From Acinetobacter baylyi DSM 14961 = CIP 107474 (GTDB lineage: Bacteria > Pseudomonadota > Gammaproteobacteria > Pseudomonadales > Moraxellaceae): 64,000 nucleotides of DNA. Position numbers and translations under genes: made by a program. The notes beneath the pieces were generated by a model. It was not told the DNA's origin. It did no database searches and was given only the letters and a program-made list of their open reading frames with translations. Numbering within the stretch: the stretch's first letter is position 1; the number at the start of each line of letters is the position of its first letter. The DNA lies in NCBI RefSeq assembly GCF_000368685.1, contig NZ_KB849625.1, positions 310,001-374,000 of the forward strand, given 5' to 3'. This document shows, in pieces, positions 1 through 64,000 of the stretch.

Positions 1-30
1 ATTCGCTTAGATTGGACTGATTGCAGCATG

Positions 31-2112
<2,082 letters not shown>

Positions 2113-2138
2113 TTACCAGCAGTATAAAAGATTTTGAC

Positions 2139-3116
2139 TTAAACTGATGCCTGAGATGATCGATAGTCAATCACATGATGACGCCAATGTTCTTTGAGCT
2201 GAGGCGTAAGCTCATTATTATTCTCATCATAGACCTTGCCATCAATTTCACGTGCCACTAGCCCCGCAATGCTGGCCATCATGTCAAAACCTGTCAGCGC
2301 ATTATTATGTGGAAGTGCCAAGAAGAAAGCCAGCCCCTGCACTTGCTCTACTGAAAGCGCTTCAAGATCAAATCCAGCAGGCCCATTGTCAGTCATCCGT
2401 AACACAGAAAACATCAATGGACTAGGCTCATCGGTTTTTTCATAACGATGGAAACACGATAACTCGCCAAAGCGTAGGCCATATTTGAGTAACACTTTAA
2501 GTGTTTTATCACCTGACAATGCACGGCGCGGATTGGGATAGACATTCAGTGCGACAATCTGTTCCGCAGTTGCCAAAGCACTTTCATCATCAAACTGTTG
2601 CTGTTGATGTAAATGCACATCCAGCAGACTACTTTCACCATCAAAGTCTGCAATTTCTACAGTTTCCACTTCTGGATTTAAGCGCAGCTCAGGTTCCTTT
2701 TGTACTTTTGCAGTAGCATCAGGTGCAGATAGTTTTGTCTTCTCATCGGTCTCAGCCGTTTTTTCTAATTTTTCTGCCGAGTCTAATTGATCTAGTGGCA
2801 CTACATCTGGATGAGTAGTTTCGGCATCAGATGTCACTTCAGCTTTTTCAGGAACCTCAATCTGGATAGATTTTTCTTCCTGCATTTTAGCCGCATCTTG
2901 CAATACTGGTTCTTTACGCTCTTGTGCTTCAGGTGTCTGAATTGGAAGCTGATCTCTCACATGTCTTGGAATGATGGGTTGATTACTTTCCGAATCGATA
3001 TGTAATTCACTATCCAAAGAGGGTTCAGCGGGTATTGATCTTTTTAGCAATAGTCTTAAGCCGATAATCATAATGACAACCGCGACAACAATTCCCACAA
3101 TTGTGGTGACTTCCAT
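2139..3116 (-). CDS. zipA: Cell division protein ZipA
   Basis: Membrane anchor for FtsZ at the division ring. Residues 4-24 form a single N-terminal membrane helix and are followed by basic residues. A long acidic, low-complexity linker rich in Glu, Lys, Pro and Val runs to about 170, and a ZipA C-terminal FtsZ-binding domain occupies roughly 185-315. The 325-residue length fits the family. It starts one base beyond the smc stop codon, so the two are translationally close and probably co-transcribed. Linker sequence is poorly conserved in this family; the call rests on topology, the C-terminal domain and position between smc and ligA. Confidence 0.93.
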   Translation of the reverse strand: MEVTTIVGIVVAVVIMIIGLRLLLKRSIPAEPSLDSELHIDSESNQPIIPRHVRDQLPIQTPEAQERKEPVLQDAAKMQEEKSIQIEVPEKAEVTSDAETTHPDVVPLDQLDSAEKLEKTAETDEKTKLSAPDATAKVQKEPELRLNPEVETVEIADFDGESSLLDVHLHQQQQFDDESALATAEQIVALNVYPNPRRALSGDKTLKVLLKYGLRFGELSCFHRYEKTDEPSPLMFSVLRMTDNGPAGFDLEALSVEQVQGLAFFLALPHNNALTGFDMMASIAGLVAREIDGKVYDENNNELTPQLKEHWRHHVIDYRSSQASV

Positions 3117-3117
3117 A

Positions 3118-6100
3118 CTATGACTCCGTAACTAACCCGTATTCTTTTGCTTCTTCCAAATTAACCGTAACCAGTTTTGAGGTGCCAGGTTCTGGCATCG
3201 TTACTCCCAGTAAATCGGTTGCCATTGTCATTGCAAGCTTATTATGAGTAATGTAAATGAATTGTACTTGCTCAGAAAGCTCTTTTACCAAATTACAAAA
3301 CCGTTGTACATTGGCATCGTCCAGTGGCGCATCAACTTCGTCTAGTACACAAAATGGTGCTGGATTGAGCCTGAATATGGCAAATACCAGCGCTAAAGCT
3401 GTTAATGCTTTTTCACCCCCAGAAAGTAACGCCAAAGAGCTATTACGTTTACCAGGAGGTCGTGCCATTAGTTTTACACCCGATTGCCAGTCATCTTCAA
3501 GACTTAAACTGGCTTCTCCGCCATTAAACACTTTTGGAAACAATTCTTGTAGCTCATGATTGACCTGGTCAAAAGTTGTCATAAACAATTTTCTGGTTTC
3601 CTGATCAATGCTTTTCATGGCATCTTTAAGCTGTGTCACTGTATTTTCCAGATCTTGCATCTGGTGAGTTAACTCTTCATAACGACCCGAAACTTCTTCA
3701 TATTCTTGTGATGCAGCCAGATTGACAGCACCTAGCTTTTCAAACTGCTTTTGTGCCTTTTCAAGTTGTTGTTGATGCAATGCCAGATCTAGTGTCAGGT
3801 TTGGCTGTATCTGTGCATTTAATGCGGCCAGTTGTTCTTGATAATGCTCTAAATCTGACTTTGCAGCTTGCCATGCCAGACGTTTCTCTTCAAGATCGGC
3901 ACGGACCTTCTCATCACGCTGCTCAGTTTGATGCCGCTGTTCGGTGAGATGCTGCTGCTTTTCCTGCACATGGTTCAGTTCAAGCTGCCATTCTTTCCAT
4001 TTTTTTTGCAAGGTCTCGGTCTGCTGATATTGCTCAGAAAACGCTGACTCTAAGGCAGGCAATTCAAGCTGAATTGGGTCAACAAATTTCTTGGCCTGAT
4101 CCATTTGCACCATAATTTGCTGTAATTGAGTTTTTAAGAAGGAAATATCTTTCTCAAGCAACTCCATTTGTTGCTGTGTCTGTGAGGTCTGACGTCTTAA
4201 CAGCTCTCGTTCTTGTTGCCGCTGTTGCCAGTGCTGCAATGCATCATCTAACTGATCAGTGAGTGTCTCCCACTCAAGCTGTTGTAGCTTAAAATTTGGT
4301 AGATGGGTTTCGAGCTTAAGCTGTAAAGCATGCAGATCAATTTCCGAATCATCCCGCTGCATAGCATCTTCTTCAAGTTGAAGATCGACCTGATTTAATT
4401 GCTGTTGTAACTGTTGGTTCTGCAAAACAAATGCCTGAGCTGAAGCTTGCTTTTTAGCAACCTCTAATTCATTTTTCTGTATAGCGTGGCGTCGTTGTTT
4501 TGCATCTTGCTGTAAATCCTGAAACTGTTTTTGCTGCTCAGCAAGTTCAAGTGCTAATGTCTCAAGCTTTTTCGCAACCATATCTCGCTGTGTTTCAAGT
4601 TGGCTGTGCTCTTGTGCAATCTCGTCTAAACGAATGCGATGACTCAACATCCCATTGCTTTGACTATTCTCATCATAATCTAGCCCGATCACCCAGTCTT
4701 GCGCCAGCAAGTAACCATCAATTGTCAAAATACGTTGACCCAAAGAAAGTTTGGGCTGCAAGGTCAAAGCAATATCGAGTGTTTGTGCAATCCAGACATT
4801 GTGCCAGAGTGAAAGCTGTGGTGTTTCAATCCATTCCGATAAAGATGGCAAATCAAATACTGATTGGTCGCTAGAGCGTTGAATCTGACGAACCTGACGC
4901 GCCCGCTCCGTTTCAAATTGCTGATCGTGTTCGAGATAACTGGCTTTCAGCCATGGGCTTAATAATTTTTCAATCAGGCTGCTATATGACCTGCCCACCT
5001 CTGTGAGCTTTAAAACATTCATCAGAGGGACATCGGTGGCCTCAGATTTGATACTATTTTTGGTGACTAACTGTTCAAGATTTCTCCGCTCGGAGCCGAG
5101 AACCTTAATTTGCATCTCAAACTGCTGTAATTCAGTTTTGAATGTGATCTGTTTCTGCAAGGTGACATCTATTGCCTGTTTGAATTGTTCGAGCTGCTGT
5201 TGCTGTTGTGCAGACAGCTCTTCATCGTTGTGTAACTGCTGTTTCAGTCGTTCAAGATCTTCATGCTGAACTTGTGCTGTCACCTGACCTATTTGCTGCT
5301 GTAAGGTTTGCTTTTGCTGCTCTAAACGCTCAACAGATTTGCGCAGTTGTTCGATCTGTGCAGACATCTGCGACTTTTGTTGCTGCTGTTTTTCGATTTG
5401 TGTTTTTAACTGGTCAAACTGTTGCTGCGTTTGTTTATGCTGTGCCTGTAAATCGATGTGACGTTGTTCTGCCATCTGGGTCTGCTGTTCTGCATGGTGC
5501 AGATGTTCTACCTGTTGCTCTTGCTGCTCCTGTAAGCTTTCAAGCTGAATTTCGCTCAACTGCAAGCGCTCTTTGGTTTGCACCTTTTGCTGCTCTAACT
5601 GGGTTAAGGTCGTGCTATTTTGCTGATAGAGGCTTTGCTTTTGCTCTAGTGTCATTTTCAGCTCGGCCAGTTTCTTTTCAGCCACTTGCCATTCTGTCTG
5701 TAACGGCGTTGATTGTTGAATCAGACGCTGAAAAAGTGCACTGGTCGATTCCAGATCATGCTCAATCGTATTCAATTCGGAACGAACCAATTTAAATTGC
5801 TCACCCAGCGTATTCATCTCGATGGTATAGGTTTGTTGCAAAATTAGACTCTGGCTCGACTGAAATGAAAGTATCTCGATTTTGAGTGTTCTGATTTGCT
5901 GTTCAAGCTGCTTATACTGAACTGCCGCTTCAGATTGACGCTTTAAACTTTTGAGTTGTCCTTTCAATTCTTGCGCAATATCTTCAAGCCGTGCCAGATT
6001 TTGTTCGGTATGTTCAAGATGCTGCAAAGTTTCACGACGTCGCGCCTGATAACGGGATACCCCTGCGGCTTCTTCAATAAAGATACGCATTTCTTCGGGT

Positions 6101-6567
6101 TTGGCATCAATCAAACGATTGATCATGCCCTGTTCAATCACCGCATAAGAACGTGGTCCTAACCCTGTCCCCAAGAAAATATCGGTAATATCACGACGGC
6201 GGCAACGGGTTCCATTCAAGAAATATTCAGATTTTCCATCACGATTGACCTGTCTTCGTACGGCCAGTTCATTATAAGCATTATACGTACCGCCAAGTTT
6301 TCCGTATGTATTCTCAAAACGTAACTCGACACTGGCCATCCCGACAGGTTTACGCTTGGCAGTCCCTGTAAAAATAACATCTTGCATGCTACCACCGCGT
6401 AATTGCCGCGCATTGGACTCTCCCATCACCCAGCGGATGGCATCAATCACATTTGATTTACCACAGCCATTTGGCCCGACCACAGCAGTCCGATTGGCTT
6501 TAAAATGTAAAGTTGCACTGTCTGCAAATGATTTGAAGCCTGCAAGTTTTAAACTGCTTAAACGCAT
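3118..6567 (-). CDS. smc: Chromosome segregation protein SMC
   Basis: ABC-type ATPase that organises and segregates the chromosome. The 1149-residue protein has Walker A GPNGCGKS at 31-38, two very long Gln/Glu-rich coiled-coil arms with a hinge around 500-640, the ABC signature LSGGEKA beginning at residue 1048 and the Walker B/D-loop VLDEVDAPLDD near 1073. Length and architecture are typical of bacterial SMC. It is the first gene of the smc-zipA-ligA unit. No scpA or scpB lies in this window. Several long open frames on the opposite strand here are by-products of the CAG/CTG-rich coiled-coil coding sequence. Confidence 0.98.
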   Translation of the reverse strand: MRLSSLKLAGFKSFADSATLHFKANRTAVVGPNGCGKSNVIDAIRWVMGESNARQLRGGSMQDVIFTGTAKRKPVGMASVELRFENTYGKLGGTYNAYNELAVRRQVNRDGKSEYFLNGTRCRRRDITDIFLGTGLGPRSYAVIEQGMINRLIDAKPEEMRIFIEEAAGVSRYQARRRETLQHLEHTEQNLARLEDIAQELKGQLKSLKRQSEAAVQYKQLEQQIRTLKIEILSFQSSQSLILQQTYTIEMNTLGEQFKLVRSELNTIEHDLESTSALFQRLIQQSTPLQTEWQVAEKKLAELKMTLEQKQSLYQQNSTTLTQLEQQKVQTKERLQLSEIQLESLQEQQEQQVEHLHHAEQQTQMAEQRHIDLQAQHKQTQQQFDQLKTQIEKQQQQKSQMSAQIEQLRKSVERLEQQKQTLQQQIGQVTAQVQHEDLERLKQQLHNDEELSAQQQQQLEQFKQAIDVTLQKQITFKTELQQFEMQIKVLGSERRNLEQLVTKNSIKSEATDVPLMNVLKLTEVGRSYSSLIEKLLSPWLKASYLEHDQQFETERARQVRQIQRSSDQSVFDLPSLSEWIETPQLSLWHNVWIAQTLDIALTLQPKLSLGQRILTIDGYLLAQDWVIGLDYDENSQSNGMLSHRIRLDEIAQEHSQLETQRDMVAKKLETLALELAEQQKQFQDLQQDAKQRRHAIQKNELEVAKKQASAQAFVLQNQQLQQQLNQVDLQLEEDAMQRDDSEIDLHALQLKLETHLPNFKLQQLEWETLTDQLDDALQHWQQRQQERELLRRQTSQTQQQMELLEKDISFLKTQLQQIMVQMDQAKKFVDPIQLELPALESAFSEQYQQTETLQKKWKEWQLELNHVQEKQQHLTEQRHQTEQRDEKVRADLEEKRLAWQAAKSDLEHYQEQLAALNAQIQPNLTLDLALHQQQLEKAQKQFEKLGAVNLAASQEYEEVSGRYEELTHQMQDLENTVTQLKDAMKSIDQETRKLFMTTFDQVNHELQELFPKVFNGGEASLSLEDDWQSGVKLMARPPGKRNSSLALLSGGEKALTALALVFAIFRLNPAPFCVLDEVDAPLDDANVQRFCNLVKELSEQVQFIYITHNKLAMTMATDLLGVTMPEPGTSKLVTVNLEEAKEYGLVTES

Positions 6568-6664
6568 AATGTCCTAATCAATCCAGGAATATGAATACTC
6601 CAGCCTGTACTGAAATATAAAATGAAAGGTTATACCATTTCCTTATGTGATTTCTTCGCACATT

Positions 6665-7372
6665 TTATCGATTTGATGATCGACGTGAACGTCTTGCCCA
6701 TGCCAATTCAATCTGTTTCATGCGCGTAAGCGACTCCAACACAAGGTTACGCAAGTGTCGGCAAAAATCTTCCATAAATAAAGTAGCTTGATGTGATTTT
6801 CGGATCAAAATAGCATCAGTCACCAGCTTAAAGAGCGCTAAAGCTTCTTGTAGCTCTCGTCGTGAGGTGTTTAAGGTCAAAAAATAACTGCGTCTTAACG
6901 AAGGCAGAAGTTCTTTATAAAATTTCATCAGATACGCATTCATGACCATATCATGTTGCTGAGCGAGATATTCAAAGATGCCGTCGTAAAATTTTTCGGT
7001 ATCCCCCGCTTTGACATGCTCATTCAATTGCTCAATAAGGTGCTGAAGCTGCTCCGCTTCATGTACTCGCCAGCTCTCACTAATTTTTTGCACAATATGC
7101 CCTAACACCAGCACACTGCTATCAAATAATGCTTTTACCTGCTGAGAGGACATTTCAGAGACAATCGCTCCACGACGCGGAAATATTTCAATCAGGTGCG
7201 TTCTTTCCAGCAATAACAATGCTTCACGCACCGAGCCACGACTGACATCCAGTTCTTTGGCAATGCGCAATTCCTGAATGCGCTCTCCCTCAACCAGCTC
7301 CCCTGTAATAATCTGCTCACCAATATGTCGGGCAATTTGCTCGGACAAACTCTCTATATCATCAAGATTCAT
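6665..7372 (-). CDS. GntR-family transcriptional regulator (FadR/FCD type)
   Basis: DNA-binding regulator of 235 residues. Residues 8-75 form a GntR winged helix with the typical pattern of an initial IARHIGEQIITGEL helix, an ELRIAKELDVSRGSVREAL recognition region and a wing ending in a G-A-I-V strand. Residues 80-225 are helical and resemble the FCD effector-binding domain, though its metal-binding histidines are not obvious to me. It lies downstream of the TauE/SafE permease in the same orientation, separated by a terminator-like hairpin, so it may be independently transcribed. Its ligand and targets cannot be read from the sequence. Confidence 0.85.
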   Translation of the reverse strand: MNLDDIESLSEQIARHIGEQIITGELVEGERIQELRIAKELDVSRGSVREALLLLERTHLIEIFPRRGAIVSEMSSQQVKALFDSSVLVLGHIVQKISESWRVHEAEQLQHLIEQLNEHVKAGDTEKFYDGIFEYLAQQHDMVMNAYLMKFYKELLPSLRRSYFLTLNTSRRELQEALALFKLVTDAILIRKSHQATLFMEDFCRHLRNLVLESLTRMKQIELAWARRSRRSSNR

Positions 7373-7508
7373 GGCTCACCTTTTTCATTATTTATTGGGC
7401 ATCCTTCTGCCAATCCATCATGGTGTTCGTTATTTTTTAACTGATTTGAATCTTTCTTGACTATGTCATTGTCTAACAATTTTATTGCATTTTGAGCCAA
7501 TTCACATC

Positions 7509-7545
7509 AAACAGGCATATCGCTCCATCTTCATGCCTGTTTTTT
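7509..7545. terminator. Inverted repeat between permease gene and GntR gene
   Basis: A 10-bp perfect stem (7509-7518 with 7533-7542) has a 14-base loop and a run of Ts on the plus strand. It sits 3' of the TauE/SafE gene. The better U-tract faces the plus strand, so termination of the minus-strand gene is less certain. Confidence 0.5.
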
Positions 7546-7569
7546 AATCGCGATTGAACTATCAGCATA

Positions 7570-8373
7570 TTATTTGAAAATACCTTGATAAATAAAGTAA
7601 ATTCCGACCACAGTCAGCAATCCTGAAAAACATTTTTTTAGCATGGCTGGAGAGAGTTGATGTGCAACCTTTGCACCAACTTTGGCAGTGACGAAGCTCA
7701 TCAAGCTGATGCCGATAAACGCATAAATATGGATATATCCAATTGCATTGGGAACCGACACATGCTGATGATAACCAAACCACATAAAACCAAGCGCGCC
7801 TGCGACTGCAATGGGTAGGCCACAGGCGGCTGAGGTAGCAACTGCCTTTTGCATCACCACACCATTTTTATTGAGATAAGGTACAGTCAAACTACCACCA
7901 CCAATTCCAAAAATCGCAGATGCAATACCAATACCTCCGCCAGCCAGAACTTGCATAGCGCGCGATGGAAGCTGTTTACTTTGATCAACTTTTACATTTG
8001 CCCCTGTAAACATCTTAAATGCAACCCAGATTGCAAACGTACCAATAATCAGTTGTAAATATTGTCCCGAAAGCAAATCTGCAATTCCTGCACCAAGCAA
8101 GGAGCCCAGGACTAAACCAGGTGCCATATTCTTAAATACACTCCAAAGTACGGCCCCTCTTTTATGATGTGCCATGACAGAACTCATAGAAGTGACAATA
8201 ATCGTGGCTAAAGACGTTCCTACCGCCATATGCATAATCACTGCTGGATCATAATGTAACTGAGTAAAAACGACATACAGAATTGGAATAATAATTAACC
8301 CACCACCCACACCAAACAGGCCTGCCGCGAAACCAGCGATTGCGCCAATGGCTAAATATATGATTAACTCCAT
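7570..8373 (-). CDS. TauE/SafE-family membrane permease
   Basis: A 267-residue integral membrane protein with about eight hydrophobic segments. It shows the duplicated family signature: GLFGVGGGLIIIPIL near residues 18-33 and FGIGGGSLTVPYL near 155-168. TauE/SafE proteins export sulfite or other small organic anions in several bacteria; the substrate here is unknown. The start lies only about 30 bases from the divergent birA start, so the two promoters must overlap or lie within the neighbouring coding sequences. The GntR regulator downstream could control it, but that is inference from position. Confidence 0.9.
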   Translation of the reverse strand: MELIIYLAIGAIAGFAAGLFGVGGGLIIIPILYVVFTQLHYDPAVIMHMAVGTSLATIIVTSMSSVMAHHKRGAVLWSVFKNMAPGLVLGSLLGAGIADLLSGQYLQLIIGTFAIWVAFKMFTGANVKVDQSKQLPSRAMQVLAGGGIGIASAIFGIGGGSLTVPYLNKNGVVMQKAVATSAACGLPIAVAGALGFMWFGYHQHVSVPNAIGYIHIYAFIGISLMSFVTAKVGAKVAHQLSPAMLKKCFSGLLTVVGIYFIYQGIFK

Positions 8374-8403
8374 AAATAATTTTCTACTCTTCTCAGATTC
8401 AAC

Positions 8404-9165
8404 ATGGATTTAGAGACTCGTTTACTTCGCCAGCAGCTATCAGATGCCAACCAATTACCAGAAATTCTTTTACTGAAAGAAATTACGACATCGACTAATG
8501 ACGATGTACGAGAGCTTGCACAAAAAGGTATTTTGACGGCATTGGTTTGCAGTAACGTTCAGACACAAGGTCGCGGACAACATCAACGGCAATGGATTTC
8601 ACCGAAAGGGAATATTTATTTAAGCACACTGATCAATACCCAAACAACCTTAGATGGTCGTATGGCACTCGAAGTGGCGTTAAATATTTTACAAATGCCT
8701 GCACTTGCCAACCTTAATTTACAAGTGAAATGGCCCAACGATTTGTATAGTTTACAAGGAAAATGGGGCGGAATTCTGGTTGAACCGCTTTCTGCTACCC
8801 AAGCCATTGTTGGTGTCGGCATAAATGTCGTGACGCCAGAACATCACGACACCGATCAGGCAATCACTTCATTAACGGATTTAGGCTGTCATCAACGAGA
8901 ACGAACCCATTTAATCGCACAGTTGTATCTCGCAATCCAGCAAGCCAAAGACTGGTTTGATCATGGCTGTTATCGCCTTGCTGAGCGCTTTAATCATTAT
9001 GCAGCCTTCATGCATGATCATGTCCGCTTTGAGCATCATCAGGGCAATCTTAATGGGCATTTTGAAGGAATTAATCATGAGGGTGCAGTGCTAATCCGAA
9101 CGCCAGAACAATTGCATCATTTTTATCAAGGCCGTATGCGCCGTATCGAAAACACTTCAGGATAA
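8404..9165 (+). CDS. birA: Biotin--[acetyl-CoA-carboxylase] ligase, monofunctional BirA
   Basis: Attaches biotin to the carboxyl carrier protein of acetyl-CoA carboxylase through biotinyl-AMP. The 253-residue protein begins directly with the catalytic domain. It has the adenylate loop GRGQHQRQW starting at residue 56 and the KWPNDL motif at 109-114, followed by a C-terminal cap domain. It lacks the roughly 60-residue N-terminal helix-turn-helix of Escherichia coli BirA, so it should not repress biotin genes itself. It is followed after six bases by coaX, indicating an operon of two cofactor genes. Confidence 0.95.
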   Translation: MDLETRLLRQQLSDANQLPEILLLKEITTSTNDDVRELAQKGILTALVCSNVQTQGRGQHQRQWISPKGNIYLSTLINTQTTLDGRMALEVALNILQMPALANLNLQVKWPNDLYSLQGKWGGILVEPLSATQAIVGVGINVVTPEHHDTDQAITSLTDLGCHQRERTHLIAQLYLAIQQAKDWFDHGCYRLAERFNHYAAFMHDHVRFEHHQGNLNGHFEGINHEGAVLIRTPEQLHHFYQGRMRRIENTSG

Positions 9166-9171
9166 ATCAAT

Positions 9172-9903
9172 ATGAAGCAATTATGGCTCGATATTGGCAA
9201 TACACGGCTAAAATACTGGATTACCCAAAATGAAACGGTGATTGAACACGCTGCCGAACTGCATTTGCAATCGCCATCCGATTTACTTTTGGGCTTAATT
9301 CAGCATTTTAATCATCAAAATATTCAAAAAGTGGGCGTCTCTTCGGTTCTGGATCAACACAATAATGACCGTATTCGCAGCATCCTAAAACGGCTTCATA
9401 TTCCGATGATCATGGCAAAGGTACATCAGGAATATGCTGCTCTTCGCTGTGGTTATGATCATCCCGAACAGCTCGGGATTGATCGGTGGCTTCAGGTACT
9501 TGCTGTTGCACAGCCTGATCGAAATGTATGTGTGATCGGATGTGGTACAGCGCTGACCATCGATCTGGTCAAAGGTTATCAGCATTTAGGTGGTTACATT
9601 CTGCCAAATCTATATTTGCAACGTGATGCGCTGATTCAAAACACCAAAGGCATTAAAATTCCAGATTCTGCATTTGATGATCTGGAACCTGGGCACAACA
9701 CCATTGATGCTGTACATCATGGTATTTTGCTTGGCTTGGTGAGCACGATTCAAACCATCATGCAGCAGTCTCCCCAGCAGCTCGTATTGACGGGCGGAGA
9801 TGCACCGTTGTTTGCCAAATTTTTACAACCTTATCATCCCCAAATTGAACCTGATTTATTACTAAAGGGCTTGCAGCATTATGTAAGGCATCAATTACCC
9901 TAG
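9172..9903 (+). CDS. coaX: Type III pantothenate kinase CoaX
   Basis: Phosphorylates pantothenate in the first committed step of coenzyme A synthesis. The 243-residue protein shows the ASKHA-fold nucleotide motifs of type III kinases: DIGNTR at residues 7-12, a GIDRW segment near 105 that includes the catalytic aspartate, and [11 protein letters not shown] near 123-133. The birA-coaX pairing is common in bacteria that use type III rather than type I kinase. A strong hairpin terminator follows. Confidence 0.95.
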
Positions 9904-9923
9904 TAAAGATTCTAATATCCACG

Positions 9924-9948
9924 AAAAAGGCGCATCAAGCGCCTTTTT
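9924..9948. terminator. Bidirectional terminator between coaX and ffh
   Basis: Perfect 10-bp stem AAAAAGGCGC/GCGCCTTTTT with a 5-base loop (9934-9938). T-runs are present in both directions, so it serves both converging genes. Confidence 0.9.
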
Positions 9949-9970
9949 GAGTTTAACTGATGAGTTCAGC

Positions 9971-11383
9971 TTACTTTTTGTCGTCTTTACCACCGCCAAA
10001 CAATGGACCAACGCCACCACCACCGCCAAACTGTTTTTGCAGATTGCCAAATGAACGCATCATTTTGCTCATACCAGATGGATTGGCAAATTTCTTCATC
10101 ATTTTTGCCATCTGACTGTGCTGTTTAAGCAATTTATTGATTTCAGAAACATCCATACCGCAACCCGCAGCAATACGCTTTTTACGGCTTGGATTGATAA
10201 TATCTGGATTCTTACGCTCTTTCGGCGTCATCGACTGAATAATGGCTTCCATTTTCTTGACTTGTTTTTCAGGATTCGCCTGTTCAAGTGCCTGCTGGAT
10301 CCCTGAGTTGCTCATGCCTGGAAGTTTATCCAGAAAGCCCATCATGCCGCCCATTTTTTTCATTTGCTCAAATTGCATCAGCATGTCTTCCAAGTTGAAA
10401 GTACCGCCTTTTTGCAATTTTTTCGCCATTTTTTCGGCTTTTTCTTTGTCGATTTTGCGCTCGACTTCTTCCACAAGTGACAATACGTCACCCATACCAA
10501 GAATACGCTGTGCGATACGTTCGGGATGGAACGGCTCAAGAGCATCCAGCTTCTCGCCCATCCCCAAGAACTTAATCGGTTTACCAGTAATTGCACGAAC
10601 AGAAAGTGCTGCACCACCGCGTGCATCACCATCAGTTTTGGTCAGAATCACACCCGTCAATGGTAAGGCATCGTTAAATGCTTTCGCGGTATTGGCAGCA
10701 TCCTGCCCCGTCATGGCATCAACCACAAACAAGGTTTCTGTCGGTTTGATTGAGGCATGTAATTCTTTAATTTCGCCCATCATGTCTTCATCGACATGTA
10801 GACGGCCTGCGGTATCGACAATCAGCACATCGGCAAACTGGATTTTGGCTTGCTCAATGGCACGGTTGGCAATATCAATCGGCTTTTCATTGGCATTCGA
10901 TTCAAAGAACATCGCGCCAACTTCTGCCGCAACAGTTTGTAACTGTTTAATCGCTGCAGGACGATAAACGTCGGCAGAGACCATCGCGACTTTTTTCTTT
11001 TGTCGTTCTTGTAAAAATCGTGCAAGCTTTGCAGCTGTGGTGGTTTTACCTGCACCTTGCAAACCTGCAAGCAAGACCACTACAGGTGGCTTTGCCGCGA
11101 GATCAAGGCTTTCATTGGCCTCACCCATCATTTTGGTCAATTCGTCATGCACAATTTTGACGAATGCCTGCCCAGGGGAAAGCTGAGTCATGACTTCCTG
11201 ACCCAATGCCTGTTCCTTAACTTTCGCGATAAATTCACGAGTTACAGGTAACGCAACATCAGCTTCAAGAAGTGCCATACGTACTTCACGTAAGGTATCT
11301 TTAATATTGTCTTCGGTTAGCTGCCCTGAGCCAGTAACATTTCTTAAACTCTGCGTGAGTCGTTCTGTTAAGGTATCAAACAT
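9971..11383 (-). CDS. ffh: Signal recognition particle protein Ffh
   Basis: GTPase subunit of the signal recognition particle, which delivers nascent inner-membrane proteins to FtsY at the membrane. The 470-residue protein has the N domain (1-95), a G domain with P-loop GLQGAGKTT at 107-115, DTAGR near 192 and TKTDGDARGG near 250, and a Met-rich M domain from about 300 that binds 4.5S RNA and signal sequences. The tail is Gly-rich with a GGGGGVGPLFGGG stretch. No 4.5S RNA gene is recognisable nearby. Confidence 0.98.
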   Translation of the reverse strand: MFDTLTERLTQSLRNVTGSGQLTEDNIKDTLREVRMALLEADVALPVTREFIAKVKEQALGQEVMTQLSPGQAFVKIVHDELTKMMGEANESLDLAAKPPVVVLLAGLQGAGKTTTAAKLARFLQERQKKKVAMVSADVYRPAAIKQLQTVAAEVGAMFFESNANEKPIDIANRAIEQAKIQFADVLIVDTAGRLHVDEDMMGEIKELHASIKPTETLFVVDAMTGQDAANTAKAFNDALPLTGVILTKTDGDARGGAALSVRAITGKPIKFLGMGEKLDALEPFHPERIAQRILGMGDVLSLVEEVERKIDKEKAEKMAKKLQKGGTFNLEDMLMQFEQMKKMGGMMGFLDKLPGMSNSGIQQALEQANPEKQVKKMEAIIQSMTPKERKNPDIINPSRKKRIAAGCGMDVSEINKLLKQHSQMAKMMKKFANPSGMSKMMRSFGNLQKQFGGGGGVGPLFGGGKDDKK

Positions 11384-11528
11384 TGCAAAATCCGCTAAAA
11401 ATGGCCAGTTGCAAAAAAATCTTTCTCAAAATAGAAAATTTATGCATAAGATGCTATAGGATACTGTAGTTCGCCGCGAATTTATATCTCATCTAGATGA
11501 ATATTCTCAATCCCAAAAAAGGTTTGAC

Positions 11529-12338
11529 ATGATCAGTCTCCCGTTGGCTTATACCATTTTGGCTCTTATTGCATATACAACATCATTTTGGTATCTGTTT
11601 ATGCACTTAATGTCAAAACGTGATCCCAACTATTGGTTTATTGGACTTGTACTCGGTTTAGGTCTGCTTTTACATACGGGCGTGTTGTATAACAACATGA
11701 TGACCCCAATTGGCATCAATTACGATGTCTTTAACCTGATATCATTTACTTCAGGGCTGATGCTGTTATTAAGTCTACTATTTAGTACCTTTCGTCCTGT
11801 ACTCGCATTAAACCTGATTGGTATTCCTGTCGCAGCAACGGGACTTATTCTTGGCTATGCTTTTAGCCGTCCAGACCAGTATATTGAGCAGCATTCGCTG
11901 GGTTTAGATGCACATATTATTTTATCACTTTCAGCCTATGCCGTTCTGCTCATGGCTACCATTCATGCAATTTTGCTTTGGTTTCAAGATCGCGAGCTGA
12001 AGAAGAAACAAAAACACCGTTTCTGGGTCAACCTACTTCCGCCATTTCAGGCCATGGAATCCCTGTTATTTGATTTATTACGCACAGGGTTTGCATTACT
12101 CACCATTGCTCTGATTTTTGGTTTTTTCACTGTAGATAATTTCCTGAGCCAACATCTGGCCCATAAAACCGTGTTTAGTATTATTTCATGGTTTATTTAT
12201 GGTTCTCTTTTAATTGGGCATACCAAATTTGGCTGGCGTGGTCAAAAAGCGATTCGCTTTACCCTCATGGGTTTTATCTTACTGGCGATTGGCTTTATTG
12301 GCAGCAAAATGATTCTTGAATTAATTTTGGGTAAATAA
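11529..12338 (+). CDS. CcsA/YpjD-family cytochrome c assembly-like membrane protein
   Basis: A 269-residue polytopic membrane protein with about eight hydrophobic helices and the family's histidine-containing segments (for example HSLGLDAHIILSLSAYAVLLM around 125-146 and a TKFGWRGQKAIRFTL stretch near the end). It matches the CcsA-like YpjD/HemX-type family commonly found next to ffh in gammaproteobacteria and divergent from it, as here. True CcsA exports haem for cytochrome c maturation; whether this homologue does so is unknown. Confidence 0.85.
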   Translation: MISLPLAYTILALIAYTTSFWYLFMHLMSKRDPNYWFIGLVLGLGLLLHTGVLYNNMMTPIGINYDVFNLISFTSGLMLLLSLLFSTFRPVLALNLIGIPVAATGLILGYAFSRPDQYIEQHSLGLDAHIILSLSAYAVLLMATIHAILLWFQDRELKKKQKHRFWVNLLPPFQAMESLLFDLLRTGFALLTIALIFGFFTVDNFLSQHLAHKTVFSIISWFIYGSLLIGHTKFGWRGQKAIRFTLMGFILLAIGFIGSKMILELILGK

Positions 12339-12491
12339 AAAACGGTTCAGTTGATTATTCTTTTCATATGATGATGCATCTACTTTAATTCTCCAAAAGT
12401 AAATCGAATGAAGAAGAAATCTCAAACTGGACATCTCAGATAAAAATGCGTATAACGCTCAGGTTTATTTAGCCCAGTCAGGTAATACACG

Positions 12492-13424
12492 TTGAAACTT
12501 ATTCTTGCACCAATGGAAGGCTTGACCGATCCAATCATGCGTGATGTTCTTACGCATGTCGGAAGTTTCGACTGGTGCGTTACAGAGTTTATTCGTGTGA
12601 CTGATAGCGTATTGCCTGATCATGTTTATTACACCTACTGCCCTGAGCTTAAAAATAACGGTAAAACTGCTGCTGGTACGCCAGTTCATGTTCAGTTTTT
12701 AGGGAACAATCCCGATATGCTGGCTGCCAATGCCGAAAAAGTGGTGGCTTTGGGCGCACCAGCGATTGATCTGAATTTTGGCTGCCCTGCAAAAACCGTA
12801 AACCGACATCGTGGTGGCTCAATCCTACTTGATGAGCCTGATGTCGTGCATCTACTCGTAAAAGCTGTGCGTGATGCCGTACCTGCACATATCCCAGTGT
12901 CTGCAAAAATGCGTCTGGGTTATCTCGATGAAAATCACACCATGGACAATGCTTATGCAATACAGGAAGCTGGTGCAAACTGGTTGACGGTTCATGCGCG
13001 GACCAAAGCAGATGGTTATACGCCGCCTGCATATTGGGAAAAAATACAGCCGATTAAAGATGCCTTAAGCATCAATGTGATTGCCAATGGTGAAATCTGG
13101 ACCAATCAAGATGCAAAAGCCTGTCAGCAGCAATCTGGCTGTGAAGATTTGATGATTGGCCGTGGTGCAGTCACCACGCCTGACCTTACTCTGTGCATCC
13201 GTCAAAATGTGGATGAAGCCTTAATGAATTGGGCCGCTTTGATTGAACTACAACAGCGCTTTTTAAATGGTGAATATAAAACAGAAATTGGCATGATTGG
13301 CCGTTATAAACAATGGCTAGGTATGATGACCAAAGCCTATCCTGAAGCCAAACAGCTTTGGGATGAGATTAAACGCATCAAAAACCTAGACGAAATTTTA
13401 TTGAAACTTGGTCGCTCATCATAA
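12492..13424 (+). CDS. dusC: tRNA-dihydrouridine(16) synthase DusC
   Basis: Flavoenzyme that reduces uridine to dihydrouridine in tRNA. The 310-residue protein starts with the family's LAPMEG motif right after the initiator, which here is a TTG codon preceded by an AGGT element. The catalytic cysteine is residue 98 in NFGCP, followed by the KTVNRHRGGS FMN-binding stretch. Total length and the short N-terminus match DusC rather than DusA or DusB, so U16 is the expected target. The TTG start was chosen because it places the LAPMEG strand at the usual position. Confidence 0.93.
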   Translation: MKLILAPMEGLTDPIMRDVLTHVGSFDWCVTEFIRVTDSVLPDHVYYTYCPELKNNGKTAAGTPVHVQFLGNNPDMLAANAEKVVALGAPAIDLNFGCPAKTVNRHRGGSILLDEPDVVHLLVKAVRDAVPAHIPVSAKMRLGYLDENHTMDNAYAIQEAGANWLTVHARTKADGYTPPAYWEKIQPIKDALSINVIANGEIWTNQDAKACQQQSGCEDLMIGRGAVTTPDLTLCIRQNVDEALMNWAALIELQQRFLNGEYKTEIGMIGRYKQWLGMMTKAYPEAKQLWDEIKRIKNLDEILLKLGRSS

Positions 13425-13814
13425 TTTTTGATTCAGCCTCATCAAAAGCAAAACTTTCTACAAAAAACCGAAAATATGGTATTTCCTTAGAATTTCTTGA
13501 TCATTTCAACCTTTAAAAAAAGAAATCAGGTCAATTACATAATTTTTTATTTATAAAATATTTATTTATTTTCAATACCTTAAATTTTTTATTCTATTTA
13601 CATAAATTGCTTAGATGTTTTTATTGTATTTACCAGCAATTTTTTTTACCAGTGAGTCTACCTTGGGCATTTACTCGTCAGCGAATTGTGCTATTTTTGT
13701 TGCACAGCGTTACTATTTATATTTCGATGGTTAATCGAATAAAGAAATGCTTATAACACTCAGTTCTAAGATAGAACTGCATAATAAAATCTTGATGTTC
13801 AAGGAAAGATTAAA
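13425..13814. other. 390-base AT-rich intergenic region upstream of the FadL-like gene
   Basis: No open frame or RNA gene is supported here. The centre is very A/T rich (around 13530-13640). Near the downstream gene there are two small perfect inverted repeats: TTCGAT/ATCGAA at 13723-13739 with a 5-base spacer, and CAGTTCT/AGAACTG at 13761-13779 with a 5-base spacer. These are the likely promoter and regulatory sequences of the outer membrane protein gene; an AAGGAA ribosome site follows. Confidence 0.6.
13761..13779. promoter_or_regulatory. Inverted repeat in the 5' region of the FadL-like gene
   Basis: CAGTTCT-N5-AGAACTG is a perfect 7-bp inverted repeat about 36 bases before the start codon. 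It could be a regulator-binding site or a leader hairpin; the protein that might bind is unknown. Confidence 0.4.
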
Positions 13815-15281
13815 ATGAAATTAAAACATTTAAGTACAGCAATCATTTTGGCAACTCTACCAGCAACAGGCGTTTTTGCTGCGGCATTAGACCGTTCTGG
13901 ACAGTCAATGTCTGCATTTTTGCAACCAGGAAACTACTTTGAAGCAGGTCTTTCCGTTTTAGATCCTGATGTATCGGGTAAAGAAGCTGGAAGTAGTACA
14001 ACTCGTCGTAATATCAATGATATGGCAGATGATTATTTATTTCCAAACGCTGCATTAAAACTGCAGCTTACAGATAAATTTTCTTTTGGATTGCTCTATG
14101 ATCAACCATTTGGCGCGAAAGCAGAATATTCTGGAAATAATGTTTTTGTATCAAATCCAGGTAATGATACTGTATTGCCACAAGCTTTGATTAATAATTT
14201 AGTTCAAACTAAAGTTCAAAGTTATTTAGAATCGACAACTGGACAACAACAAATAGCTGCACTTATTCAAGGTGGAGCGACTCAACAGCAAGCAATAACT
14301 CAAGTTACCCAAGGTTTTCTTAGCAGCCCACAAGTCGTTGGTCTACAACAAGGTTTGGCGGCTGCCAATTCAGCCTTAGGTAGAGGTAATACTCAAGTAG
14401 AAGTAGATACTCAAAACCTTTCTATGGTTTTAGGATACCAACCAACTCAAAACTGGAATATTTATGCGGGACCTGTGTACCAAACCGTTAAAGGGAATGT
14501 CAGTCTAAGAGGTCAGGCTTATAGTCTATATAATGGTTACGATGCAAACATTAAAGAAACTGGTGGTGTTGGCTGGCTTGCGGGTTTTGCGTATCAAATT
14601 CCAGAAATTGCTTTAAAGGCGTCTCTGACATATAGATCAGAAATAGATCATAAAGTTAATATCAATGAAAATCTTGCTATTCAGTCTGTTATAGATGCTA
14701 ATCCAGCATTATTAACTGGACTTGGAGTATCAGCAGATAAACTTGCTGCAATCAACAGCAATGGTAAAACCACGATTACTACTCCACAGTCTGTCAATTT
14801 AGATTTTCAGACAGGGATCATGGCCAATACCGTTGCATTTGCCAATGTGCGTTGGGTCAACTGGAAAGATTTTTCAATTCGTCCTTATAAATTTGGCAAG
14901 GTCTCTGAAGCAGTCGGCCCTCTCATTGGTCGCTCTAATGGCTTTAATCTGGTTGAATACTCGAAAGATCAATGGTCTGCAAATGTGGGGGTAGGCCGTA
15001 AGCTTAATGAGCAATGGGCAGGTAATGTTTCTGTAGGCTGGGATTCTGGTGCAGGTAACCCTGTAACCACACTTGGCCCAACCGAAGGCTACTGGAATGT
15101 CGGCCTTGGCGTGCAATATAGCCCTGCACCAAACTACTTTATCGCAGGTGGGGTTAAATACTTCTGGTTAGGTGATGCCAAAGCACAAACGGGTGCACAG
15201 GCTGGAAGCAGTGATTATGTCGCAGAGTTTAGTGACAATCACGCTATCGCCTACGGTATGAAAATTGGCTACAAGTTCTAG
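13815..15281 (+). CDS. FadL/OmpP1-family outer membrane transport protein
   Basis: Outer membrane beta-barrel of the long-chain fatty acid/hydrophobic compound transporter family. The 488-residue protein has a classical signal peptide (1-22, cleavage after AA near VFAA). Amphipathic strands alternate through the rest and the chain ends in the aromatic GYKF typical of BAM substrates. A Gln-rich stretch of about 60 residues (roughly 115-175) appears to be an insertion. Given the wax ester synthase gene 1.8 kb downstream, import of fatty acids or alkanes is a plausible role, but the substrate cannot be read from sequence. A good AAGGAA ribosome site precedes the ATG. Confidence 0.88.
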   Translation: MKLKHLSTAIILATLPATGVFAAALDRSGQSMSAFLQPGNYFEAGLSVLDPDVSGKEAGSSTTRRNINDMADDYLFPNAALKLQLTDKFSFGLLYDQPFGAKAEYSGNNVFVSNPGNDTVLPQALINNLVQTKVQSYLESTTGQQQIAALIQGGATQQQAITQVTQGFLSSPQVVGLQQGLAAANSALGRGNTQVEVDTQNLSMVLGYQPTQNWNIYAGPVYQTVKGNVSLRGQAYSLYNGYDANIKETGGVGWLAGFAYQIPEIALKASLTYRSEIDHKVNINENLAIQSVIDANPALLTGLGVSADKLAAINSNGKTTITTPQSVNLDFQTGIMANTVAFANVRWVNWKDFSIRPYKFGKVSEAVGPLIGRSNGFNLVEYSKDQWSANVGVGRKLNEQWAGNVSVGWDSGAGNPVTTLGPTEGYWNVGLGVQYSPAPNYFIAGGVKYFWLGDAKAQTGAQAGSSDYVAEFSDNHAIAYGMKIGYKF

Positions 15282-15294
15282 GCTGGATTCAAAT

Positions 15295-15321
15295 AAAAAA
15301 GGCGCATTTAGCGCCTTTTTT
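15295..15321. terminator. Bidirectional terminator between FadL-like gene and thrH
   Basis: An 11-bp stem AAAAAAGGCGC/GCGCCTTTTTT with a 5-base loop lies between two converging genes, with T-runs on both strands. Confidence 0.9.
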
Positions 15322-15333
15322 ATTATTCAGTTT

Positions 15334-15951
15334 TTACGCCGGAATATCGCGCTGTGAAACTGCACGAATCGCTTCTTTGAGTGCATCATAACCATGGATT
15401 GCTGGAAATTGTGGGAATTCAGCAATGACATTTTCAGGCGCATCAAACAGGAACCCATGATCAGCTTCGCCTAGCATGGTTGTATCATTGTATGAATCCC
15501 CTGCTGCAATGACACGGAAGTTTAAACCATGTAATGCTTTAACAGCTTCACGTTTCTGATCTGGCTGGCGAAGTTTGTAGGCAGTGATCATCCCCTGCTC
15601 ATCTGACTTAAGCTTGTGACAGAAAATGGTAGGCCAGCCCAGTTGTTGCATTAATGGGTGTGCAAATTCATAGAAAGTATCAGATAAAATAATCAGTTGA
15701 AAATGTGTGCGAACCCACTCAACAAACTCTTTAGCGCCTGGTAATGGTCCCATATCTGCAATAACAGCCTGAATATCATTTAAACCTAAGCCGTGTTGCT
15801 TTAAAATATTGAGACGCTGAGTCATCAAAACATCGTAATCTGGAATATCACGTGTCGTTGCTTCAAGTTCCTTGATTCCTGTTTTTTTTGCAAAATTAAT
15901 CCATATTTCTGGAACTAAAACACCTTCAAGATCAAGACATACGATTTCCAT
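15334..15951 (-). CDS. thrH: Phosphoserine phosphatase/homoserine phosphotransferase ThrH
   Basis: HAD-superfamily enzyme that removes phosphate from phosphoserine and can transfer it to homoserine, linking serine and threonine synthesis. The start at 15951 gives a protein that opens with EIVCLDLEGVLVPE, containing the DLEG version of HAD motif I that distinguishes ThrH from SerB. Motif II is LSDTFYEF and motif IV is AAGDSYNDTTML. A GGAG ribosome site lies 6 bases before this ATG; the upstream in-frame start would add four residues and has no such site. About 205 residues is the normal ThrH length. Confidence 0.93.
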   Translation of the reverse strand: MEIVCLDLEGVLVPEIWINFAKKTGIKELEATTRDIPDYDVLMTQRLNILKQHGLGLNDIQAVIADMGPLPGAKEFVEWVRTHFQLIILSDTFYEFAHPLMQQLGWPTIFCHKLKSDEQGMITAYKLRQPDQKREAVKALHGLNFRVIAAGDSYNDTTMLGEADHGFLFDAPENVIAEFPQFPAIHGYDALKEAIRAVSQRDIPA

Positions 15952-16112
15952 GGAAGACTCCAACTGTCAGTTTTAAAAATGGATGTATAATAGCATTAAG
16001 ATTATTCAAATTGCGCTGCTGTTTGATAAATCATCATGATTGAAAGTGCGTGAAATAGATTGATCGCACTTTTATTTCGTATAAATTAGAACCTTTATAA
16101 TTTACTGCGCTA

Positions 16113-16118
16113 TATAAT
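16113..16118 (+). promoter_or_regulatory. Possible -10 element of cysH
   Basis: TATAAT lies 31 bases before the cysH start codon; a second TATAAT occurs at 16096-16101. No convincing -35 box is visible for either, so the true start of transcription is uncertain. A CysB-activated promoter would not need a good -35. Confidence 0.35.
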
Positions 16119-16148
16119 ACGCATCCAAGCCTCTTGCCAGGAGCATTT

Positions 16149-16883
16149 ATGACCGCCATTCCTACCATTGATTTGGTTGATGCACTTAATACAGAGTATG
16201 CAGACAAGTATCCGACCGAGATTCTTGAGCTTGCTCTGAATCAAGAAGGTGAAATTGCCATTTCATTTTCTGGTGCAGAAGATGTAGTACTCATTGATAT
16301 GGCCTCACGTTTACGTAAGCCGTTTCGTGTTTTTAGTCTGGATACAGGACGTTTACATCCAGAGACTTATCAATTCATTGAAACTGTCCGCAAACATTAT
16401 AATATCGAGATCGAAATCTGTTTTCCCGAAGCTGAAACAGTTCAAAACTTCGTAAAAGAAAAAGGATTGTTTAGCTTCTTTGAAGATGGTCATTCCGAAT
16501 GTTGTGGTATTCGAAAAGTACAGCCACTTCGTAAAAAACTGGCAACATTAGATGGCTGGATCACAGGTCAACGTAAAGATCAAAGCCCTGGTACTCGTAA
16601 TGAAATTCCAGTTGTTCAGGCAGATGCAGGTTTTTCAGGCCCAGGAAAACAGTTAATCAAGTATAATCCGCTTGCCAACTGGTCAAGTGCAGATGTATGG
16701 AATTATATTCGTATGATGGAAATTCCGTATAATCCATTGCACGAGCGTGGTTTTGTTTCGATTGGCTGTGAACCATGTACTCGCCCTGTTTTGCCCAACC
16801 AGCATGAACGTGAAGGTCGTTGGTGGTGGGAAGAAGCGACTAAAAAAGAATGTGGCCTACATGCAGGCAACTTAAATAAATAA
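16149..16883 (+). CDS. cysH: Assimilatory adenylyl-sulfate reductase (CysH family)
   Basis: Reduces activated sulfate to sulfite in assimilatory sulfur metabolism, using thioredoxin or glutathione. The 244-residue protein has the PP-loop SFSGAEDV near 40, the ECCGIRKV motif with adjacent cysteines near 118-119 and GCEPCTRPV near the C-terminus. These four cysteines (CC...CxxC) bind a [4Fe-4S] cluster and are the mark of APS reductases; PAPS-specific enzymes lack them. So the expected substrate is adenylyl sulfate although the gene symbol is shared. The ATG at 16149 has AGGAG 5 bases upstream. A terminator follows; the gene appears monocistronic. Confidence 0.95.
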
Positions 16884-16886
16884 TTT

Positions 16887-16920
16887 AAAAAAAACCACTG
16901 TTATTGCAGTGGTTTTTTTT
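16887..16920 (+). terminator. cysH terminator
   Basis: A 14-bp stem (16887-16900 with 16907-16920) with a 6-base loop ends in eight Ts, directly after cysH. Confidence 0.93.
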
Positions 16921-17054
16921 ATGTACTCGCTATTCAGTATAATTCGTTAGATTTATGTTGATTAATAACGATATACTCAATACTCGGTTCTATAATTCTA
17001 AAAACATAGCTCATAAAGGGTTATTAATATCTTTGCAGTGAGGCAATCCACGCT

Positions 17055-18431
17055 ATGCGCCCATTACATCCGATTGATTTTATATTCCTGTCACTAGAAA
17101 AAAGACAACAGCCTATGCATGTAGGTGGTTTATTTTTGTTTCAGATTCCTGATAACGCCCCAGACACCTTTATTCAAGATCTGGTGAATGATATCCGGAT
17201 ATCAAAATCAATCCCTGTTCCACCATTCAACAATAAACTGAATGGGCTTTTTTGGGATGAAGATGAAGAGTTTGATTTAGATCATCATTTTCGTCATATT
17301 GCACTGCCTCATCCTGGTCGTATTCGTGAATTGCTTATTTATATTTCACAAGAGCACAGTACGCTGCTAGATCGGGCAAAGCCCTTGTGGACCTGCAATA
17401 TTATTGAAGGAATTGAAGGCAATCGTTTTGCCATGTACTTCAAAATTCACCATGCGATGGTCGATGGCGTTGCTGGTATGCGGTTAATTGAAAAATCACT
17501 CTCCCATGATGTAACAGAAAAAAGTATCGTGCCACCTTGGTGTGTTGAGGGAAAACGTGCAAAGCGCTTAAGAGAACCTAAAACAGGTAAAATTAAGAAA
17601 ATCATGTCTGGTATTAAGAGTCAGCTTCAGGCGACACCCACAGTCATTCAAGAGCTTTCTCAGACAGTATTTAAAGATATTGGACGTAATCCTGATCATG
17701 TTTCAAGCTTTCAGGCGCCTTGTTCTATTTTGAATCAGCGTGTGAGCTCATCGCGACGTTTTGCAGCACAGTCTTTTGACCTAGATCGTTTTCGTAATAT
17801 TGCCAAATCGTTGAATGTGACCATTAATGATGTTGTACTAGCGGTATGTTCTGGTGCATTACGTGCGTATTTGATGAGTCATAATAGTTTGCCTTCAAAA
17901 CCATTAATTGCCATGGTTCCAGCCTCTATTCGCAATGACGATTCAGATGTCAGCAACCGTATTACGATGATTCTGGCAAATTTGGCAACCCACAAAGATG
18001 ATCCTTTACAACGTCTTGAAATTATCCGCCGTAGTGTTCAAAACTCAAAGCAACGCTTCAAACGTATGACCAGCGATCAGATTCTAAATTATAGTGCTGT
18101 CGTATATGGCCCTGCAGGACTCAACATAATTTCTGGCATGATGCCAAAACGCCAAGCCTTCAATCTGGTTATTTCCAATGTGCCTGGCCCAAGAGAGCCA
18201 CTTTACTGGAATGGTGCCAAACTTGATGCACTCTACCCAGCTTCAATTGTATTAGACGGTCAAGCATTGAATATTACAATGACCAGTTATTTAGATAAAC
18301 TTGAAGTTGGTTTGATTGCATGCCGTAATGCATTGCCAAGAATGCAGAATTTACTGACACATTTAGAAGAAGAAATTCAACTATTTGAAGGCGTAATTGC
18401 AAAGCAGGAAGATATTAAAACAGCCAATTAA
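17055..18431 (+). CDS. atfA: Wax ester synthase/diacylglycerol acyltransferase AtfA
   Basis: Bifunctional acyltransferase that joins acyl-CoA to long-chain alcohols (wax esters) or diacylglycerol (triacylglycerol), producing the storage-lipid inclusions characteristic of some Acinetobacter. The 458-residue protein has the catalytic HHAMVDG motif (HHxxxDG) at 132-138. It also has the C-terminal WS/DGAT domain with NVPGP and the preceding ND motif (NDVVLAV). Length and sequence agree with what I remember of AtfA of A. baylyi ADP1, which is the main reason for the species suggestion. It is flanked by terminators, so it is probably transcribed alone. No alcohol-forming acyl-CoA reductase is in the window. 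Confidence 0.96.
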   Translation: MRPLHPIDFIFLSLEKRQQPMHVGGLFLFQIPDNAPDTFIQDLVNDIRISKSIPVPPFNNKLNGLFWDEDEEFDLDHHFRHIALPHPGRIRELLIYISQEHSTLLDRAKPLWTCNIIEGIEGNRFAMYFKIHHAMVDGVAGMRLIEKSLSHDVTEKSIVPPWCVEGKRAKRLREPKTGKIKKIMSGIKSQLQATPTVIQELSQTVFKDIGRNPDHVSSFQAPCSILNQRVSSSRRFAAQSFDLDRFRNIAKSLNVTINDVVLAVCSGALRAYLMSHNSLPSKPLIAMVPASIRNDDSDVSNRITMILANLATHKDDPLQRLEIIRRSVQNSKQRFKRMTSDQILNYSAVVYGPAGLNIISGMMPKRQAFNLVISNVPGPREPLYWNGAKLDALYPASIVLDGQALNITMTSYLDKLEVGLIACRNALPRMQNLLTHLEEEIQLFEGVIAKQEDIKTAN

Positions 18432-18464
18432 AAACAATAAACTTGATTTTTTAATTTATCAGAT

Positions 18465-18497
18465 AAAACTAAAGGGCTAAATTAGCCCTTTAGTTTT
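18465..18497. terminator. Bidirectional terminator between atfA and the microprotein gene
   Basis: A 16-bp perfect inverted repeat with a single-base centre (18465-18480 and 18482-18497) carries T-runs on both strands. The stop codon of the minus-strand microprotein gene (18490-18492) lies inside the stem. Confidence 0.9.
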
Positions 18498-18663
18498 TAA
18501 CAGTACGACACTGTTTAAGTAATTGATGACACACATGATGAACCATTGCAGTCGTGATCTGGATTTCTTTACCTTGATCATTGACCATATAACAAGAATT
18601 GGCAGTTTTGTTATCAACCATATGCGTTGAACCTTGAGCTAGTATTCTTTCACTTACATTCAT
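18490..18663 (-). CDS. Small conserved-type protein (PA1571-like), 57 residues
   Basis: A short open frame of 57 codons with an ATG start at 18661-18663. The product has no signal peptide or membrane helix. It contains a central NSCYMVNDQGKEIQIT segment and a C-terminal HHVCHQLLKQC with His and Cys residues. The pattern of a short N-terminus followed by a 'G-x-E-x-x-I-T-x-x-M' core resembles the small proteins annotated as the PA1571 family in Pseudomonas and Acinetobacter, whose function is unknown to me. It sits between a terminator and rng with its own upstream region, so it is probably its own unit. Confidence 0.65.
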   Translation of the reverse strand: MNVSERILAQGSTHMVDNKTANSCYMVNDQGKEIQITTAMVHHVCHQLLKQCRTVKN

Positions 18664-18799
18664 GCGAGATACCCCGTTATTTGCTAAGACTAATATGGGA
18701 GAAAAGTCTTTGGCTATGTTGTGTACCTAGTATTGAAAATTCGCCAATAAAAGTAAAATTTCAGTTGTAACAAGGATTAAGCGAAATTTTGTTACAACT

Positions 18800-20254
18800 T
18801 TAACTCAAAATGATGTCATATTGCTCTTGCGTGTATAAATTTTCGACTTGAAATTTTATGACCCGATTAATGAAATGCTCAAGATCCGCGACTGCTGGTG
18901 CTTCTGCCGTCAACAGGCGATCAATTACAGATGGATGCGCAACAACAGTAAAGCCACTCTGTGATTCAAAAGCTCGCGTATAACGTAAAATTTCACGAAA
19001 TATCTCGTAACAAACCGTCTCTGCTGTTTTAACATAGCCACGGCCCTGACAGGTTGGACACGACTCACACAGCAAATGTTCCAATGATTCACGCGTTCGT
19101 TTACGTGTCATTTCAACCAGGCCCAGTTCAGATACTTGGGTAATCTTGGTTTTGGCATGATCACGTTCCAGCATTTTCTGAAACTGTTTCATCACTTCTT
19201 CGCGATGCGTTGCTTCTTGCATATCGATGAAGTCAATGATGATGATCCCACCCAAATTACGTAACCGTAATTGGCGTGCAATGACCTGTGTTGCCTCCAT
19301 ATTGGTTTTAAATACAGTATCTTCGAGGGTTCGTCCACCCACATAAGAACCCGTATTCACATCAATCGTGGTCATGGCTTCGGTCTGGTCGATCATCAAA
19401 TAACCACCAGATTTCAAGGCAACACGTGTTTGTAATGCTTTTTGAATATCCTCTTCGACATTATATAAATCAAAAAGTGGGCGCTCACCCGGATAATGAA
19501 TGAGACGATTTTGAATATTCGGTACAAACTCATCAATAAATTCTTTTAATTTGGCATGTATTTCACGCGAATCGACATAAATTTTGGTCATGTCTTCACT
19601 AGCCAAATCACGAATGACGCGTTGTGGCAGTGGCAATTCTTCAAAAATCAAGCTAGGCACAATCGCCTGCTTTTCTTTACGCTGGATAAATTCCCACAAT
19701 TTTGCCAGATAGCACATATCCTGCTCAATTGAGGCTTCATCAATACCTTCTGCTGCGGTACGTACAATCACGCTGCCAGGAAGCTTGTGTTCGACCTGTA
19801 TACGTTCAATAATGCCGCGCAGGCGCTCTCTTTCCTCCTCGGCTTCAATACGCTGTGACACGCCAATATGGTGTCCGTAAGGCATCATCACTAAATAACG
19901 CGAAGGAATCGAGAGATCGGTACTAAGACGTGCGCCTTTGGTTCCAAGCATATCCTTCATGACTTGAACCGTCAGAATTTGGCCTGGATGCAATAATTCA
20001 TAGACATTTGGCGTAGGCTGAGAGCGAGGCCAGACCATGTCATTGATATGGAGAAAAGCCGTTCGCGACAAGCCAATATCAACAAAAGCAGCTTGCATAC
20101 CTGGCAATACACGGACAACTTTCCCCATGTAAATGTTACCGACCAGACCGCGTTTGACCGTACGCTCAACGAACAGTTCATTCACTGTTCCATTCTGAAT
20201 TAATGCCACCCGACACTCCATAGGTGTGACATTAATGAGTAATTCATCCGACAT
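18800..20254 (-). CDS. rng: Ribonuclease G
   Basis: Endoribonuclease of the RNase E/G family, which matures 16S rRNA 5' ends and degrades some mRNAs. The ATG at 20254 gives MSDELLINVTPMECRVAL, matching the family N-terminus; the longer frame would need a TTG and adds four residues. An S1 domain (about 35-125) is followed by the catalytic domain with the magnesium-binding DVNTGSYVGG and DFIDM motifs near 300-350 and the zinc-link CPTCQGRG near 400. At about 484 residues it lacks the RNase E C-terminal scaffold. It ends the cluster mreB-mreC-mreD-maf-rng. Confidence 0.96.
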   Translation of the reverse strand: MSDELLINVTPMECRVALIQNGTVNELFVERTVKRGLVGNIYMGKVVRVLPGMQAAFVDIGLSRTAFLHINDMVWPRSQPTPNVYELLHPGQILTVQVMKDMLGTKGARLSTDLSIPSRYLVMMPYGHHIGVSQRIEAEEERERLRGIIERIQVEHKLPGSVIVRTAAEGIDEASIEQDMCYLAKLWEFIQRKEKQAIVPSLIFEELPLPQRVIRDLASEDMTKIYVDSREIHAKLKEFIDEFVPNIQNRLIHYPGERPLFDLYNVEEDIQKALQTRVALKSGGYLMIDQTEAMTTIDVNTGSYVGGRTLEDTVFKTNMEATQVIARQLRLRNLGGIIIIDFIDMQEATHREEVMKQFQKMLERDHAKTKITQVSELGLVEMTRKRTRESLEHLLCESCPTCQGRGYVKTAETVCYEIFREILRYTRAFESQSGFTVVAHPSVIDRLLTAEAPAVADLEHFINRVIKFQVENLYTQEQYDIILS

Positions 20255-20293
20255 AAAAAAACTCAAATTGTTATAAAAATTCTTGTTTCAGAG

Positions 20294-20860
20294 TTAATTG
20301 AAAGCCTTAACTCTTTTTAGTAACTGTATTGTTTCAAACAAAGGCAAACCAACGACATTGGTATAACTGCCTTCTATACGTGGAATAAATTGTGCAGCAA
20401 TTCCCTGAATGGCATAAGCTCCCGCTTTCCCAAGCGGCTCTCCTGTGGCCCAGTATAATTCCATGTCTGCCATGGAAAGTGTCTGAAACTCAACCGAGGT
20501 TTTAACAACGCAGCTATGAATGGCATTTGATGCTGCAACACAAATTCCAGAAAACACATCATGACGACGGCCTGATAAAGTAGACCAAATATCAAAAGCA
20601 TGTTGTTTTGATTCTGGTTTTCCAATGATCTTACCATCGATACTCAAACTTGTATCAGCCGCAATGATGATGGATTGCGGAAACTGTTGAAGTATTGTAT
20701 TTGCTTTTTCACGTGCCAAACGTTCTACATACGCTTCAACAGTTTCGTTATATTGAACCGACTCATCAATCTCTGGAGCGTAACTCTCAAATTCCAGTCC
20801 GAGCTGTTTTAACAGCTCCTGACGTCTGGGCGAGCTTGAAGCCAGAATTATATGCGCCAT
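20294..20860 (-). CDS. maf: Maf-like nucleoside triphosphate pyrophosphatase
   Basis: Hydrolyses non-canonical or modified nucleoside triphosphates (dTTP/UTP pyrophosphatase subgroup), limiting their incorporation. The start at 20860 gives MAHIILASSSPRRQELL, with the conserved SSSPRR motif at residues 8-13; an earlier in-frame start would add 11 hydrophobic residues belonging to the overlapping mreD tail. Further motifs are ADTSLSIDGKIIGKP near 75 and KAGAYAIQG near 145. It overlaps the mreD 3' end by 13 bases, consistent with translational coupling. Confidence 0.93.
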   Translation of the reverse strand: MAHIILASSSPRRQELLKQLGLEFESYAPEIDESVQYNETVEAYVERLAREKANTILQQFPQSIIIAADTSLSIDGKIIGKPESKQHAFDIWSTLSGRRHDVFSGICVAASNAIHSCVVKTSVEFQTLSMADMELYWATGEPLGKAGAYAIQGIAAQFIPRIEGSYTNVVGLPLFETIQLLKRVKAFN

Positions 20861-21339
20861 TTTTTCAAGCAATAATAAACTAAAGGCCAGCATAAAATGC
20901 TAGTTAATAAGGGCTGCCAATGTCTTGCCAGAGAAAAACGAATGTCTCCTAGACTTTGAGCAAACCAAATAAAAAATAAATGCGCCAAAATAGCCAGTGC
21001 TGCCAACGTCCAGATATTCCAAAAGGTTAGAATACGTCGCTCGCGTGTCAAATACCGTGTGAAAAAGGTAATTAAAACAAAACTAAGTGCGTTCAATCCT
21101 AAAGGTGCATCCAGCAAAAGATCGTTAAAAATCCCCACCCCAAAAGCAAACCAAACACCACACCATGTTGGCTGACAAAGCACCCAGAACAACATGATCA
21201 TAAACATGAATAATGGTCGCCATCCCGAAACATCGTATGACAAAGGGTAAACCATCAATACAGAGCCAATGATGATCGATAGTACAATCACCCATAAAGG
21301 ATCATTTGATTTTTTAGCGCTTAATTTAGCGATTAGCAT
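20848..21339 (-). CDS. mreD: Rod shape-determining protein MreD
   Basis: Integral inner-membrane component of the elongasome. The ATG at 21339 is preceded by GGAG at 7 bases and overlaps the mreC end by 14 bases; the longer open frame upstream lies inside mreC and lacks a ribosome site. About 163 residues with five hydrophobic helices, including the MreD-typical GLNALSFVLITFFTRYL segment. Together with MreB and MreC it positions peptidoglycan synthesis along the lateral wall. Confidence 0.92.
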   Translation of the reverse strand: MLIAKLSAKKSNDPLWVIVLSIIIGSVLMVYPLSYDVSGWRPLFMFMIMLFWVLCQPTWCGVWFAFGVGIFNDLLLDAPLGLNALSFVLITFFTRYLTRERRILTFWNIWTLAALAILAHLFFIWFAQSLGDIRFSLARHWQPLLTSILCWPLVYYCLKKWRI

Positions 21340-22183
21340 AGGGTTGCTCCATCGCCAGAGAGTCGGAAAATAGAACCACAACATGATGCCCACTGGCCAG
21401 TTGTGCCGCAGGCGTTACATCAATCTCTGCAAACTCACCCGAATTTTGGCGACGAACTTTTGACACGGTTCCCACCAGATAACCCGCAGGAAAATGCTCA
21501 CCCAATCCTGAACTAAAAACCTTATCCCCTACCTGAATATTAGCACTGGTTGGCACATATTCCATTTTAAGTCGTCCCAGATCACCTGTACCTGAAACAA
21601 TCGCCCGCATACCCGTGCGCTCTAAACGTACTGATAATGAATGATCTTTATCTGAGAGCAACATGACACGGGAACTATGTGGGTAAACATTGATAATCTG
21701 GCCCATAATCCCTTTATCATCGAGTACAGTTTGTCCCACCTTTAACTGATTATTTGCACCACGGTTGATAATGATGATATGACGTAAAGGATCTGCATCT
21801 GTACCAATGACTTCCGCAATTTCCATACGCCCATCAATAATCAATGGCGTATCAAGCAAACCACGTAACCGTGTATTCTCCGCAGAAAGTTCGGACAGTT
21901 TTTGAAAACGTACCTGTGCCTGAAGTAGCTCTGCCTGCATCGCTGTATTTTCACGGCGTAGCTGAGCTTCAGATTTGGTTTGTTGATTGAGCCACTCTCG
22001 CGACAATACTGGATAACTTGCCAGCGCATAAATTGGATTATACGCTGCATACAAGACATCCCTTGCAGGCTGGATTACATGAGGCATGCGCCAGTTAAAA
22101 AATAGCACTACCAGACTTGTAATGACCGCAATTATAAAAGAGCGAAAAGATGGCGGTTGTCTTGAAAAAAGATTCGGTTGCAC
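21326..22183 (-). CDS. mreC: Rod shape-determining protein MreC
   Basis: Bitopic periplasmic scaffold of the elongasome. The 285-residue protein has a cytoplasmic N-terminus, a membrane helix at about 13-30 and a coiled coil at about 65-110. This leads into the MreC beta domains with the typical VIGTDADPLRHIIIINRGAN, GIMGQI and VFSSGLGEHFPAGYLVG motifs. It lies 18 bases downstream of mreB in the usual mreBCD order. Confidence 0.95.
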   Translation of the reverse strand: MQPNLFSRQPPSFRSFIIAVITSLVVLFFNWRMPHVIQPARDVLYAAYNPIYALASYPVLSREWLNQQTKSEAQLRRENTAMQAELLQAQVRFQKLSELSAENTRLRGLLDTPLIIDGRMEIAEVIGTDADPLRHIIIINRGANNQLKVGQTVLDDKGIMGQIINVYPHSSRVMLLSDKDHSLSVRLERTGMRAIVSGTGDLGRLKMEYVPTSANIQVGDKVFSSGLGEHFPAGYLVGTVSKVRRQNSGEFAEIDVTPAAQLASGHHVVVLFSDSLAMEQPYANR

Positions 22184-22201
22184 CGCCCCGTCCTTAATAA
22201 A

Positions 22202-23290
<1,089 letters not shown>

Positions 23291-23372
23291 CTAAATGTGA
23301 TGCTTTGAACAAGTCAATCGCTTATTATAAGCCACATTATTTGCAAATTTTCATACAGACTTAGGTGATGTT

Positions 23373-23684
23373 ATGTCTACATCGGATGCTCAGCATTCAG
23401 ATTTAAATGCACAAACCGTATCGCAAATCGCCAATCTTGCTCGATTGTCGCTGAATGATACGCAATCTGCCGAATATGCTCAAAGTCTAAATAAAATTTT
23501 AGACATGATGGAAAGCTTAAAAAGTATCGATACTGATGGTGTTGAGCCACTCAAGAGTCCGTTTGATACTGCGCAGCCGTTGCGCCAAGATGCGGTAACG
23601 GAAACTAATCATCGTGAAGAATATCAAGCAGTTGCTCCAGCAACCGAAGCTGGACTGTATCTGGTTCCTCGCGTAATCGAATAA
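23373..23684 (+). CDS. gatC: Asp-tRNA(Asn)/Glu-tRNA(Gln) amidotransferase subunit C
   Basis: Small subunit of the GatCAB amidotransferase, which converts mischarged Glu-tRNA(Gln) or Asp-tRNA(Asn) to the correct aminoacyl-tRNA. The 103-residue protein has the family's ARLSLNDTQSAEYAQSLNKILDMM helix and the C-terminal APATEAGLYLVPRVIE. It is the first gene of gatCAB, with gatA following after 52 bases. Confidence 0.95.
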   Translation: MSTSDAQHSDLNAQTVSQIANLARLSLNDTQSAEYAQSLNKILDMMESLKSIDTDGVEPLKSPFDTAQPLRQDAVTETNHREEYQAVAPATEAGLYLVPRVIE

Positions 23685-23736
23685 TACTCTCGCTACTTAA
23701 ATTGCTTACAATTTTGAACGTAAAGAATTTTTACTT

Positions 23737-25215
23737 ATGACCGATTTACACCGCTTATCTGTTCGTGAGCTCGCCGAGGGTCTAGGCCAAGCTCAATTTT
23801 CTTCCCGCGAACTCACGCAACATTATCTGAACCGCATCGATAAAATCGACGCTCAGGTAAAAAGTTATGTCACTGTGACCCACGAACAGGCACTGGCACA
23901 GGCCGATGCTGCCGATGCATTGCGTCAGGCTGGCAATGCTGGATTCCTCACTGGCGTTCCATTGGCACATAAAGATATCTTTTGTACCAAAGGCATTAAA
24001 ACCACTGCTGGTTCTAAAATGCTCGACAACTTTATCTCGCCTTACAATGCAACTGTAGTTGAAAAAGCCAATGCAGCAGGTTTAGTGACCTTGGGCAAAC
24101 TCAATATGGATGAGTTTGCCATGGGCTCGACCTCGGAAAGCTCGTATTTTGGTGCAACGTGTAACCCATGGGCACTCGACCGTGTACCAGGCGGTTCATC
24201 GGGTGGTTCTGCTGCTGCTGTAGCAGCAGATCTTGCTCCGTTTGCCACAGGGACAGACACGGGCGGCTCTATTCGTCAGCCGGCGTCGTTTTGTGGTTTA
24301 ACAGGTTTAAAGCCAACCTACGGCCGTGTATCACGCTTTGGTATGATCGCCTATGCATCATCGCTGGATCAGGGCGGCCCAATGGCACGCTCTGCCGAAG
24401 ATTGCGCTTACCTGATGAATGTCATGGCAGGTCATGATGCCAAAGATTCAACGTCTGTCAAAAAAGACGTCGATGACTATGTAGCGAACTTAAATGCAAC
24501 AGCACTAAAAGGCCTGCGTATTGGTATTCCAAAGCAATACTTCAATGTGGCAGGCTTAGATGCCGAGGTGAAAGCGCGCGTAGAAGAATCTCTAAAAAAA
24601 CTTGAAGAGATGGGCGCGGTACTGGTCGAGATTGATCTCAGTATGACCGAAAGCTATGTACCCACTTATTACCTGATTGCACCTGCTGAAGCCTCATCGA
24701 ATCTATCGCGTTATGACGGTGTGCGTTATGGCTATCGCTGTGAAAATCCAGTCGATTTGATGGATTTATACAAGCGTTCACGCTCAGAAGGCTTTGGTGC
24801 AGAAGTACAACGCCGTATCTTGATTGGTACTTATGCCCTTTCGGCTGGCTATTATGATGCCTATTATGTGAAAGCTCAGAAAGTGCGCCGCTTAATTCAG
24901 CAAGATTTCTTAAAAGCATTTGAAAATGTAGATGTAATTGCTGCACCGTCTGCACCAACTACAGCTTATAAAATTGGTGCCGATCTCACACCAGTTGAAA
25001 TGTATTTGGGCGATATTTATACCCTTGCAGTGAACCTTGCAGGCTTACCAGCCATCAATGCACCTGTGGGCCTCGACAGCAATAATTTGCCTGTCGGTTT
25101 GCAACTGATTGGTAATTACTGGTCTGAGTCGCAATTGCTTTCGATTGTGCATCAGTACCAACAAGACACCACCTTCCACACACAACGTGCGGCAATTGCT
25201 GAGGAGAATGCCTAA
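23737..25215 (+). CDS. gatA: Glutamyl/aspartyl-tRNA amidotransferase subunit A
   Basis: Amidase subunit that releases ammonia from glutamine or asparagine. The 492-residue protein contains the amidase signature with the Ser-cisSer-Lys triad: lysine in [12 protein letters not shown] near 78 and the serines in [13 protein letters not shown] and [14 protein letters not shown] near 150-185. The stop codon shares one base with the ATG of gatB (25215), indicating translational coupling. Confidence 0.97.
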
Positions 25216-26702
25216 TGAATAATCCTTCAAAAGCAGCTCAAAAAAAGCCAAAGTCGAACCTGATTGATGGTTGGGAAGTGGTGATCGGGATTGAGATTCA
25301 TACCCAGCTTGCAACCCAATCTAAAATTTTCTCGGGTTCTTCTACCGAATTTGGACAAGATCCGAATACGCAAGCAAGCTTGGTCGATTTGGCCATGCCA
25401 GGTGTATTGCCAGTATTAAATGAAGAAGTGGTGAATCTTGCGATCCGCTTTGGCTTGGGCATCGATGCATATATCGATCAGGCTTCTGTATTTGCACGTA
25501 AAAACTATTTCTACCCAGATTCGCCAAAAGGCTATCAGATCAGCCAGATGGACAATCCGATTGTGGGCTTGGGTCATATCGACATCCAGCTTGAAGATGG
25601 CACCGTCAAACGCATCGGTGTAACGCGTGCGCATTTGGAAGAAGATGCAGGTAAATCGATTCATGACCAGTTTGAAGGTCAGTCGGGTATCGATTTAAAC
25701 CGCGCCGGTACGCCATTGCTCGAAATTGTATCTGAACCAGATATGCGTTCGGTCGAAGAAGCGGTTGCGTATATCAAATCGATACATACGCTCGTGCGCT
25801 GGTTAGGGATTTCTGACGGTAACATGGCAGAAGGCTCATTCCGTGCCGACTGTAACGTGTCATTGCGCCGTCCGGGCGATGCATTTGGTACCCGCTGTGA
25901 GCTGAAAAACCTTAACTCGTTCCGTTTTATCGAGCAAGCGATCAATGTCGAAATTGAGCGCCAGATGGAAATTTTGGAATGGGGCGGTACGATTGATCAG
26001 GAAACCCGTTTGTTTGATCCAAACAAAATGGAAACCCGCTCAATGCGTTCTAAAGAAGAAGCGAACGACTATCGCTACTTCCCAGATCCAGACTTGTTGC
26101 CTGTGATCATTGCAGATGAGCAAATTAAAGCAATTAAAGCGACTATGCCGGAGCTACCTGCTGCTCGCCGTGAACGATTTATCGCTGAATTTGCAATTAC
26201 CGAATACGATGCGCATGTACTTACCTTGTCTCGTGAAATGGCCGATTTTTATGAAGCGGTCGTGGCAGCGGCTGGCGGTGCAGCACACGGTAAAATTGCT
26301 GCAAACTGGGTGATGGGTGAATTCTCTGGGGCCTTAAATAAAGCTGGCCTAGAGCTTGCAGATTCGCCTGTGTCTGCTGAGCAATTGGGTGGCATGATTG
26401 CACGTATTGTGGATAACACCATCAGCGGTAAAATTGCAAAACAAGTCTTTGGCTTTATGTGGGATGAAGGCAAATCTGCCGATACCATTATTCAGGAAAA
26501 AAGTTTAAAGCAAGAAACTGACACAGGTGCGATTGAAGCCATTATTAAAGACGTACTTGCAGCCAATGAAAAAATGGTTGAGGAGTATAAGTCTGGTAAA
26601 GAGAAAGCTTTTAATGGCCTTGTAGGTCAAGTGATGAAAGCTTCAAAAGGCAAAGCCAACCCTGCTCAAGTGAATGAATTGATGAAGAAATTGATTGGTT
26701 AA
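25215..26702 (+). CDS. gatB: Aspartyl/glutamyl-tRNA amidotransferase subunit B
   Basis: Subunit that binds the mischarged tRNA and transfers ammonia to it. The 495-residue protein has the GatB signature ([12 protein letters not shown] near 15-28, [13 protein letters not shown] near 97 and the [17 protein letters not shown]-like segment) and a YqeY-like C-terminal tail domain ending in [17 protein letters not shown] rho-independent terminator follows directly, closing the gatCAB operon. Confidence 0.97.
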
Positions 26703-26720
26703 GCTAATCTAGTTTCAAAG

Positions 26721-26747
26721 AAAACCCGCTTTAGAGCGGGTTTTCTT
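26721..26747 (+). terminator. gatCAB terminator
   Basis: Stem AAAACCCGCT/AGCGGGTTTT with a 4-base loop, followed by TTCTTATT, starts 18 bases after the gatB stop. Confidence 0.93.
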
Positions 26748-26756
26748 ATTCAGAGG

Positions 26757-26966
26757 TTAATAAAAACTCTCTTCTTCGACTAAAACATTTTTAACATAAA
26801 GTCGTGGCGTATCAACCTCATAAATACCTTTTAGAAGTTGGGCTGCTTGTGCTTGGTCAAATGATTTTTTAACAGATAAACCAAAGCTTAAAGATGAATA
26901 AAATTGTGCTGCTTCATCACTAATAGTATTGCCCATAGCAATTTTACAATCGACATGCTTAATAAC
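26757..26966 (-). pseudogene. C-terminal remnant of a CHAT/caspase-like protease protein
   Basis: The minus strand is open from 26966 to the stop at 26757-26759, about 69 codons, with an internal ATG at 26934-26936 that would give 59 residues. The translation begins VDCKIAMGNTISDEAA, then FYSSLSFGLSVKKSFDQA and ends with DTPRLYVKNV. I recognise this as the last 60-70 residues of CHAT or caspase-like (peptidase C14-related) domains: the VDCxIGM strand, an AAxxFYxxLxxGxSVxxAF helix and a TPxLYV terminus. The catalytic His and Cys, which lie further upstream in such domains, are absent. A stop codon precedes the segment and a lipoprotein gene begins soon after. It is best read as a decayed fragment, although a short expressed peptide cannot be excluded. 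Confidence 0.6.
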
Positions 26967-27014
26967 TTATTTTAAAAAAAGAGTATTATCTTCTTTTAAT
27001 AAATATATCCAAAC

Positions 27015-27599
27015 TTAAAGTCCTTGTAATTGAGCCTCACACCCAGCCCATTCATTAATATTACGCAGATATTTCAATGGTTTTAGCTCAACTCTTTCAC
27101 CTGTAGATAAAACTTCTTGAACTTCTAAAGAACATTCATTACCACCTTTATGATCAAGCAGCTCATAATTTTTGTTTGATCCAAACTTATAAACTGCCTC
27201 TACACTACAACCACGTAACTCTGTACCAGTGTGATAACTTTTATATGCACTTAAAGCAATAAAACGTTCTGCTGGTATTTTAAATTCTGCAAATTGAATC
27301 TTTTTAGGTGGAAAAGGCATATTTAACAACTTAGATTTATACCGAACCTCTCCACCTAATACGCCGATACTTTCAACTTCTGGTGACATTAAAAACTTGG
27401 GTTGCATTGAGGTTATACATCCATTCGGATATAGTCTTACACTAAAATTTCGGCCTTGCTCTATACGAATATTACTAGCTAAACTATCAACTGAATCTTG
27501 ATATAATTTATGGCCAATTAATTTTTTTGATTGGTTCACAACGCTAGCCGTACAACCAGCAAGCATTGTAATTACAAAAGTTAGCAATATTTTTTTCAT
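27015..27599 (-). CDS. Putative lipoprotein of unknown function
   Basis: A 194-residue protein with a lipoprotein signal: MKKILLTFVITMLAGC, lipobox LAGC and lipidated cysteine at 16. The mature part has a mixed alpha/beta composition and two further cysteine pairs (C in NGCIT, RGCSV, NECSL and AGCEA), which may form disulfides in the periplasm. I recognise no domain. Base composition is more A/T rich than the gatCAB genes, fitting an accessory region. It has its own upstream region and no obvious operon partner. Confidence 0.75.
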   Translation of the reverse strand: MKKILLTFVITMLAGCTASVVNQSKKLIGHKLYQDSVDSLASNIRIEQGRNFSVRLYPNGCITSMQPKFLMSPEVESIGVLGGEVRYKSKLLNMPFPPKKIQFAEFKIPAERFIALSAYKSYHTGTELRGCSVEAVYKFGSNKNYELLDHKGGNECSLEVQEVLSTGERVELKPLKYLRNINEWAGCEAQLQGL

Positions 27600-27712
27600 G
27601 CGTTATAAAAGAAAACTAAAATTAGTGAAAATTCTAACAAACAACATTACTTATACAAGGTATCTTAGCTGTTATTTTGATTGTTTGATAAAGGCCAGCA
27701 TCAAAAGAATCA

Positions 27713-28237
27713 TTACTGCCCTCCTAGCACACCCAACTTACCCAATACCCCCGGCGTCAAAAACGTCATCGCCACTTTGTTTAAATCAATATAACGTAGT
27801 GTTCCTTGTAACTGCTGTTTCACTGCCGGATCTTTTACAATCTCTTCACCTGCATTTTGTCCCAATTGCTGAAAACTTTGCCCCACTGCCTGCAAGCCTT
27901 CGGTTTGAATCACATTTTTAGTCTGTGCCGAACATTGATCGATAATAATGCGTTGCAAAACTTGTGCAAGCTTTTGGTCAAGCTGATCTTTTTGTTCAGC
28001 GCTCACATTACTAAATGCTTTTAAATCGGGATGCACAGACAACGCCGCATAAGTCCATTGCAACACCGTCGTTTTATCGGCTGCTGTGGTCGATTTCACC
28101 AAGCAATCACTCAACTGATCCACCGCAGGGCCAGCATTTGCCATTTGAGTTGCTCCAAACATGGCCGCTATAAGTGTAAAGGCACACGCAATGGTAGAAC
28201 GTTTCTGCCCCAATAATGAATCACGATGCTGCAACAT
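27713..28237 (-). CDS. Exported protein of unknown function
   Basis: A 174-residue protein with a signal peptide (hydrophobic AFTLIAAMFGATQMANA at about 19-35, cleavage after ANA). The mature part is helical, with two cysteines (DCLVKS and DQCSAQ), a Gln-rich central helix and a hydrophobic C-terminus ending in LGKLGVLGG. GGAG lies 8 bases before the ATG. The distribution of this type of protein looks Acinetobacter-like, but I cannot name a family or function. Confidence 0.75.
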   Translation of the reverse strand: MLQHRDSLLGQKRSTIACAFTLIAAMFGATQMANAGPAVDQLSDCLVKSTTAADKTTVLQWTYAALSVHPDLKAFSNVSAEQKDQLDQKLAQVLQRIIIDQCSAQTKNVIQTEGLQAVGQSFQQLGQNAGEEIVKDPAVKQQLQGTLRYIDLNKVAMTFLTPGVLGKLGVLGGQ

Positions 28238-28355
28238 AAGTTTTACTCCAATCTACAATTGCCTACTTTTAGCATATTTAGATTCATTCGATCTGTAACT
28301 TGGCTGTAAACAGTATTCATCCCGATCATCACTCCAACTTCAGAGCATAGTAGTA

Positions 28356-29414
28356 CTATAACGAAGCTGATGTTTCAGCGTTAAGACATTCTTCTGCATT
28401 GAAAACATTGGCTTGAATCTGGATCAGTTGACGTTTACCTTGCTGACCATTCATACGCCAATGGGCAATTTTAATATTATCAACCAGTGCAATATCTCCC
28501 TTTTCCCAGTTCAGTAAAAATGCATCTTTATATAAATTATTGAAAAAACTTGATTTATCTGAATCGGACCAGTTTAAATTTTCTCCATCAGAGGTACGCA
28601 TTTCCCATGAAAGATTCATACCATTTGCAGTGGCATCACCTACTATTTCTCCGCGCCCCTCGAATTGATGAATTGCTGCCTGATGTGCATAAGAATTCGT
28701 ATTTTTAGCAAATGCCCAGGGTTGTAAACAAGGTTTCTTAGTTTCTGGATGATAAATAACTAACGGGCTTTTTTCTAGAATCAGTTTTGCAGTTTTATCG
28801 GACTGCTGCTCCACTTGAAAAGGACTGTTCTTTAAAAGTAATTTATCTATTAGATTGATAGGCCGACTAGAAACATAATAAAAATAATTCCACGCAGTCT
28901 GATAATAATTTTGCGTGTCCCTATCAAAATTTTGCCAGATTTGCTGTAAATCGTTAAATCCTGTTTCTGCAAGATATTCCGATGGTTCCTGACAGTAAAG
29001 CGATAAGTAATGGCAACGAGTTGATTGAATTCCACCTTCAACATGAGGGCCTTGTACAGAATTGTCTACAGGACCAAGTTGTACTGTATTTTTACCCAGA
29101 TAACGTCGATAATCCCCTGCACCCAATAAATTTTCACTATACTTACGCATCAAGGAGGCTAACCATCCAGGTAAATTCGGATTGAATGCATTCCATGCTT
29201 TTAATTGTAATGATTGCTGAACTAATATTTCAAATTGTTGAATATTATGAATTTGAAATCCTCTAAAAACCAAAATTCCTGTCTGGTGTAGTTGATCAAA
29301 AATTTCCACGCGAAAAGACTCAAATAATGTTTTTAGATCAGAAAATTGGTTATTATCATTTTTAGCTTGATAAAGCTTAGCAAAAGAGCAAAGTGGCTCT
29401 AAAAGTAATTCCAT
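28356..29414 (-). CDS. TauD/TfdA-family Fe(II)/2-oxoglutarate-dependent dioxygenase
   Basis: Probable non-haem iron oxygenase that couples 2-oxoglutarate decarboxylation to hydroxylation of an unknown small molecule. The ATG at 29414 has GAGGA 5 bases upstream; the longer frame needs a TTG. In the 352-residue protein the facial triad can be placed: GPHVEGG supplies His124 and Glu126 (HxE in place of the commoner HxD), and DNIKIAHWR supplies the distal His near 318. A TauD-like arginine lies shortly after it. The 28356-29620 region has no partner pathway genes, so the substrate cannot be inferred. The size and HxE form are closer to SyrP/clavaminate-synthase-like members than to taurine dioxygenase itself. 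Confidence 0.8.
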   Translation of the reverse strand: MELLLEPLCSFAKLYQAKNDNNQFSDLKTLFESFRVEIFDQLHQTGILVFRGFQIHNIQQFEILVQQSLQLKAWNAFNPNLPGWLASLMRKYSENLLGAGDYRRYLGKNTVQLGPVDNSVQGPHVEGGIQSTRCHYLSLYCQEPSEYLAETGFNDLQQIWQNFDRDTQNYYQTAWNYFYYVSSRPINLIDKLLLKNSPFQVEQQSDKTAKLILEKSPLVIYHPETKKPCLQPWAFAKNTNSYAHQAAIHQFEGRGEIVGDATANGMNLSWEMRTSDGENLNWSDSDKSSFFNNLYKDAFLLNWEKGDIALVDNIKIAHWRMNGQQGKRQLIQIQANVFNAEECLNAETSASL

Positions 29415-29620
29415 GTCATTCCTCAAATAAAAAAAATTTATTCCAGTCTCAATCAGCTAAACAGCTCATCATGGTCCATTGATTACAAATATCAATAATT
29501 GGTCTAAAACTATAGTCTTGTTCAAATATATTTTGGTTTAGATGATAAACGGTTGATCCTATTGATGCTCTCAGTACCAGATTGATAAAATTGTGCTGGG
29601 TTTATGAGTAGATATAACGC

Positions 29621-30397
29621 TTAACCCTGACCTGTATAATTCCATGCTTCAGGAATATTGGGCTGCTTTGGTACTTGATTCAAATCAATATTTAAGTCGC
29701 GACTGCCTTTATAAGATTTTTCACCCGAATCGGATGCTGGTGATACATCTAAACGATAGCGATAGCGATAACGAAATTGCCACAACATCGGTTTGATCGG
29801 ATGAATATCCAGACTAAGGCCATCCTCATCGTGACACTGATCTTTAGCGCGCTTATAGTCTTGCTCAGAAAAACACGCTCGAACCATACGACTAAAACTA
29901 AATGGATAATTTTCAATAAATCGATGTATCTGACCTAAATCCTTTAGCTCATAAAAACTGGCTTGTTCTATATTTGCTCCACCACCCGAATACATTTCTG
30001 AAAACTGATCGATGATTGCAATCGCATAACGCTGTTGAGTGAGCGGAAAAAGTTTGGGAAATACATATTCCCTGTGATCAGCGTCATCGCTAGCAACTGT
30101 CACGATATTCCACTGTCGAATCAATTTATAACCCATTGCTGTCGGCTTAAATTGTGCAATATCATTACGACTTGATAACACCCACAAATTCTGGTCTGAA
30201 GTTTTTAGGCTTCTCCATTGCACACCTTTTTTGCATAGATCTTTGAATTGTTTACAGAGTTGATCTTGAGTCGTCTGGTTAAGTTGTCCAGTTTTGAAAT
30301 CGAGAATGTGTAAAGGTGCAGCAAAAACAGATGCACCAAAGCAGGCGAATGCAGCCATTAAAATTATTCCACCCAAACCAATCTTATGCTTAAACAT
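29621..30397 (-). CDS. Exported protein of unknown function
   Basis: With the ATG at 30397 (AAAGGA 7 bases upstream) the product is 258 residues and starts with a clean signal peptide, MFKHKIGLGGIILMAAF then CFGASVFAAP. An upstream in-frame start would overlap the preceding gene and bury the signal peptide, so I reject it. The mature protein is rich in aromatic residues, has four cysteines and a repeated RYRYRYR stretch near 215. No domain is recognised. It lies 37 bases after the DUF1176 gene and is probably co-transcribed with it, suggesting a shared periplasmic role. Confidence 0.75.
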   Translation of the reverse strand: MFKHKIGLGGIILMAAFACFGASVFAAPLHILDFKTGQLNQTTQDQLCKQFKDLCKKGVQWRSLKTSDQNLWVLSSRNDIAQFKPTAMGYKLIRQWNIVTVASDDADHREYVFPKLFPLTQQRYAIAIIDQFSEMYSGGGANIEQASFYELKDLGQIHRFIENYPFSFSRMVRACFSEQDYKRAKDQCHDEDGLSLDIHPIKPMLWQFRYRYRYRLDVSPASDSGEKSYKGSRDLNIDLNQVPKQPNIPEAWNYTGQG

Positions 30398-30434
30398 TGT
30401 GTTTCCTTTGGCTATTTTTATACTCACAACATGA

Positions 30435-31514
30435 TCATTTAACCACTGCTTCAATCTGATCCAGTTCCCATACACCACCAGCGGCCAGGCCTTTACACAT
30501 GCCTGTCCACATATCTTGATTTTGTACATATTTTTGGCCGTTCCAGATCCAAGATTGACTCATCCAGCAATCTCCAATTCCTCGACCTTTTTGTGCACTA
30601 CTAATTATGCCAGATGCGATGTCTGAAGCAGACTGCGTTATATAAGTAGCCGGGCCTGTTAGCGATTGATTGAGCACCCAAGCGCCATAACCTTCATTAT
30701 ATGCACCGCGCCAGCATAGTGTTGTAGCCAGTACTTTATTATTGGTCAATTTATATAGTTCAATCGACTGCGCTGTGATGGCATCGCTATCAAAGTCATA
30801 CACTCCTTCACAAAATCCATCTTCTTTGGGTGTAGGCTGGGCAGCCATCAACAACTTATACAGTGAAGCATATTGTTTATTTTTAGGATTAAGTGTCAAA
30901 TAAGGCTGATCGGCTGTTTTGACTTTTTTGATTACCAATTTTGGCTGAGGCATCAATACTTTGGAGTCATCAGATTTACCCTTTTTCACCAATGCGCCTA
31001 CAGTACCAATACGCTTTTGAAAATCATCAACTTTAAGCAATGCCGCAGTCATGCCAGAATCTGAAATTTTCCATACATAATGATTATTTTTAAAAACAAT
31101 ATCGACTTTTTGTGTCGCTTGTTGCAGTAATCCATTGACCTGAGCTGTAGAGAGCTTACCCATTAATGGAGAGTCTACGCCCTTTACGCTCACTGTCCCT
31201 AGATCTTTGCCATTGACATAAAAACGGATATTTTTAATCTTATTAGCTGCGAATGTTTCCTGATCGTCCCCTGCCAATGCAAACTCTGCTTGTACTGGCT
31301 GTTTTGAACCTGCCTCACGAGTGAGTAAGATCGATGCAGGTTGTTGACTACCATCGTCACTTTGATAACCTGCAGCCCGACAAGTTCCTGTGTTGCTACA
31401 ATACACTTCCCAGTCCTGATGATAAAAAGAAAGACCTTTAATCTCTTGAGCGAATGCAAAGCAACTGATTGCCATAAGGCCACAACCTGACACTATTTTT
31501 TTTAGATGAATCAT
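30435..31514 (-). CDS. DUF1176 domain-containing exported protein
   Basis: A 359-residue secreted or periplasmic protein with a signal peptide (1-22, ending CFAFAQ). The mature sequence has the DUF1176 pattern: an early DWEVYCSNTGTCRAAGY segment, a central FYVNGKDLGTV strand with paired half-domains, and a C-terminal WCWRGAYNEGYGAWV-like region with the GIGDCWMSQSWIWNG motif, rich in Trp and Cys. Similar proteins are found in many Proteobacteria but their function is not established. It leads a two-gene unit. Confidence 0.82.
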   Translation of the reverse strand: MIHLKKIVSGCGLMAISCFAFAQEIKGLSFYHQDWEVYCSNTGTCRAAGYQSDDGSQQPASILLTREAGSKQPVQAEFALAGDDQETFAANKIKNIRFYVNGKDLGTVSVKGVDSPLMGKLSTAQVNGLLQQATQKVDIVFKNNHYVWKISDSGMTAALLKVDDFQKRIGTVGALVKKGKSDDSKVLMPQPKLVIKKVKTADQPYLTLNPKNKQYASLYKLLMAAQPTPKEDGFCEGVYDFDSDAITAQSIELYKLTNNKVLATTLCWRGAYNEGYGAWVLNQSLTGPATYITQSASDIASGIISSAQKGRGIGDCWMSQSWIWNGQKYVQNQDMWTGMCKGLAAGGVWELDQIEAVVK

Positions 31515-31645
31515 TTGGAATTCTCATCAATTTATTATGAATCTATTTATTATTCTAAAACCTTTTTGAGTGGAACAGTCATACACGCTTGTATTAAAAA
31601 TATGCTAGCTTTAAAACAGCTATTTTATTGGGATCGCTCCTTATA

Positions 31646-32401
31646 ATGATAAAATTGATCATCAAAACTATCCTATCTTTAGGTTCGATACTTTGGCTTC
31701 CGTTGACACATGCTGAAGTATCTACGTTTAAGCCATCTTTTCCTCAATTTTCAAGCACGATCAAGCAGCGTAAACAAAATAATCAGATTTACCCACTTGG
31801 AAAAGTCTCATTTAAAGATCATGTTCAGGTGCCACTTTATGGAATTACAGCGCTGAATCCTGTCGATGATGGATTACTCAAGAATTTTAAATACTGTAAT
31901 CCGAAAAACTGCCAGTTTAATTTTAAACTTCCTGCGGAACAGGCCAAAAACTTAAAACTGATTGCAATTCCTGAAATTGGTGTGGTTCTTGTACCTCGAA
32001 CATGGCAAGACATACAAGCAGATGCAGGTGCCAATGGGACTGGTTATGCGTTAATCATAAGTCCAGATCAAAAGCAGGCTATTCAGCTTTATGATTCTTC
32101 ACTATGCGTGGGTTGTGGTTTGCCCTATGCCAGCCTGTATTTTCCAGAATTATTAAAAGAAAGTATAGAAAATGAATTTGGGGGTTATCAAGACTCACAA
32201 AAATTGATGAATGTGGTACATCCATCCAAACACACCGCTTTCTTTAGTTATCAGATTCCGAAGCTGAATAACAAAACGCATGGCGTCGCAAAATATCATG
32301 ATGATGGTGACTTTAACTTCCGAGAAATCAAAGTCACGTTAGATAAATCACAACAACATTTGGTTGGCCCAATTTTAAATTTCTACCAGTTTACTCATTA
32401 A
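31646..32401 (+). CDS. Exported protein of unknown function
   Basis: The ATG at 31646 gives a 251-residue protein with a signal peptide (MIKLIIKTILSLGSILWLPLTHA). The mature part has a CNPKNCQF pair, a SSLCVGCGLPYASLYFPELL segment with two close cysteines (CVGC) and a C-terminal beta-rich half. I recognise no family. It is divergent from the DUF1176 gene and its last 11 bases overlap the 3' end of the convergent LysR gene. Confidence 0.72.
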   Translation: MIKLIIKTILSLGSILWLPLTHAEVSTFKPSFPQFSSTIKQRKQNNQIYPLGKVSFKDHVQVPLYGITALNPVDDGLLKNFKYCNPKNCQFNFKLPAEQAKNLKLIAIPEIGVVLVPRTWQDIQADAGANGTGYALIISPDQKQAIQLYDSSLCVGCGLPYASLYFPELLKESIENEFGGYQDSQKLMNVVHPSKHTAFFSYQIPKLNNKTHGVAKYHDDGDFNFREIKVTLDKSQQHLVGPILNFYQFTH

Positions 32402-33314
32402 TATGAAATACATTTCCAGATGATTGGCTGGCTTTCAATAGATTTAAAAAATGCGCCACACGGATATTATTATCTTTGGCGCTATAAATTGCATAAATCG
32501 GTGCAATGCAAGGTTTCTTTGCTTCCAAAGGACGGTAAATAATTTGTTTATTCCAAAAGTCTTGGATAGACGCGGGAACAATTGAAAGCCCAATTCCCGC
32601 TGCAATTAAATTTAGACTCGACGTTAATCGGGGTGCTTCTTGTACAATGTTAGGACTAAAGCCCGCCTGATAGCAATTTGCCAGAATATTATCAAATAAG
32701 TCTTGTCCCGCTAAACGGCGATAAAGTACAAACTCATAAGGTTCTAAATCGGGTAAATGAATTGCGCCCTGTTGCATTGCTAAAGGATGATTACTTGGTA
32801 GCGCAACAATTAAAGTCTCATTGAGCACATGCATGGTTTGCACGGCAGTATGCTTGGGTGCTGGCTTGCGTAGAAATACGATATCGAGTTTTTCATTAAT
32901 CACCGCATCCGTTAAAGCACTGCTGCTGTCTTCTTCAAGATGAATCGAAACTGCTGGAAATTTTTCTCTAAAGTGACGCAGTAATGTCGGTAAAAAAGGA
33001 TGTAAACCAATAGAGTGAGTGAATCCAATATTAATCTGGCCTTCTTTGCCTTGCGCAATATTTTGTACTCTTTGTGGGATAGAACTGGCATGAGCCAAGA
33101 TGGTTACAGCTTCCTGATAAAGCACTTTACCAGCCTCTGTCACCTCAACACCACGTGGCAAACGTTTGAGCAAGGTCGTATTCAGGTCTTGCTCAAGACT
33201 CTGGATTAAACGTGTCAAAGGTGGCTGTTGCATATGCAAACGATTTGCAGCTCTGGAAATGTTGCTTTCCTCAACCACTGCAACAAACGCATTCAATTTG
33301 TGAATATCAATCAT
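32391..33314 (-). CDS. LysR-family transcriptional regulator
   Basis: A 307-residue regulator with the LysR helix-turn-helix at 1-60 (LNAFVAVVEESNISRAANRLHMQQPPLTRLI pattern) and a periplasmic-binding-like effector domain from about 90. It is transcribed divergently from the split chromate transporter genes with 100 bases between starts, the classical arrangement for a LysR protein controlling its neighbour. The inducer is unknown. In other bacteria ChrA genes are controlled by ChrB or by redox-responsive regulators, so chromate or sulfate response is only a hypothesis. Confidence 0.88.
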   Translation of the reverse strand: MIDIHKLNAFVAVVEESNISRAANRLHMQQPPLTRLIQSLEQDLNTTLLKRLPRGVEVTEAGKVLYQEAVTILAHASSIPQRVQNIAQGKEGQINIGFTHSIGLHPFLPTLLRHFREKFPAVSIHLEEDSSSALTDAVINEKLDIVFLRKPAPKHTAVQTMHVLNETLIVALPSNHPLAMQQGAIHLPDLEPYEFVLYRRLAGQDLFDNILANCYQAGFSPNIVQEAPRLTSSLNLIAAGIGLSIVPASIQDFWNKQIIYRPLEAKKPCIAPIYAIYSAKDNNIRVAHFLNLLKASQSSGNVFHINE

Positions 33315-33366
33315 AACGATACTTTTTTAGTATGTTTATTGCCAAAAATAGCATTTGTAAATATAC

Positions 33367-33381
33367 CATGATCGGCTCATG
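33367..33381. promoter_or_regulatory. Inverted repeat between LysR gene and chromate transporter
   Basis: CATGA-TCGGC-TCATG is a 5-bp inverted repeat with a 5-base spacer in the middle of the 100-base divergent region. Its size fits a LysR-type T-N11-A site, so it is a candidate operator. Confidence 0.35.
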
Positions 33382-33414
33382 CTATGCATATATCGTTTGA
33401 AGATGAGGTAATTA

Positions 33415-33984
33415 ATGAAGGTACATGCCATGCCAATCGTGAGTGAGACAACCACTACACCAGATTGTAAGGCTTTATTTACTGGATTTATGAAACTCGG
33501 ACTCATGGGATTTGGTGGCGTTTTACCACTGGCACATCGCATGATTGTCGATGAACAAAAATGGCTCAGTGAAAGTGAGTTTACCAACCTACTTGGCATC
33601 TGCCAGTTGCTTCCAGGTGGAAACATTATCAATATGTCTGTTGCCATTGGTATGCAGTTTCAAGGGGTAAAAGGCGCGATCAGTTCTGTGCTTGGCTTAA
33701 TTTGTGCACCCACACTCATTGTACTCATGATTTATCAGATATATGCCCACTTCCAGTATTTACCAACAGTGAAGCACCTTATTCAAGGATTAGCGGCGGC
33801 TGCGGCAGGTTTGTTATTTGCTACGGGTCTTAAAATGTTAAGGCCTATTTTTAAAAGTTACCTGACCTTATTTACTATCATTCTCACGTTTATATTTATG
33901 TTGGTCATCAAATTACCGCTGGCTTTGACACTGGCTATTCTTATGATCATTAACCTTGTTATTTTGGGAGTAAAAAAATCATGA
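33415..33984 (+). CDS. chrA: Chromate transporter, N-terminal half-size subunit
   Basis: One CHR domain of the chromate ion transporter family, which exports chromate (or transports sulfate-like anions). The 189-residue protein has the CHR signature near its start, FMKLGLMGFGGVLPLAHR, then the LLGICQLLPGGNIINMSVAIG loop (the LPGP-like motif reads LPGG) and about five hydrophobic helices. GAGGT precedes the ATG. The stop codon overlaps the start of the next gene in an ATGA junction, so both halves are made together. In Pseudomonas-type ChrA the two halves are fused in one chain of about 400 residues. Confidence 0.88.
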   Translation: MKVHAMPIVSETTTTPDCKALFTGFMKLGLMGFGGVLPLAHRMIVDEQKWLSESEFTNLLGICQLLPGGNIINMSVAIGMQFQGVKGAISSVLGLICAPTLIVLMIYQIYAHFQYLPTVKHLIQGLAAAAAGLLFATGLKMLRPIFKSYLTLFTIILTFIFMLVIKLPLALTLAILMIINLVILGVKKS

Positions 33985-34505
33985 TGCTGATACTACTCAA
34001 TTTGACACTCGTATTTACCCATCTCTCTGTTTTGGCATTTGGAGGGGGCAATGCAATCTTGCCCGAAATGCAATATCAAGTCGTGACTGTACATCACTGG
34101 ATGACTGCCGAACAATTTAGCTCACTCTTTGCAATGGCACAGGCTGCACCCGGCCCTAACATGATGATTGTACCTTTAGTTGGATGGCATGTGGCTGGGC
34201 CAGCAGGTTTATTGGTTACTTCACTGGCAAAATTTTTACCCTCATCCATTATTACGGTTTATGCACTTAAATTCTGGCAGCGTTTTAAAGATCATTCTCT
34301 TAGAGCACGTTTTGAATATGCTTTAAAACCGATTACTGTGGGTCTAGTGTTGGTGAGTGCATGGATGATTGCAGATGCATCGGCTCAAAATATTTTCTTG
34401 GTCATGATTGTCATCATCACAGCAATTATGGGGATGTTTAAAAAAATACATCCTTTATGGATCATGATATTTGGTGCCAGTTTAGGCACGATGCTTCAGT
34501 TATAA
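33981..34505 (+). CDS. Chromate transporter, C-terminal half-size subunit
   Basis: The second CHR-domain protein, 174 residues, with LAFGGGNAILPEMQYQVV near 17-34 and the FAMAQAAPGPNMMIVPLVGW motif near 50-70, in which the family AxPGP is intact (APGPN). It is translationally coupled to the first half (overlap at 33981-33984). The pair should assemble as a heterodimer, as known for short-chain CHR pairs in some other bacteria. Either chromate export or another oxyanion is possible. Confidence 0.88.
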   Translation: MMLILLNLTLVFTHLSVLAFGGGNAILPEMQYQVVTVHHWMTAEQFSSLFAMAQAAPGPNMMIVPLVGWHVAGPAGLLVTSLAKFLPSSIITVYALKFWQRFKDHSLRARFEYALKPITVGLVLVSAWMIADASAQNIFLVMIVIITAIMGMFKKIHPLWIMIFGASLGTMLQL

Positions 34506-34648
34506 GTATTTCTAATCCCCAAAAATATTTTTACTGATCATTTATGAATATATTATGGATTTATCATCACAAAATAACAGAACTTTATACTTAAAAAAAC
34601 CACTACTCATATTGCATCATAAATATCTATAAAATTAAAGGTACGGTT

Positions 34649-34879
34649 ATGCGTAAAGTAAAGGCACTCTTTGCGAGTATTCTGGTTATATCCACGCTTA
34701 GTACATCTGGATGTATGTTGCTTGATCCATTTTGGTGGGGAGGACCACATCATGGTGGTGGCGACGGTGGACATGGTTCAGATGGTGGTGGTCGTGGTGG
34801 ATATAATTCAGGCGGTGATCGTGGTGGACATGGTCCTGGCGGAGGTCGCGGTGGATATGGTCCTGGCGGTGGCGAATAA
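34649..34879 (+). CDS. Small glycine-rich lipoprotein
   Basis: A 76-residue protein with a lipoprotein signal ending in LSTSGC (lipidated cysteine at 22). It is followed by DPFWWGGPHH and then about 40 residues composed almost only of Gly, His, Asp, Arg, Ser, Pro and Tyr in short repeats (GGDGGHGSDGG, GRGGY, GPGGG). The mature peptide is probably disordered and may bind metals through its His/Asp residues. It is convergent with the SbmA-type transporter gene, sharing a terminator. No family is recognised; the repeat coding may vary in length between strains. Confidence 0.7.
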   Translation: MRKVKALFASILVISTLSTSGCMLLDPFWWGGPHHGGGDGGHGSDGGGRGGYNSGGDRGGHGPGGGRGGYGPGGGE

Positions 34880-34898
34880 CACTGATTAAAAAATGCAT

Positions 34899-34932
34899 AA
34901 AATGACTCTCAGTTCGATCTAAGAGTCATTTT
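34899..34932. terminator. Bidirectional terminator between glycine-rich lipoprotein and SbmA-type gene
   Basis: An 11-bp stem AAAATGACTCT/AGAGTCATTTT with a 12-base loop lies between converging genes. Confidence 0.8.
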
Positions 34933-34945
34933 AAATCGAAATTGA

Positions 34946-36139
34946 CTATTTCAAAATAGATTCAAAGGCTTTTAAACGTTTACGAATCGAAAGTAATTCG
35001 ATGATTGTTTTCCATGAATTGATCAAATACTGAAAAGAATCTCGTACTTTACCAAACACGCCACCTATCTGCTGGATTAACCCCAAAGTTAGTTTCCCAG
35101 CGGCAATGGATGGAAATAACACAACCAGATTGTAGAGAATATCTAACTGACCATACCAAGTCGCAGTAAGATTAAAATAGGCATAGTGAAAGTAAAGCCT
35201 AAAATAGTTTGTACGAACCCGACTAAATAATTCTTTTAACGTTGCTGGTTGAGCACGGTCAGCATGATCTTCACCATAAACCAGCTCTTTACGATACGCC
35301 GCTTCCACTTTTTGATTATTGAATTGTAACCCAGGCAACTTGATTCCCACCACCATCAACAGCACCGTTCCAAACAATGACCAAACAATGGCTGCCCAGA
35401 CCAGCGAATGATCCAGTTCACCAACTATCGGAACCACTGGAACGTATTTTGAGAGTTGAAACAATAATGGTAAAAATGCAATCAGGGTCATCATTGCTTT
35501 AACAAGCTCAACACCCAGATCTTCCATGATTGTAGCAAAACGCATAGTATCTTCCTGTACACGCTGCGAAGCACCTTCAATGTGTCGGAGTTGGTCCCAA
35601 TGTGCCGTGTAATAGTCATTCATTGCTGTACGCCAGCGAAACACATAATGACTGGTAAAATAAGAATTAATTACAGCTAACGTCACACCCACCATGGCAA
35701 TATAAAGAAAAACCAACGTTTCTTTGTACAAATCTATGATATTTCCCCCACCATTGGTCAGCATATTTTGAATTAAATCCCAAAATGGAACATACCAAGC
35801 ATTAACCAAAACACTCGTCTGCACACCAAACCAGATATTAAATAAAATAAATGCAGTACCCCATACCGACCAACGCTGCCATGAATTATTTGAAAATATT
35901 TTCCAAAATATTGCAAATAAAGCCGTTGCTACAAAAAACCAGAGATAAAACCATAAAAAAGCAGGCGCCCAAAATCTGCTTACGCCAATAGGTAATTCAG
36001 CATTTGCGTAACCCGCAGGAAATCCAAGAAACTCGCCCCACTGTTTTCCTCCCGAATACCACAGGATTAAATTTAGGCCAAACCAGAATATCAGTGACAA
36101 AAAGAACCATTTTGGTTGAGGAAAAAAAGATTTAAACAT
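34946..36139 (-). CDS. sbmA: SbmA/BacA-type peptide antibiotic transporter
   Basis: A 397-residue inner-membrane protein of the SbmA family, proton-driven importers that take up microcins, bleomycin and proline-rich peptides. The N-terminus [13 protein letters not shown] and the following [27 protein letters not shown] are hallmark SbmA segments. The chain has about seven hydrophobic helices and ends with the conserved [25 protein letters not shown] region. It lacks the ABC ATPase domain found in the related SbmA-like ABC proteins. The natural substrate in Acinetobacter is not known. Confidence 0.93.
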
Positions 36140-36411
36140 TGTGTCGTGAAATTCCTTGAATGCAGACAGGTCGTATTAAAAATCGAATTTAAAAGAGTAA
36201 GCTTAAATTTTACCTAACCAGATTAATTATCTCGTTGTGATTTAATCGACATTTCAGCACTTTTAATCATTTTTTGTAACAAGTGCAAGCCGAGAGGCTT
36301 AAAATCTCTACTTTTATTTTAGATCAAAGTCTGCCAATGTCATTCTGGACATCGCTTTTGCATATGTTCTGTTGATGAAAATATACATATAAATCATAAG
36401 AGGAACTCACC

Positions 36412-36990
36412 ATGACAAAACAGATTCTTATGTTGGTTGGCGATTATGCCGAAGATTATGAAACAATGGTTCCCTTCCAATTTTTAACTGGACTCGGTTA
36501 TACAGTTCATGCTGTTTGTCCTGACAAAAATCAGGGAGATCACATCGCAACCGCCATTCACGATTTTGAAGGTGAGCAAACCTACAGTGAAAAACGTGGA
36601 CATAATTTTGCGATCAATTACAGTTTTGATCAGGTCAATCCAGATGACTATATTGGATTAGTCATACCAGGTGGTCGAGCACCCGAATATTTACGCATGA
36701 ATAACCGCGTGATTGAAATTGTTCAAGCCTTTGACCAAAAGAAAAAAGCTATTGCTTCAGTATGTCACGGCGCTCAACTACTTGCTGCAGCAAATATTTT
36801 GAAAGGCAAAACCTGTTCTGCCTATCCTGCTTGTGCGGCTGAGGTCAAACTAGCTGGTGGTAACTATGCAGATATTGCCGTTACAGAGGCAGTAACAGAC
36901 GGCCATCTTGTTACAGCCCCAGCGTGGCCTGCTCATCCTGCATGGTTGTCACAGTTTGTTCAGGTACTCGGCGCAAAAATCTCGCTATAA
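36412..36990 (+). CDS. DJ-1/PfpI-family protein
   Basis: A 192-residue class I glutamine amidotransferase-like protein. It has the nucleophile elbow [12 protein letters not shown] with Cys118, the preceding [11 protein letters not shown] loop and an early acidic residue in the DYAEDYE segment, as in DJ-1/PfpI proteins. Members act as chaperones, glyoxalases or possible deglycases; the exact activity cannot be decided. An AGAGGA ribosome site lies 7 bases before the ATG. It is divergent from sbmA and monocistronic by the terminator that follows. Confidence 0.88.
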
Positions 36991-37009
36991 AAAGATCATC
37001 AATCAATTT

Positions 37010-37040
37010 AAGCAGCTAAACTCAAATTTAGACTGCTTTT
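37010..37040 (+). terminator. Probable terminator of the DJ-1/PfpI gene
   Basis: Imperfect stem AAGCAG-CTAAA with TTTAG-A-CTGCTT (one bulged base) followed by TTTATT, about 20 bases after the stop codon. Confidence 0.6.
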
Positions 37041-37132
37041 ATTGATCCGCTAGTAATCGGTTATTAATCGTACAAATCAAATAAACATGATAATATGTAA
37101 TCTCATCAAATTTTCACGTTTAGAGATCAATC

Positions 37133-37327
37133 ATGGATACCAAAGCGATTGAACTGATTGAACATGTTTTTCTTTATAAAGAAAATCGTGAACCCAAGGT
37201 ATTTGAAAGTGGTACAGTTTTGCGAGTCGTCATGCGCATTGCAGAAAAGTATTTAGTACAAGATGATTCGGGATTTTCTTTTACTTTGGCACTAAATCAG
37301 GAAAATCAAATATGGAAACGTTTTTGA
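37133..37327 (+). CDS. Small hypothetical protein, 64 residues
   Basis: A short cytoplasmic protein without signal peptide or membrane helix. It starts MDTKAIELIEHVFLYKENREPKVFESGTVLRVV and ends LNQENQIWKRF, suggesting a helix followed by a small beta sheet. The frame has ordinary Acinetobacter codon use and an ATG, and lies between genes with its own spacing, which supports it being real. No family is recognised. Confidence 0.6.
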   Translation: MDTKAIELIEHVFLYKENREPKVFESGTVLRVVMRIAEKYLVQDDSGFSFTLALNQENQIWKRF

Positions 37328-37364
37328 TTTTCCTCTAATTACTCTACATCATTACTATAACTCT

Positions 37365-38315
37365 TTATCGCTGTTGTGCTTGCAGTTCGGTCTGACGTAA
37401 TTCAAGTGCTGTCTGAATATCATTAAGTTTTTTCTCGGCTGCCCGCGCACCTGCCTGCATAGTCGCTTCACGCTCTTTGACATCAAATATATGGGCTTTT
37501 TCATATAATTCTGGCTGAATCACAATATCTGCATGCTTTAATTCTTCATGTGCCAGTCTGTTTTGCATAATATTAATATTTTGGTTAAATAGCCCCCACA
37601 TATTGGTGGTTTCGGTATGTACAGGCTGGGCAAGTATATCCACGGCAATAATAATATCTGCACCCAATTTTTTGGCGACTTCAACAGGAACGGGGCTCAC
37701 TAACCCTCCATCCACATATTCTTTATCCTGAATTTTGGTCGGTACAAACATACTCGGTATTGAAATAGAAGCCCGAACCGCTTGCCCTGTATTGCCTTTA
37801 TTAAATATAGTTTCTGTACCATTTTTGAGTTCGGTTGCTACAACGTACATTGGGATCTTCATTTTTTCAAGTGGCGTATCATTGACTTGCTGGTTGACAT
37901 AGTCTTCAACTTTTTTCCCATCGAAAAAGCCTTTTTTATCCAGGGTAATCTCACGTACGTCGCCCACTTTCATATTTAAAGCAATATCACGCAGTTCTGA
38001 GGCATTTTTACCACTCGCGTAGATTGACCCTACAATACTGCCTGCACTGGTACCTACAATAAAATCTGGACGTATACCATTTTGTTCCAGAACCTGTATG
38101 ACCCCAATATGCGCATAACCACGCGCACCCCCACTGCCAAGCACCAACGCAATCACGGGACGCTGCTGTTTGATACTTGAAAATGATGCGGGCACGGGTT
38201 CACTATATGCATCCATCATAGGCTGTGGTGCTGGTTGCTGAAGATGTGGCGACACATGCTGACAGCCTGCCAGTCCCATACATATAGTCAGCAACATCAG
38301 ATACAGACATTTCAT
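37365..38315 (-). CDS. Patatin-like phospholipase family lipoprotein
   Basis: A 316-residue lipoprotein (signal MKCLYLMLLTICMGLAGC, cysteine at 18) with a complete patatin domain. The oxyanion loop GSGGARG is near 60-66, the nucleophile motif GTSAG at 88-92 has Ser90, and the catalytic aspartate lies in YVDGG near 200. These form the Ser-Asp dyad of patatin-type lipid acyl hydrolases of the RssA/YlbK type. The short spacer between the lipobox and the domain places it at the periplasmic face of a membrane. It could act in phospholipid turnover. Confidence 0.9.
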   Translation of the reverse strand: MKCLYLMLLTICMGLAGCQHVSPHLQQPAPQPMMDAYSEPVPASFSSIKQQRPVIALVLGSGGARGYAHIGVIQVLEQNGIRPDFIVGTSAGSIVGSIYASGKNASELRDIALNMKVGDVREITLDKKGFFDGKKVEDYVNQQVNDTPLEKMKIPMYVVATELKNGTETIFNKGNTGQAVRASISIPSMFVPTKIQDKEYVDGGLVSPVPVEVAKKLGADIIIAVDILAQPVHTETTNMWGLFNQNINIMQNRLAHEELKHADIVIQPELYEKAHIFDVKEREATMQAGARAAEKKLNDIQTALELRQTELQAQQR

Positions 38316-38409
38316 TGCAATAAAAAACCTTTAACCTGTTCTTTTTGTGTTTGCAAAGTTTAGTCTGATGCTGTGTGAAAAGCTGTATCGAAATTATTTA
38401 AATTGTCAT

Positions 38410-38436
38410 AAAAAAACAGCCCGTATATCGGACTGT
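38410..38436 (-). terminator. Terminator of the AGCS symporter gene
   Basis: Read on the minus strand, the stem ACAGTCCG/CGGGCTGT (one G-T pair, 5-base loop) is followed by six Ts, about 20 bases after the stop of the symporter gene. Confidence 0.8.
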
Positions 38437-38454
38437 CTTTAAAATAAGATTCAA

Positions 38455-39954
38455 TTACCAGATATCAGAATCAACTTTTTTCTTCATTTCTGGATGCTGA
38501 TCAATCTTAAACTCTGGCTGCTTGATACCTTTCTTTAACTGTAGCTGATAATCCTTGAGTAAAGAACGTACAAATGGAGTAAGTAGCAAGATCGCAATCA
38601 AGTTGATAGTTGCCATGATTCCCATAAACAGGTCGGCCATTGACCAAACTAAAGGTACACTACTAATCGCACCAAAATAGACCATCAATAGTACAAAAAT
38701 ACGGAAAATGAACATCACTTTCGGATTGTTATTGATGAACTGCATATTTCCTTCTGCATAGGCATAATTGCCCAGTACCGCAGAGTAACAAAATAAGAAT
38801 AACAATACCGCAAGAAAATCGCCGCCCCAGCTTCCCAATTGAGATTCTAAAGCACGCTGCGTCATTTCAACACCAATCGTACCACCATCATGATACACGC
38901 CTGAAATTAAAATAATCAGTGCGGTTGAAGTACATACAATAAATGTGTCTACAAATACGCCGAGCATTTGTACCAAGCCCTGATCGACAGGATGCTTTAC
39001 ATCTGAAGCTGCAGCAGCATTAGGTGCAGATCCCATACCCGCTTCATTGGAAAACAAACCACGCTTGATGCCTTGCATCATGGCCAAGGAAATCATACCA
39101 CCAAAAAAACCACCAGCCGCTGCTTTAAACTCAAAGGCTTCGGTAAAGATCAGTTTAAATATATCAGGTAAAATATCGTAGTTAATTACAGCAATATACA
39201 ATGCAGCCGCCAGATATAAACCTGCTTTGATCGGTACAAACATTTCTGCAAATTTGGCAATACGCTTAATCCCACCAAAGATTGCAATAGCAACCAAGAC
39301 CACCAGACCTAATCCGACCCAAGACACTTCGAAGTTAAGACCACCCATTGGCAAAATAATATTGGCCTTGTCCCATCCCCAAGAGTGAGAGGTTGCGTTG
39401 GCAATCGCATTGATTTGTACAGAATTAAAGACAAATCCATAAGTAAAGATCAAAGAAAGAGCAAAAACTAAACCAAATGTCTTACTTTTTAAACCCTGGG
39501 TAATATAGTAGGCAGGTCCACCGCGGAACTGTTTGGTTTCACTGTCTCTTACCTTAAACAATTGTGCCAATGTCGACTCTGTAAATGCCGAACTCATTCC
39601 GAGTAACGCAGTCACCCACATCCAGAACACAGCACCAGGTCCACCGAGTGCAATCGCAATTGCAACCCCTGCAATATTACCTACACCAACACGACTTGCC
39701 AGACCTGTTACAAAAGCTTGAAATGGTGTAATTCCATGTTCGTCTTCTCCTTCTTTTCTGCTTCCTTTCATGACTCTAATACTTTGCCAGAACATACGAA
39801 TCTGCACCGCTTTGGTTGCGATGGTATAAAACGTACCTGCTGCAAGTAAAAAAATGACCAGAAAATCCCATAAAGGATCATTAAAAAAGCTGACCCAAGA
39901 CATCAGGGTTGCAGTTAATTGCTCATTCATATTTGAAACACTTGTGTTTACCAT
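38455..39954 (-). CDS. Alanine/glycine:cation symporter (AGCS family)
   Basis: A 499-residue integral membrane protein with about eleven hydrophobic helices that imports alanine or glycine with Na+ or H+. The family signature GLASRVGVGNIAGVAIAIALGGPGAVFWMW is at about 85-115, and GLFSNEAGMGSAPNAAAAS near 300 is the second AGCS motif. Substrate preference between alanine and glycine is not decidable. It is followed by its own terminator, and another terminator separates it from gltS upstream. Confidence 0.93.
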   Translation of the reverse strand: MVNTSVSNMNEQLTATLMSWVSFFNDPLWDFLVIFLLAAGTFYTIATKAVQIRMFWQSIRVMKGSRKEGEDEHGITPFQAFVTGLASRVGVGNIAGVAIAIALGGPGAVFWMWVTALLGMSSAFTESTLAQLFKVRDSETKQFRGGPAYYITQGLKSKTFGLVFALSLIFTYGFVFNSVQINAIANATSHSWGWDKANIILPMGGLNFEVSWVGLGLVVLVAIAIFGGIKRIAKFAEMFVPIKAGLYLAAALYIAVINYDILPDIFKLIFTEAFEFKAAAGGFFGGMISLAMMQGIKRGLFSNEAGMGSAPNAAAASDVKHPVDQGLVQMLGVFVDTFIVCTSTALIILISGVYHDGGTIGVEMTQRALESQLGSWGGDFLAVLLFLFCYSAVLGNYAYAEGNMQFINNNPKVMFIFRIFVLLMVYFGAISSVPLVWSMADLFMGIMATINLIAILLLTPFVRSLLKDYQLQLKKGIKQPEFKIDQHPEMKKKVDSDIW

Positions 39955-39990
39955 ATTGCTATGGCATCTATCTAAATCTATTTAACAAAT

Positions 39991-40020
39991 AAAAAAGCCT
40001 CTGTGACTAGAGACTTTTTT
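39991..40020 (-). terminator. gltS terminator
   Basis: A stem of AAAAAAG plus CTCT/AGAG plus CTTTTTT with one internal mismatch and a 6-base loop lies about 49 bases beyond the gltS stop, with a T-run on the minus strand. Confidence 0.65.
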
Positions 40021-40068
40021 ACTTATCGACATTGCGAATCAGTTTATCTTTCAATCAGTTTTTTAGTC

Positions 40069-41304
40069 TTACACAAAAAACTTAAGAATAACTTGAATAA
40101 CGGTCGCATTAATTAAATCAACAAAAAATGCACCACACAGTGGAACAATTAAAAATGCTTTATGCGACGGGCCATACATATTCGTAATTGCTTGCATATT
40201 TGCAACGGCAGTAGGCGTTGCGCCCATACCAAAACCACAATGTCCAGCGGCAAGTACAGCTGCATCGTAATTTTTACCCATGACCTTAAACGTCACAAAG
40301 GCGGCGTATAATGCCATTGTTAAGGTTTGTGCTGCAAGGATAATTACTAAAGGACCAGCAAGATCGACCAATTGCCACAATTTTAACGATAATAAAGCCA
40401 TCGCCAAATACAGTGAAAGTGATGCATTTCCAAAAACATCAATCGCACGATCAAAAATATCGACACGAAAAATACTTTCCAGAACATTTCTTAAGATCAC
40501 GCCACCACCAAGTGCCCATACAAAAGTAGGTAACTCGAACCATGTTCCTTTGCTATATCCAGTCATGAAGTCAGCAAAGGCCAGACAGGCAGCGAACATT
40601 CCCAACGTAGTAATGGCATTATCTGCGGTAATTAATCGAACCTGATGTGGATTTTCAAATGGTGCCAGATCATCTGGATGCGTATCAACATGCGTATCGC
40701 GGTCTTTAATTTGGGCACGTGTTTTGGCATTTGCGAGCTGATGACGATTAATCAATAGCTTGGCTAAAGGTCCCCCAATAATTCCACCAATAATCAGTCC
40801 AAAAGTTGCACTCGCCATACCAAGTGCTAGCGCCCCCTGAATGCCATGTTGAGTTTCTAAGATTTCTCCCCATGCACCTGCTGTGCCATGCCCTCCAGTG
40901 AGTGTAATTGAACCAGCAATCAAACCGATCAGCGGGTCGATACCTAATAGAGTGGCCAGACTTATTCCGACAATATCTTGGACAACAATAAATGACGCAA
41001 CACAAATCAAGAATATGATTAATCCCACCCCACCTTCTTTGAGTTTGGCAAAATGCGCACTCAAACCGATCGAGGCAAAGAAAATTAACATAAAACTGGT
41101 TTGTAGTTCACTGCTAAAAATAATGCTATACCCCCAAATCGAGTGTACAGCAAACGAAACTGTTGCTGCGACGAGACCACCAGCAACAGGTTCAGGGATA
41201 TTATAACGTCTCAGAAAGTCAATTTTATTGACTAAAAATCGCCCTAAAAGTAATACGATGACCGCTGCAATCAACGTATAGAAGGCATTAAATGTAAATT
41301 CCAT
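40069..41304 (-). CDS. gltS: Sodium/glutamate symporter GltS
   Basis: A 411-residue Na+-coupled glutamate importer. The N-terminal half has the YNIPEPVAGGLVAA segment near 34-47 and the pore-loop GSITLTGGHGTAGAWGE near 130-147; the inverted second half has GHCGFGMGATPTAVANMQ near 355-373. These two re-entrant loops are the defining GltS features. About ten membrane helices are predicted by eye. The gene stands alone, bounded by a terminator and a 369-base upstream region. Confidence 0.95.
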   Translation of the reverse strand: MEFTFNAFYTLIAAVIVLLLGRFLVNKIDFLRRYNIPEPVAGGLVAATVSFAVHSIWGYSIIFSSELQTSFMLIFFASIGLSAHFAKLKEGGVGLIIFLICVASFIVVQDIVGISLATLLGIDPLIGLIAGSITLTGGHGTAGAWGEILETQHGIQGALALGMASATFGLIIGGIIGGPLAKLLINRHQLANAKTRAQIKDRDTHVDTHPDDLAPFENPHQVRLITADNAITTLGMFAACLAFADFMTGYSKGTWFELPTFVWALGGGVILRNVLESIFRVDIFDRAIDVFGNASLSLYLAMALLSLKLWQLVDLAGPLVIILAAQTLTMALYAAFVTFKVMGKNYDAAVLAAGHCGFGMGATPTAVANMQAITNMYGPSHKAFLIVPLCGAFFVDLINATVIQVILKFFV

Positions 41305-41679
41305 ATATTTTCCATTTAACTCTCAAGCATTTAATCGATTTTCATTCTTCTAACATGTGAATGATAAAGATGACTAAACGGAATCTTGAGAAGAATTACC
41401 CAAAAGAAGTGAAACAGAAAGATGAATTCAAATAAGAACAAACAGTTTGATTTGAAGCAAAGCTAAAAATCACAAGTGAATCAGTATAGTATACTATTAC
41501 AGTAGACTCCGTATTTTTGCTGTAATCCTGATGATTTTTTACACAAGATCATTCACCTTTTGCAGTTTTAGTTGCAATTTATCCACTAAAGTCTATTTTT
41601 GATTTTTATAAAATCGGTTTAAAAATCGCAGATGAATCCTTTATAGTGGTTGCACCCAAAAAACGGATAAGGAATGCCC
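41305..41679. other. Intergenic region between divergent gltS and nitroreductase genes
   Basis: About 370 bases, A/T rich, without a supportable open frame. It holds the promoters for both divergent genes. The only conspicuous element is the 12-base palindrome ATAGTATACTAT at 41486-41497, a candidate dimeric repressor site. An AAGGA ribosome site at 41668-41673 precedes the nitroreductase ATG. Confidence 0.5.
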
Positions 41680-42384
41680 ATGCAGTCTGAGCAAATTCAA
41701 TTGGTCGATCAAGCCATTATGTCTCGACATTCAGTTCGTGCTTTTTTATCCACACCGATTGAACCTCAAATCATCAAAGATATTTTGGCAGTCGCAAGCC
41801 GTGCACCATCGGGCACCAATACTCAGCCATGGAAAGTGTATGTCGTCACTGGTCAAACACGCGACACCATGATTCGTCGGGTATGTGAAGCCCAGATGGC
41901 ACTGACAAATGATCCAAGCCATGCCGAGCATTATCAGGAAACATTCGCTTATTATCCTGAAAAATGGATTTCACCCTTTATTGATCGCCGCCGTGAAAAT
42001 GGATGGGGGCTGTATGGATTACTCAATATTCAAAAGGGCGAAAAGGAAAAAATGGCGCAACAGCAACTACGTAACTTTCAGTTATTTGACGCACCAGTTG
42101 GACTGTATTTTACCGTCAATAAAATGATGGGTATCGGATCGAAAATGGATATTTCCATGATGATTCAAAATGTCATGATTGCTGCCAAAGCCCGCGGACT
42201 AGACACCTGCCCCCAAGCTGCATGGAATCATTTTCATCCAATTGTCCTCGATGTACTCCATGCACCAGAAGATGAAGAATTAGTCTGTACTGTGGCTTTA
42301 GGTTATGCAGATCCAGATCATATTGTAAATACCTTTATTACACCACGTGAAAGCGTCGAGAGTTTTACCCAGTTTTTAGATTAA
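41680..42384 (+). CDS. Nitroreductase-family flavoprotein
   Basis: An FMN-dependent NAD(P)H oxidoreductase of about 234 residues. The N-terminus has the family SRHSVRAFLSTPIE motif with the FMN-binding RxSxRxF, then ASRAPSGTNTQPWKVYVVTG, the main FMN loop. The C-terminal half has LDTCPQAAWNHF and VCTVALGYAD. I chose the ATG at 41680 because AAGGA lies 6 bases upstream, whereas the ATG at 41674 overlaps that site. The physiological substrate (nitroaromatic, quinone or other) is unknown. Confidence 0.9.
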   Translation: MQSEQIQLVDQAIMSRHSVRAFLSTPIEPQIIKDILAVASRAPSGTNTQPWKVYVVTGQTRDTMIRRVCEAQMALTNDPSHAEHYQETFAYYPEKWISPFIDRRRENGWGLYGLLNIQKGEKEKMAQQQLRNFQLFDAPVGLYFTVNKMMGIGSKMDISMMIQNVMIAAKARGLDTCPQAAWNHFHPIVLDVLHAPEDEELVCTVALGYADPDHIVNTFITPRESVESFTQFLD

Positions 42385-42400
42385 ACCGACCGATCTGAAT

Positions 42401-42428
42401 AAAAAGACCTGTGCATTCAGGTCTTTTT
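42401..42428. terminator. Bidirectional terminator between nitroreductase and MFS genes
   Basis: An 11-bp stem AAAAAGACCTG/CAGGTCTTTTT with a 6-base loop lies between converging genes, with T-runs on both strands. Confidence 0.92.
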
Positions 42429-42444
42429 GTATGCAATTAAAGAC

Positions 42445-43662
42445 TTAAGTGGTTTGTAGCTTAAGCTGACGTGCGACAACAAAAATTGCGATTACACCTA
42501 CACCTGAAAATAGCAGCATCATCAATCCCATATTAAACAGCGCATTCCAAATTAGAAAATTAAGTAATACACCAGCCAATAAGCCACAAGCAAACTGCAT
42601 GCTGCCCATAATAGCACTCGCTGTTCCTGCACGTGAACCTTGTTGCGACATCGCCAACGCCATTGCATTCGGGCCTGTCATTCCCAAACCAGACACTGCC
42701 AAAAATAAACCTGTCATCACCATCACTATAGGCGCGTGTATCAGCAGACCGCTGACTAAAACAACCAATGCCCCTGTTAATTGTATAAATCCACCAATTT
42801 TAAGGCGCTGTAATGTACTTAATCTTGAAACGAGCTTTTTGTTCAGTGAAGATAAAATAATGATCCCGAGTGCATTGAAACCAAAAGCATAGGCAAATTG
42901 CTGCTGAGATAAACCGTATTGATCCATCAATACCGCAGAAGCAGAACTGATGTAACTAAACAAAACACCACCAGTCAAACAACCCGCAAACATGGGAAAA
43001 CGAAAGCTCGCATCTTTAAAGATCGCAATATAGAGTGTAAACACCTGATTGAGACTGAGTCGAAGACGCTTCTCGGGAACCAAAGTTTCTATAAAGAAAA
43101 AATGAATACACACCAAAGAAATACAGCCAATCAATGCCAATATCCAGAAAATGGCCTGCCAGTGAAAAAACTCCAGTACAAACGCTCCTAATGCAGGTGC
43201 TGCAATAGGTGCAATTCCCATTACAATCATCATACTTGAAAATGCTTGAGCAGAACCCTGTACATCGAGTCGATCACGAATCGCTGCTCTTGCAATCACG
43301 ACACCCACGCATCCACCTAATGCCTGAATAATACGTGCAAAGATGAGCGACCATTCATTATCTGCCAGGACACAAGATGCACTGGCGATCACATACAGTG
43401 TTAGTCCCACGTATAAAGGCTTTTTACGACCAATACGATCACTAATCGGGCCGTATACCAATTGACCAATTGCAAGCCCTAAAAAATAAGCTGGCAAGGT
43501 ATTTGCTACCATTGCAGTACTTACACCAAAATCCTCTGCCATTTGTGGCAAGGCAGGCAGATACATATCGATAGATAATGGACCGAGTGCAGTTAAAAGT
43601 GCAAGGAGCATGATCCATGCAGTTGAGTATTGACGATTTAATCTACTTTCAGACATGTTCAC
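42445..43662 (-). CDS. Bcr/CflA-family multidrug efflux MFS transporter
   Basis: A 405-residue, 12-helix major facilitator drug:H+ antiporter. The N-terminal LTALGPLSIDMYLPALPQMAEDFGVS segment is diagnostic for the Bcr/CflA subfamily. The MFS motif A GPISDRIGRKKPLYVGL lies near 75-92, and motif C-type GVVIARAAIRD is near 120. Homologues confer bicyclomycin, sulfonamide or chloramphenicol tolerance in other bacteria; the substrate here is not known. Confidence 0.9.
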   Translation of the reverse strand: MNMSESRLNRQYSTAWIMLLALLTALGPLSIDMYLPALPQMAEDFGVSTAMVANTLPAYFLGLAIGQLVYGPISDRIGRKKPLYVGLTLYVIASASCVLADNEWSLIFARIIQALGGCVGVVIARAAIRDRLDVQGSAQAFSSMMIVMGIAPIAAPALGAFVLEFFHWQAIFWILALIGCISLVCIHFFFIETLVPEKRLRLSLNQVFTLYIAIFKDASFRFPMFAGCLTGGVLFSYISSASAVLMDQYGLSQQQFAYAFGFNALGIIILSSLNKKLVSRLSTLQRLKIGGFIQLTGALVVLVSGLLIHAPIVMVMTGLFLAVSGLGMTGPNAMALAMSQQGSRAGTASAIMGSMQFACGLLAGVLLNFLIWNALFNMGLMMLLFSGVGVIAIFVVARQLKLQTT

Positions 43663-43805
43663 ATTTTAATTTAAAATATTATGCGTGCAGACAAGCTTAC
43701 ACTGTCCATAGTATGATTTCACAGCATAAAACAATGAAAGTTTTTCAAATACTAAATTTAAATGTCATATCACCGTCCTCACTCAGCAGATTATAAGGAA
43801 TCCTC

Positions 43806-45980
43806 TTGAAGCCCTGGTTGTCTAAAGTCAGAAAAGCGACATACAACACATCATTGATGTATAACCTGAGAATGCTCATTGCATTTGCAGGCACTGCATT
43901 TGTCCCCTACTTTCTTGACTATCAACTCGCGACAATTCCCTTAACATTAGGCGTTGTTGCTGCAGGTCTGAGCGATATTGATGACCGCTTTTCGGTTCGC
44001 ATCATGAATCTGGTTTATACCTATATTGGATTTTTTGTTGCGGCAACTTCGGTTCAACTCCTATTTCCCTATCCTATTGCATTTGCATTGGGATTGATTG
44101 TCGCTTGTATTTTCTGGATTTTACTGGGTTCACTAGGGCGACGTTATGCCACCATCTCGTATGGATGTTTAGTCGTCTCGGTATATTCGATGCTCGGCGT
44201 TCATTTGTTCTCGGAATGGTATGTGCAACCTGTACTGCTAGTTTGTGGTGCTGCATGGTATGGCTTAATTGCAACTATTAGTTTTTTACTATTTCCGATT
44301 CGCCCTGTTCAAGACAAACTGGCAGCATGCTATTCATCTCTGGGAGATTTTCTTTTTGCAAAATCAAGTGTATTTGATGTCGATATGACGCCAAATAGTT
44401 ACCAGCAGAGCTTGATTGATTTGTCTTTGGAAAATGGCAAATTGGTGGGAATTTTTAATGATCTAAAAACCGCTCTGCTCACCCGGCTTAAAGGCGACCG
44501 GGGACAAAAAGATACACGCCGTAGTTTGCAATATTATTTCGTTGCGCAAGATATTCATGAGCGTGCTGATTCTGCACATATTAATTATCAAGAATTGAGT
44601 AAGATTTTTCAGCACAGTGATATTCTGTTTCGCTTTCAACGAATCTTGAGTATTCAGGGCAAAGCCTGTAAAGACTTGAGTGAAAGTATTTTAAAAAGAG
44701 AGTCTTATAAACATAACAAGCGATTTAAGCATGCTTTTGAAAATTTAAAGCAGTCACTTGAAAAACTGCGTCAGGATCAGGTATATGACCAGATGTGGGT
44801 CAATGCCCTTTTTGCACTGTATCAAAATTTAAAAGGAATCGATGCGCAACTGCGTAACCTGGAAACAGAACGTAATATCGCACTTGATAAAAACAAACAA
44901 CTCGAACAACAGCTTAAAGATGATGATCTTAAAGGCTGGAAAGACATCAAGATTCGCATCAAACAAAATTTAACACCAGAATCGGTGCTGTTCCGTCACG
45001 CCATCCGTTTATCCACAGTACTGGTGATTGGCTATATTTTTGTACAAATGACAGGTATTCAGTACGGTTACTGGATCTTGCTCACCGCCCTGTTTGTATC
45101 CCAGCCCAACTTTAATGCAACCAAACGCCGTTTACGTTTAAGGATTGTAGGTACATTGGTTGGGATTATTATTGGTCTTGCTATTCTGTATTTTGTTCCA
45201 TCATTAGAAGGACAACTCTTATTACTGGTGATAAGTGGCGTATTATTTTTTGAATTGCGTAGTAAACAATATGCACAGGCCACTGCATTTATCACTATTT
45301 TGGCGCTCATTAACTTTAATCTGGATGGATTCGGTTTCTCTGCTGGCTTACCACGTATGATTGATACCTTGATTGGTTGTGCATTGGCATGGTTCGGTGT
45401 CAGTTTTATCTGGCCAGACTGGAAATTCAGGCGCTTGCCACGTACCATCCGACGCGCCTTACAGGCACAGTGTAATTATCTAATCGATGTGGTTCAGCAA
45501 TATCATGAAGGTCGAAACCATGGCCTAAGCTATCGTATTGCTCGACGTAATGCACATAATACTGATGCTGATGTTGCCTCCCTCATTTCGACTCTGGCGA
45601 CAGAACCCGACTTTGATCCACTGCAAAAAAATCTAGCCTTTGAGTTCCTGTGTTTAAACCATACCTTTCTGAGCTATATTGCTGCTTTAGGGGCACATCG
45701 CCAAAAAATTGAAGACAAAGAGGTTCTTCAATTGCTAGATCAGGCGCTGGATGATATTCAGGGTGCTTTGCTGCGTGACGAAATGCCAGATCTGACCGCA
45801 CATAATATGCTACAGACTATTCGCACACGGTTAAAACAAAGTAGTGAAGAAGATCAAAGCGCTTTACTCATTTTGCAGCAACTTTCACTAATGTATAGCA
45901 TCCTAAAACAACTCAGTACACTCAAGCAAAGTCTGAGCCATGACCGAGACGATGCCGCCACAGAATTAGCATCTTTATAA
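43806..45980 (+). CDS. YccS/FUSC-family inner-membrane protein
   Basis: A 724-residue membrane protein with two blocks of hydrophobic helices (about 20-165 and 395-520), each followed by a cytoplasmic helical domain, the architecture of the YccS/YhfK (FUSC-related) family. The second block contains FVQMTGIQYGYWILLTALFVSQPNFNATKRR, a strongly conserved YccS/FUSC segment. The start is a TTG with AAGGAA 5 bases upstream; the first internal ATG would remove only about 18 residues. Some family members transport aromatic acids, but the role here is unknown. Confidence 0.87.
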   Translation: MKPWLSKVRKATYNTSLMYNLRMLIAFAGTAFVPYFLDYQLATIPLTLGVVAAGLSDIDDRFSVRIMNLVYTYIGFFVAATSVQLLFPYPIAFALGLIVACIFWILLGSLGRRYATISYGCLVVSVYSMLGVHLFSEWYVQPVLLVCGAAWYGLIATISFLLFPIRPVQDKLAACYSSLGDFLFAKSSVFDVDMTPNSYQQSLIDLSLENGKLVGIFNDLKTALLTRLKGDRGQKDTRRSLQYYFVAQDIHERADSAHINYQELSKIFQHSDILFRFQRILSIQGKACKDLSESILKRESYKHNKRFKHAFENLKQSLEKLRQDQVYDQMWVNALFALYQNLKGIDAQLRNLETERNIALDKNKQLEQQLKDDDLKGWKDIKIRIKQNLTPESVLFRHAIRLSTVLVIGYIFVQMTGIQYGYWILLTALFVSQPNFNATKRRLRLRIVGTLVGIIIGLAILYFVPSLEGQLLLLVISGVLFFELRSKQYAQATAFITILALINFNLDGFGFSAGLPRMIDTLIGCALAWFGVSFIWPDWKFRRLPRTIRRALQAQCNYLIDVVQQYHEGRNHGLSYRIARRNAHNTDADVASLISTLATEPDFDPLQKNLAFEFLCLNHTFLSYIAALGAHRQKIEDKEVLQLLDQALDDIQGALLRDEMPDLTAHNMLQTIRTRLKQSSEEDQSALLILQQLSLMYSILKQLSTLKQSLSHDRDDAATELASL

Positions 45981-46072
45981 ATCCCATGAAAATGGCACAA
46001 TATATTCACGGAATAGGGTTATTTAATGCTAAACTTTGGCGAGTTTAAAATTCACTTTATGCACTTAGCACT

Positions 46073-46633
46073 ATGACCGCGAAAACTTTATACGCTTATA
46101 CGCTACAGCCAGTTATTTACGAAGTTTCTGAAGCCGAACAACGTCAGGCTCAGCTTATGATTTGGCGTAGCACCAATAAAATCAGCACAAAAGCATGGAT
46201 TATCATGGCAGTGGTTTTAGCATTGTCTATCGCAGGGATTATTCTTCTTAAAAATTACTCAACTATTTTTTGTTGGGTTGCGATTATCGGTGTTGTACTG
46301 TATTACGTGTTACGCAAATACGGCCTTGAATGGTACGTAAAACGCAAGATGAATGAATTTCCAGTTCAAGAAGTCAAGGGAATCCGTTTAGGCGTTCAAC
46401 CACACGGTATTGTAATGCGTCAGCAAATGGGTGGCCAAGAAGGTATGGGCACCATCGGCTGGAAAGATATTTATGAATGGTACAATACCCCAGATTTCAT
46501 TTTGCTGAACTTTAAAGTGAAAGGTCAACAAGGTGCATATCTTCTTCCGAAGCGTATGGATACCAAGAACTTTTCATTTAATACCATTCGCAAACATCTT
46601 GCAGAACATGTGGGTGATGCCAAACCGTTATAA
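46073..46633 (+). CDS. YcxB-like membrane protein of unknown function
   Basis: A 186-residue protein with two adjacent membrane helices (about 42-62 and 66-83). They are followed by a cytoplasmic beta-rich domain with GIRLGVQPHGIVMRQQ and GTIGWKDIYEWYNTPDFILL, which corresponds to the YcxB-like C-terminal pattern (W-x-D/x-I/Y near a PH-like fold). The function of such proteins is not established. It is followed by a good terminator and precedes the iron-associated reductase. Confidence 0.72.
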   Translation: MTAKTLYAYTLQPVIYEVSEAEQRQAQLMIWRSTNKISTKAWIIMAVVLALSIAGIILLKNYSTIFCWVAIIGVVLYYVLRKYGLEWYVKRKMNEFPVQEVKGIRLGVQPHGIVMRQQMGGQEGMGTIGWKDIYEWYNTPDFILLNFKVKGQQGAYLLPKRMDTKNFSFNTIRKHLAEHVGDAKPL

Positions 46634-46652
46634 ATCATGAGTTGTTGTTAAG

Positions 46653-46676
46653 AAACCTCCTTAATGGAGGTTTTTT
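46653..46676 (+). terminator. Terminator after the YcxB-like gene
   Basis: Stem AAACCTCC/GGAGGTTT with a 5-base loop ends in six Ts, 20 bases after the stop codon. Confidence 0.9.
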
Positions 46677-46690
46677 ATACGCATACAAAT

Positions 46691-46712
46691 GATAATGAAA
46701 ATTAATATTATC
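46691..46712. promoter_or_regulatory. Fur-box-like sequence upstream of the PepSY-flavoreductase gene
   Basis: GATAATGAAAAT followed by TAAT and ATTATC matches two direct Fur hexamers (GATAAT repeats, one mismatch) and an inverted third hexamer with a 4-base instead of 1-base gap. It lies about 80 bases before the start codon, a normal position for iron repression. A/T-rich DNA makes chance matches possible. Confidence 0.45.
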
Positions 46713-46789
46713 TCGAAAATCCATATTATCTATTAAATCTTAAGCTATAATCATTTCGAACTTAAATCTTAAACTTACTGTTTATAACT

Positions 46790-49435
46790 ATGCTGAAGAA
46801 AATATTTTTCCAGATTCATTGGTTTTTGGGGATTAGTGCTGGATTGATTCTCGCGCTAATGGGCGTTACAGGTGCGATATATTCCTATGATCAACAAATA
46901 TTAAAGCTGATCAATCAAGATAGTTATGTGGTGCAGGCACAAGCCTCCCCCAAACTCACACCAGCAGAGTTATATCAGTACTTTCAAAAGAAAAGTCCTG
47001 AAATTAAAATCAATAGCATCACCATTGTGAAAGATCCAACCGCCTCGTCGACTGTGAATATTCAGAAAGAAGGCGAACGTCGTGGTTACAACATGATGGT
47101 CAACCCCTATACCGCTGAAGTATTACCAGAAATTAAAGGCAGAGGCTTTTTTCAGTTTGTACAACAGTTACATCGCACCCTGACCTTTGGACCTGTGGGT
47201 AAGCAAATTACAGGTGCCTGTACACTTATCCTGATCTTTTTCGTATTGAGCGGTCTCTACTTACGCTGGCCTAAAAAACATTCTTGGCGCCAGTGGCTAT
47301 TTGTTAAACCTAAACTCAAAGGTCGTAATTTTATTTGGGATCTTCATGCAGTTGTGGGGACATGGGTGGTTGTTTTCTATCTCATTCTGGCATGCACAGG
47401 TTTATATTGGTCGTATGACTGGTGGCGCGATGGCATGTTTAAAATTATGGGCGTTGAACGTCCACAACCTCAAATGCAGGGAAATACTGGTACACGTGAT
47501 GAAAGCCCAGCAAGTCCAAATCGAAACGCCGAATCACGTCAACATGCAAATATGTCTCGTGAACATGTTCGTGGTGCTGGCGAGCATGATCAAAAGAATA
47601 ATAAAGAACATTCTGCCAGAATTTCACCTGAACAAATCAGCTATGCACTTACTCAAACGTGGACAGGTTTCAACCAAAAACTTGGACGGGACTATTCATC
47701 CATTACATTAACTTTACCCAAAAAAGCTGATAACAACATTGAACTTATCTTTATTGACCCCGTTCCACAACACGAACGTGCGCGTAACTCTGCGGTTTAT
47801 GATTATCAGTCAGGTAGTATCAAAAAATTAGAGTTATATGAAGATAAAAAGCTTAATGAAAAAATCATGAGCAGTATGCTACCGGTACATCGCGGTAGCT
47901 TCTTTGGGCCGGTTTATCACTTTTTTGCTATGCTAGCATCTCTGGCCATGCCTCTATTTTTTATTACAGGCTGGATGCTATATTTAAAAAGACGTAAACA
48001 AAAACAACTTACGCTTGCAGCACGTCAACAGCTTGGAAATCATCATATCGATCCAGATGCCAAACCTTGGTTAGTGACATATGCTTCACAAACTGGGGTG
48101 GCTGAACAATTGGCTTGGCGCACTGCAACACGCTTACAAGAAGCACATCAACCCGTTCAGGTCAAACCCGTTCAGCAACTTACGCAGCAAGATTTAACTG
48201 AATCGCCACAAATACTATTTATTTTAAGCACTTATGGAACAGGTGAAGCTCCCGATCTGGCGACCAACTTTGAAAAGAAATTTCTAAAAACATCTTTATC
48301 ACTGGCACATCTTGAATATGCCATTTTAGCCTTGGGCTCAAAAGAATATCCAAATAGTTATTGTGCTTTTGGACATCGCGTCGATCAGTGGCTCAAACAA
48401 TCAGGCGCGAAAGCCTTATTTGATGTCATTGAAGTAGATAACGCCAATCCTACAGATATCCAAAACTGGAATCAGTCTTTAATTAAAGCCACTAAGCTTG
48501 ATCTGCAATCGATGAATATTGAAAAAACTTTCGATCAATGGATTCTGGAAAAACGCGAATTGTTAAACCCCAATAGCCAAGGCGCTGCTGCTTATAATAT
48601 TGAGCTAAAACCGACTTATGATGCACTATGGCAAGCGGGAGATATTGCAGAAATTCAGCCTGGTAATAGCAAACAACGGATTCAGGCATTTTTGGAGAAA
48701 CATCATATATCAGCATCTACATACGTTGAATCATTAGATATCAAGATTGGAGAAGCCCTTTGGGATAAAGATTTAACTGTCGAAGTTGAACCTTTTGCCA
48801 ATGTAGAACATTTACTTGAGCAACTCCCTACCCTGCCTACTCGTGAATATTCAATTGCCAGTATTCCTAGCCAGCAAATCTTACGTTTAACAGTACGTCA
48901 GCAATTTGATCAAAATGGCGAATTTGGTTTAGGTTCAGGATGGTTAACACAGCATCTAGATGAACAGTCTAAAATTTTATTACGTATTCGTACCAATGAA
49001 TCTTTTCACTTGATTGGCGATAACCGCCCAATCATCTGTATTGGAAATGGTACAGGAATTGCGGGATTAATGAGCCTGTTACATAGCCGAATTCGCCATG
49101 ATTACACCGAAAACTGGTTAATTTTTGGGGAACGTCAACAGGCGTATGATTTTTTCTATCAGGATACAATTTCTGCATGGCAAACCACAGGCATGCTAAA
49201 AAGACTTGATCTGGTCTTTTCACGCGATCAACTCGAAAAACGTTATGTTCAAAATGTATTGATTGAACAAGCAGACCAACTCAAACAGTGGATTGCAAAA
49301 GATGCCGTGATTTATGTATGTGGCAGCATTGAGGGTATGGCAACTGGCGTTGATCATGCATTGATAGACATTTTAGGAGAACATCATGTCGATGAACTTA
49401 GACAACAGGGACGTTATCGTCGAGATGTTTATTAA
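46790..49435 (+). CDS. PepSY-domain membrane protein fused to a CysJ-like flavoreductase
   Basis: An 881-residue fusion. Residues 1-410 are a PepSY-associated membrane module with four hydrophobic helices and several intramembrane histidines (HWFLG near 10, LHRTL near 125, LHAVVG near 185, PVHRGSFFGPVYHFF near 365). A His/Asn/Arg-rich insert occupies about 225-285. Residues 420-570 are a flavodoxin domain (YASQTGVAEQLAW, LSTYGTGEAPD). Residues 590-881 are a ferredoxin-reductase part with FAD motif REYSIAS, nucleotide motif GNGTGIAGLM and terminal VYVCGS...RYRRDVY. NADPH electrons could pass through FAD and FMN across the membrane to a periplasmic acceptor. Ferric-siderophore reduction is suggested by the upstream Fur-box-like site, but not proven. 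Confidence 0.88.
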   Translation: MLKKIFFQIHWFLGISAGLILALMGVTGAIYSYDQQILKLINQDSYVVQAQASPKLTPAELYQYFQKKSPEIKINSITIVKDPTASSTVNIQKEGERRGYNMMVNPYTAEVLPEIKGRGFFQFVQQLHRTLTFGPVGKQITGACTLILIFFVLSGLYLRWPKKHSWRQWLFVKPKLKGRNFIWDLHAVVGTWVVVFYLILACTGLYWSYDWWRDGMFKIMGVERPQPQMQGNTGTRDESPASPNRNAESRQHANMSREHVRGAGEHDQKNNKEHSARISPEQISYALTQTWTGFNQKLGRDYSSITLTLPKKADNNIELIFIDPVPQHERARNSAVYDYQSGSIKKLELYEDKKLNEKIMSSMLPVHRGSFFGPVYHFFAMLASLAMPLFFITGWMLYLKRRKQKQLTLAARQQLGNHHIDPDAKPWLVTYASQTGVAEQLAWRTATRLQEAHQPVQVKPVQQLTQQDLTESPQILFILSTYGTGEAPDLATNFEKKFLKTSLSLAHLEYAILALGSKEYPNSYCAFGHRVDQWLKQSGAKALFDVIEVDNANPTDIQNWNQSLIKATKLDLQSMNIEKTFDQWILEKRELLNPNSQGAAAYNIELKPTYDALWQAGDIAEIQPGNSKQRIQAFLEKHHISASTYVESLDIKIGEALWDKDLTVEVEPFANVEHLLEQLPTLPTREYSIASIPSQQILRLTVRQQFDQNGEFGLGSGWLTQHLDEQSKILLRIRTNESFHLIGDNRPIICIGNGTGIAGLMSLLHSRIRHDYTENWLIFGERQQAYDFFYQDTISAWQTTGMLKRLDLVFSRDQLEKRYVQNVLIEQADQLKQWIAKDAVIYVCGSIEGMATGVDHALIDILGEHHVDELRQQGRYRRDVY

Positions 49436-49453
49436 GATCATGTAAACCACGTC

Positions 49454-49483
49454 ATAAAACCGAAGTGAAAACTTCGGTTTTAT
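49454..49483 (+). terminator. Terminator of the PepSY-flavoreductase gene
   Basis: An 11-bp stem AAAACCGAAGT/ACTTCGGTTTT with a GAAA tetraloop, extended by flanking A/T pairs, lies about 20 bases after the stop. Confidence 0.92.
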
Positions 49484-49570
49484 TTATGCGATTGTTTTTC
49501 TTTATATCCTGTCTTTTTTGCTATGCTCTCATCACTTCTAAATATTGAATCATTGATCTCACGTGATACC

Positions 49571-50356
49571 ATGAAAACAAATATATTTTCTCGATTTGCT
49601 CTCTTTATTTTTGGCTTTATCTTATTTGCTGATGGCCTATATTTAATTGTAAAAAACAAAAGTCACTTTGGCGTCATTTTCCCGTTCATCTTGGGGCTTG
49701 TCCTGTGTACTTACGCATTATTATGGCATCAGATTCAAACTTTTTTAAACCAGCATTTTGTTGTTAAACGCTGGATAAAATTTGCATGGTTTGGCTTCTG
49801 GATCTGGTTGTTGTCTGTGCTGATCTTCTTTATCTATATTGATCATTCAACCCAGAACATCCCCAAAACCAATGATGTAAAAGCCATTATAGTGCTGGGA
49901 AGTGGGGTTGAAAATGGTCAGCCTTCAGCAATTTTGGCGGAACGCCTCAACACAGCCGCCCACTTTGCAAAAGATCATCCTGCAGCTTTGATCATTTTAA
50001 GTGGTGGATTAGATCACCGAGAACAACAAACTGAAGCTGAAGTGATGCGACGTTATCTCAAGCAACAATTTCCTGCACTTCGAAATACCCTTGCTTTGGA
50101 AGATCAAAGCACTAGTACAGAGTTAAATCTTAAAAATAGTAAACCCATATTGGAGCAGCATCAAATTTTGCTGAATGATCCTATCGTCATTGTGACTAGC
50201 GATTTTCATACCATTCGTTCAAAAGCGATAGCCCATAAACAACAATATCAACAGGCTTATATGCTGAGTTCACCTACGCCGGTCATGACACGATACAACG
50301 CATGGTTACGTGAATATTTTGCATTTATTAGTGGATGGATCTTAAGAGAATACTAA
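49571..50356 (+). CDS. YdcF-family (DUF218) membrane protein
   Basis: With the ATG at 49571 the product is 261 residues, beginning MKTNIFSRFALFIFGF; an ATG 48 bases earlier is possible but adds unconserved residues. Two or three hydrophobic helices occupy the first 95 residues. They are followed by a periplasmic DUF218 domain with the motifs AIIVLGSGVENGQPSAILAERLN, LIILSGG and EDQSTSTELNL, and a late VTSDFHTIRSKAIA. The domain is shared with SanA, ElyC and YdcF, envelope proteins linked in some cases to peptidoglycan precursor or enterobacterial common antigen metabolism. The specific role is unknown. Confidence 0.87.
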   Translation: MKTNIFSRFALFIFGFILFADGLYLIVKNKSHFGVIFPFILGLVLCTYALLWHQIQTFLNQHFVVKRWIKFAWFGFWIWLLSVLIFFIYIDHSTQNIPKTNDVKAIIVLGSGVENGQPSAILAERLNTAAHFAKDHPAALIILSGGLDHREQQTEAEVMRRYLKQQFPALRNTLALEDQSTSTELNLKNSKPILEQHQILLNDPIVIVTSDFHTIRSKAIAHKQQYQQAYMLSSPTPVMTRYNAWLREYFAFISGWILREY

Positions 50357-50369
50357 ATCAAAAATAATC

Positions 50370-50403
50370 ATGCTATCTAGTAGCTTAGGCTATTAGATAG
50401 CAT
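50370..50403. terminator. Long symmetrical hairpin between YdcF and DUF2750 genes
   Basis: ATGCTATCTA pairs with TAGATAGCAT and an inner TAGC/GCTA pair closes on a TTAG loop, giving a 14-bp stem with one internal mismatch between converging genes. T-runs are weak, so it may act with flanking A/T sequence as a bidirectional terminator. Confidence 0.6.
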
Positions 50404-50434
50404 ATTTATACTGATTAGCTATTTAAGCTGTTCT

Positions 50435-50899
50435 TTAATTCAAACGAATAGAGCGTGGCAGCGGTAATTTTAAATCTGCAAATAATTGAGGCTGTTGTAC
50501 ATATAGCTGGTATAAATAATTCTTAATATCTAACAGTATGGCCTCTGGGCGCACTAAAATATTTTGACCTTCTGGGGTAAGGTTTAAAGAGAGTAAAGTA
50601 TTTTTTTCACGTAGATAAGGGATAATTTCCTGAACAAAATTCAGAAGCGGGATTTCATGTGTATGATAGTTTTCCCAAGGCCCTTTAATTAAAAGCTGAG
50701 CCAAGCCCTTATTTTGCCATACTGCAAATGCCTGCTGTCCATTTGGTGTACCACACAATGCCCACCCATCATCATATAAAGCCATAAGCTGACGCTGAGC
50801 AACAATTGTTTCAATAAACTGTTTATAAAGTTCTTTAGGCTGAAGCGAGTTATTTTCCGCAGTGACTGAAGCAGCTTTGCGTTGATATGGATTTCTCAT
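50435..50899 (-). CDS. DUF2750-like protein
   Basis: A 154-residue cytoplasmic protein. The central segment (ALCGTPNGQQAFAVWQNKGLAQLLIKGPWENYHTHEIPLLNFVQEIIPYL, about 47-96) carries the pattern of the DUF2750 family: a GxxAFAVW strand, a W-x-x-Y turn and an I-P/L-F-L helix that includes an acidic loop. No catalytic motif is evident and the family has no established function. It lies 85 bases downstream of the last tRNA of the cluster in the same orientation, so read-through from the tRNA operon is conceivable. Confidence 0.75.
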   Translation of the reverse strand: MRNPYQRKAASVTAENNSLQPKELYKQFIETIVAQRQLMALYDDGWALCGTPNGQQAFAVWQNKGLAQLLIKGPWENYHTHEIPLLNFVQEIIPYLREKNTLLSLNLTPEGQNILVRPEAILLDIKNYLYQLYVQQPQLFADLKLPLPRSIRLN

Positions 50900-50983
50900 G
50901 AAATTTCATCAGCATTAAGACAATGATATAATTGAATTTTATGAAATAATTAGAGAAAGTTCAACATAAGAATGGAGAGTATA

Positions 50984-51059
50984 TGGTGGGCGCTGACGGG
51001 ATCGAACCGCCGACATTCTGCTTGTAAGGCAGACGCTCTACCAACTGAGCTAAGCGCCC
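50984..51059 (-). tRNA. tRNA-Val (anticodon TAC), copy 1
   Basis: A 76-base cloverleaf with encoded CCA. The acceptor GGGCGCT pairs with AGCGCCC, the D-arm is AGCTCAGTTGGTAGAGC, the anticodon loop carries TAC in CTTACAA and the T-arm has GGTTCGATCC. It is the last gene of the cluster in the direction of transcription. Confidence 0.98.
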
Positions 51060-51156
51060 TGAGAGATAAAAACTGAAGGACTCAATTTTTAGCTTTTCAA
51101 GTCCTGCATATGCAGTCTTTGAATGATACATTTTCTTGATCAGGGAATCAAGGAAA

Positions 51157-51233
51157 TGGCGCAGCGGACGGGGCTCGAACCCGCGACCCCCGGCGTGACA
51201 GGCCGGTATTCTAACCAACTGAACTACCGCTGC
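51157..51233 (-). tRNA. tRNA-Asp (anticodon GTC), copy 1
   Basis: A 77-base cloverleaf with encoded CCA and discriminator G, as required by aspartyl-tRNA synthetase. The anticodon loop is CTGTCAC and the T-arm is GGGTTCGAGCCC. Identical to the other two Asp copies. Confidence 0.98.
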
Positions 51234-51268
51234 ACTACAATATCTCATGAGAGATATGGTCACTAACT

Positions 51269-51344
51269 TGGTGGGCGCTGACGGGATCGAACCGCCGACA
51301 TTCTGCTTGTAAGGCAGACGCTCTACCAACTGAGCTAAGCGCCC
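51269..51344 (-). tRNA. tRNA-Val (anticodon TAC), copy 2
   Basis: Same 76-base sequence as the first Val copy, with encoded CCA. Confidence 0.98.
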
Positions 51345-51366
51345 TCAAAAGCGTTTTTGTTGAAAG

Positions 51367-51443
51367 TGGCGCAGCGGACGGGGCTCGAACCCGCGACCCC
51401 CGGCGTGACAGGCCGGTATTCTAACCAACTGAACTACCGCTGC
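51367..51443 (-). tRNA. tRNA-Asp (anticodon GTC), copy 2
   Basis: Same 77-base sequence as the first Asp copy, with encoded CCA. It is separated from the preceding Val gene by only about 22 bases. Confidence 0.98.
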
Positions 51444-51490
51444 ACTTCAACAAAGTCACATTTGTGGCAAACGAATCATCAAAACTTAAG

Positions 51491-51567
51491 TGGCGCAGCG
51501 GACGGGGCTCGAACCCGCGACCCCCGGCGTGACAGGCCGGTATTCTAACCAACTGAACTACCGCTGC
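51491..51567 (-). tRNA. tRNA-Asp (anticodon GTC), copy 3
   Basis: Same 77-base sequence as the other Asp copies, with encoded CCA. Confidence 0.98.
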
Positions 51568-51590
51568 ACTTGAGTCTTAACGTAAAGGCT

Positions 51591-51666
51591 TGGTGGGCGC
51601 TGACGGGATCGAACCGCCGACATTCTGCTTGTAAGGCAGACGCTCTACCAACTGAGCTAAGCGCCC
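51591..51666 (-). tRNA. tRNA-Val (anticodon TAC), copy 3
   Basis: Same 76-base sequence as the other Val copies. It is the promoter-proximal gene of the six-tRNA transcript. Confidence 0.98.
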
Positions 51667-51693
51667 TTAACGTCTTCATCGTTTGTGTGGTGC

Positions 51694-51721
51694 ATTATAG
51701 AGAATCTTCACTGAGTGTCAA
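51694..51721 (-). promoter_or_regulatory. Consensus sigma-70 promoter of the tRNA cluster
   Basis: On the minus strand TTGACA (51721-51716) and TATAAT (51699-51694) are both perfect and 16 bases apart, about 28 bases before the first tRNA. The sequence after the -10 box is GCACCAC, a G/C-containing discriminator of the sort seen at stringently controlled stable-RNA promoters. Confidence 0.9.
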
Positions 51722-51922
51722 ACGCTTTTCACCGACTTTTTTAAAAAATAAGTTTGAGTGATTAAAAAATAGGTTGTTTTGCTAAAAATCCAGCAAATTC
51801 TGTATTTTATTTAAACATTACATTCAAAATTAGCAATCTGCTCGCTACTTTTTTTAATTTAATAGAACACCGAATTAAGCAATTAATACGATTTCTCGCG
51901 CCAAATTCCAATGATCAAAATA

Positions 51923-52432
51923 TTAATCCAACGTTAACCTTTGTTCAGACAAATATACCAAAGCATACTCGGGAACCAAGTCAAATAGCTCAATCACATC
52001 ACGATTACGCATGCGGATACAGCCATGTGACATCGCAATCCCCATTGGCTCTGTATCTGGCGTACCATGAATATAAATGTAGCGTTGCTTAGTATCACAC
52101 CCCTGCCCCTGATTAAAATCAGGTTGTAATCCATCCAGCCATAAAATTCTGGATAGGATCCAGTCACGTTCAGGAAATTGTTCTGCAAGAACTGAATTAT
52201 AAAGTTCACCTGTAGGCTTTCGGCCTATGAAAACTGTATTTTCTAATGCTGTTGCACCAATCTTCTCAGCAATCTGATGCCATCCTCTTGGCGTTTTTCC
52301 TGTATTTTCTTGCTCGCCAATGCCATTTTTGCCACTTGAAATCGAATAACATTTTTGATGTTTGGGTAAGTACAATCGCTGTGTTTCTAAATCAACCAGA
52401 ATGTCGGCTTCTTTTAAGTTAAACATGTTCAT
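51923..52432 (-). CDS. elsL: YkuD-domain L,D-carboxypeptidase, ElsL-like
   Basis: A 169-residue YkuD-fold protein with the catalytic signature IHGT (His122) and SHGCIRM (His136, Cys138). There is no signal peptide or membrane helix, unlike classical L,D-transpeptidases. This fits the cytoplasmic YkuD protein of Acinetobacter known as ElsL/LdtK, which trims the terminal D-Ala from recycled tetrapeptides in place of LdcA. The start is either 52432 or the ATG two codons on, which is better spaced from an AGAAG. The 5' end overlaps the DUF454 gene by 14 bases, so the two are coupled. dapE, which feeds the diaminopimelate of the same peptide, lies 2 kb away. Confidence 0.85.
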   Translation of the reverse strand: MNMFNLKEADILVDLETQRLYLPKHQKCYSISSGKNGIGEQENTGKTPRGWHQIAEKIGATALENTVFIGRKPTGELYNSVLAEQFPERDWILSRILWLDGLQPDFNQGQGCDTKQRYIYIHGTPDTEPMGIAMSHGCIRMRNRDVIELFDLVPEYALVYLSEQRLTLD

Positions 52433-52832
52433 CTTCTGTATTTTGATGCAATGTTGGAGATTCTAATGGTAACTTGACAGGCTCAGGCCGTAACCACAAC
52501 CAAATTGCAACAATCAGCATGGTCGTGTCTGTAAACACCTTCACCCAAAAAGGCGCATTGGTAAATAACATCATTATTGCACTGATTAGCATCATAATTG
52601 ATGCAATCCATTTTGCCTTGCGGGGTACTGTGCCATGCGCTCGCCAGTCCCGTAAAGTTGGACCATACTTCGGATGGTTTAATAACCATTCGTCCATTTC
52701 GGGCCAGCCTTTGGAAGCAGCCCAAGCTGCTAAAATCAAAAACACCGTGGTGGGCATACCTGGTAAAATTGCACCAATCACACCAAGTATGATAAATATC
52801 ACGACTAAGGTACGCCAGAATAATGTTTTCAT
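52419..52832 (-). CDS. DUF454 (YbaN-like) membrane protein
   Basis: With the ATG at 52832 the product is 137 residues with three hydrophobic helices. The first contains LGVIGAILPGMPTTVFLILAAWAASKG, the diagnostic DUF454/YbaN segment, and it is followed by HPKYGPTLRDWRAHGTVPRKAK, also highly conserved in that family. An upstream TTG or other start would add seven residues. The family has no firm function. Translational coupling to the L,D-carboxypeptidase gene is implied by the 14-base overlap. Confidence 0.88.
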   Translation of the reverse strand: MKTLFWRTLVVIFIILGVIGAILPGMPTTVFLILAAWAASKGWPEMDEWLLNHPKYGPTLRDWRAHGTVPRKAKWIASIMMLISAIMMLFTNAPFWVKVFTDTTMLIVAIWLWLRPEPVKLPLESPTLHQNTEDEHV

Positions 52833-52974
52833 GTTTGCAATCCTAATCTGCAAATTTTAGCGTCTGTCAGTACCTTGCAAACCAACAGTTGACCGTGAGG
52901 TCTAGTATAAGATGTTTTGCTGTAAACTGTGCTGCTCCCTTCGCAAAATTGAAATCTAAAACAAGGATATGAAT

Positions 52975-53835
52975 ATGATAGGTCTGGTATCTTGTTATCA
53001 CGAGATAGAAGAACCTTGGCAGCAATTCAGACACCCGTATGTTCGCCAGTTAGCTTTTTGCGTGGGTAGTCCTGATATTATTTCGAATATTCCAGATGAT
53101 CTCACCCTTAAATACCATTTTTTACTACATTTCCATACATTTTGGCAGGATCACTTTGAGCAATATTTGCCACGTTTAAAACAACTTGATCGAAACCCTG
53201 AACCCCTAATTGCTTTTTTGAATCAACTTAAAAGTACGCGTCTAGGCTTACGTTTTGAATATCTGCTTTGGTTTTGGTTACTTGATCGTGATTATCACGC
53301 TTATCAGCTACTTGGTCATAGTATTCAAAAAATTGAGGGTGCAAAAACGCTGGGAGAGCTGGATTTTGTTTTATTAAATACACAAACAAATCAAATTGAG
53401 CACTGGGAAGTTGCGCTTAAATACTATTTAGGAGAATGTGATTTAAGTTTGAGTCATTGGTATGGCTTAAATCGAGATGATACATTACATAAGAAATTAA
53501 ACTATTTTACCCAGCGCCAGTTTCAATTTGATTCTGCACTAGGTCATCCTATTGAGCAGTGCTTCGCGGTAATGAAAGGTCAACTGTTTGTTCCAGAAAA
53601 GCGAGATCCTACATACATGCCCTTGTGGATCAATACACAGCGACGTTTAGGATCTTGGGGCACACAGGTAAAAGCAGGATATTATCGGCTGCAACGTCAT
53701 GAATGGTTATGTCCCCATAAATCTCCTTCATCTTTAGCAGCCACATGGTGGACAAACGGCTTATATCTCGATATGAAACATTCTTGTCATTACTATATGT
53801 ATCGCCAGTCATTGATGCTCAGTCAATTTCGTTAA
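52975..53835 (+). CDS. DUF1853-family protein
   Basis: A 286-residue cytoplasmic protein. It shows the DUF1853 layout: an N-terminal HPYVRQLAFCVGSPDII segment, a central GRTLGELDFVL-like AKTLGELDFVLLN strand followed by HWEVALKYYLG (an acidic/Lys arrangement reminiscent of PD-(D/E)xK nucleases: E..D..E-x-K) and a late AVMKGQLF. The ATG at 52975 has AAGGA 7 bases upstream; the ATG two codons earlier would be too close. The family is uncharacterised; the D-x(n)-ExALK pattern suggests a nuclease-like fold, which is inference. Confidence 0.82.
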   Translation: MIGLVSCYHEIEEPWQQFRHPYVRQLAFCVGSPDIISNIPDDLTLKYHFLLHFHTFWQDHFEQYLPRLKQLDRNPEPLIAFLNQLKSTRLGLRFEYLLWFWLLDRDYHAYQLLGHSIQKIEGAKTLGELDFVLLNTQTNQIEHWEVALKYYLGECDLSLSHWYGLNRDDTLHKKLNYFTQRQFQFDSALGHPIEQCFAVMKGQLFVPEKRDPTYMPLWINTQRRLGSWGTQVKAGYYRLQRHEWLCPHKSPSSLAATWWTNGLYLDMKHSCHYYMYRQSLMLSQFR

Positions 53836-53981
53836 AAGTAAAATAAATCTATCTTTCTTAAGAATTATTCTTCTTTGAAACATTTGTTAACGTTTCTACT
53901 ATCAAAAAGCAATGTTTATTTTAGCGTTTAGTTTTTAATCTCTTAAGTACATCAGAATTAAATCTAAATTGGAGATCGATG

Positions 53982-54122
53982 ATGAAAAAAATCTTAGCTG
54001 CGTCAGTTATGGTTGCTTTTGTATTAACTGGTTGTAATACATTCAAAGGTGTTGGGAAAGACGTTTCTAGAGCAGGTGATGCTGTAACAAATACAGCAGA
54101 AAAGACTCAAAATAAGATGTAA
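53982..54122 (+). CDS. Entericidin-like small lipoprotein
   Basis: A 46-residue lipoprotein: MKKILAASVMVAFVLTGC with the lipidated cysteine at 18, then a 28-residue mature part NTFKGVGKDVSRAGDAVTNT and so on, matching the EcnA/EcnB pattern (CNTxxGxGxDxxxxGxxx). Entericidins are stress- or stationary-phase-associated outer-membrane lipoproteins. GGAG lies 7 bases before this ATG; an ATG one codon earlier is only 4 bases away. A strong terminator follows, so it is monocistronic. Confidence 0.88.
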   Translation: MKKILAASVMVAFVLTGCNTFKGVGKDVSRAGDAVTNTAEKTQNKM

Positions 54123-54136
54123 TTCTATATAAAAAC

Positions 54137-54168
54137 AAAAAAACCTTATCTTTTGATAAGGTTTTTTT
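54137..54168 (+). terminator. Terminator of the entericidin-like gene
   Basis: A 14-bp stem AAAAAAACCTTATC/GATAAGGTTTTTTT with a TTTT loop lies directly after the stop codon. Confidence 0.93.
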
Positions 54169-54240
54169 GTTTGAGCATACCCATCGTGTGAAGATTGACC
54201 TATCATATCGGGTTAGATTTTACAGACTCAATTTTTTGGT

Positions 54241-55374
54241 ATGAACCGTTCTGACACGCTCGATCTTAGTTTAAATTTAATGCGCCGCCCTTCTGTCACT
54301 CCAGAAGATCATGATTGTCAGGCTGTTATGGCTGAACGTTTGGCAAAAGCTGGCTTTCAGATTGAAAACATGCGTTTTGATGATGTCGATAATTTATGGG
54401 CACGTCGTGGTACTCAACAACCTGTTTTCTGCTTTGCAGGTCATACCGATGTTGTTCCAACAGGAAATTTAGACAACTGGAACAGTGATCCGTTTGCGCC
54501 AGAAGTACGTGATGGCATTCTTTATGGTCGTGGTGCTGCCGATATGAAAACTGCACTTGCCGCGATGGTGGTTGCTTCTGAACGTTTTGTGGAAAAACAT
54601 CCGAATCATAAAGGTTCAATTGCTTTTCTCATTACTTCGGACGAAGAAGGCCCATCAATCAACGGTACAGTCAAAGTGATTGAAACACTGGAAGCACGTC
54701 ATGAAAAAATGACGTGGTGTCTGGTAGGCGAGCCATCAAGTACTCATCAACTCGGTGATATTATTAAAAATGGGCGTCGTGGCTCTTTAAATGCGGTACT
54801 TACAATAAAAGGTAAGCAAGGTCATGTGGCTTATCCGCATTTGGCGCGCAATCCAATTCATCTTGCATCGGCAGCCATACATGAACTATGTGAAACAGTC
54901 TGGGATCAAGGCAATGAATACTTTCCTGCAACATCTTTCCAGATTTCCAATATCCATGCAGGTACAGGCGCGACCAATGTCGTACCAGGCACCATGGCCG
55001 TCACTTTTAATTTCCGCTATTCGACCGAAGTGACTGCTGAGCAGCTCAAAGAACGTGTTGTTGAAGTTTTGCAACGTCACGGTCTAGATTACGATATTGT
55101 ATGGACTCATTCGGGTTTGCCTTTCTTGACGCCAGTAGGTGAATTGGTCAATGCAGCAACCCATGCGATTAAAACTGTCACTGGTGTTGATACCCAATTA
55201 TCGACCAGTGGTGGCACATCAGATGGACGTTTTATTGCACCAACAGGTGCTCAAGTACTTGAACTGGGTGTTCTTAATGCATCTATTCATCAGATCAATG
55301 AGCATGTCAATGTGGCAGACCTTGAGCCATTGGCCGAAATTTATGAAAAAATTCTGGAACAATTATTAGCTTAA
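54241..55374 (+). CDS. dapE: Succinyl-diaminopimelate desuccinylase DapE
   Basis: Zn-dependent hydrolase that releases L,L-diaminopimelate from its N-succinyl derivative in lysine and peptidoglycan synthesis. The 377-residue protein has the M20 motifs [11 protein letters not shown] near 65-75 (metal His, Asp), [11 protein letters not shown] near 97, SDEEGPS near 132-138 with the catalytic Glu-Glu, and the late [12 protein letters not shown] near 320. Length and motifs are those of DapE rather than other M20 enzymes. It is followed at once by a hairpin terminator. Confidence 0.96.
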
Positions 55375-55380
55375 TTATGA

Positions 55381-55405
55381 AGGGACTCAAATGAGTCCCT
55401 TTTTT
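55381..55405. terminator. Terminator between dapE and chpA
   Basis: Stem AGGGACTC/GAGTCCCT with an AAAT loop and five Ts on the plus strand. The converging chpA gene ends just inside the T-run, and in that direction there is no U-tract. Confidence 0.88.
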
Positions 55406-58400
55406 ATTGGTTTTGGCTATGTTTAATCGCTTTATTTTGCGCTAGAAGGTTTTGAATTTTTGTAAGTAAATCGTCTTCTTGAAAAGGTTTACCCATATAA
55501 TCATCAACACCAAGCTGCTGCGCAATTTCCCGATACTTTTCGCCTGTTCGAGAAGTAATCATAATAATAGGTAGCGAGTTTAAGATTGAATGTTGGCGAA
55601 TATATCGGGTCAACTCGAAACCATCCATTTGTGGCATTTCGATATCAAGCAAAATTAAACTTGGACGAATATGTTCAAGCTGCTCAAGTGCATCCTGCCC
55701 ATCTTTTGCTGTCACGACATCATAACCCTGACGCTCTAAAAGTCTGGATGTTACTTTACGAACAGTGACCGAGTCATCTACCACCATGATCAGTGAACGG
55801 TCTTCTCGTGTTCCCAACTCCTCTATTAAATCATGTACATGCCTTGGCTTACTGTAAACCTGCTGTGCAATATTTAAAGGATCCAGAATGAGGCAGACTT
55901 GTCCATCCCCTAAAATAGTTGCACCAGCAACCATTTTAATCTGGGTAAATTGTTGTCCAATGGGTTTAACGACAATCTGACCACGAGACCCCACAACCTG
56001 ATCTACCAGTAAAGCGACTTGCTGCCCTGTATGTGCATTAATCAGCAAAACAGGCCATTCTGAAGAAGCTTTTGACCAATCAGGAACCAGTATATCATCC
56101 ACAAATTCGCCTAAATAACGAAGTTTATAGGCTCTATTTTCAAATTCAAAACGGTCTGTTTGACTATTAAAGTATTGTTCTAAAATAAGTGGAGATAATC
56201 GTACAATACGTTCAATTTTTCCAAGAGGTAATGCAAACTGCTGATCATTGACTTTAACCATTAAGGCATCACTCACAGCCACTGTCGTGGGTACACGAAT
56301 AGTGAAACTGGTTCCCGTGCCATATACGGAAGATACCGTAATTTTTCCGCCAAGTGTTTTAATTTCATTCTGTACAATATCCAGCCCTACGCCTCGCCCA
56401 GACAACTGGGTTAATTGAGAAGCAGTTGAAAAGCCAGGATAAAAAATATATTGCAATAATTCTTGTTCATCTGAAATTTGATTAGGCTGAAGATATCCCA
56501 ATAACTGTGCTTTTTGACGAACATGCTCCAGATCAATACCACGACCATCATCTTTTAATGTAAGTAAAACATCCGTACCATGACGGCGAATAGACAGTTC
56601 TATGGTTCCTATAGACGGCTTACCCTGTTTTATTCGCGTTAAGGGATCTTCTATTCCATGATCGACTGCATTACGTAACATATGTTCGAGTGGCATCACC
56701 AGTCGTTCAAGAATACTCCGATCCAGTTCACCTTCGGTATTATGTACAAGCAATTGTGTCGGACGGTTTAATGTGGTTGCAGCCTGCCGAACAGTACGCT
56801 GCAATCTTGGCAAAAGTTGTGCAAAAGGCACCAGACGGGTACGAATCAAATTTTCTTGCAATTCGGCCTGAATACGGGATTGTTGTAGTAATAAGCTTTC
56901 TGTATCACGAATTTTTTCCGTGAGGCTACTTTTAAAATCGAGTAAGTCAGATGCAGACTCGGTCAGAGATTTAGACAACTGTTGTAAATTTGAAGTTTGT
57001 TCCCTTGCAAATCGATGAACTTTAAATACATCAACCGTTTGTAATGACTGGCTTTCAAGTTCTTTATCCAGCTGCTTCAATTGTCCAGATAAACGTTGAA
57101 TAGCCAACTCCATGTCACCAAGTATGCTATCAAAGTGCCCCATATCCATATGTATGCGCGAACGATTAATCGTATTTTCACCAGAAAGATCTATCATTTT
57201 TTCAATCAGATCTGATGACACACGAATCATGTCATTGGTTTCATCGACCGGCAGTACATTTTCCCATTCACCGTGCATGGAAGGCGGTTCGACACCGTCA
57301 CCAGATACTGAGAATGCTGGCTGAGGTGTTGTCAGCGTTAAAAGTTGCTCAATAGGTACTGGAAAAAGTGGTTCAATAAATTCAAGCTGTTCGAGCTTCT
57401 GCTTAAGGATATGATAGTCAGCATATTCACCATCAAATATCGCTGCATTTAACCACTGTATTGCATGCTGGAGTACAGCGTCATGGGCTGAGGTTTTAAA
57501 ATTATGTAAACTGATTCGCTCAAATGTAATTTCAAGACACGTTGCCATATCCACAACAAACTTGAGTTCGAGTAAACGAGCACTTCGTGTTAGCCGATGA
57601 AATATGCGTTGTAGCTCAAGCAAAATGTGCCGTTGATCACGTTGCTTAATCCATTGTTGCAAGCTGATCTCTGCAAGCTGCAAAAGCTCTGCCGCCTCTT
57701 CCAGAAACATGTTTTCGACCAAACTTTGCGGTGTATCCACCTCATCAGATAGCAATGGTTTTAATTCGAGTATCTGCTTAAGTCCCATATCTTGATCAGC
57801 ATCAAAATCCATTGATGGCTGTTCATCTGGCATACTTTCAGACGATACCGTACTTATGACTGAAGGATCAATCCAGTCTTCGATATGCTGAAGCACATCC
57901 AGTACATGGCTAGACGGATAATCGTCGGACTGATGATGTAATTGCTGAATACGTTCAGCCAGCTCATCTTGCACCATACGCATAATCTTGATCAGGCTTT
58001 CTGAAACGTGAAGCTGTTGATAAATCAGGCGCTGATAAATTGTTTCTAATTCATGTGCAATCAGACCAATATGTGTCAGTTGTACCATATTGGCTCCACC
58101 CTTTAAGGTATGGAGAAACCGGATTAAATGCTGCAAGGGATCTGTATGATCAGGTTGATTTGTCCAGATCGAAAATTCTGCATCGATGCTTGCTAATAAT
58201 TCTTCACTTTCTTCCAGAAAAATCTCAAGTAATATCGGGTCAATTGATAAAGCGATTACTGAATCCTGTTGACGATCAAGCGCAAGATATGATGACAGTT
58301 GACTGGTTACTGGTTCTGCAATGTTATAAGCGTTATCAGCATGTTGTAAAACCTCACGTTCGGCATTTATACATTGAGCTTGTTTATATTGAAATACCTC

Positions 58401-59717
58401 ATTGACCAGTACATCAAGTATCGTCTGATAAGATGCAAAAACAGTCATGTGTTGCACTGCTGCCAAAGCATCAAATAAACTAATCATGGCCTCATGAGCG
58501 CGCTGAAAAGCATGACGTAATGAAGCAGGAAAATCGGTACATGCTGTACTGAGTAAGTCTTGATAAATATGTTGTAAGCTGCCACTAAAATTATGCAAAA
58601 AACGCGTTCGCTGAGTATCAGTATGGCTATGTAGCAGTGCCGCCTGCTCATTTAACCTTGCGATATATTCGCTAGCCTCATGAGAGATTCTTACCTCAAA
58701 CTCAAACTCGGCATCTAATAATTCATCAATTCCCAATTCAAGTAAGTGCGCCACAATTCCCACAGCTTGCTGCTGTTCTTTTTCGGCGATCTGTACGATC
58801 TGAGCTTGGTAATGTTGGCAACTCAATTCAAACTGATGTACTTGTTGTTGCAATTTTTGTAATGATGGATCCTGACGGATTAGCTCAATCGCCTGAGCAA
58901 TAAACTGCTGATAGTCTCGAAGCAACTTCAGTTCAAGTACAGTCAATTTGGCATGATGCAACAGCACTTGTTTAATCATCGACTCAACCGTACTACTGAC
59001 CTCAAACAATGGCATAATTTCGGCCATTGATGAGCTCCCACGTATAGTATGTAATGCTCTTAAAACGCGGTTATGATCCTCGTCATCGGGATGAGACTGA
59101 TTGAGAAAAAACGTAATATCTTGCACATAGACGGATATCTCATCTAGAAAGATATTTAAAGATTCTGAAAGTTCAACTCTAGATGGATGGTCTGACACCA
59201 AAGAAATATCAGGTTGCGCTGTAATTACAATAGTGTTCGGATATACATATGACAGTAGTGCAGGTAAAATTTGTTGTTCAAATTGTAATTGCTGCCCGAT
59301 CAAGGCATAAGGTCTTAAATCAATCTCATGCGGTTTTAGCTGTTTAAAATCATTAATCAGATCGTCTTGATACAGCTTAAAAATACAATATACAAAATCC
59401 AGTAAAAGCTGACTGAATGGCAATAATGCATTCATGACTCGAGTCAAGGTTTCTTCAACAATCCAAGCAATTTCACTGGATGCATTGGCACCTACCATTC
59501 GGCCAGTGCCTTTAAGATTGTTAAAATGACGACAGACCTCATGAATCAGTGGCATATCATCAGGATGCATTTGCCATTGCTGAAGCAAAGTATCCAGTGC
59601 ATTGAATACTTCTTCCAACTCTTCAATAAAGACTTCCAGAATTTCCTGATCTTGATCCAGATAATGATCTTCAGGTAATTCAATCGTCTCTATAAGATGA
59701 TTTACTTGTGCATCCAT
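55404..59717 (-). CDS. chpA: ChpA-type hybrid histidine kinase of the Pil-Chp system
   Basis: CheA-like kinase that controls type IV pili. From the ATG at 59717 it has 1437 residues; an in-frame TTG at 59792 would add 25. Four Hpt-like segments are visible. The first (RHFNNLKGTGRM) has Asn where the phospho-His belongs. The second (LHTIRGSSSM) and third (LHTLKGGANM) are intact. The fourth (FHRLTRSARLL) keeps His but lacks the Lys-Gly. The kinase core follows with N-box HMLRNAVDHGIED, DDGRGID and GRGVGLDIV, then a CheW-like domain and a C-terminal receiver (VVDDSVTVRK, LLDIEMPQMDG, KPF). Last gene of pilGHIJ-chpA; P. aeruginosa ChpA is much longer, with more Hpt domains. Confidence 0.93.
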   Translation of the reverse strand: MDAQVNHLIETIELPEDHYLDQDQEILEVFIEELEEVFNALDTLLQQWQMHPDDMPLIHEVCRHFNNLKGTGRMVGANASSEIAWIVEETLTRVMNALLPFSQLLLDFVYCIFKLYQDDLINDFKQLKPHEIDLRPYALIGQQLQFEQQILPALLSYVYPNTIVITAQPDISLVSDHPSRVELSESLNIFLDEISVYVQDITFFLNQSHPDDEDHNRVLRALHTIRGSSSMAEIMPLFEVSSTVESMIKQVLLHHAKLTVLELKLLRDYQQFIAQAIELIRQDPSLQKLQQQVHQFELSCQHYQAQIVQIAEKEQQQAVGIVAHLLELGIDELLDAEFEFEVRISHEASEYIARLNEQAALLHSHTDTQRTRFLHNFSGSLQHIYQDLLSTACTDFPASLRHAFQRAHEAMISLFDALAAVQHMTVFASYQTILDVLVNEVFQYKQAQCINAEREVLQHADNAYNIAEPVTSQLSSYLALDRQQDSVIALSIDPILLEIFLEESEELLASIDAEFSIWTNQPDHTDPLQHLIRFLHTLKGGANMVQLTHIGLIAHELETIYQRLIYQQLHVSESLIKIMRMVQDELAERIQQLHHQSDDYPSSHVLDVLQHIEDWIDPSVISTVSSESMPDEQPSMDFDADQDMGLKQILELKPLLSDEVDTPQSLVENMFLEEAAELLQLAEISLQQWIKQRDQRHILLELQRIFHRLTRSARLLELKFVVDMATCLEITFERISLHNFKTSAHDAVLQHAIQWLNAAIFDGEYADYHILKQKLEQLEFIEPLFPVPIEQLLTLTTPQPAFSVSGDGVEPPSMHGEWENVLPVDETNDMIRVSSDLIEKMIDLSGENTINRSRIHMDMGHFDSILGDMELAIQRLSGQLKQLDKELESQSLQTVDVFKVHRFAREQTSNLQQLSKSLTESASDLLDFKSSLTEKIRDTESLLLQQSRIQAELQENLIRTRLVPFAQLLPRLQRTVRQAATTLNRPTQLLVHNTEGELDRSILERLVMPLEHMLRNAVDHGIEDPLTRIKQGKPSIGTIELSIRRHGTDVLLTLKDDGRGIDLEHVRQKAQLLGYLQPNQISDEQELLQYIFYPGFSTASQLTQLSGRGVGLDIVQNEIKTLGGKITVSSVYGTGTSFTIRVPTTVAVSDALMVKVNDQQFALPLGKIERIVRLSPLILEQYFNSQTDRFEFENRAYKLRYLGEFVDDILVPDWSKASSEWPVLLINAHTGQQVALLVDQVVGSRGQIVVKPIGQQFTQIKMVAGATILGDGQVCLILDPLNIAQQVYSKPRHVHDLIEELGTREDRSLIMVVDDSVTVRKVTSRLLERQGYDVVTAKDGQDALEQLEHIRPSLILLDIEMPQMDGFELTRYIRQHSILNSLPIIMITSRTGEKYREIAQQLGVDDYMGKPFQEDDLLTKIQNLLAQNKAIKHSQNQ

Positions 59718-59801
59718 AACATCATGTCTTGTAAATAAACCCCGTTTTCCATTGCATTTTACCCTTTTATAAAACACATCTGATTCAAACAAATCTCATC
59801 T

Positions 59802-61235
59802 TTACTCAGATGCAAAATCAAGCTTATACGTCATGATGGCAGTACGTAATGTCTGAATAATCTCATTAAGCTGATAAACACATTGAGCCAACTCTAACTG
59901 CTCAGTTTGATTTAGAGTCTCTAAACCCTGATGATTTTGCTGTAAGGCGACAAGCTTTTGCTTAGAATGCGTCAATGTTTTTATCGCTTTTTCAATACCA
60001 TCAATATTGTGCTGTACACACCGAATCAAGTCTTTCTTTTGTTGCACGATAATATTTAAAGCATCTGCAATCGTACCAGTAAATGCCTCTGAAACTGTCG
60101 CCTGACGTCTTAGATCACCCTCTACAAAATCACTCATTTCATTCAATAATCTTAAAATCGCATTCTGATTTTGCATGCTGTCTTCGGTTTGTAGTACTTC
60201 ACTTGGCGGTGTTTCAGCACGGCGCAACCGAATTAGACGAATCAAAGCATAAGTCATAATCATCAAAAAAATGATGAGTAATCCTGAAACCAGCATTGAT
60301 AACAAACTGTTTTTTGACTGGGCAAACTCATCCAGCATATCCATCAGTTTTTCTGATTGTGTGGGAAGCTTCCAGTAAGCCTGCCATAACTGCTCAATTT
60401 CATTAGGGCGTTGAAATACCCGATTGAGTTTAGGTTGCAAAGCACTTTCATATTCCAGATGAATATTTTGTAATAGGATGCGTGATTGTGGGTCGAATGC
60501 TGATACAGACTGACCATTTAATTGAAGATCGATATTTGAACGAAATACTTTGAAGTCATCTAAAAATATATACACCGATGCAGGTGAAGTTTGCTCTGGT
60601 AAAATTGGCGTATTAATCCATTTCAATAATTTGCTGGCCAGTAATTCTTGCTGCTGTGCAACTTTAATTTCAGCAAGAGGTGCTTGCTGGCTCCGCATAC
60701 GCTCAATCAATTGAGCATAATTTGCCTGAATTTCTGGCATGGAAAGCTGCATTGCCAGATGCAAATACTGAACCTGTTTTAACAACTCTGGATGAGCTTG
60801 AATCTGATCAATACTACGCGATAACTGTTGCCATGCCTGATTTACATTTTGAAATTCGGTTGAAGAGTCATCTAAATAGGTCATTTCATGTTTAAATGAC
60901 TTCTGTGCTTCATTCAAAAGTTGGCGATTTTGAGCGGCATCGGAACGAATGGTTTCCAAAGATTGTGATAAAAAGCGATGATTTAAAATACTTAGCTGAA
61001 TCAGGCTTTTATCTACTTTACTTGTGTAAATTGAATGTTGACATAAAAAAAGTGAAAAAATAAAAGAGAATGCCAAACAGGTTAAAATAACCTGTAATAA
61101 AGAACGAGCCTTTTGCGGTGATTCAAAATAATTCGAAAACTGCTTGAGTTTAGAAGAAAACGATGAAAAAAAAGTGTCTGTTTTAAAATGTGGCTGTTGT
61201 AACGCTTTATTTTTTTTCCGATTGATTGATTCCAT
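59802..61235 (-). CDS. pilJ: PilJ-like chemoreceptor lacking the methyl-accepting signalling domain
   Basis: Receptor position of the Pil-Chp operon. Residues 46-65 and 311-333 are membrane helices enclosing a helical periplasmic region of about 245 residues. A PilJ-type HAMP-like linker is at 355-400, with EGDLRRQATVSEAFTGTIADALN at 372-394 recognisable as the PilJ motif. The protein then ends after only about 75 more residues (403-477). The signalling hairpin, including the tip motif of the GRGFAVVADEVR type that contacts CheW and the kinase, is absent. PilJ elsewhere is about 680 residues. The last part, LNEIIQTLRTAIMTYKLD, resembles the normal C-terminal helix, so an internal in-frame loss is likely. 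chpA starts just after the stop, leaving no room for a frameshifted remainder. Confidence 0.9.
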   Translation of the reverse strand: MESINRKKNKALQQPHFKTDTFFSSFSSKLKQFSNYFESPQKARSLLQVILTCLAFSFIFSLFLCQHSIYTSKVDKSLIQLSILNHRFLSQSLETIRSDAAQNRQLLNEAQKSFKHEMTYLDDSSTEFQNVNQAWQQLSRSIDQIQAHPELLKQVQYLHLAMQLSMPEIQANYAQLIERMRSQQAPLAEIKVAQQQELLASKLLKWINTPILPEQTSPASVYIFLDDFKVFRSNIDLQLNGQSVSAFDPQSRILLQNIHLEYESALQPKLNRVFQRPNEIEQLWQAYWKLPTQSEKLMDMLDEFAQSKNSLLSMLVSGLLIIFLMIMTYALIRLIRLRRAETPPSEVLQTEDSMQNQNAILRLLNEMSDFVEGDLRRQATVSEAFTGTIADALNIIVQQKKDLIRCVQHNIDGIEKAIKTLTHSKQKLVALQQNHQGLETLNQTEQLELAQCVYQLNEIIQTLRTAIMTYKLDFASE

Positions 61236-61277
61236 GATGTTTATCCCCCATTACAGCATCTGCATACCTCTTCATCA

Positions 61278-61796
61278 TCAATATTGTGAAGCATTCATAA
61301 AATCTGTATTTTTTAATAATTGACTAAATAAAAAAATATTCCACTGCTGTTGATATTGTACAAAATATCCTCGGCAATACGGTTTCAAGTCAAGTGGCAG
61401 TTGATCGTTATCCGAAAAATAGTATGCTTTATTAAAATGCTGAACCCCAAACACCTGATCTACCAACAAACCAATATAATGCTGATGATGACTAATACAC
61501 AATACTTTCTGATGATCAGAATAAGGAACGCTGGTCGAACCGATAAAACCAGCAAGATCTGAAACAGCCAGCAAACGTCCCCGAATATTGGCCAGACCTT
61601 TAAACCATTGCTGAGTATTCGGGACAGGAATACAAACAGGCGGATATATCACTTCTGCTACCTCACCTAATGGTACAACAAAATATTGTCCCAATATTTC
61701 AAAAGCAATGCCTGTCCAACGCTGATCTTGATCAATCTCATGATGCTGATCAGCATCAAGTTGCTCCAAACCAGCAGATGTGGTTGCAGAGCTCAT
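61278..61796 (-). CDS. pilI: CheW-like adaptor PilI
   Basis: Scaffold that couples the receptor to the ChpA kinase. The 172-residue protein is a single CheW domain with the typical strands FEILGQYFVVPLGEVAEVI, WFKGLANIRGRLLAVSDLAGFIG (containing the G-x-x-N-x-R-G motif that contacts receptors) and VLCISHHQHYIGLLVDQVFGVQ. The gene begins 3 bases after pilH ends, indicating tight coupling. Given the shortened PilJ, the partner of this adaptor in signalling is an open question. Confidence 0.93.
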   Translation of the reverse strand: MSSATTSAGLEQLDADQHHEIDQDQRWTGIAFEILGQYFVVPLGEVAEVIYPPVCIPVPNTQQWFKGLANIRGRLLAVSDLAGFIGSTSVPYSDHQKVLCISHHQHYIGLLVDQVFGVQHFNKAYYFSDNDQLPLDLKPYCRGYFVQYQQQWNIFLFSQLLKNTDFMNASQY

Positions 61797-61799
61797 CTT

Positions 61800-62171
61800 T
61801 TAATCATCCGTATGAATATATTGCTGGATGACTTCAATCAGCTGATTTTCATCAATGGGTTTGGTGAGATATTCACGGGCACCCTGACGTTTACCCCAGA
61901 TACGATCTGTCGCTTGGTCTTTGGTACTCACAATCACCACAGGTATATGCTTGGTTTGCTCACCCCGACAAATCTGACGTGTTGCCTGAAAACCATTTAC
62001 ACCTGGCATCACCACATCCATAAGCACCAAATCAGGCTGTTCTGCCTGCGCAAGTGTTACCCCATCTGCGCCATTGGTCGCCTCTAACACTTGGTAGCCA
62101 TGTCTGGTCAGTATGTCACGAAAACGATAAGTTTCCGTTGGTGAATCATCAACAATCAAAATACGTGCCAT
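61800..62171 (-). CDS. pilH: Response regulator PilH
   Basis: A 123-residue stand-alone receiver domain. It has the acidic pair in LIVDDSPTETYR, the phospho-acceptor aspartate in LVLMDVVMPGVNGF (near residue 53), the switch Thr/Ser in VIVSTKD and Lys in YLTKP. In the Pil-Chp system PilH moderates PilG and ChpA signalling and affects retraction. It lies 23 bases after pilG. Confidence 0.95.
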   Translation of the reverse strand: MARILIVDDSPTETYRFRDILTRHGYQVLEATNGADGVTLAQAEQPDLVLMDVVMPGVNGFQATRQICRGEQTKHIPVVIVSTKDQATDRIWGKRQGAREYLTKPIDENQLIEVIQQYIHTDD

Positions 62172-62194
62172 AAAGACCTCAAAACAATATCGTG

Positions 62195-62578
62195 TTATAC
62201 ACTGACGTGATTACGAATTGCGGTGAGCAATTCATCTTTACTAAAAGGTTTAATCAGATACTCATCTGAGCCCACAATACGTCCTTTTGCCTGATCAAAC
62301 AATCCATCCTTACTTGAAAGCATAATCACAGGAATATGTTGATAGTTTTGTGAGTTTTTAATCAGAGCACAGGTTTGATAACCATCTAAACGTGGCATCA
62401 TGATATCTACAAAAATAATATCAGGATTAGTTTGTGCAATTTTAGACAATGCTTCAAAACCATCTGTTGCGGTGACTACCGTATAGCCTTCTTTTTGTAA
62501 AAGTGTTTCAGCTGTCCGACGAATGGTTTTTGAATCATCAATTACCATGATTTTGATCACTTTGGATTTGTCTTCCAT
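62195..62578 (-). CDS. pilG: Response regulator PilG
   Basis: A 127-residue stand-alone receiver and first gene of the operon. Motifs are IMVIDDSKTIRR, the phospho-acceptor in IIFVDIMMPRLDGY, VIMLSSKDG and LIKPFSKDEL. In related bacteria PilG activates pilus extension and raises cAMP. AAGGA lies upstream of the ATG. The order pilG-pilH-pilI-pilJ-chpA with no methyltransferase (pilK) or methylesterase (chpB) gene suggests no adaptation by methylation here. Confidence 0.95.
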   Translation of the reverse strand: MEDKSKVIKIMVIDDSKTIRRTAETLLQKEGYTVVTATDGFEALSKIAQTNPDIIFVDIMMPRLDGYQTCALIKNSQNYQHIPVIMLSSKDGLFDQAKGRIVGSDEYLIKPFSKDELLTAIRNHVSV

Positions 62579-62596
62579 TCACTCGTCCTTATGGTT

Positions 62597-62614
62597 TTGC
62601 CACAAATCTGGCAA
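62597..62614. promoter_or_regulatory. Leader inverted repeat upstream of pilG
   Basis: TTGCCA-N6-TGGCAA is a perfect 6-bp inverted repeat about 20-35 bases before the pilG ATG. It could be an operator or a hairpin affecting translation initiation. Confidence 0.35.
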
Positions 62615-62739
62615 CAAGATTATGATTAAGATAGATGCATTCTGACATAGATAAAGTCTTGTTTTCAATGAATCGGCGACAAGATATTGTAGTATGCTTT
62701 GGTGGTACAAGTAGATTCTGTTCAAGACGAATAATGCTT

Positions 62740-62745
62740 TATAAT
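62740..62745 (+). promoter_or_regulatory. Possible -10 element upstream of the exported coiled-coil protein gene
   Basis: TATAAT occurs in the divergent 252-base region about 85 bases before the downstream ATG. No clear -35 box is present, so this is a weak call. Confidence 0.3.
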
Positions 62746-62830
62746 CGCGCAAACTCAAACTAATATAGCAATATTATTATTTAAAAAATAAATCCATTAA
62801 ATTTGTATTTTATACATTTGGGGAATCACC

Positions 62831-63475
62831 ATGATCATTGCAGAGAAAAATAATCAAAAGCATTTGCTGTGTCTGAGACGAATAAAATATCTCAATTTTT
62901 TACCTTTTAGTTGTCTGTTATTATCTCTAGGCGTACATGCCGCTGCCAATACCCACACCACATGGTATCGTTATTATGATCAGCGAGGTATCGCCAATAT
63001 TAGCTCTAGTGTTACGCCAGCGCACATTCGTTATGGTTATGAATCTTTGGATCAGAATATGCAGGTGATTGCACGAACACCCGCCTACAATACTCATCAA
63101 GATTTAAAACAGGCTTCGCAGCGTGAAGTTCAGGCTCGCCAAAAAGAATATGATTTAAAACTGAAACGTGCCTATGGAAATAGTAAAACAGCCAGCATTA
63201 AACGTGATGAAATATTGGGGAATATCAACAAGCAAATGATCTTTCAACAGCAGCAGCTTAAACAACAACAAAATGAACGGATTATTTTTAAGAATCAGGA
63301 AAACCAATATTTACGTCAAGGACAACGTGTTCCGCAAGCGATTTCGGCACATTTGACACAAAATGAATTACAAATTGATGCCAGTAAAGAAACCCTGCGT
63401 GACTTACAGAATCATTATCGTACCACCCAGATCCAATACACCAATATTATTGAACGCTTAAAAAAAATCGAATAA
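62831..63475 (+). CDS. Exported coiled-coil protein with DUF4124-like start
   Basis: A 214-residue protein with an N-terminal export signal after a short charged lead (hydrophobic LNFLPFSCLLLSLGVHAAA at about 25-43). The first 50 mature residues (TTWYRYYDQRGIANISSSVTP) match the DUF4124 pattern of a Y/W-x-D-x-x-G-x-x-x-x-S-x-x-P strand turn. The remainder (about 95-214) is a Gln/Lys-rich helical, probably coiled-coil region. It is divergent from pilG; a link to the pilus system is possible by position only. Its function is unknown. Confidence 0.75.
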   Translation: MIIAEKNNQKHLLCLRRIKYLNFLPFSCLLLSLGVHAAANTHTTWYRYYDQRGIANISSSVTPAHIRYGYESLDQNMQVIARTPAYNTHQDLKQASQREVQARQKEYDLKLKRAYGNSKTASIKRDEILGNINKQMIFQQQQLKQQQNERIIFKNQENQYLRQGQRVPQAISAHLTQNELQIDASKETLRDLQNHYRTTQIQYTNIIERLKKIE

Positions 63476-63531
63476 TCGTTATAATCTGAAACGAAGTAAA
63501 ATAATGAATATTCTCTAAAGGATCAACTTGC

Positions 63532-64000
63532 ATGCGTAGTGCTTCAGGCTTCATTCTTGATATATCAAAATTTAGTGTTCTTAGTCTAAGCCTGATGTTG
63601 GTGGCATGCAGTAAACCTGAATCGGATCCCCCTGCTCAAACTTCAAGCCAATCGATTGAGCTTATTGCACAAGATCTGATTGCAGTACGAACAGGAGAAC
63701 TTCAAACTAAAATTCCATTTACCGGCACAATTCGTGCGGTAAATCAGAGCTCAATACAAGCACAGGTGACTGCAACGGCTACTCAAGTCAATGCCGATGT
63801 AGGAGAAGCTGTAACAAAAAATCAGGTGTTGGTGAGATTAAATAATCAGGATAATGTTGCCCGTCTAGCACAAGCACGAGCAAATCTGGCCTCAGCACAG
63901 GCTCAGGCAGAACTGGCACATAACTTGATGCTTCGCAAAAAACGTCTGCTCGATCAGGGGTTTATTTCACGTGTGGAATATGAACAAAGTCAGGTCGACT
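63532..64000 (+). CDS. RND-efflux periplasmic adaptor (membrane fusion protein), 5' part
   Basis: The reading frame is open from the ATG at 63532 to the end of the window (156 codons) and continues outside it. The product has a lipoprotein signal (LSLMLVAC, cysteine at 26), then a beta-barrel start, TGTIRAVNQSSIQAQVTATATQVNADVGEAVTKNQVLVRL. That is the lipoyl-like half-motif of HlyD/AcrA adaptors. It then enters the alpha-hairpin (ARLAQARANLASAQAQAELA, then RLLDQGFISRVEYEQ). AAAGGA lies 9 bases before the ATG. An RND pump gene is expected next, outside the window. Confidence 0.9.
   Translation, partial: MRSASGFILDISKFSVLSLSLMLVACSKPESDPPAQTSSQSIELIAQDLIAVRTGELQTKIPFTGTIRAVNQSSIQAQVTATATQVNADVGEAVTKNQVLVRLNNQDNVARLAQARANLASAQAQAELAHNLMLRKKRLLDQGFISRVEYEQSQVD

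Follow-up and report, generated by a model that had tools for sequence, protein, structure and literature searches.

The window, by which we mean the whole 64,000-nucleotide stretch of Acinetobacter baylyi DSM 14961 DNA analyzed here, carries gatB on the plus strand at 25215–26702 (an open reading frame named by the first-pass annotation and matched at the DNA level in 172 of the 175 genomes of the genus), followed by the gatB terminator hairpin at about 26718–26747. A conserved minus-strand gene of 174 aa, whose product looks exported as read from its sequence, lies at 27713–28237 and recurs in 84 of 90 compared loci. These two genes form the fixed flanks of a variable slot (26703–27712), which in the window holds the truncated C-terminal end of a coiled-coil/CHAT protease gene (the stump; 26757–26966, minus strand; identified from the open reading frame, tblastn and a profile search) and a possible lipoprotein gene of 194 aa (27015–27599, minus strand; LPAM_1 E = 0.03, below the Pfam cut-off). 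Relatives of the lipoprotein-like gene were found in 9 of 174 congeners, five of them with at least 59% identity. The "unknown lipoproteins" placed here by the first-pass annotation come down to this one possible lipoprotein, the other being the exported-looking 174-aa protein. The annotation had also claimed about 69 codons of a characteristic last CHAT segment, without giving a strand; such a frame is indeed present, in minus orientation (codons 26760–26966, stop codon 26757–26759) and contains the quoted motifs. An in-frame TAA (26967–26969) stands directly upstream, approximately where the CHAT homology ends, and the G+C content of the stump locus is low (0.32 vs 0.41 for the window).

To identify the stump, we assembled a CHAT-family profile from the full-length family that matches it. 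Among 1028 stop-to-stop frames of at least 30 aa in the window, the stump was the sole match (E = 7.2e-22), and 0 of 1000 shuffled versions of its 68-residue frame were reported at E up to 10. In a tblastn search against plasmids, the stump matched 17 records with a best E of 9e-14; the annotation reads "CHAT domain-containing protein" in 11 and "hypothetical protein" in 6. Identity was 62% to the intact protein of a congener and 52% to the product of a CHAT gene on a Shewanella plasmid. The stump alone drew no match from Pfam (E up to 1, and likewise up to 0.1), PADLOC (E up to 1) or NCBIfam (E up to 0.001). The Pfam comparison proposed in the first-pass annotation accordingly gave a divided answer, failing for the fragment itself and succeeding for its full-length relatives (PF12770, E = 5e-7 for a CHAT-annotated plasmid gene and the intact congener) and by way of the family-specific profile. 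A PF12770 search of the stump's own genome returned no match, while 1 of 14 control genomes searched in the same way did. As judged by sequence, the stump is a descendant of a CHAT gene. Twelve Staphylococcus plasmid records matched the stump, and one Staphylococcus plasmid carries a short annotated CHAT gene of 159 aa (L074:3040–3519). On a Shewanella decolorationis plasmid (L071:3068–5092), the CHAT gene immediately follows one whose product is labeled "abortive infection family protein".

Aligned to the intact protein, the stump corresponds to residues 266/267 to approximately 332–339, about the last fifth of the full-length gene, and comprises just the final strand-helix-helix-strand part of the CHAT domain. 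It starts about 10 residues past the catalytic cysteine, such that the positions of the catalytic histidine and cysteine are both absent. The first-pass reading of a CHAT remnant devoid of its catalytic part is borne out by this start beyond Cys257 together with the profile match (E of 7e-22). Relative to intact proteins, the stump has a further internal deletion of five residues (approximately 26905–26915), two of which fall in columns that show no variation among all 81 aligned relatives, and its C-terminal end is divergent and shorter. From residue 264 onward, 19 columns are at least 90% conserved in the family; the stump retains 14, has gaps in three (one being the very end) and a non-consensus residue in two, one of which has the same state in the intact congener. 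Retention of these 14 columns implies that the decay is recent or that some role is possible. A 59-aa open reading frame within the stump begins at the family's conserved internal methionine (Met276), and for this reason its start is probably fortuitous.

A search of 175 genus genomes with the stump returned its own genome and one congener (G094), whose relative is an intact gene of 343 aa. A conserved stand-alone mini-gene, the outcome against which the first-pass annotation had set its proposal, was rejected, since the 174 congeners yielded this single full-length relative and no truncated copy. The intact gene lies far from the gatB of its genome, in opposite orientation to its neighbors, inside a region that appears prophage-like from gene roles read off the sequence. 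By megablast against phages, this prophage-like stretch matched solely over a short part of the portal gene, in two Pseudomonas phage records. The intact protein had no tblastn match among deposited phage records and was assigned no family by NCBIfam, and five viral contigs carry a family member, three of them with 96–97% identity to the congener's protein. Beyond the genus, a scan of named-species genomes identified 96 stretches encoding relatives, of which the best 80 were retained; judged by record titles, these 80 come from Pseudomonadota, Bacillota, Bacteroidota, Spirochaetota and others, and 74 have open reading frames of at least 325 aa. The parent family protein, of approximately 345 aa, consists of an N-terminal coiled coil and a CHAT protease domain and is found in many phyla, on plasmids and in prophages. 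Clustering of open reading frames of at least 80 aa within about 3.5 kb of the 80 family loci, some of them on short contigs, gave no conserved partner, with no neighbor cluster present at more than 5 loci. At three loci (L225, L229 and L234), a small gene resembling one for a membrane protein (164–194 aa) lies divergently beside the CHAT gene, and its product is possibly a protease target or a pore partner. At four others (L214, L218, L223 and L226), the coiled coil is encoded in one open reading frame and the CHAT part in its neighbor, which may reflect split genes, frameshifts or sequencing errors. Neither the coiled-coil/CHAT family nor the gatB slot is named in the abstracts returned by our literature search.

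His214 and Cys257 occupy columns that do not vary in any of the 81 aligned family members, and we infer that the intact relatives are proteases using this His-Cys dyad. For one member from a viral contig, AlphaFold2 (AF2; 40 sequences, mean pLDDT 87.3, pTM 0.56) predicts two long helices (residues 3–48 and 52–140) followed by the CHAT domain. Among solved structures, the filament-forming SAVED-CHAT protein 8tl0 is nearest in fold, with a Foldseek E of 4.6e-15 and, in the structural superposition, Z = 24.9 at an rmsd of 2.5 for 197 residues (next match, Z = 15.0). The match concerns the CHAT part, and residues 1–139 hardly entered into the fold search. A profile search of PDB sequences likewise returned SAVED-CHAT (E = 4.2e-23).

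The N-terminal coiled coil bears a likeness to that of a defence candidate. Positions 3–137 of the 282-position PADLOC model PDC-S66, a phage defence candidate composed of a coiled coil and a TIR domain and described as uncharacterised in PMC12482510, matched an N-terminal stretch of approximately 135 residues in both intact CHAT proteins tested (E = 1.8e-10 and 4.1e-14). A genus protein of 282 aa (L018) matched PDC-S66 over its full length (E = 5e-99), and Pfam finds TIR in it. Ten genus loci matched earlier by the Shewanella CHAT N-terminus, which come from nine genomes and include several near-identical copies, were all recovered by a profile of 75 CHAT N-termini (E = 1.3e-22 to 3.2e-21, with E-values set to ten sequences). 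Heptad-block shuffles were reported in 2 of 10 cases, the better at 1.4e-6 and hence about 15 orders weaker than the true matches, and none of the reversed sequences was reported against this profile. TIR was sought by profile in two of the ten loci, L018, as above, and L019, which gave a partial NCBIfam match below the cut-off; another of the ten, L026, is a 111-aa open reading frame devoid of TIR. With a mixed N-termini profile, 3 of 293 genomes of the order matched at E = 1e-8 or better, at four places, which as read by eye comprise a TIR protein, a CHAT protein, a protein of 509 aa that has ATPase motifs and is encoded near this CHAT gene, and a 133-aa open reading frame. Resemblance between coiled coils can be misleading: the two intact CHAT proteins (P0001 and P0003) also draw weak matches from other coiled-coil PADLOC models, P0001 a weak pneumococcal-surface-protein model from NCBIfam, and the family profile also draws coiled-coil chains in PDB; the coiled-coil evidence is therefore softer than that for CHAT. 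The N-terminal part common to the coiled-coil/CHAT proteins and the TIR candidate suggests one sensor with swappable killers. The 509-aa protein (L243:1492–3021), which by eye combines ATPase-like motifs with an N-terminal coiled coil of similar kind, is also encoded near the CHAT gene of another locus (L229:2617–4146), there with an adjacent HNH-like open reading frame, such that the two occurrences may represent one event.

We compared the slot across 90 loci, namely the window and the corresponding downstream stretch from 89 of 174 relatives (L058–L063, L066–L068 and L075–L154), chosen mainly for the most similar gatB and sufficient contig, with the addition of G094 and three carriers of the lipoprotein gene. 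Both flanks were present in the same orientation in 84, the remaining 6 not showing this arrangement within the stretch taken. The distance between the flanks ranged from 119 to 8614 nt (median 2188 nt), the shortest (119 nt, L080) representing an empty form of the slot. The 83 slots of over 300 nt had a mean G+C content of 0.330 vs 0.391 downstream; open reading frames of at least 80 aa numbered 195 in 83 slots totaling 192 kb and fell into 101 clusters, 73 of them singletons, while two clusters recurred at 19 and 17 loci. At a length of at least 100 aa, there were 98 clusters in the slots vs 60 in 499 kb beyond the 174-aa gene. With its fixed flanks, varied cargo and empty form, the region behind gatB qualifies as a genuine variable slot. 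Such cargo may enter by natural transformation with short homology. In L061, L062 and L063, the lipoprotein gene occupies the same end as in the window, and other cargo separates it from gatB, in the position where the window has just the stump. CHAT proteins searched against the 89 other slot loci gave no match at E = 0.01, and the expectation that related strains may carry the intact system here was not borne out in the 89 other species taken, none of which has CHAT at the site; the one intact copy seen in the genus lies in the prophage-like region of G094, away from the slot.

The cargo of the slot is enriched in defence genes. At a threshold of 1e-5, the 98 slot representatives matched 171 PADLOC models (one protein can match many), while the 60 control representatives matched 5 models, with one member each. 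When 40 slot representatives were scanned singly at the same threshold (20 selected mainly for adjoining gatB, and a further 20 drawn from among the 98), 12 matched and 28 did not. The matched models comprised PD-T7-3, PD-T7-4, PDC-S15, PDC-S33, PDC-M11A, HEC-05, HEC-06/Orf5, bSEFIR, NsnA, AbiLi/HEC-01A, DpdB and, weakly, LmuA. Pfam named four of the first ten PADLOC-negative representatives (HATPase, HNH, M48 peptidase and SIR2-like), and the slots also hold mobile-element and ordinary genes, including a transposase, DJ-1/PfpI and a transporter. The proposal that a defence-type gene was present at this site and lost is thus supported as to the site, which is variable and often defence-type, and lacks a counterpart in the form of a CHAT gene there in the 89 others. 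Chromosomal and phage-borne defence hotspots (PMC9122126 and PMC12629846) share the fixed flanks and the turnover of varied, often defence-type cargo, compared with which the gatB slot is short (median about 2.2 kb) and situated at the gatB terminator.

The terminator hairpin acts as a seam for the ends of slot genes. Of the 84 slots, 43 contain a gene on the minus strand whose end lies 30–54 nt past the last sense codon of gatB, within or against the terminator; by the same measure, the stop codon of the stump lies at 58 nt. Eleven of the 43 seam-ending genes, from at least ten different clusters, encode the C-terminal residues NPL, an ending shared by unrelated convergent genes because their stop codon falls inside the gatB hairpin.

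The stump is very likely dead DNA left from a coiled-coil/CHAT gene that occupied the gatB slot. As the best overall explanation, we consider it likely that a CHAT gene in the slot was deleted down to a dead stump and that its parent was a one-gene abortive-infection effector. The gene would have been convergent with gatB and would have ended against the terminator like much other cargo. A deletion, presumably in place, which makes for the simplest story, would have removed everything from the gene start to just past the codon for the catalytic cysteine, and a small internal deletion would have taken five further residues, leaving the dead 3′ stump. The intact protein was probably a single-gene abortive-infection effector, in which the long N-terminal coiled coil may keep the protein oligomeric or inactive and may respond to infection, whereupon the CHAT domain would cut cell or phage proteins by means of its His-Cys dyad. 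Sensing of infection by the intact protein is our supposition, and an antiviral role is suggested by the fold, the mobile context, the common coiled coil and the company in the slot.

Several other explanations were weighed against this one. The stump may have arrived already truncated at the edge of a recombining fragment, for instance together with the lipoprotein gene, in which case no working CHAT protein was ever encoded here. The absence of CHAT from the 89 other slot loci and the turnover of slots by unrelated pieces would fit such an arrival; its stop codon, however, lies where other convergent slot genes end, as would be expected for the 3′ end of a once-whole gene, and we regard pre-truncated arrival as rather unlikely. 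It is far less probable still that the frame, of 59 or 69 codons, works as a small gene in its own right, such as one for a regulator or decoy derived from the CHAT C-terminus. Although the frame is open and retains 14 of its 19 well-conserved columns, it occurs in one genome with no truncated copy in the 174 others of the genus, has lost two columns that are otherwise invariant, and owes its ATG to the internal methionine of the family. A likeness to CHAT arising by chance would accord with the silence of Pfam, PADLOC and NCBIfam on the fragment, and is refuted by the family-profile search with its shuffles; in light of that E-value among the 1028 frames, the shuffles and the tblastn match, its probability is negligible.

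A further alternative concerns the parent, as the intact coiled-coil/CHAT protein may be a protease for housekeeping or stress, or may serve a prophage in some other way. Its role in defence is putative, and some family loci adjoin no recognised defence gene, the neighbors having been clustered rather than annotated. Against such a function stand the scatter of the family over many phyla, its carriage by viruses and plasmids, the coiled coil in common with a defence candidate and the fold nearest to SAVED-CHAT, and we deem it rather unlikely. Returning to the loss of an abortive-infection gene as the preferred explanation, we also entertain, somewhat short of an even chance, the broader idea that the stump belongs to a modular family of stand-alone defence proteins, in which one coiled-coil sensor is combined with swapped effectors (a TIR domain, a CHAT protease or, for a single gene pair, a protein resembling ATPases), for which the gatB slot would be a genus-wide hotspot, with gain and loss occurring against the terminator seam.

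Among known systems, SAVED-CHAT (PDB 8tl0; PADLOC SAVED_CHAT) is the nearest in solved structure to the CHAT domain of the intact relatives, which carry a long N-terminal coiled coil in place of SAVED and align to the PADLOC model over profile positions 302–454 of 498, i.e., its CHAT part; the stump, in contrast, has no catalytic part. With PDC-S66, the intact CHAT proteins have the N-terminal approximately 135 residues in common, whereas their effector half is CHAT rather than TIR (P0001 and P0003), and the coiled coil is absent from the stump. The Shewanella and Halobacillus plasmid CHAT genes (CP080634.1, NZ_CP076856.1 and NC_017669.1) have the length and architecture of the intact congener and are among the best matches to the stump, but are full length. 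From the stump, then, comes a testable lead in the form of a widespread coiled-coil/CHAT family with the N-terminus of a TIR-based candidate, and the compact slot behind gatB, with its many proteins of defence-type and unnamed families, offers a convenient hunting ground for new systems across the genus.

A second variable gap lies beyond the 174-aa gene (28310–29608). In the window, it contains a TauD-like dioxygenase gene (28356–29426), and in the nearest relative (L058) the flanks of this gap are joined directly.
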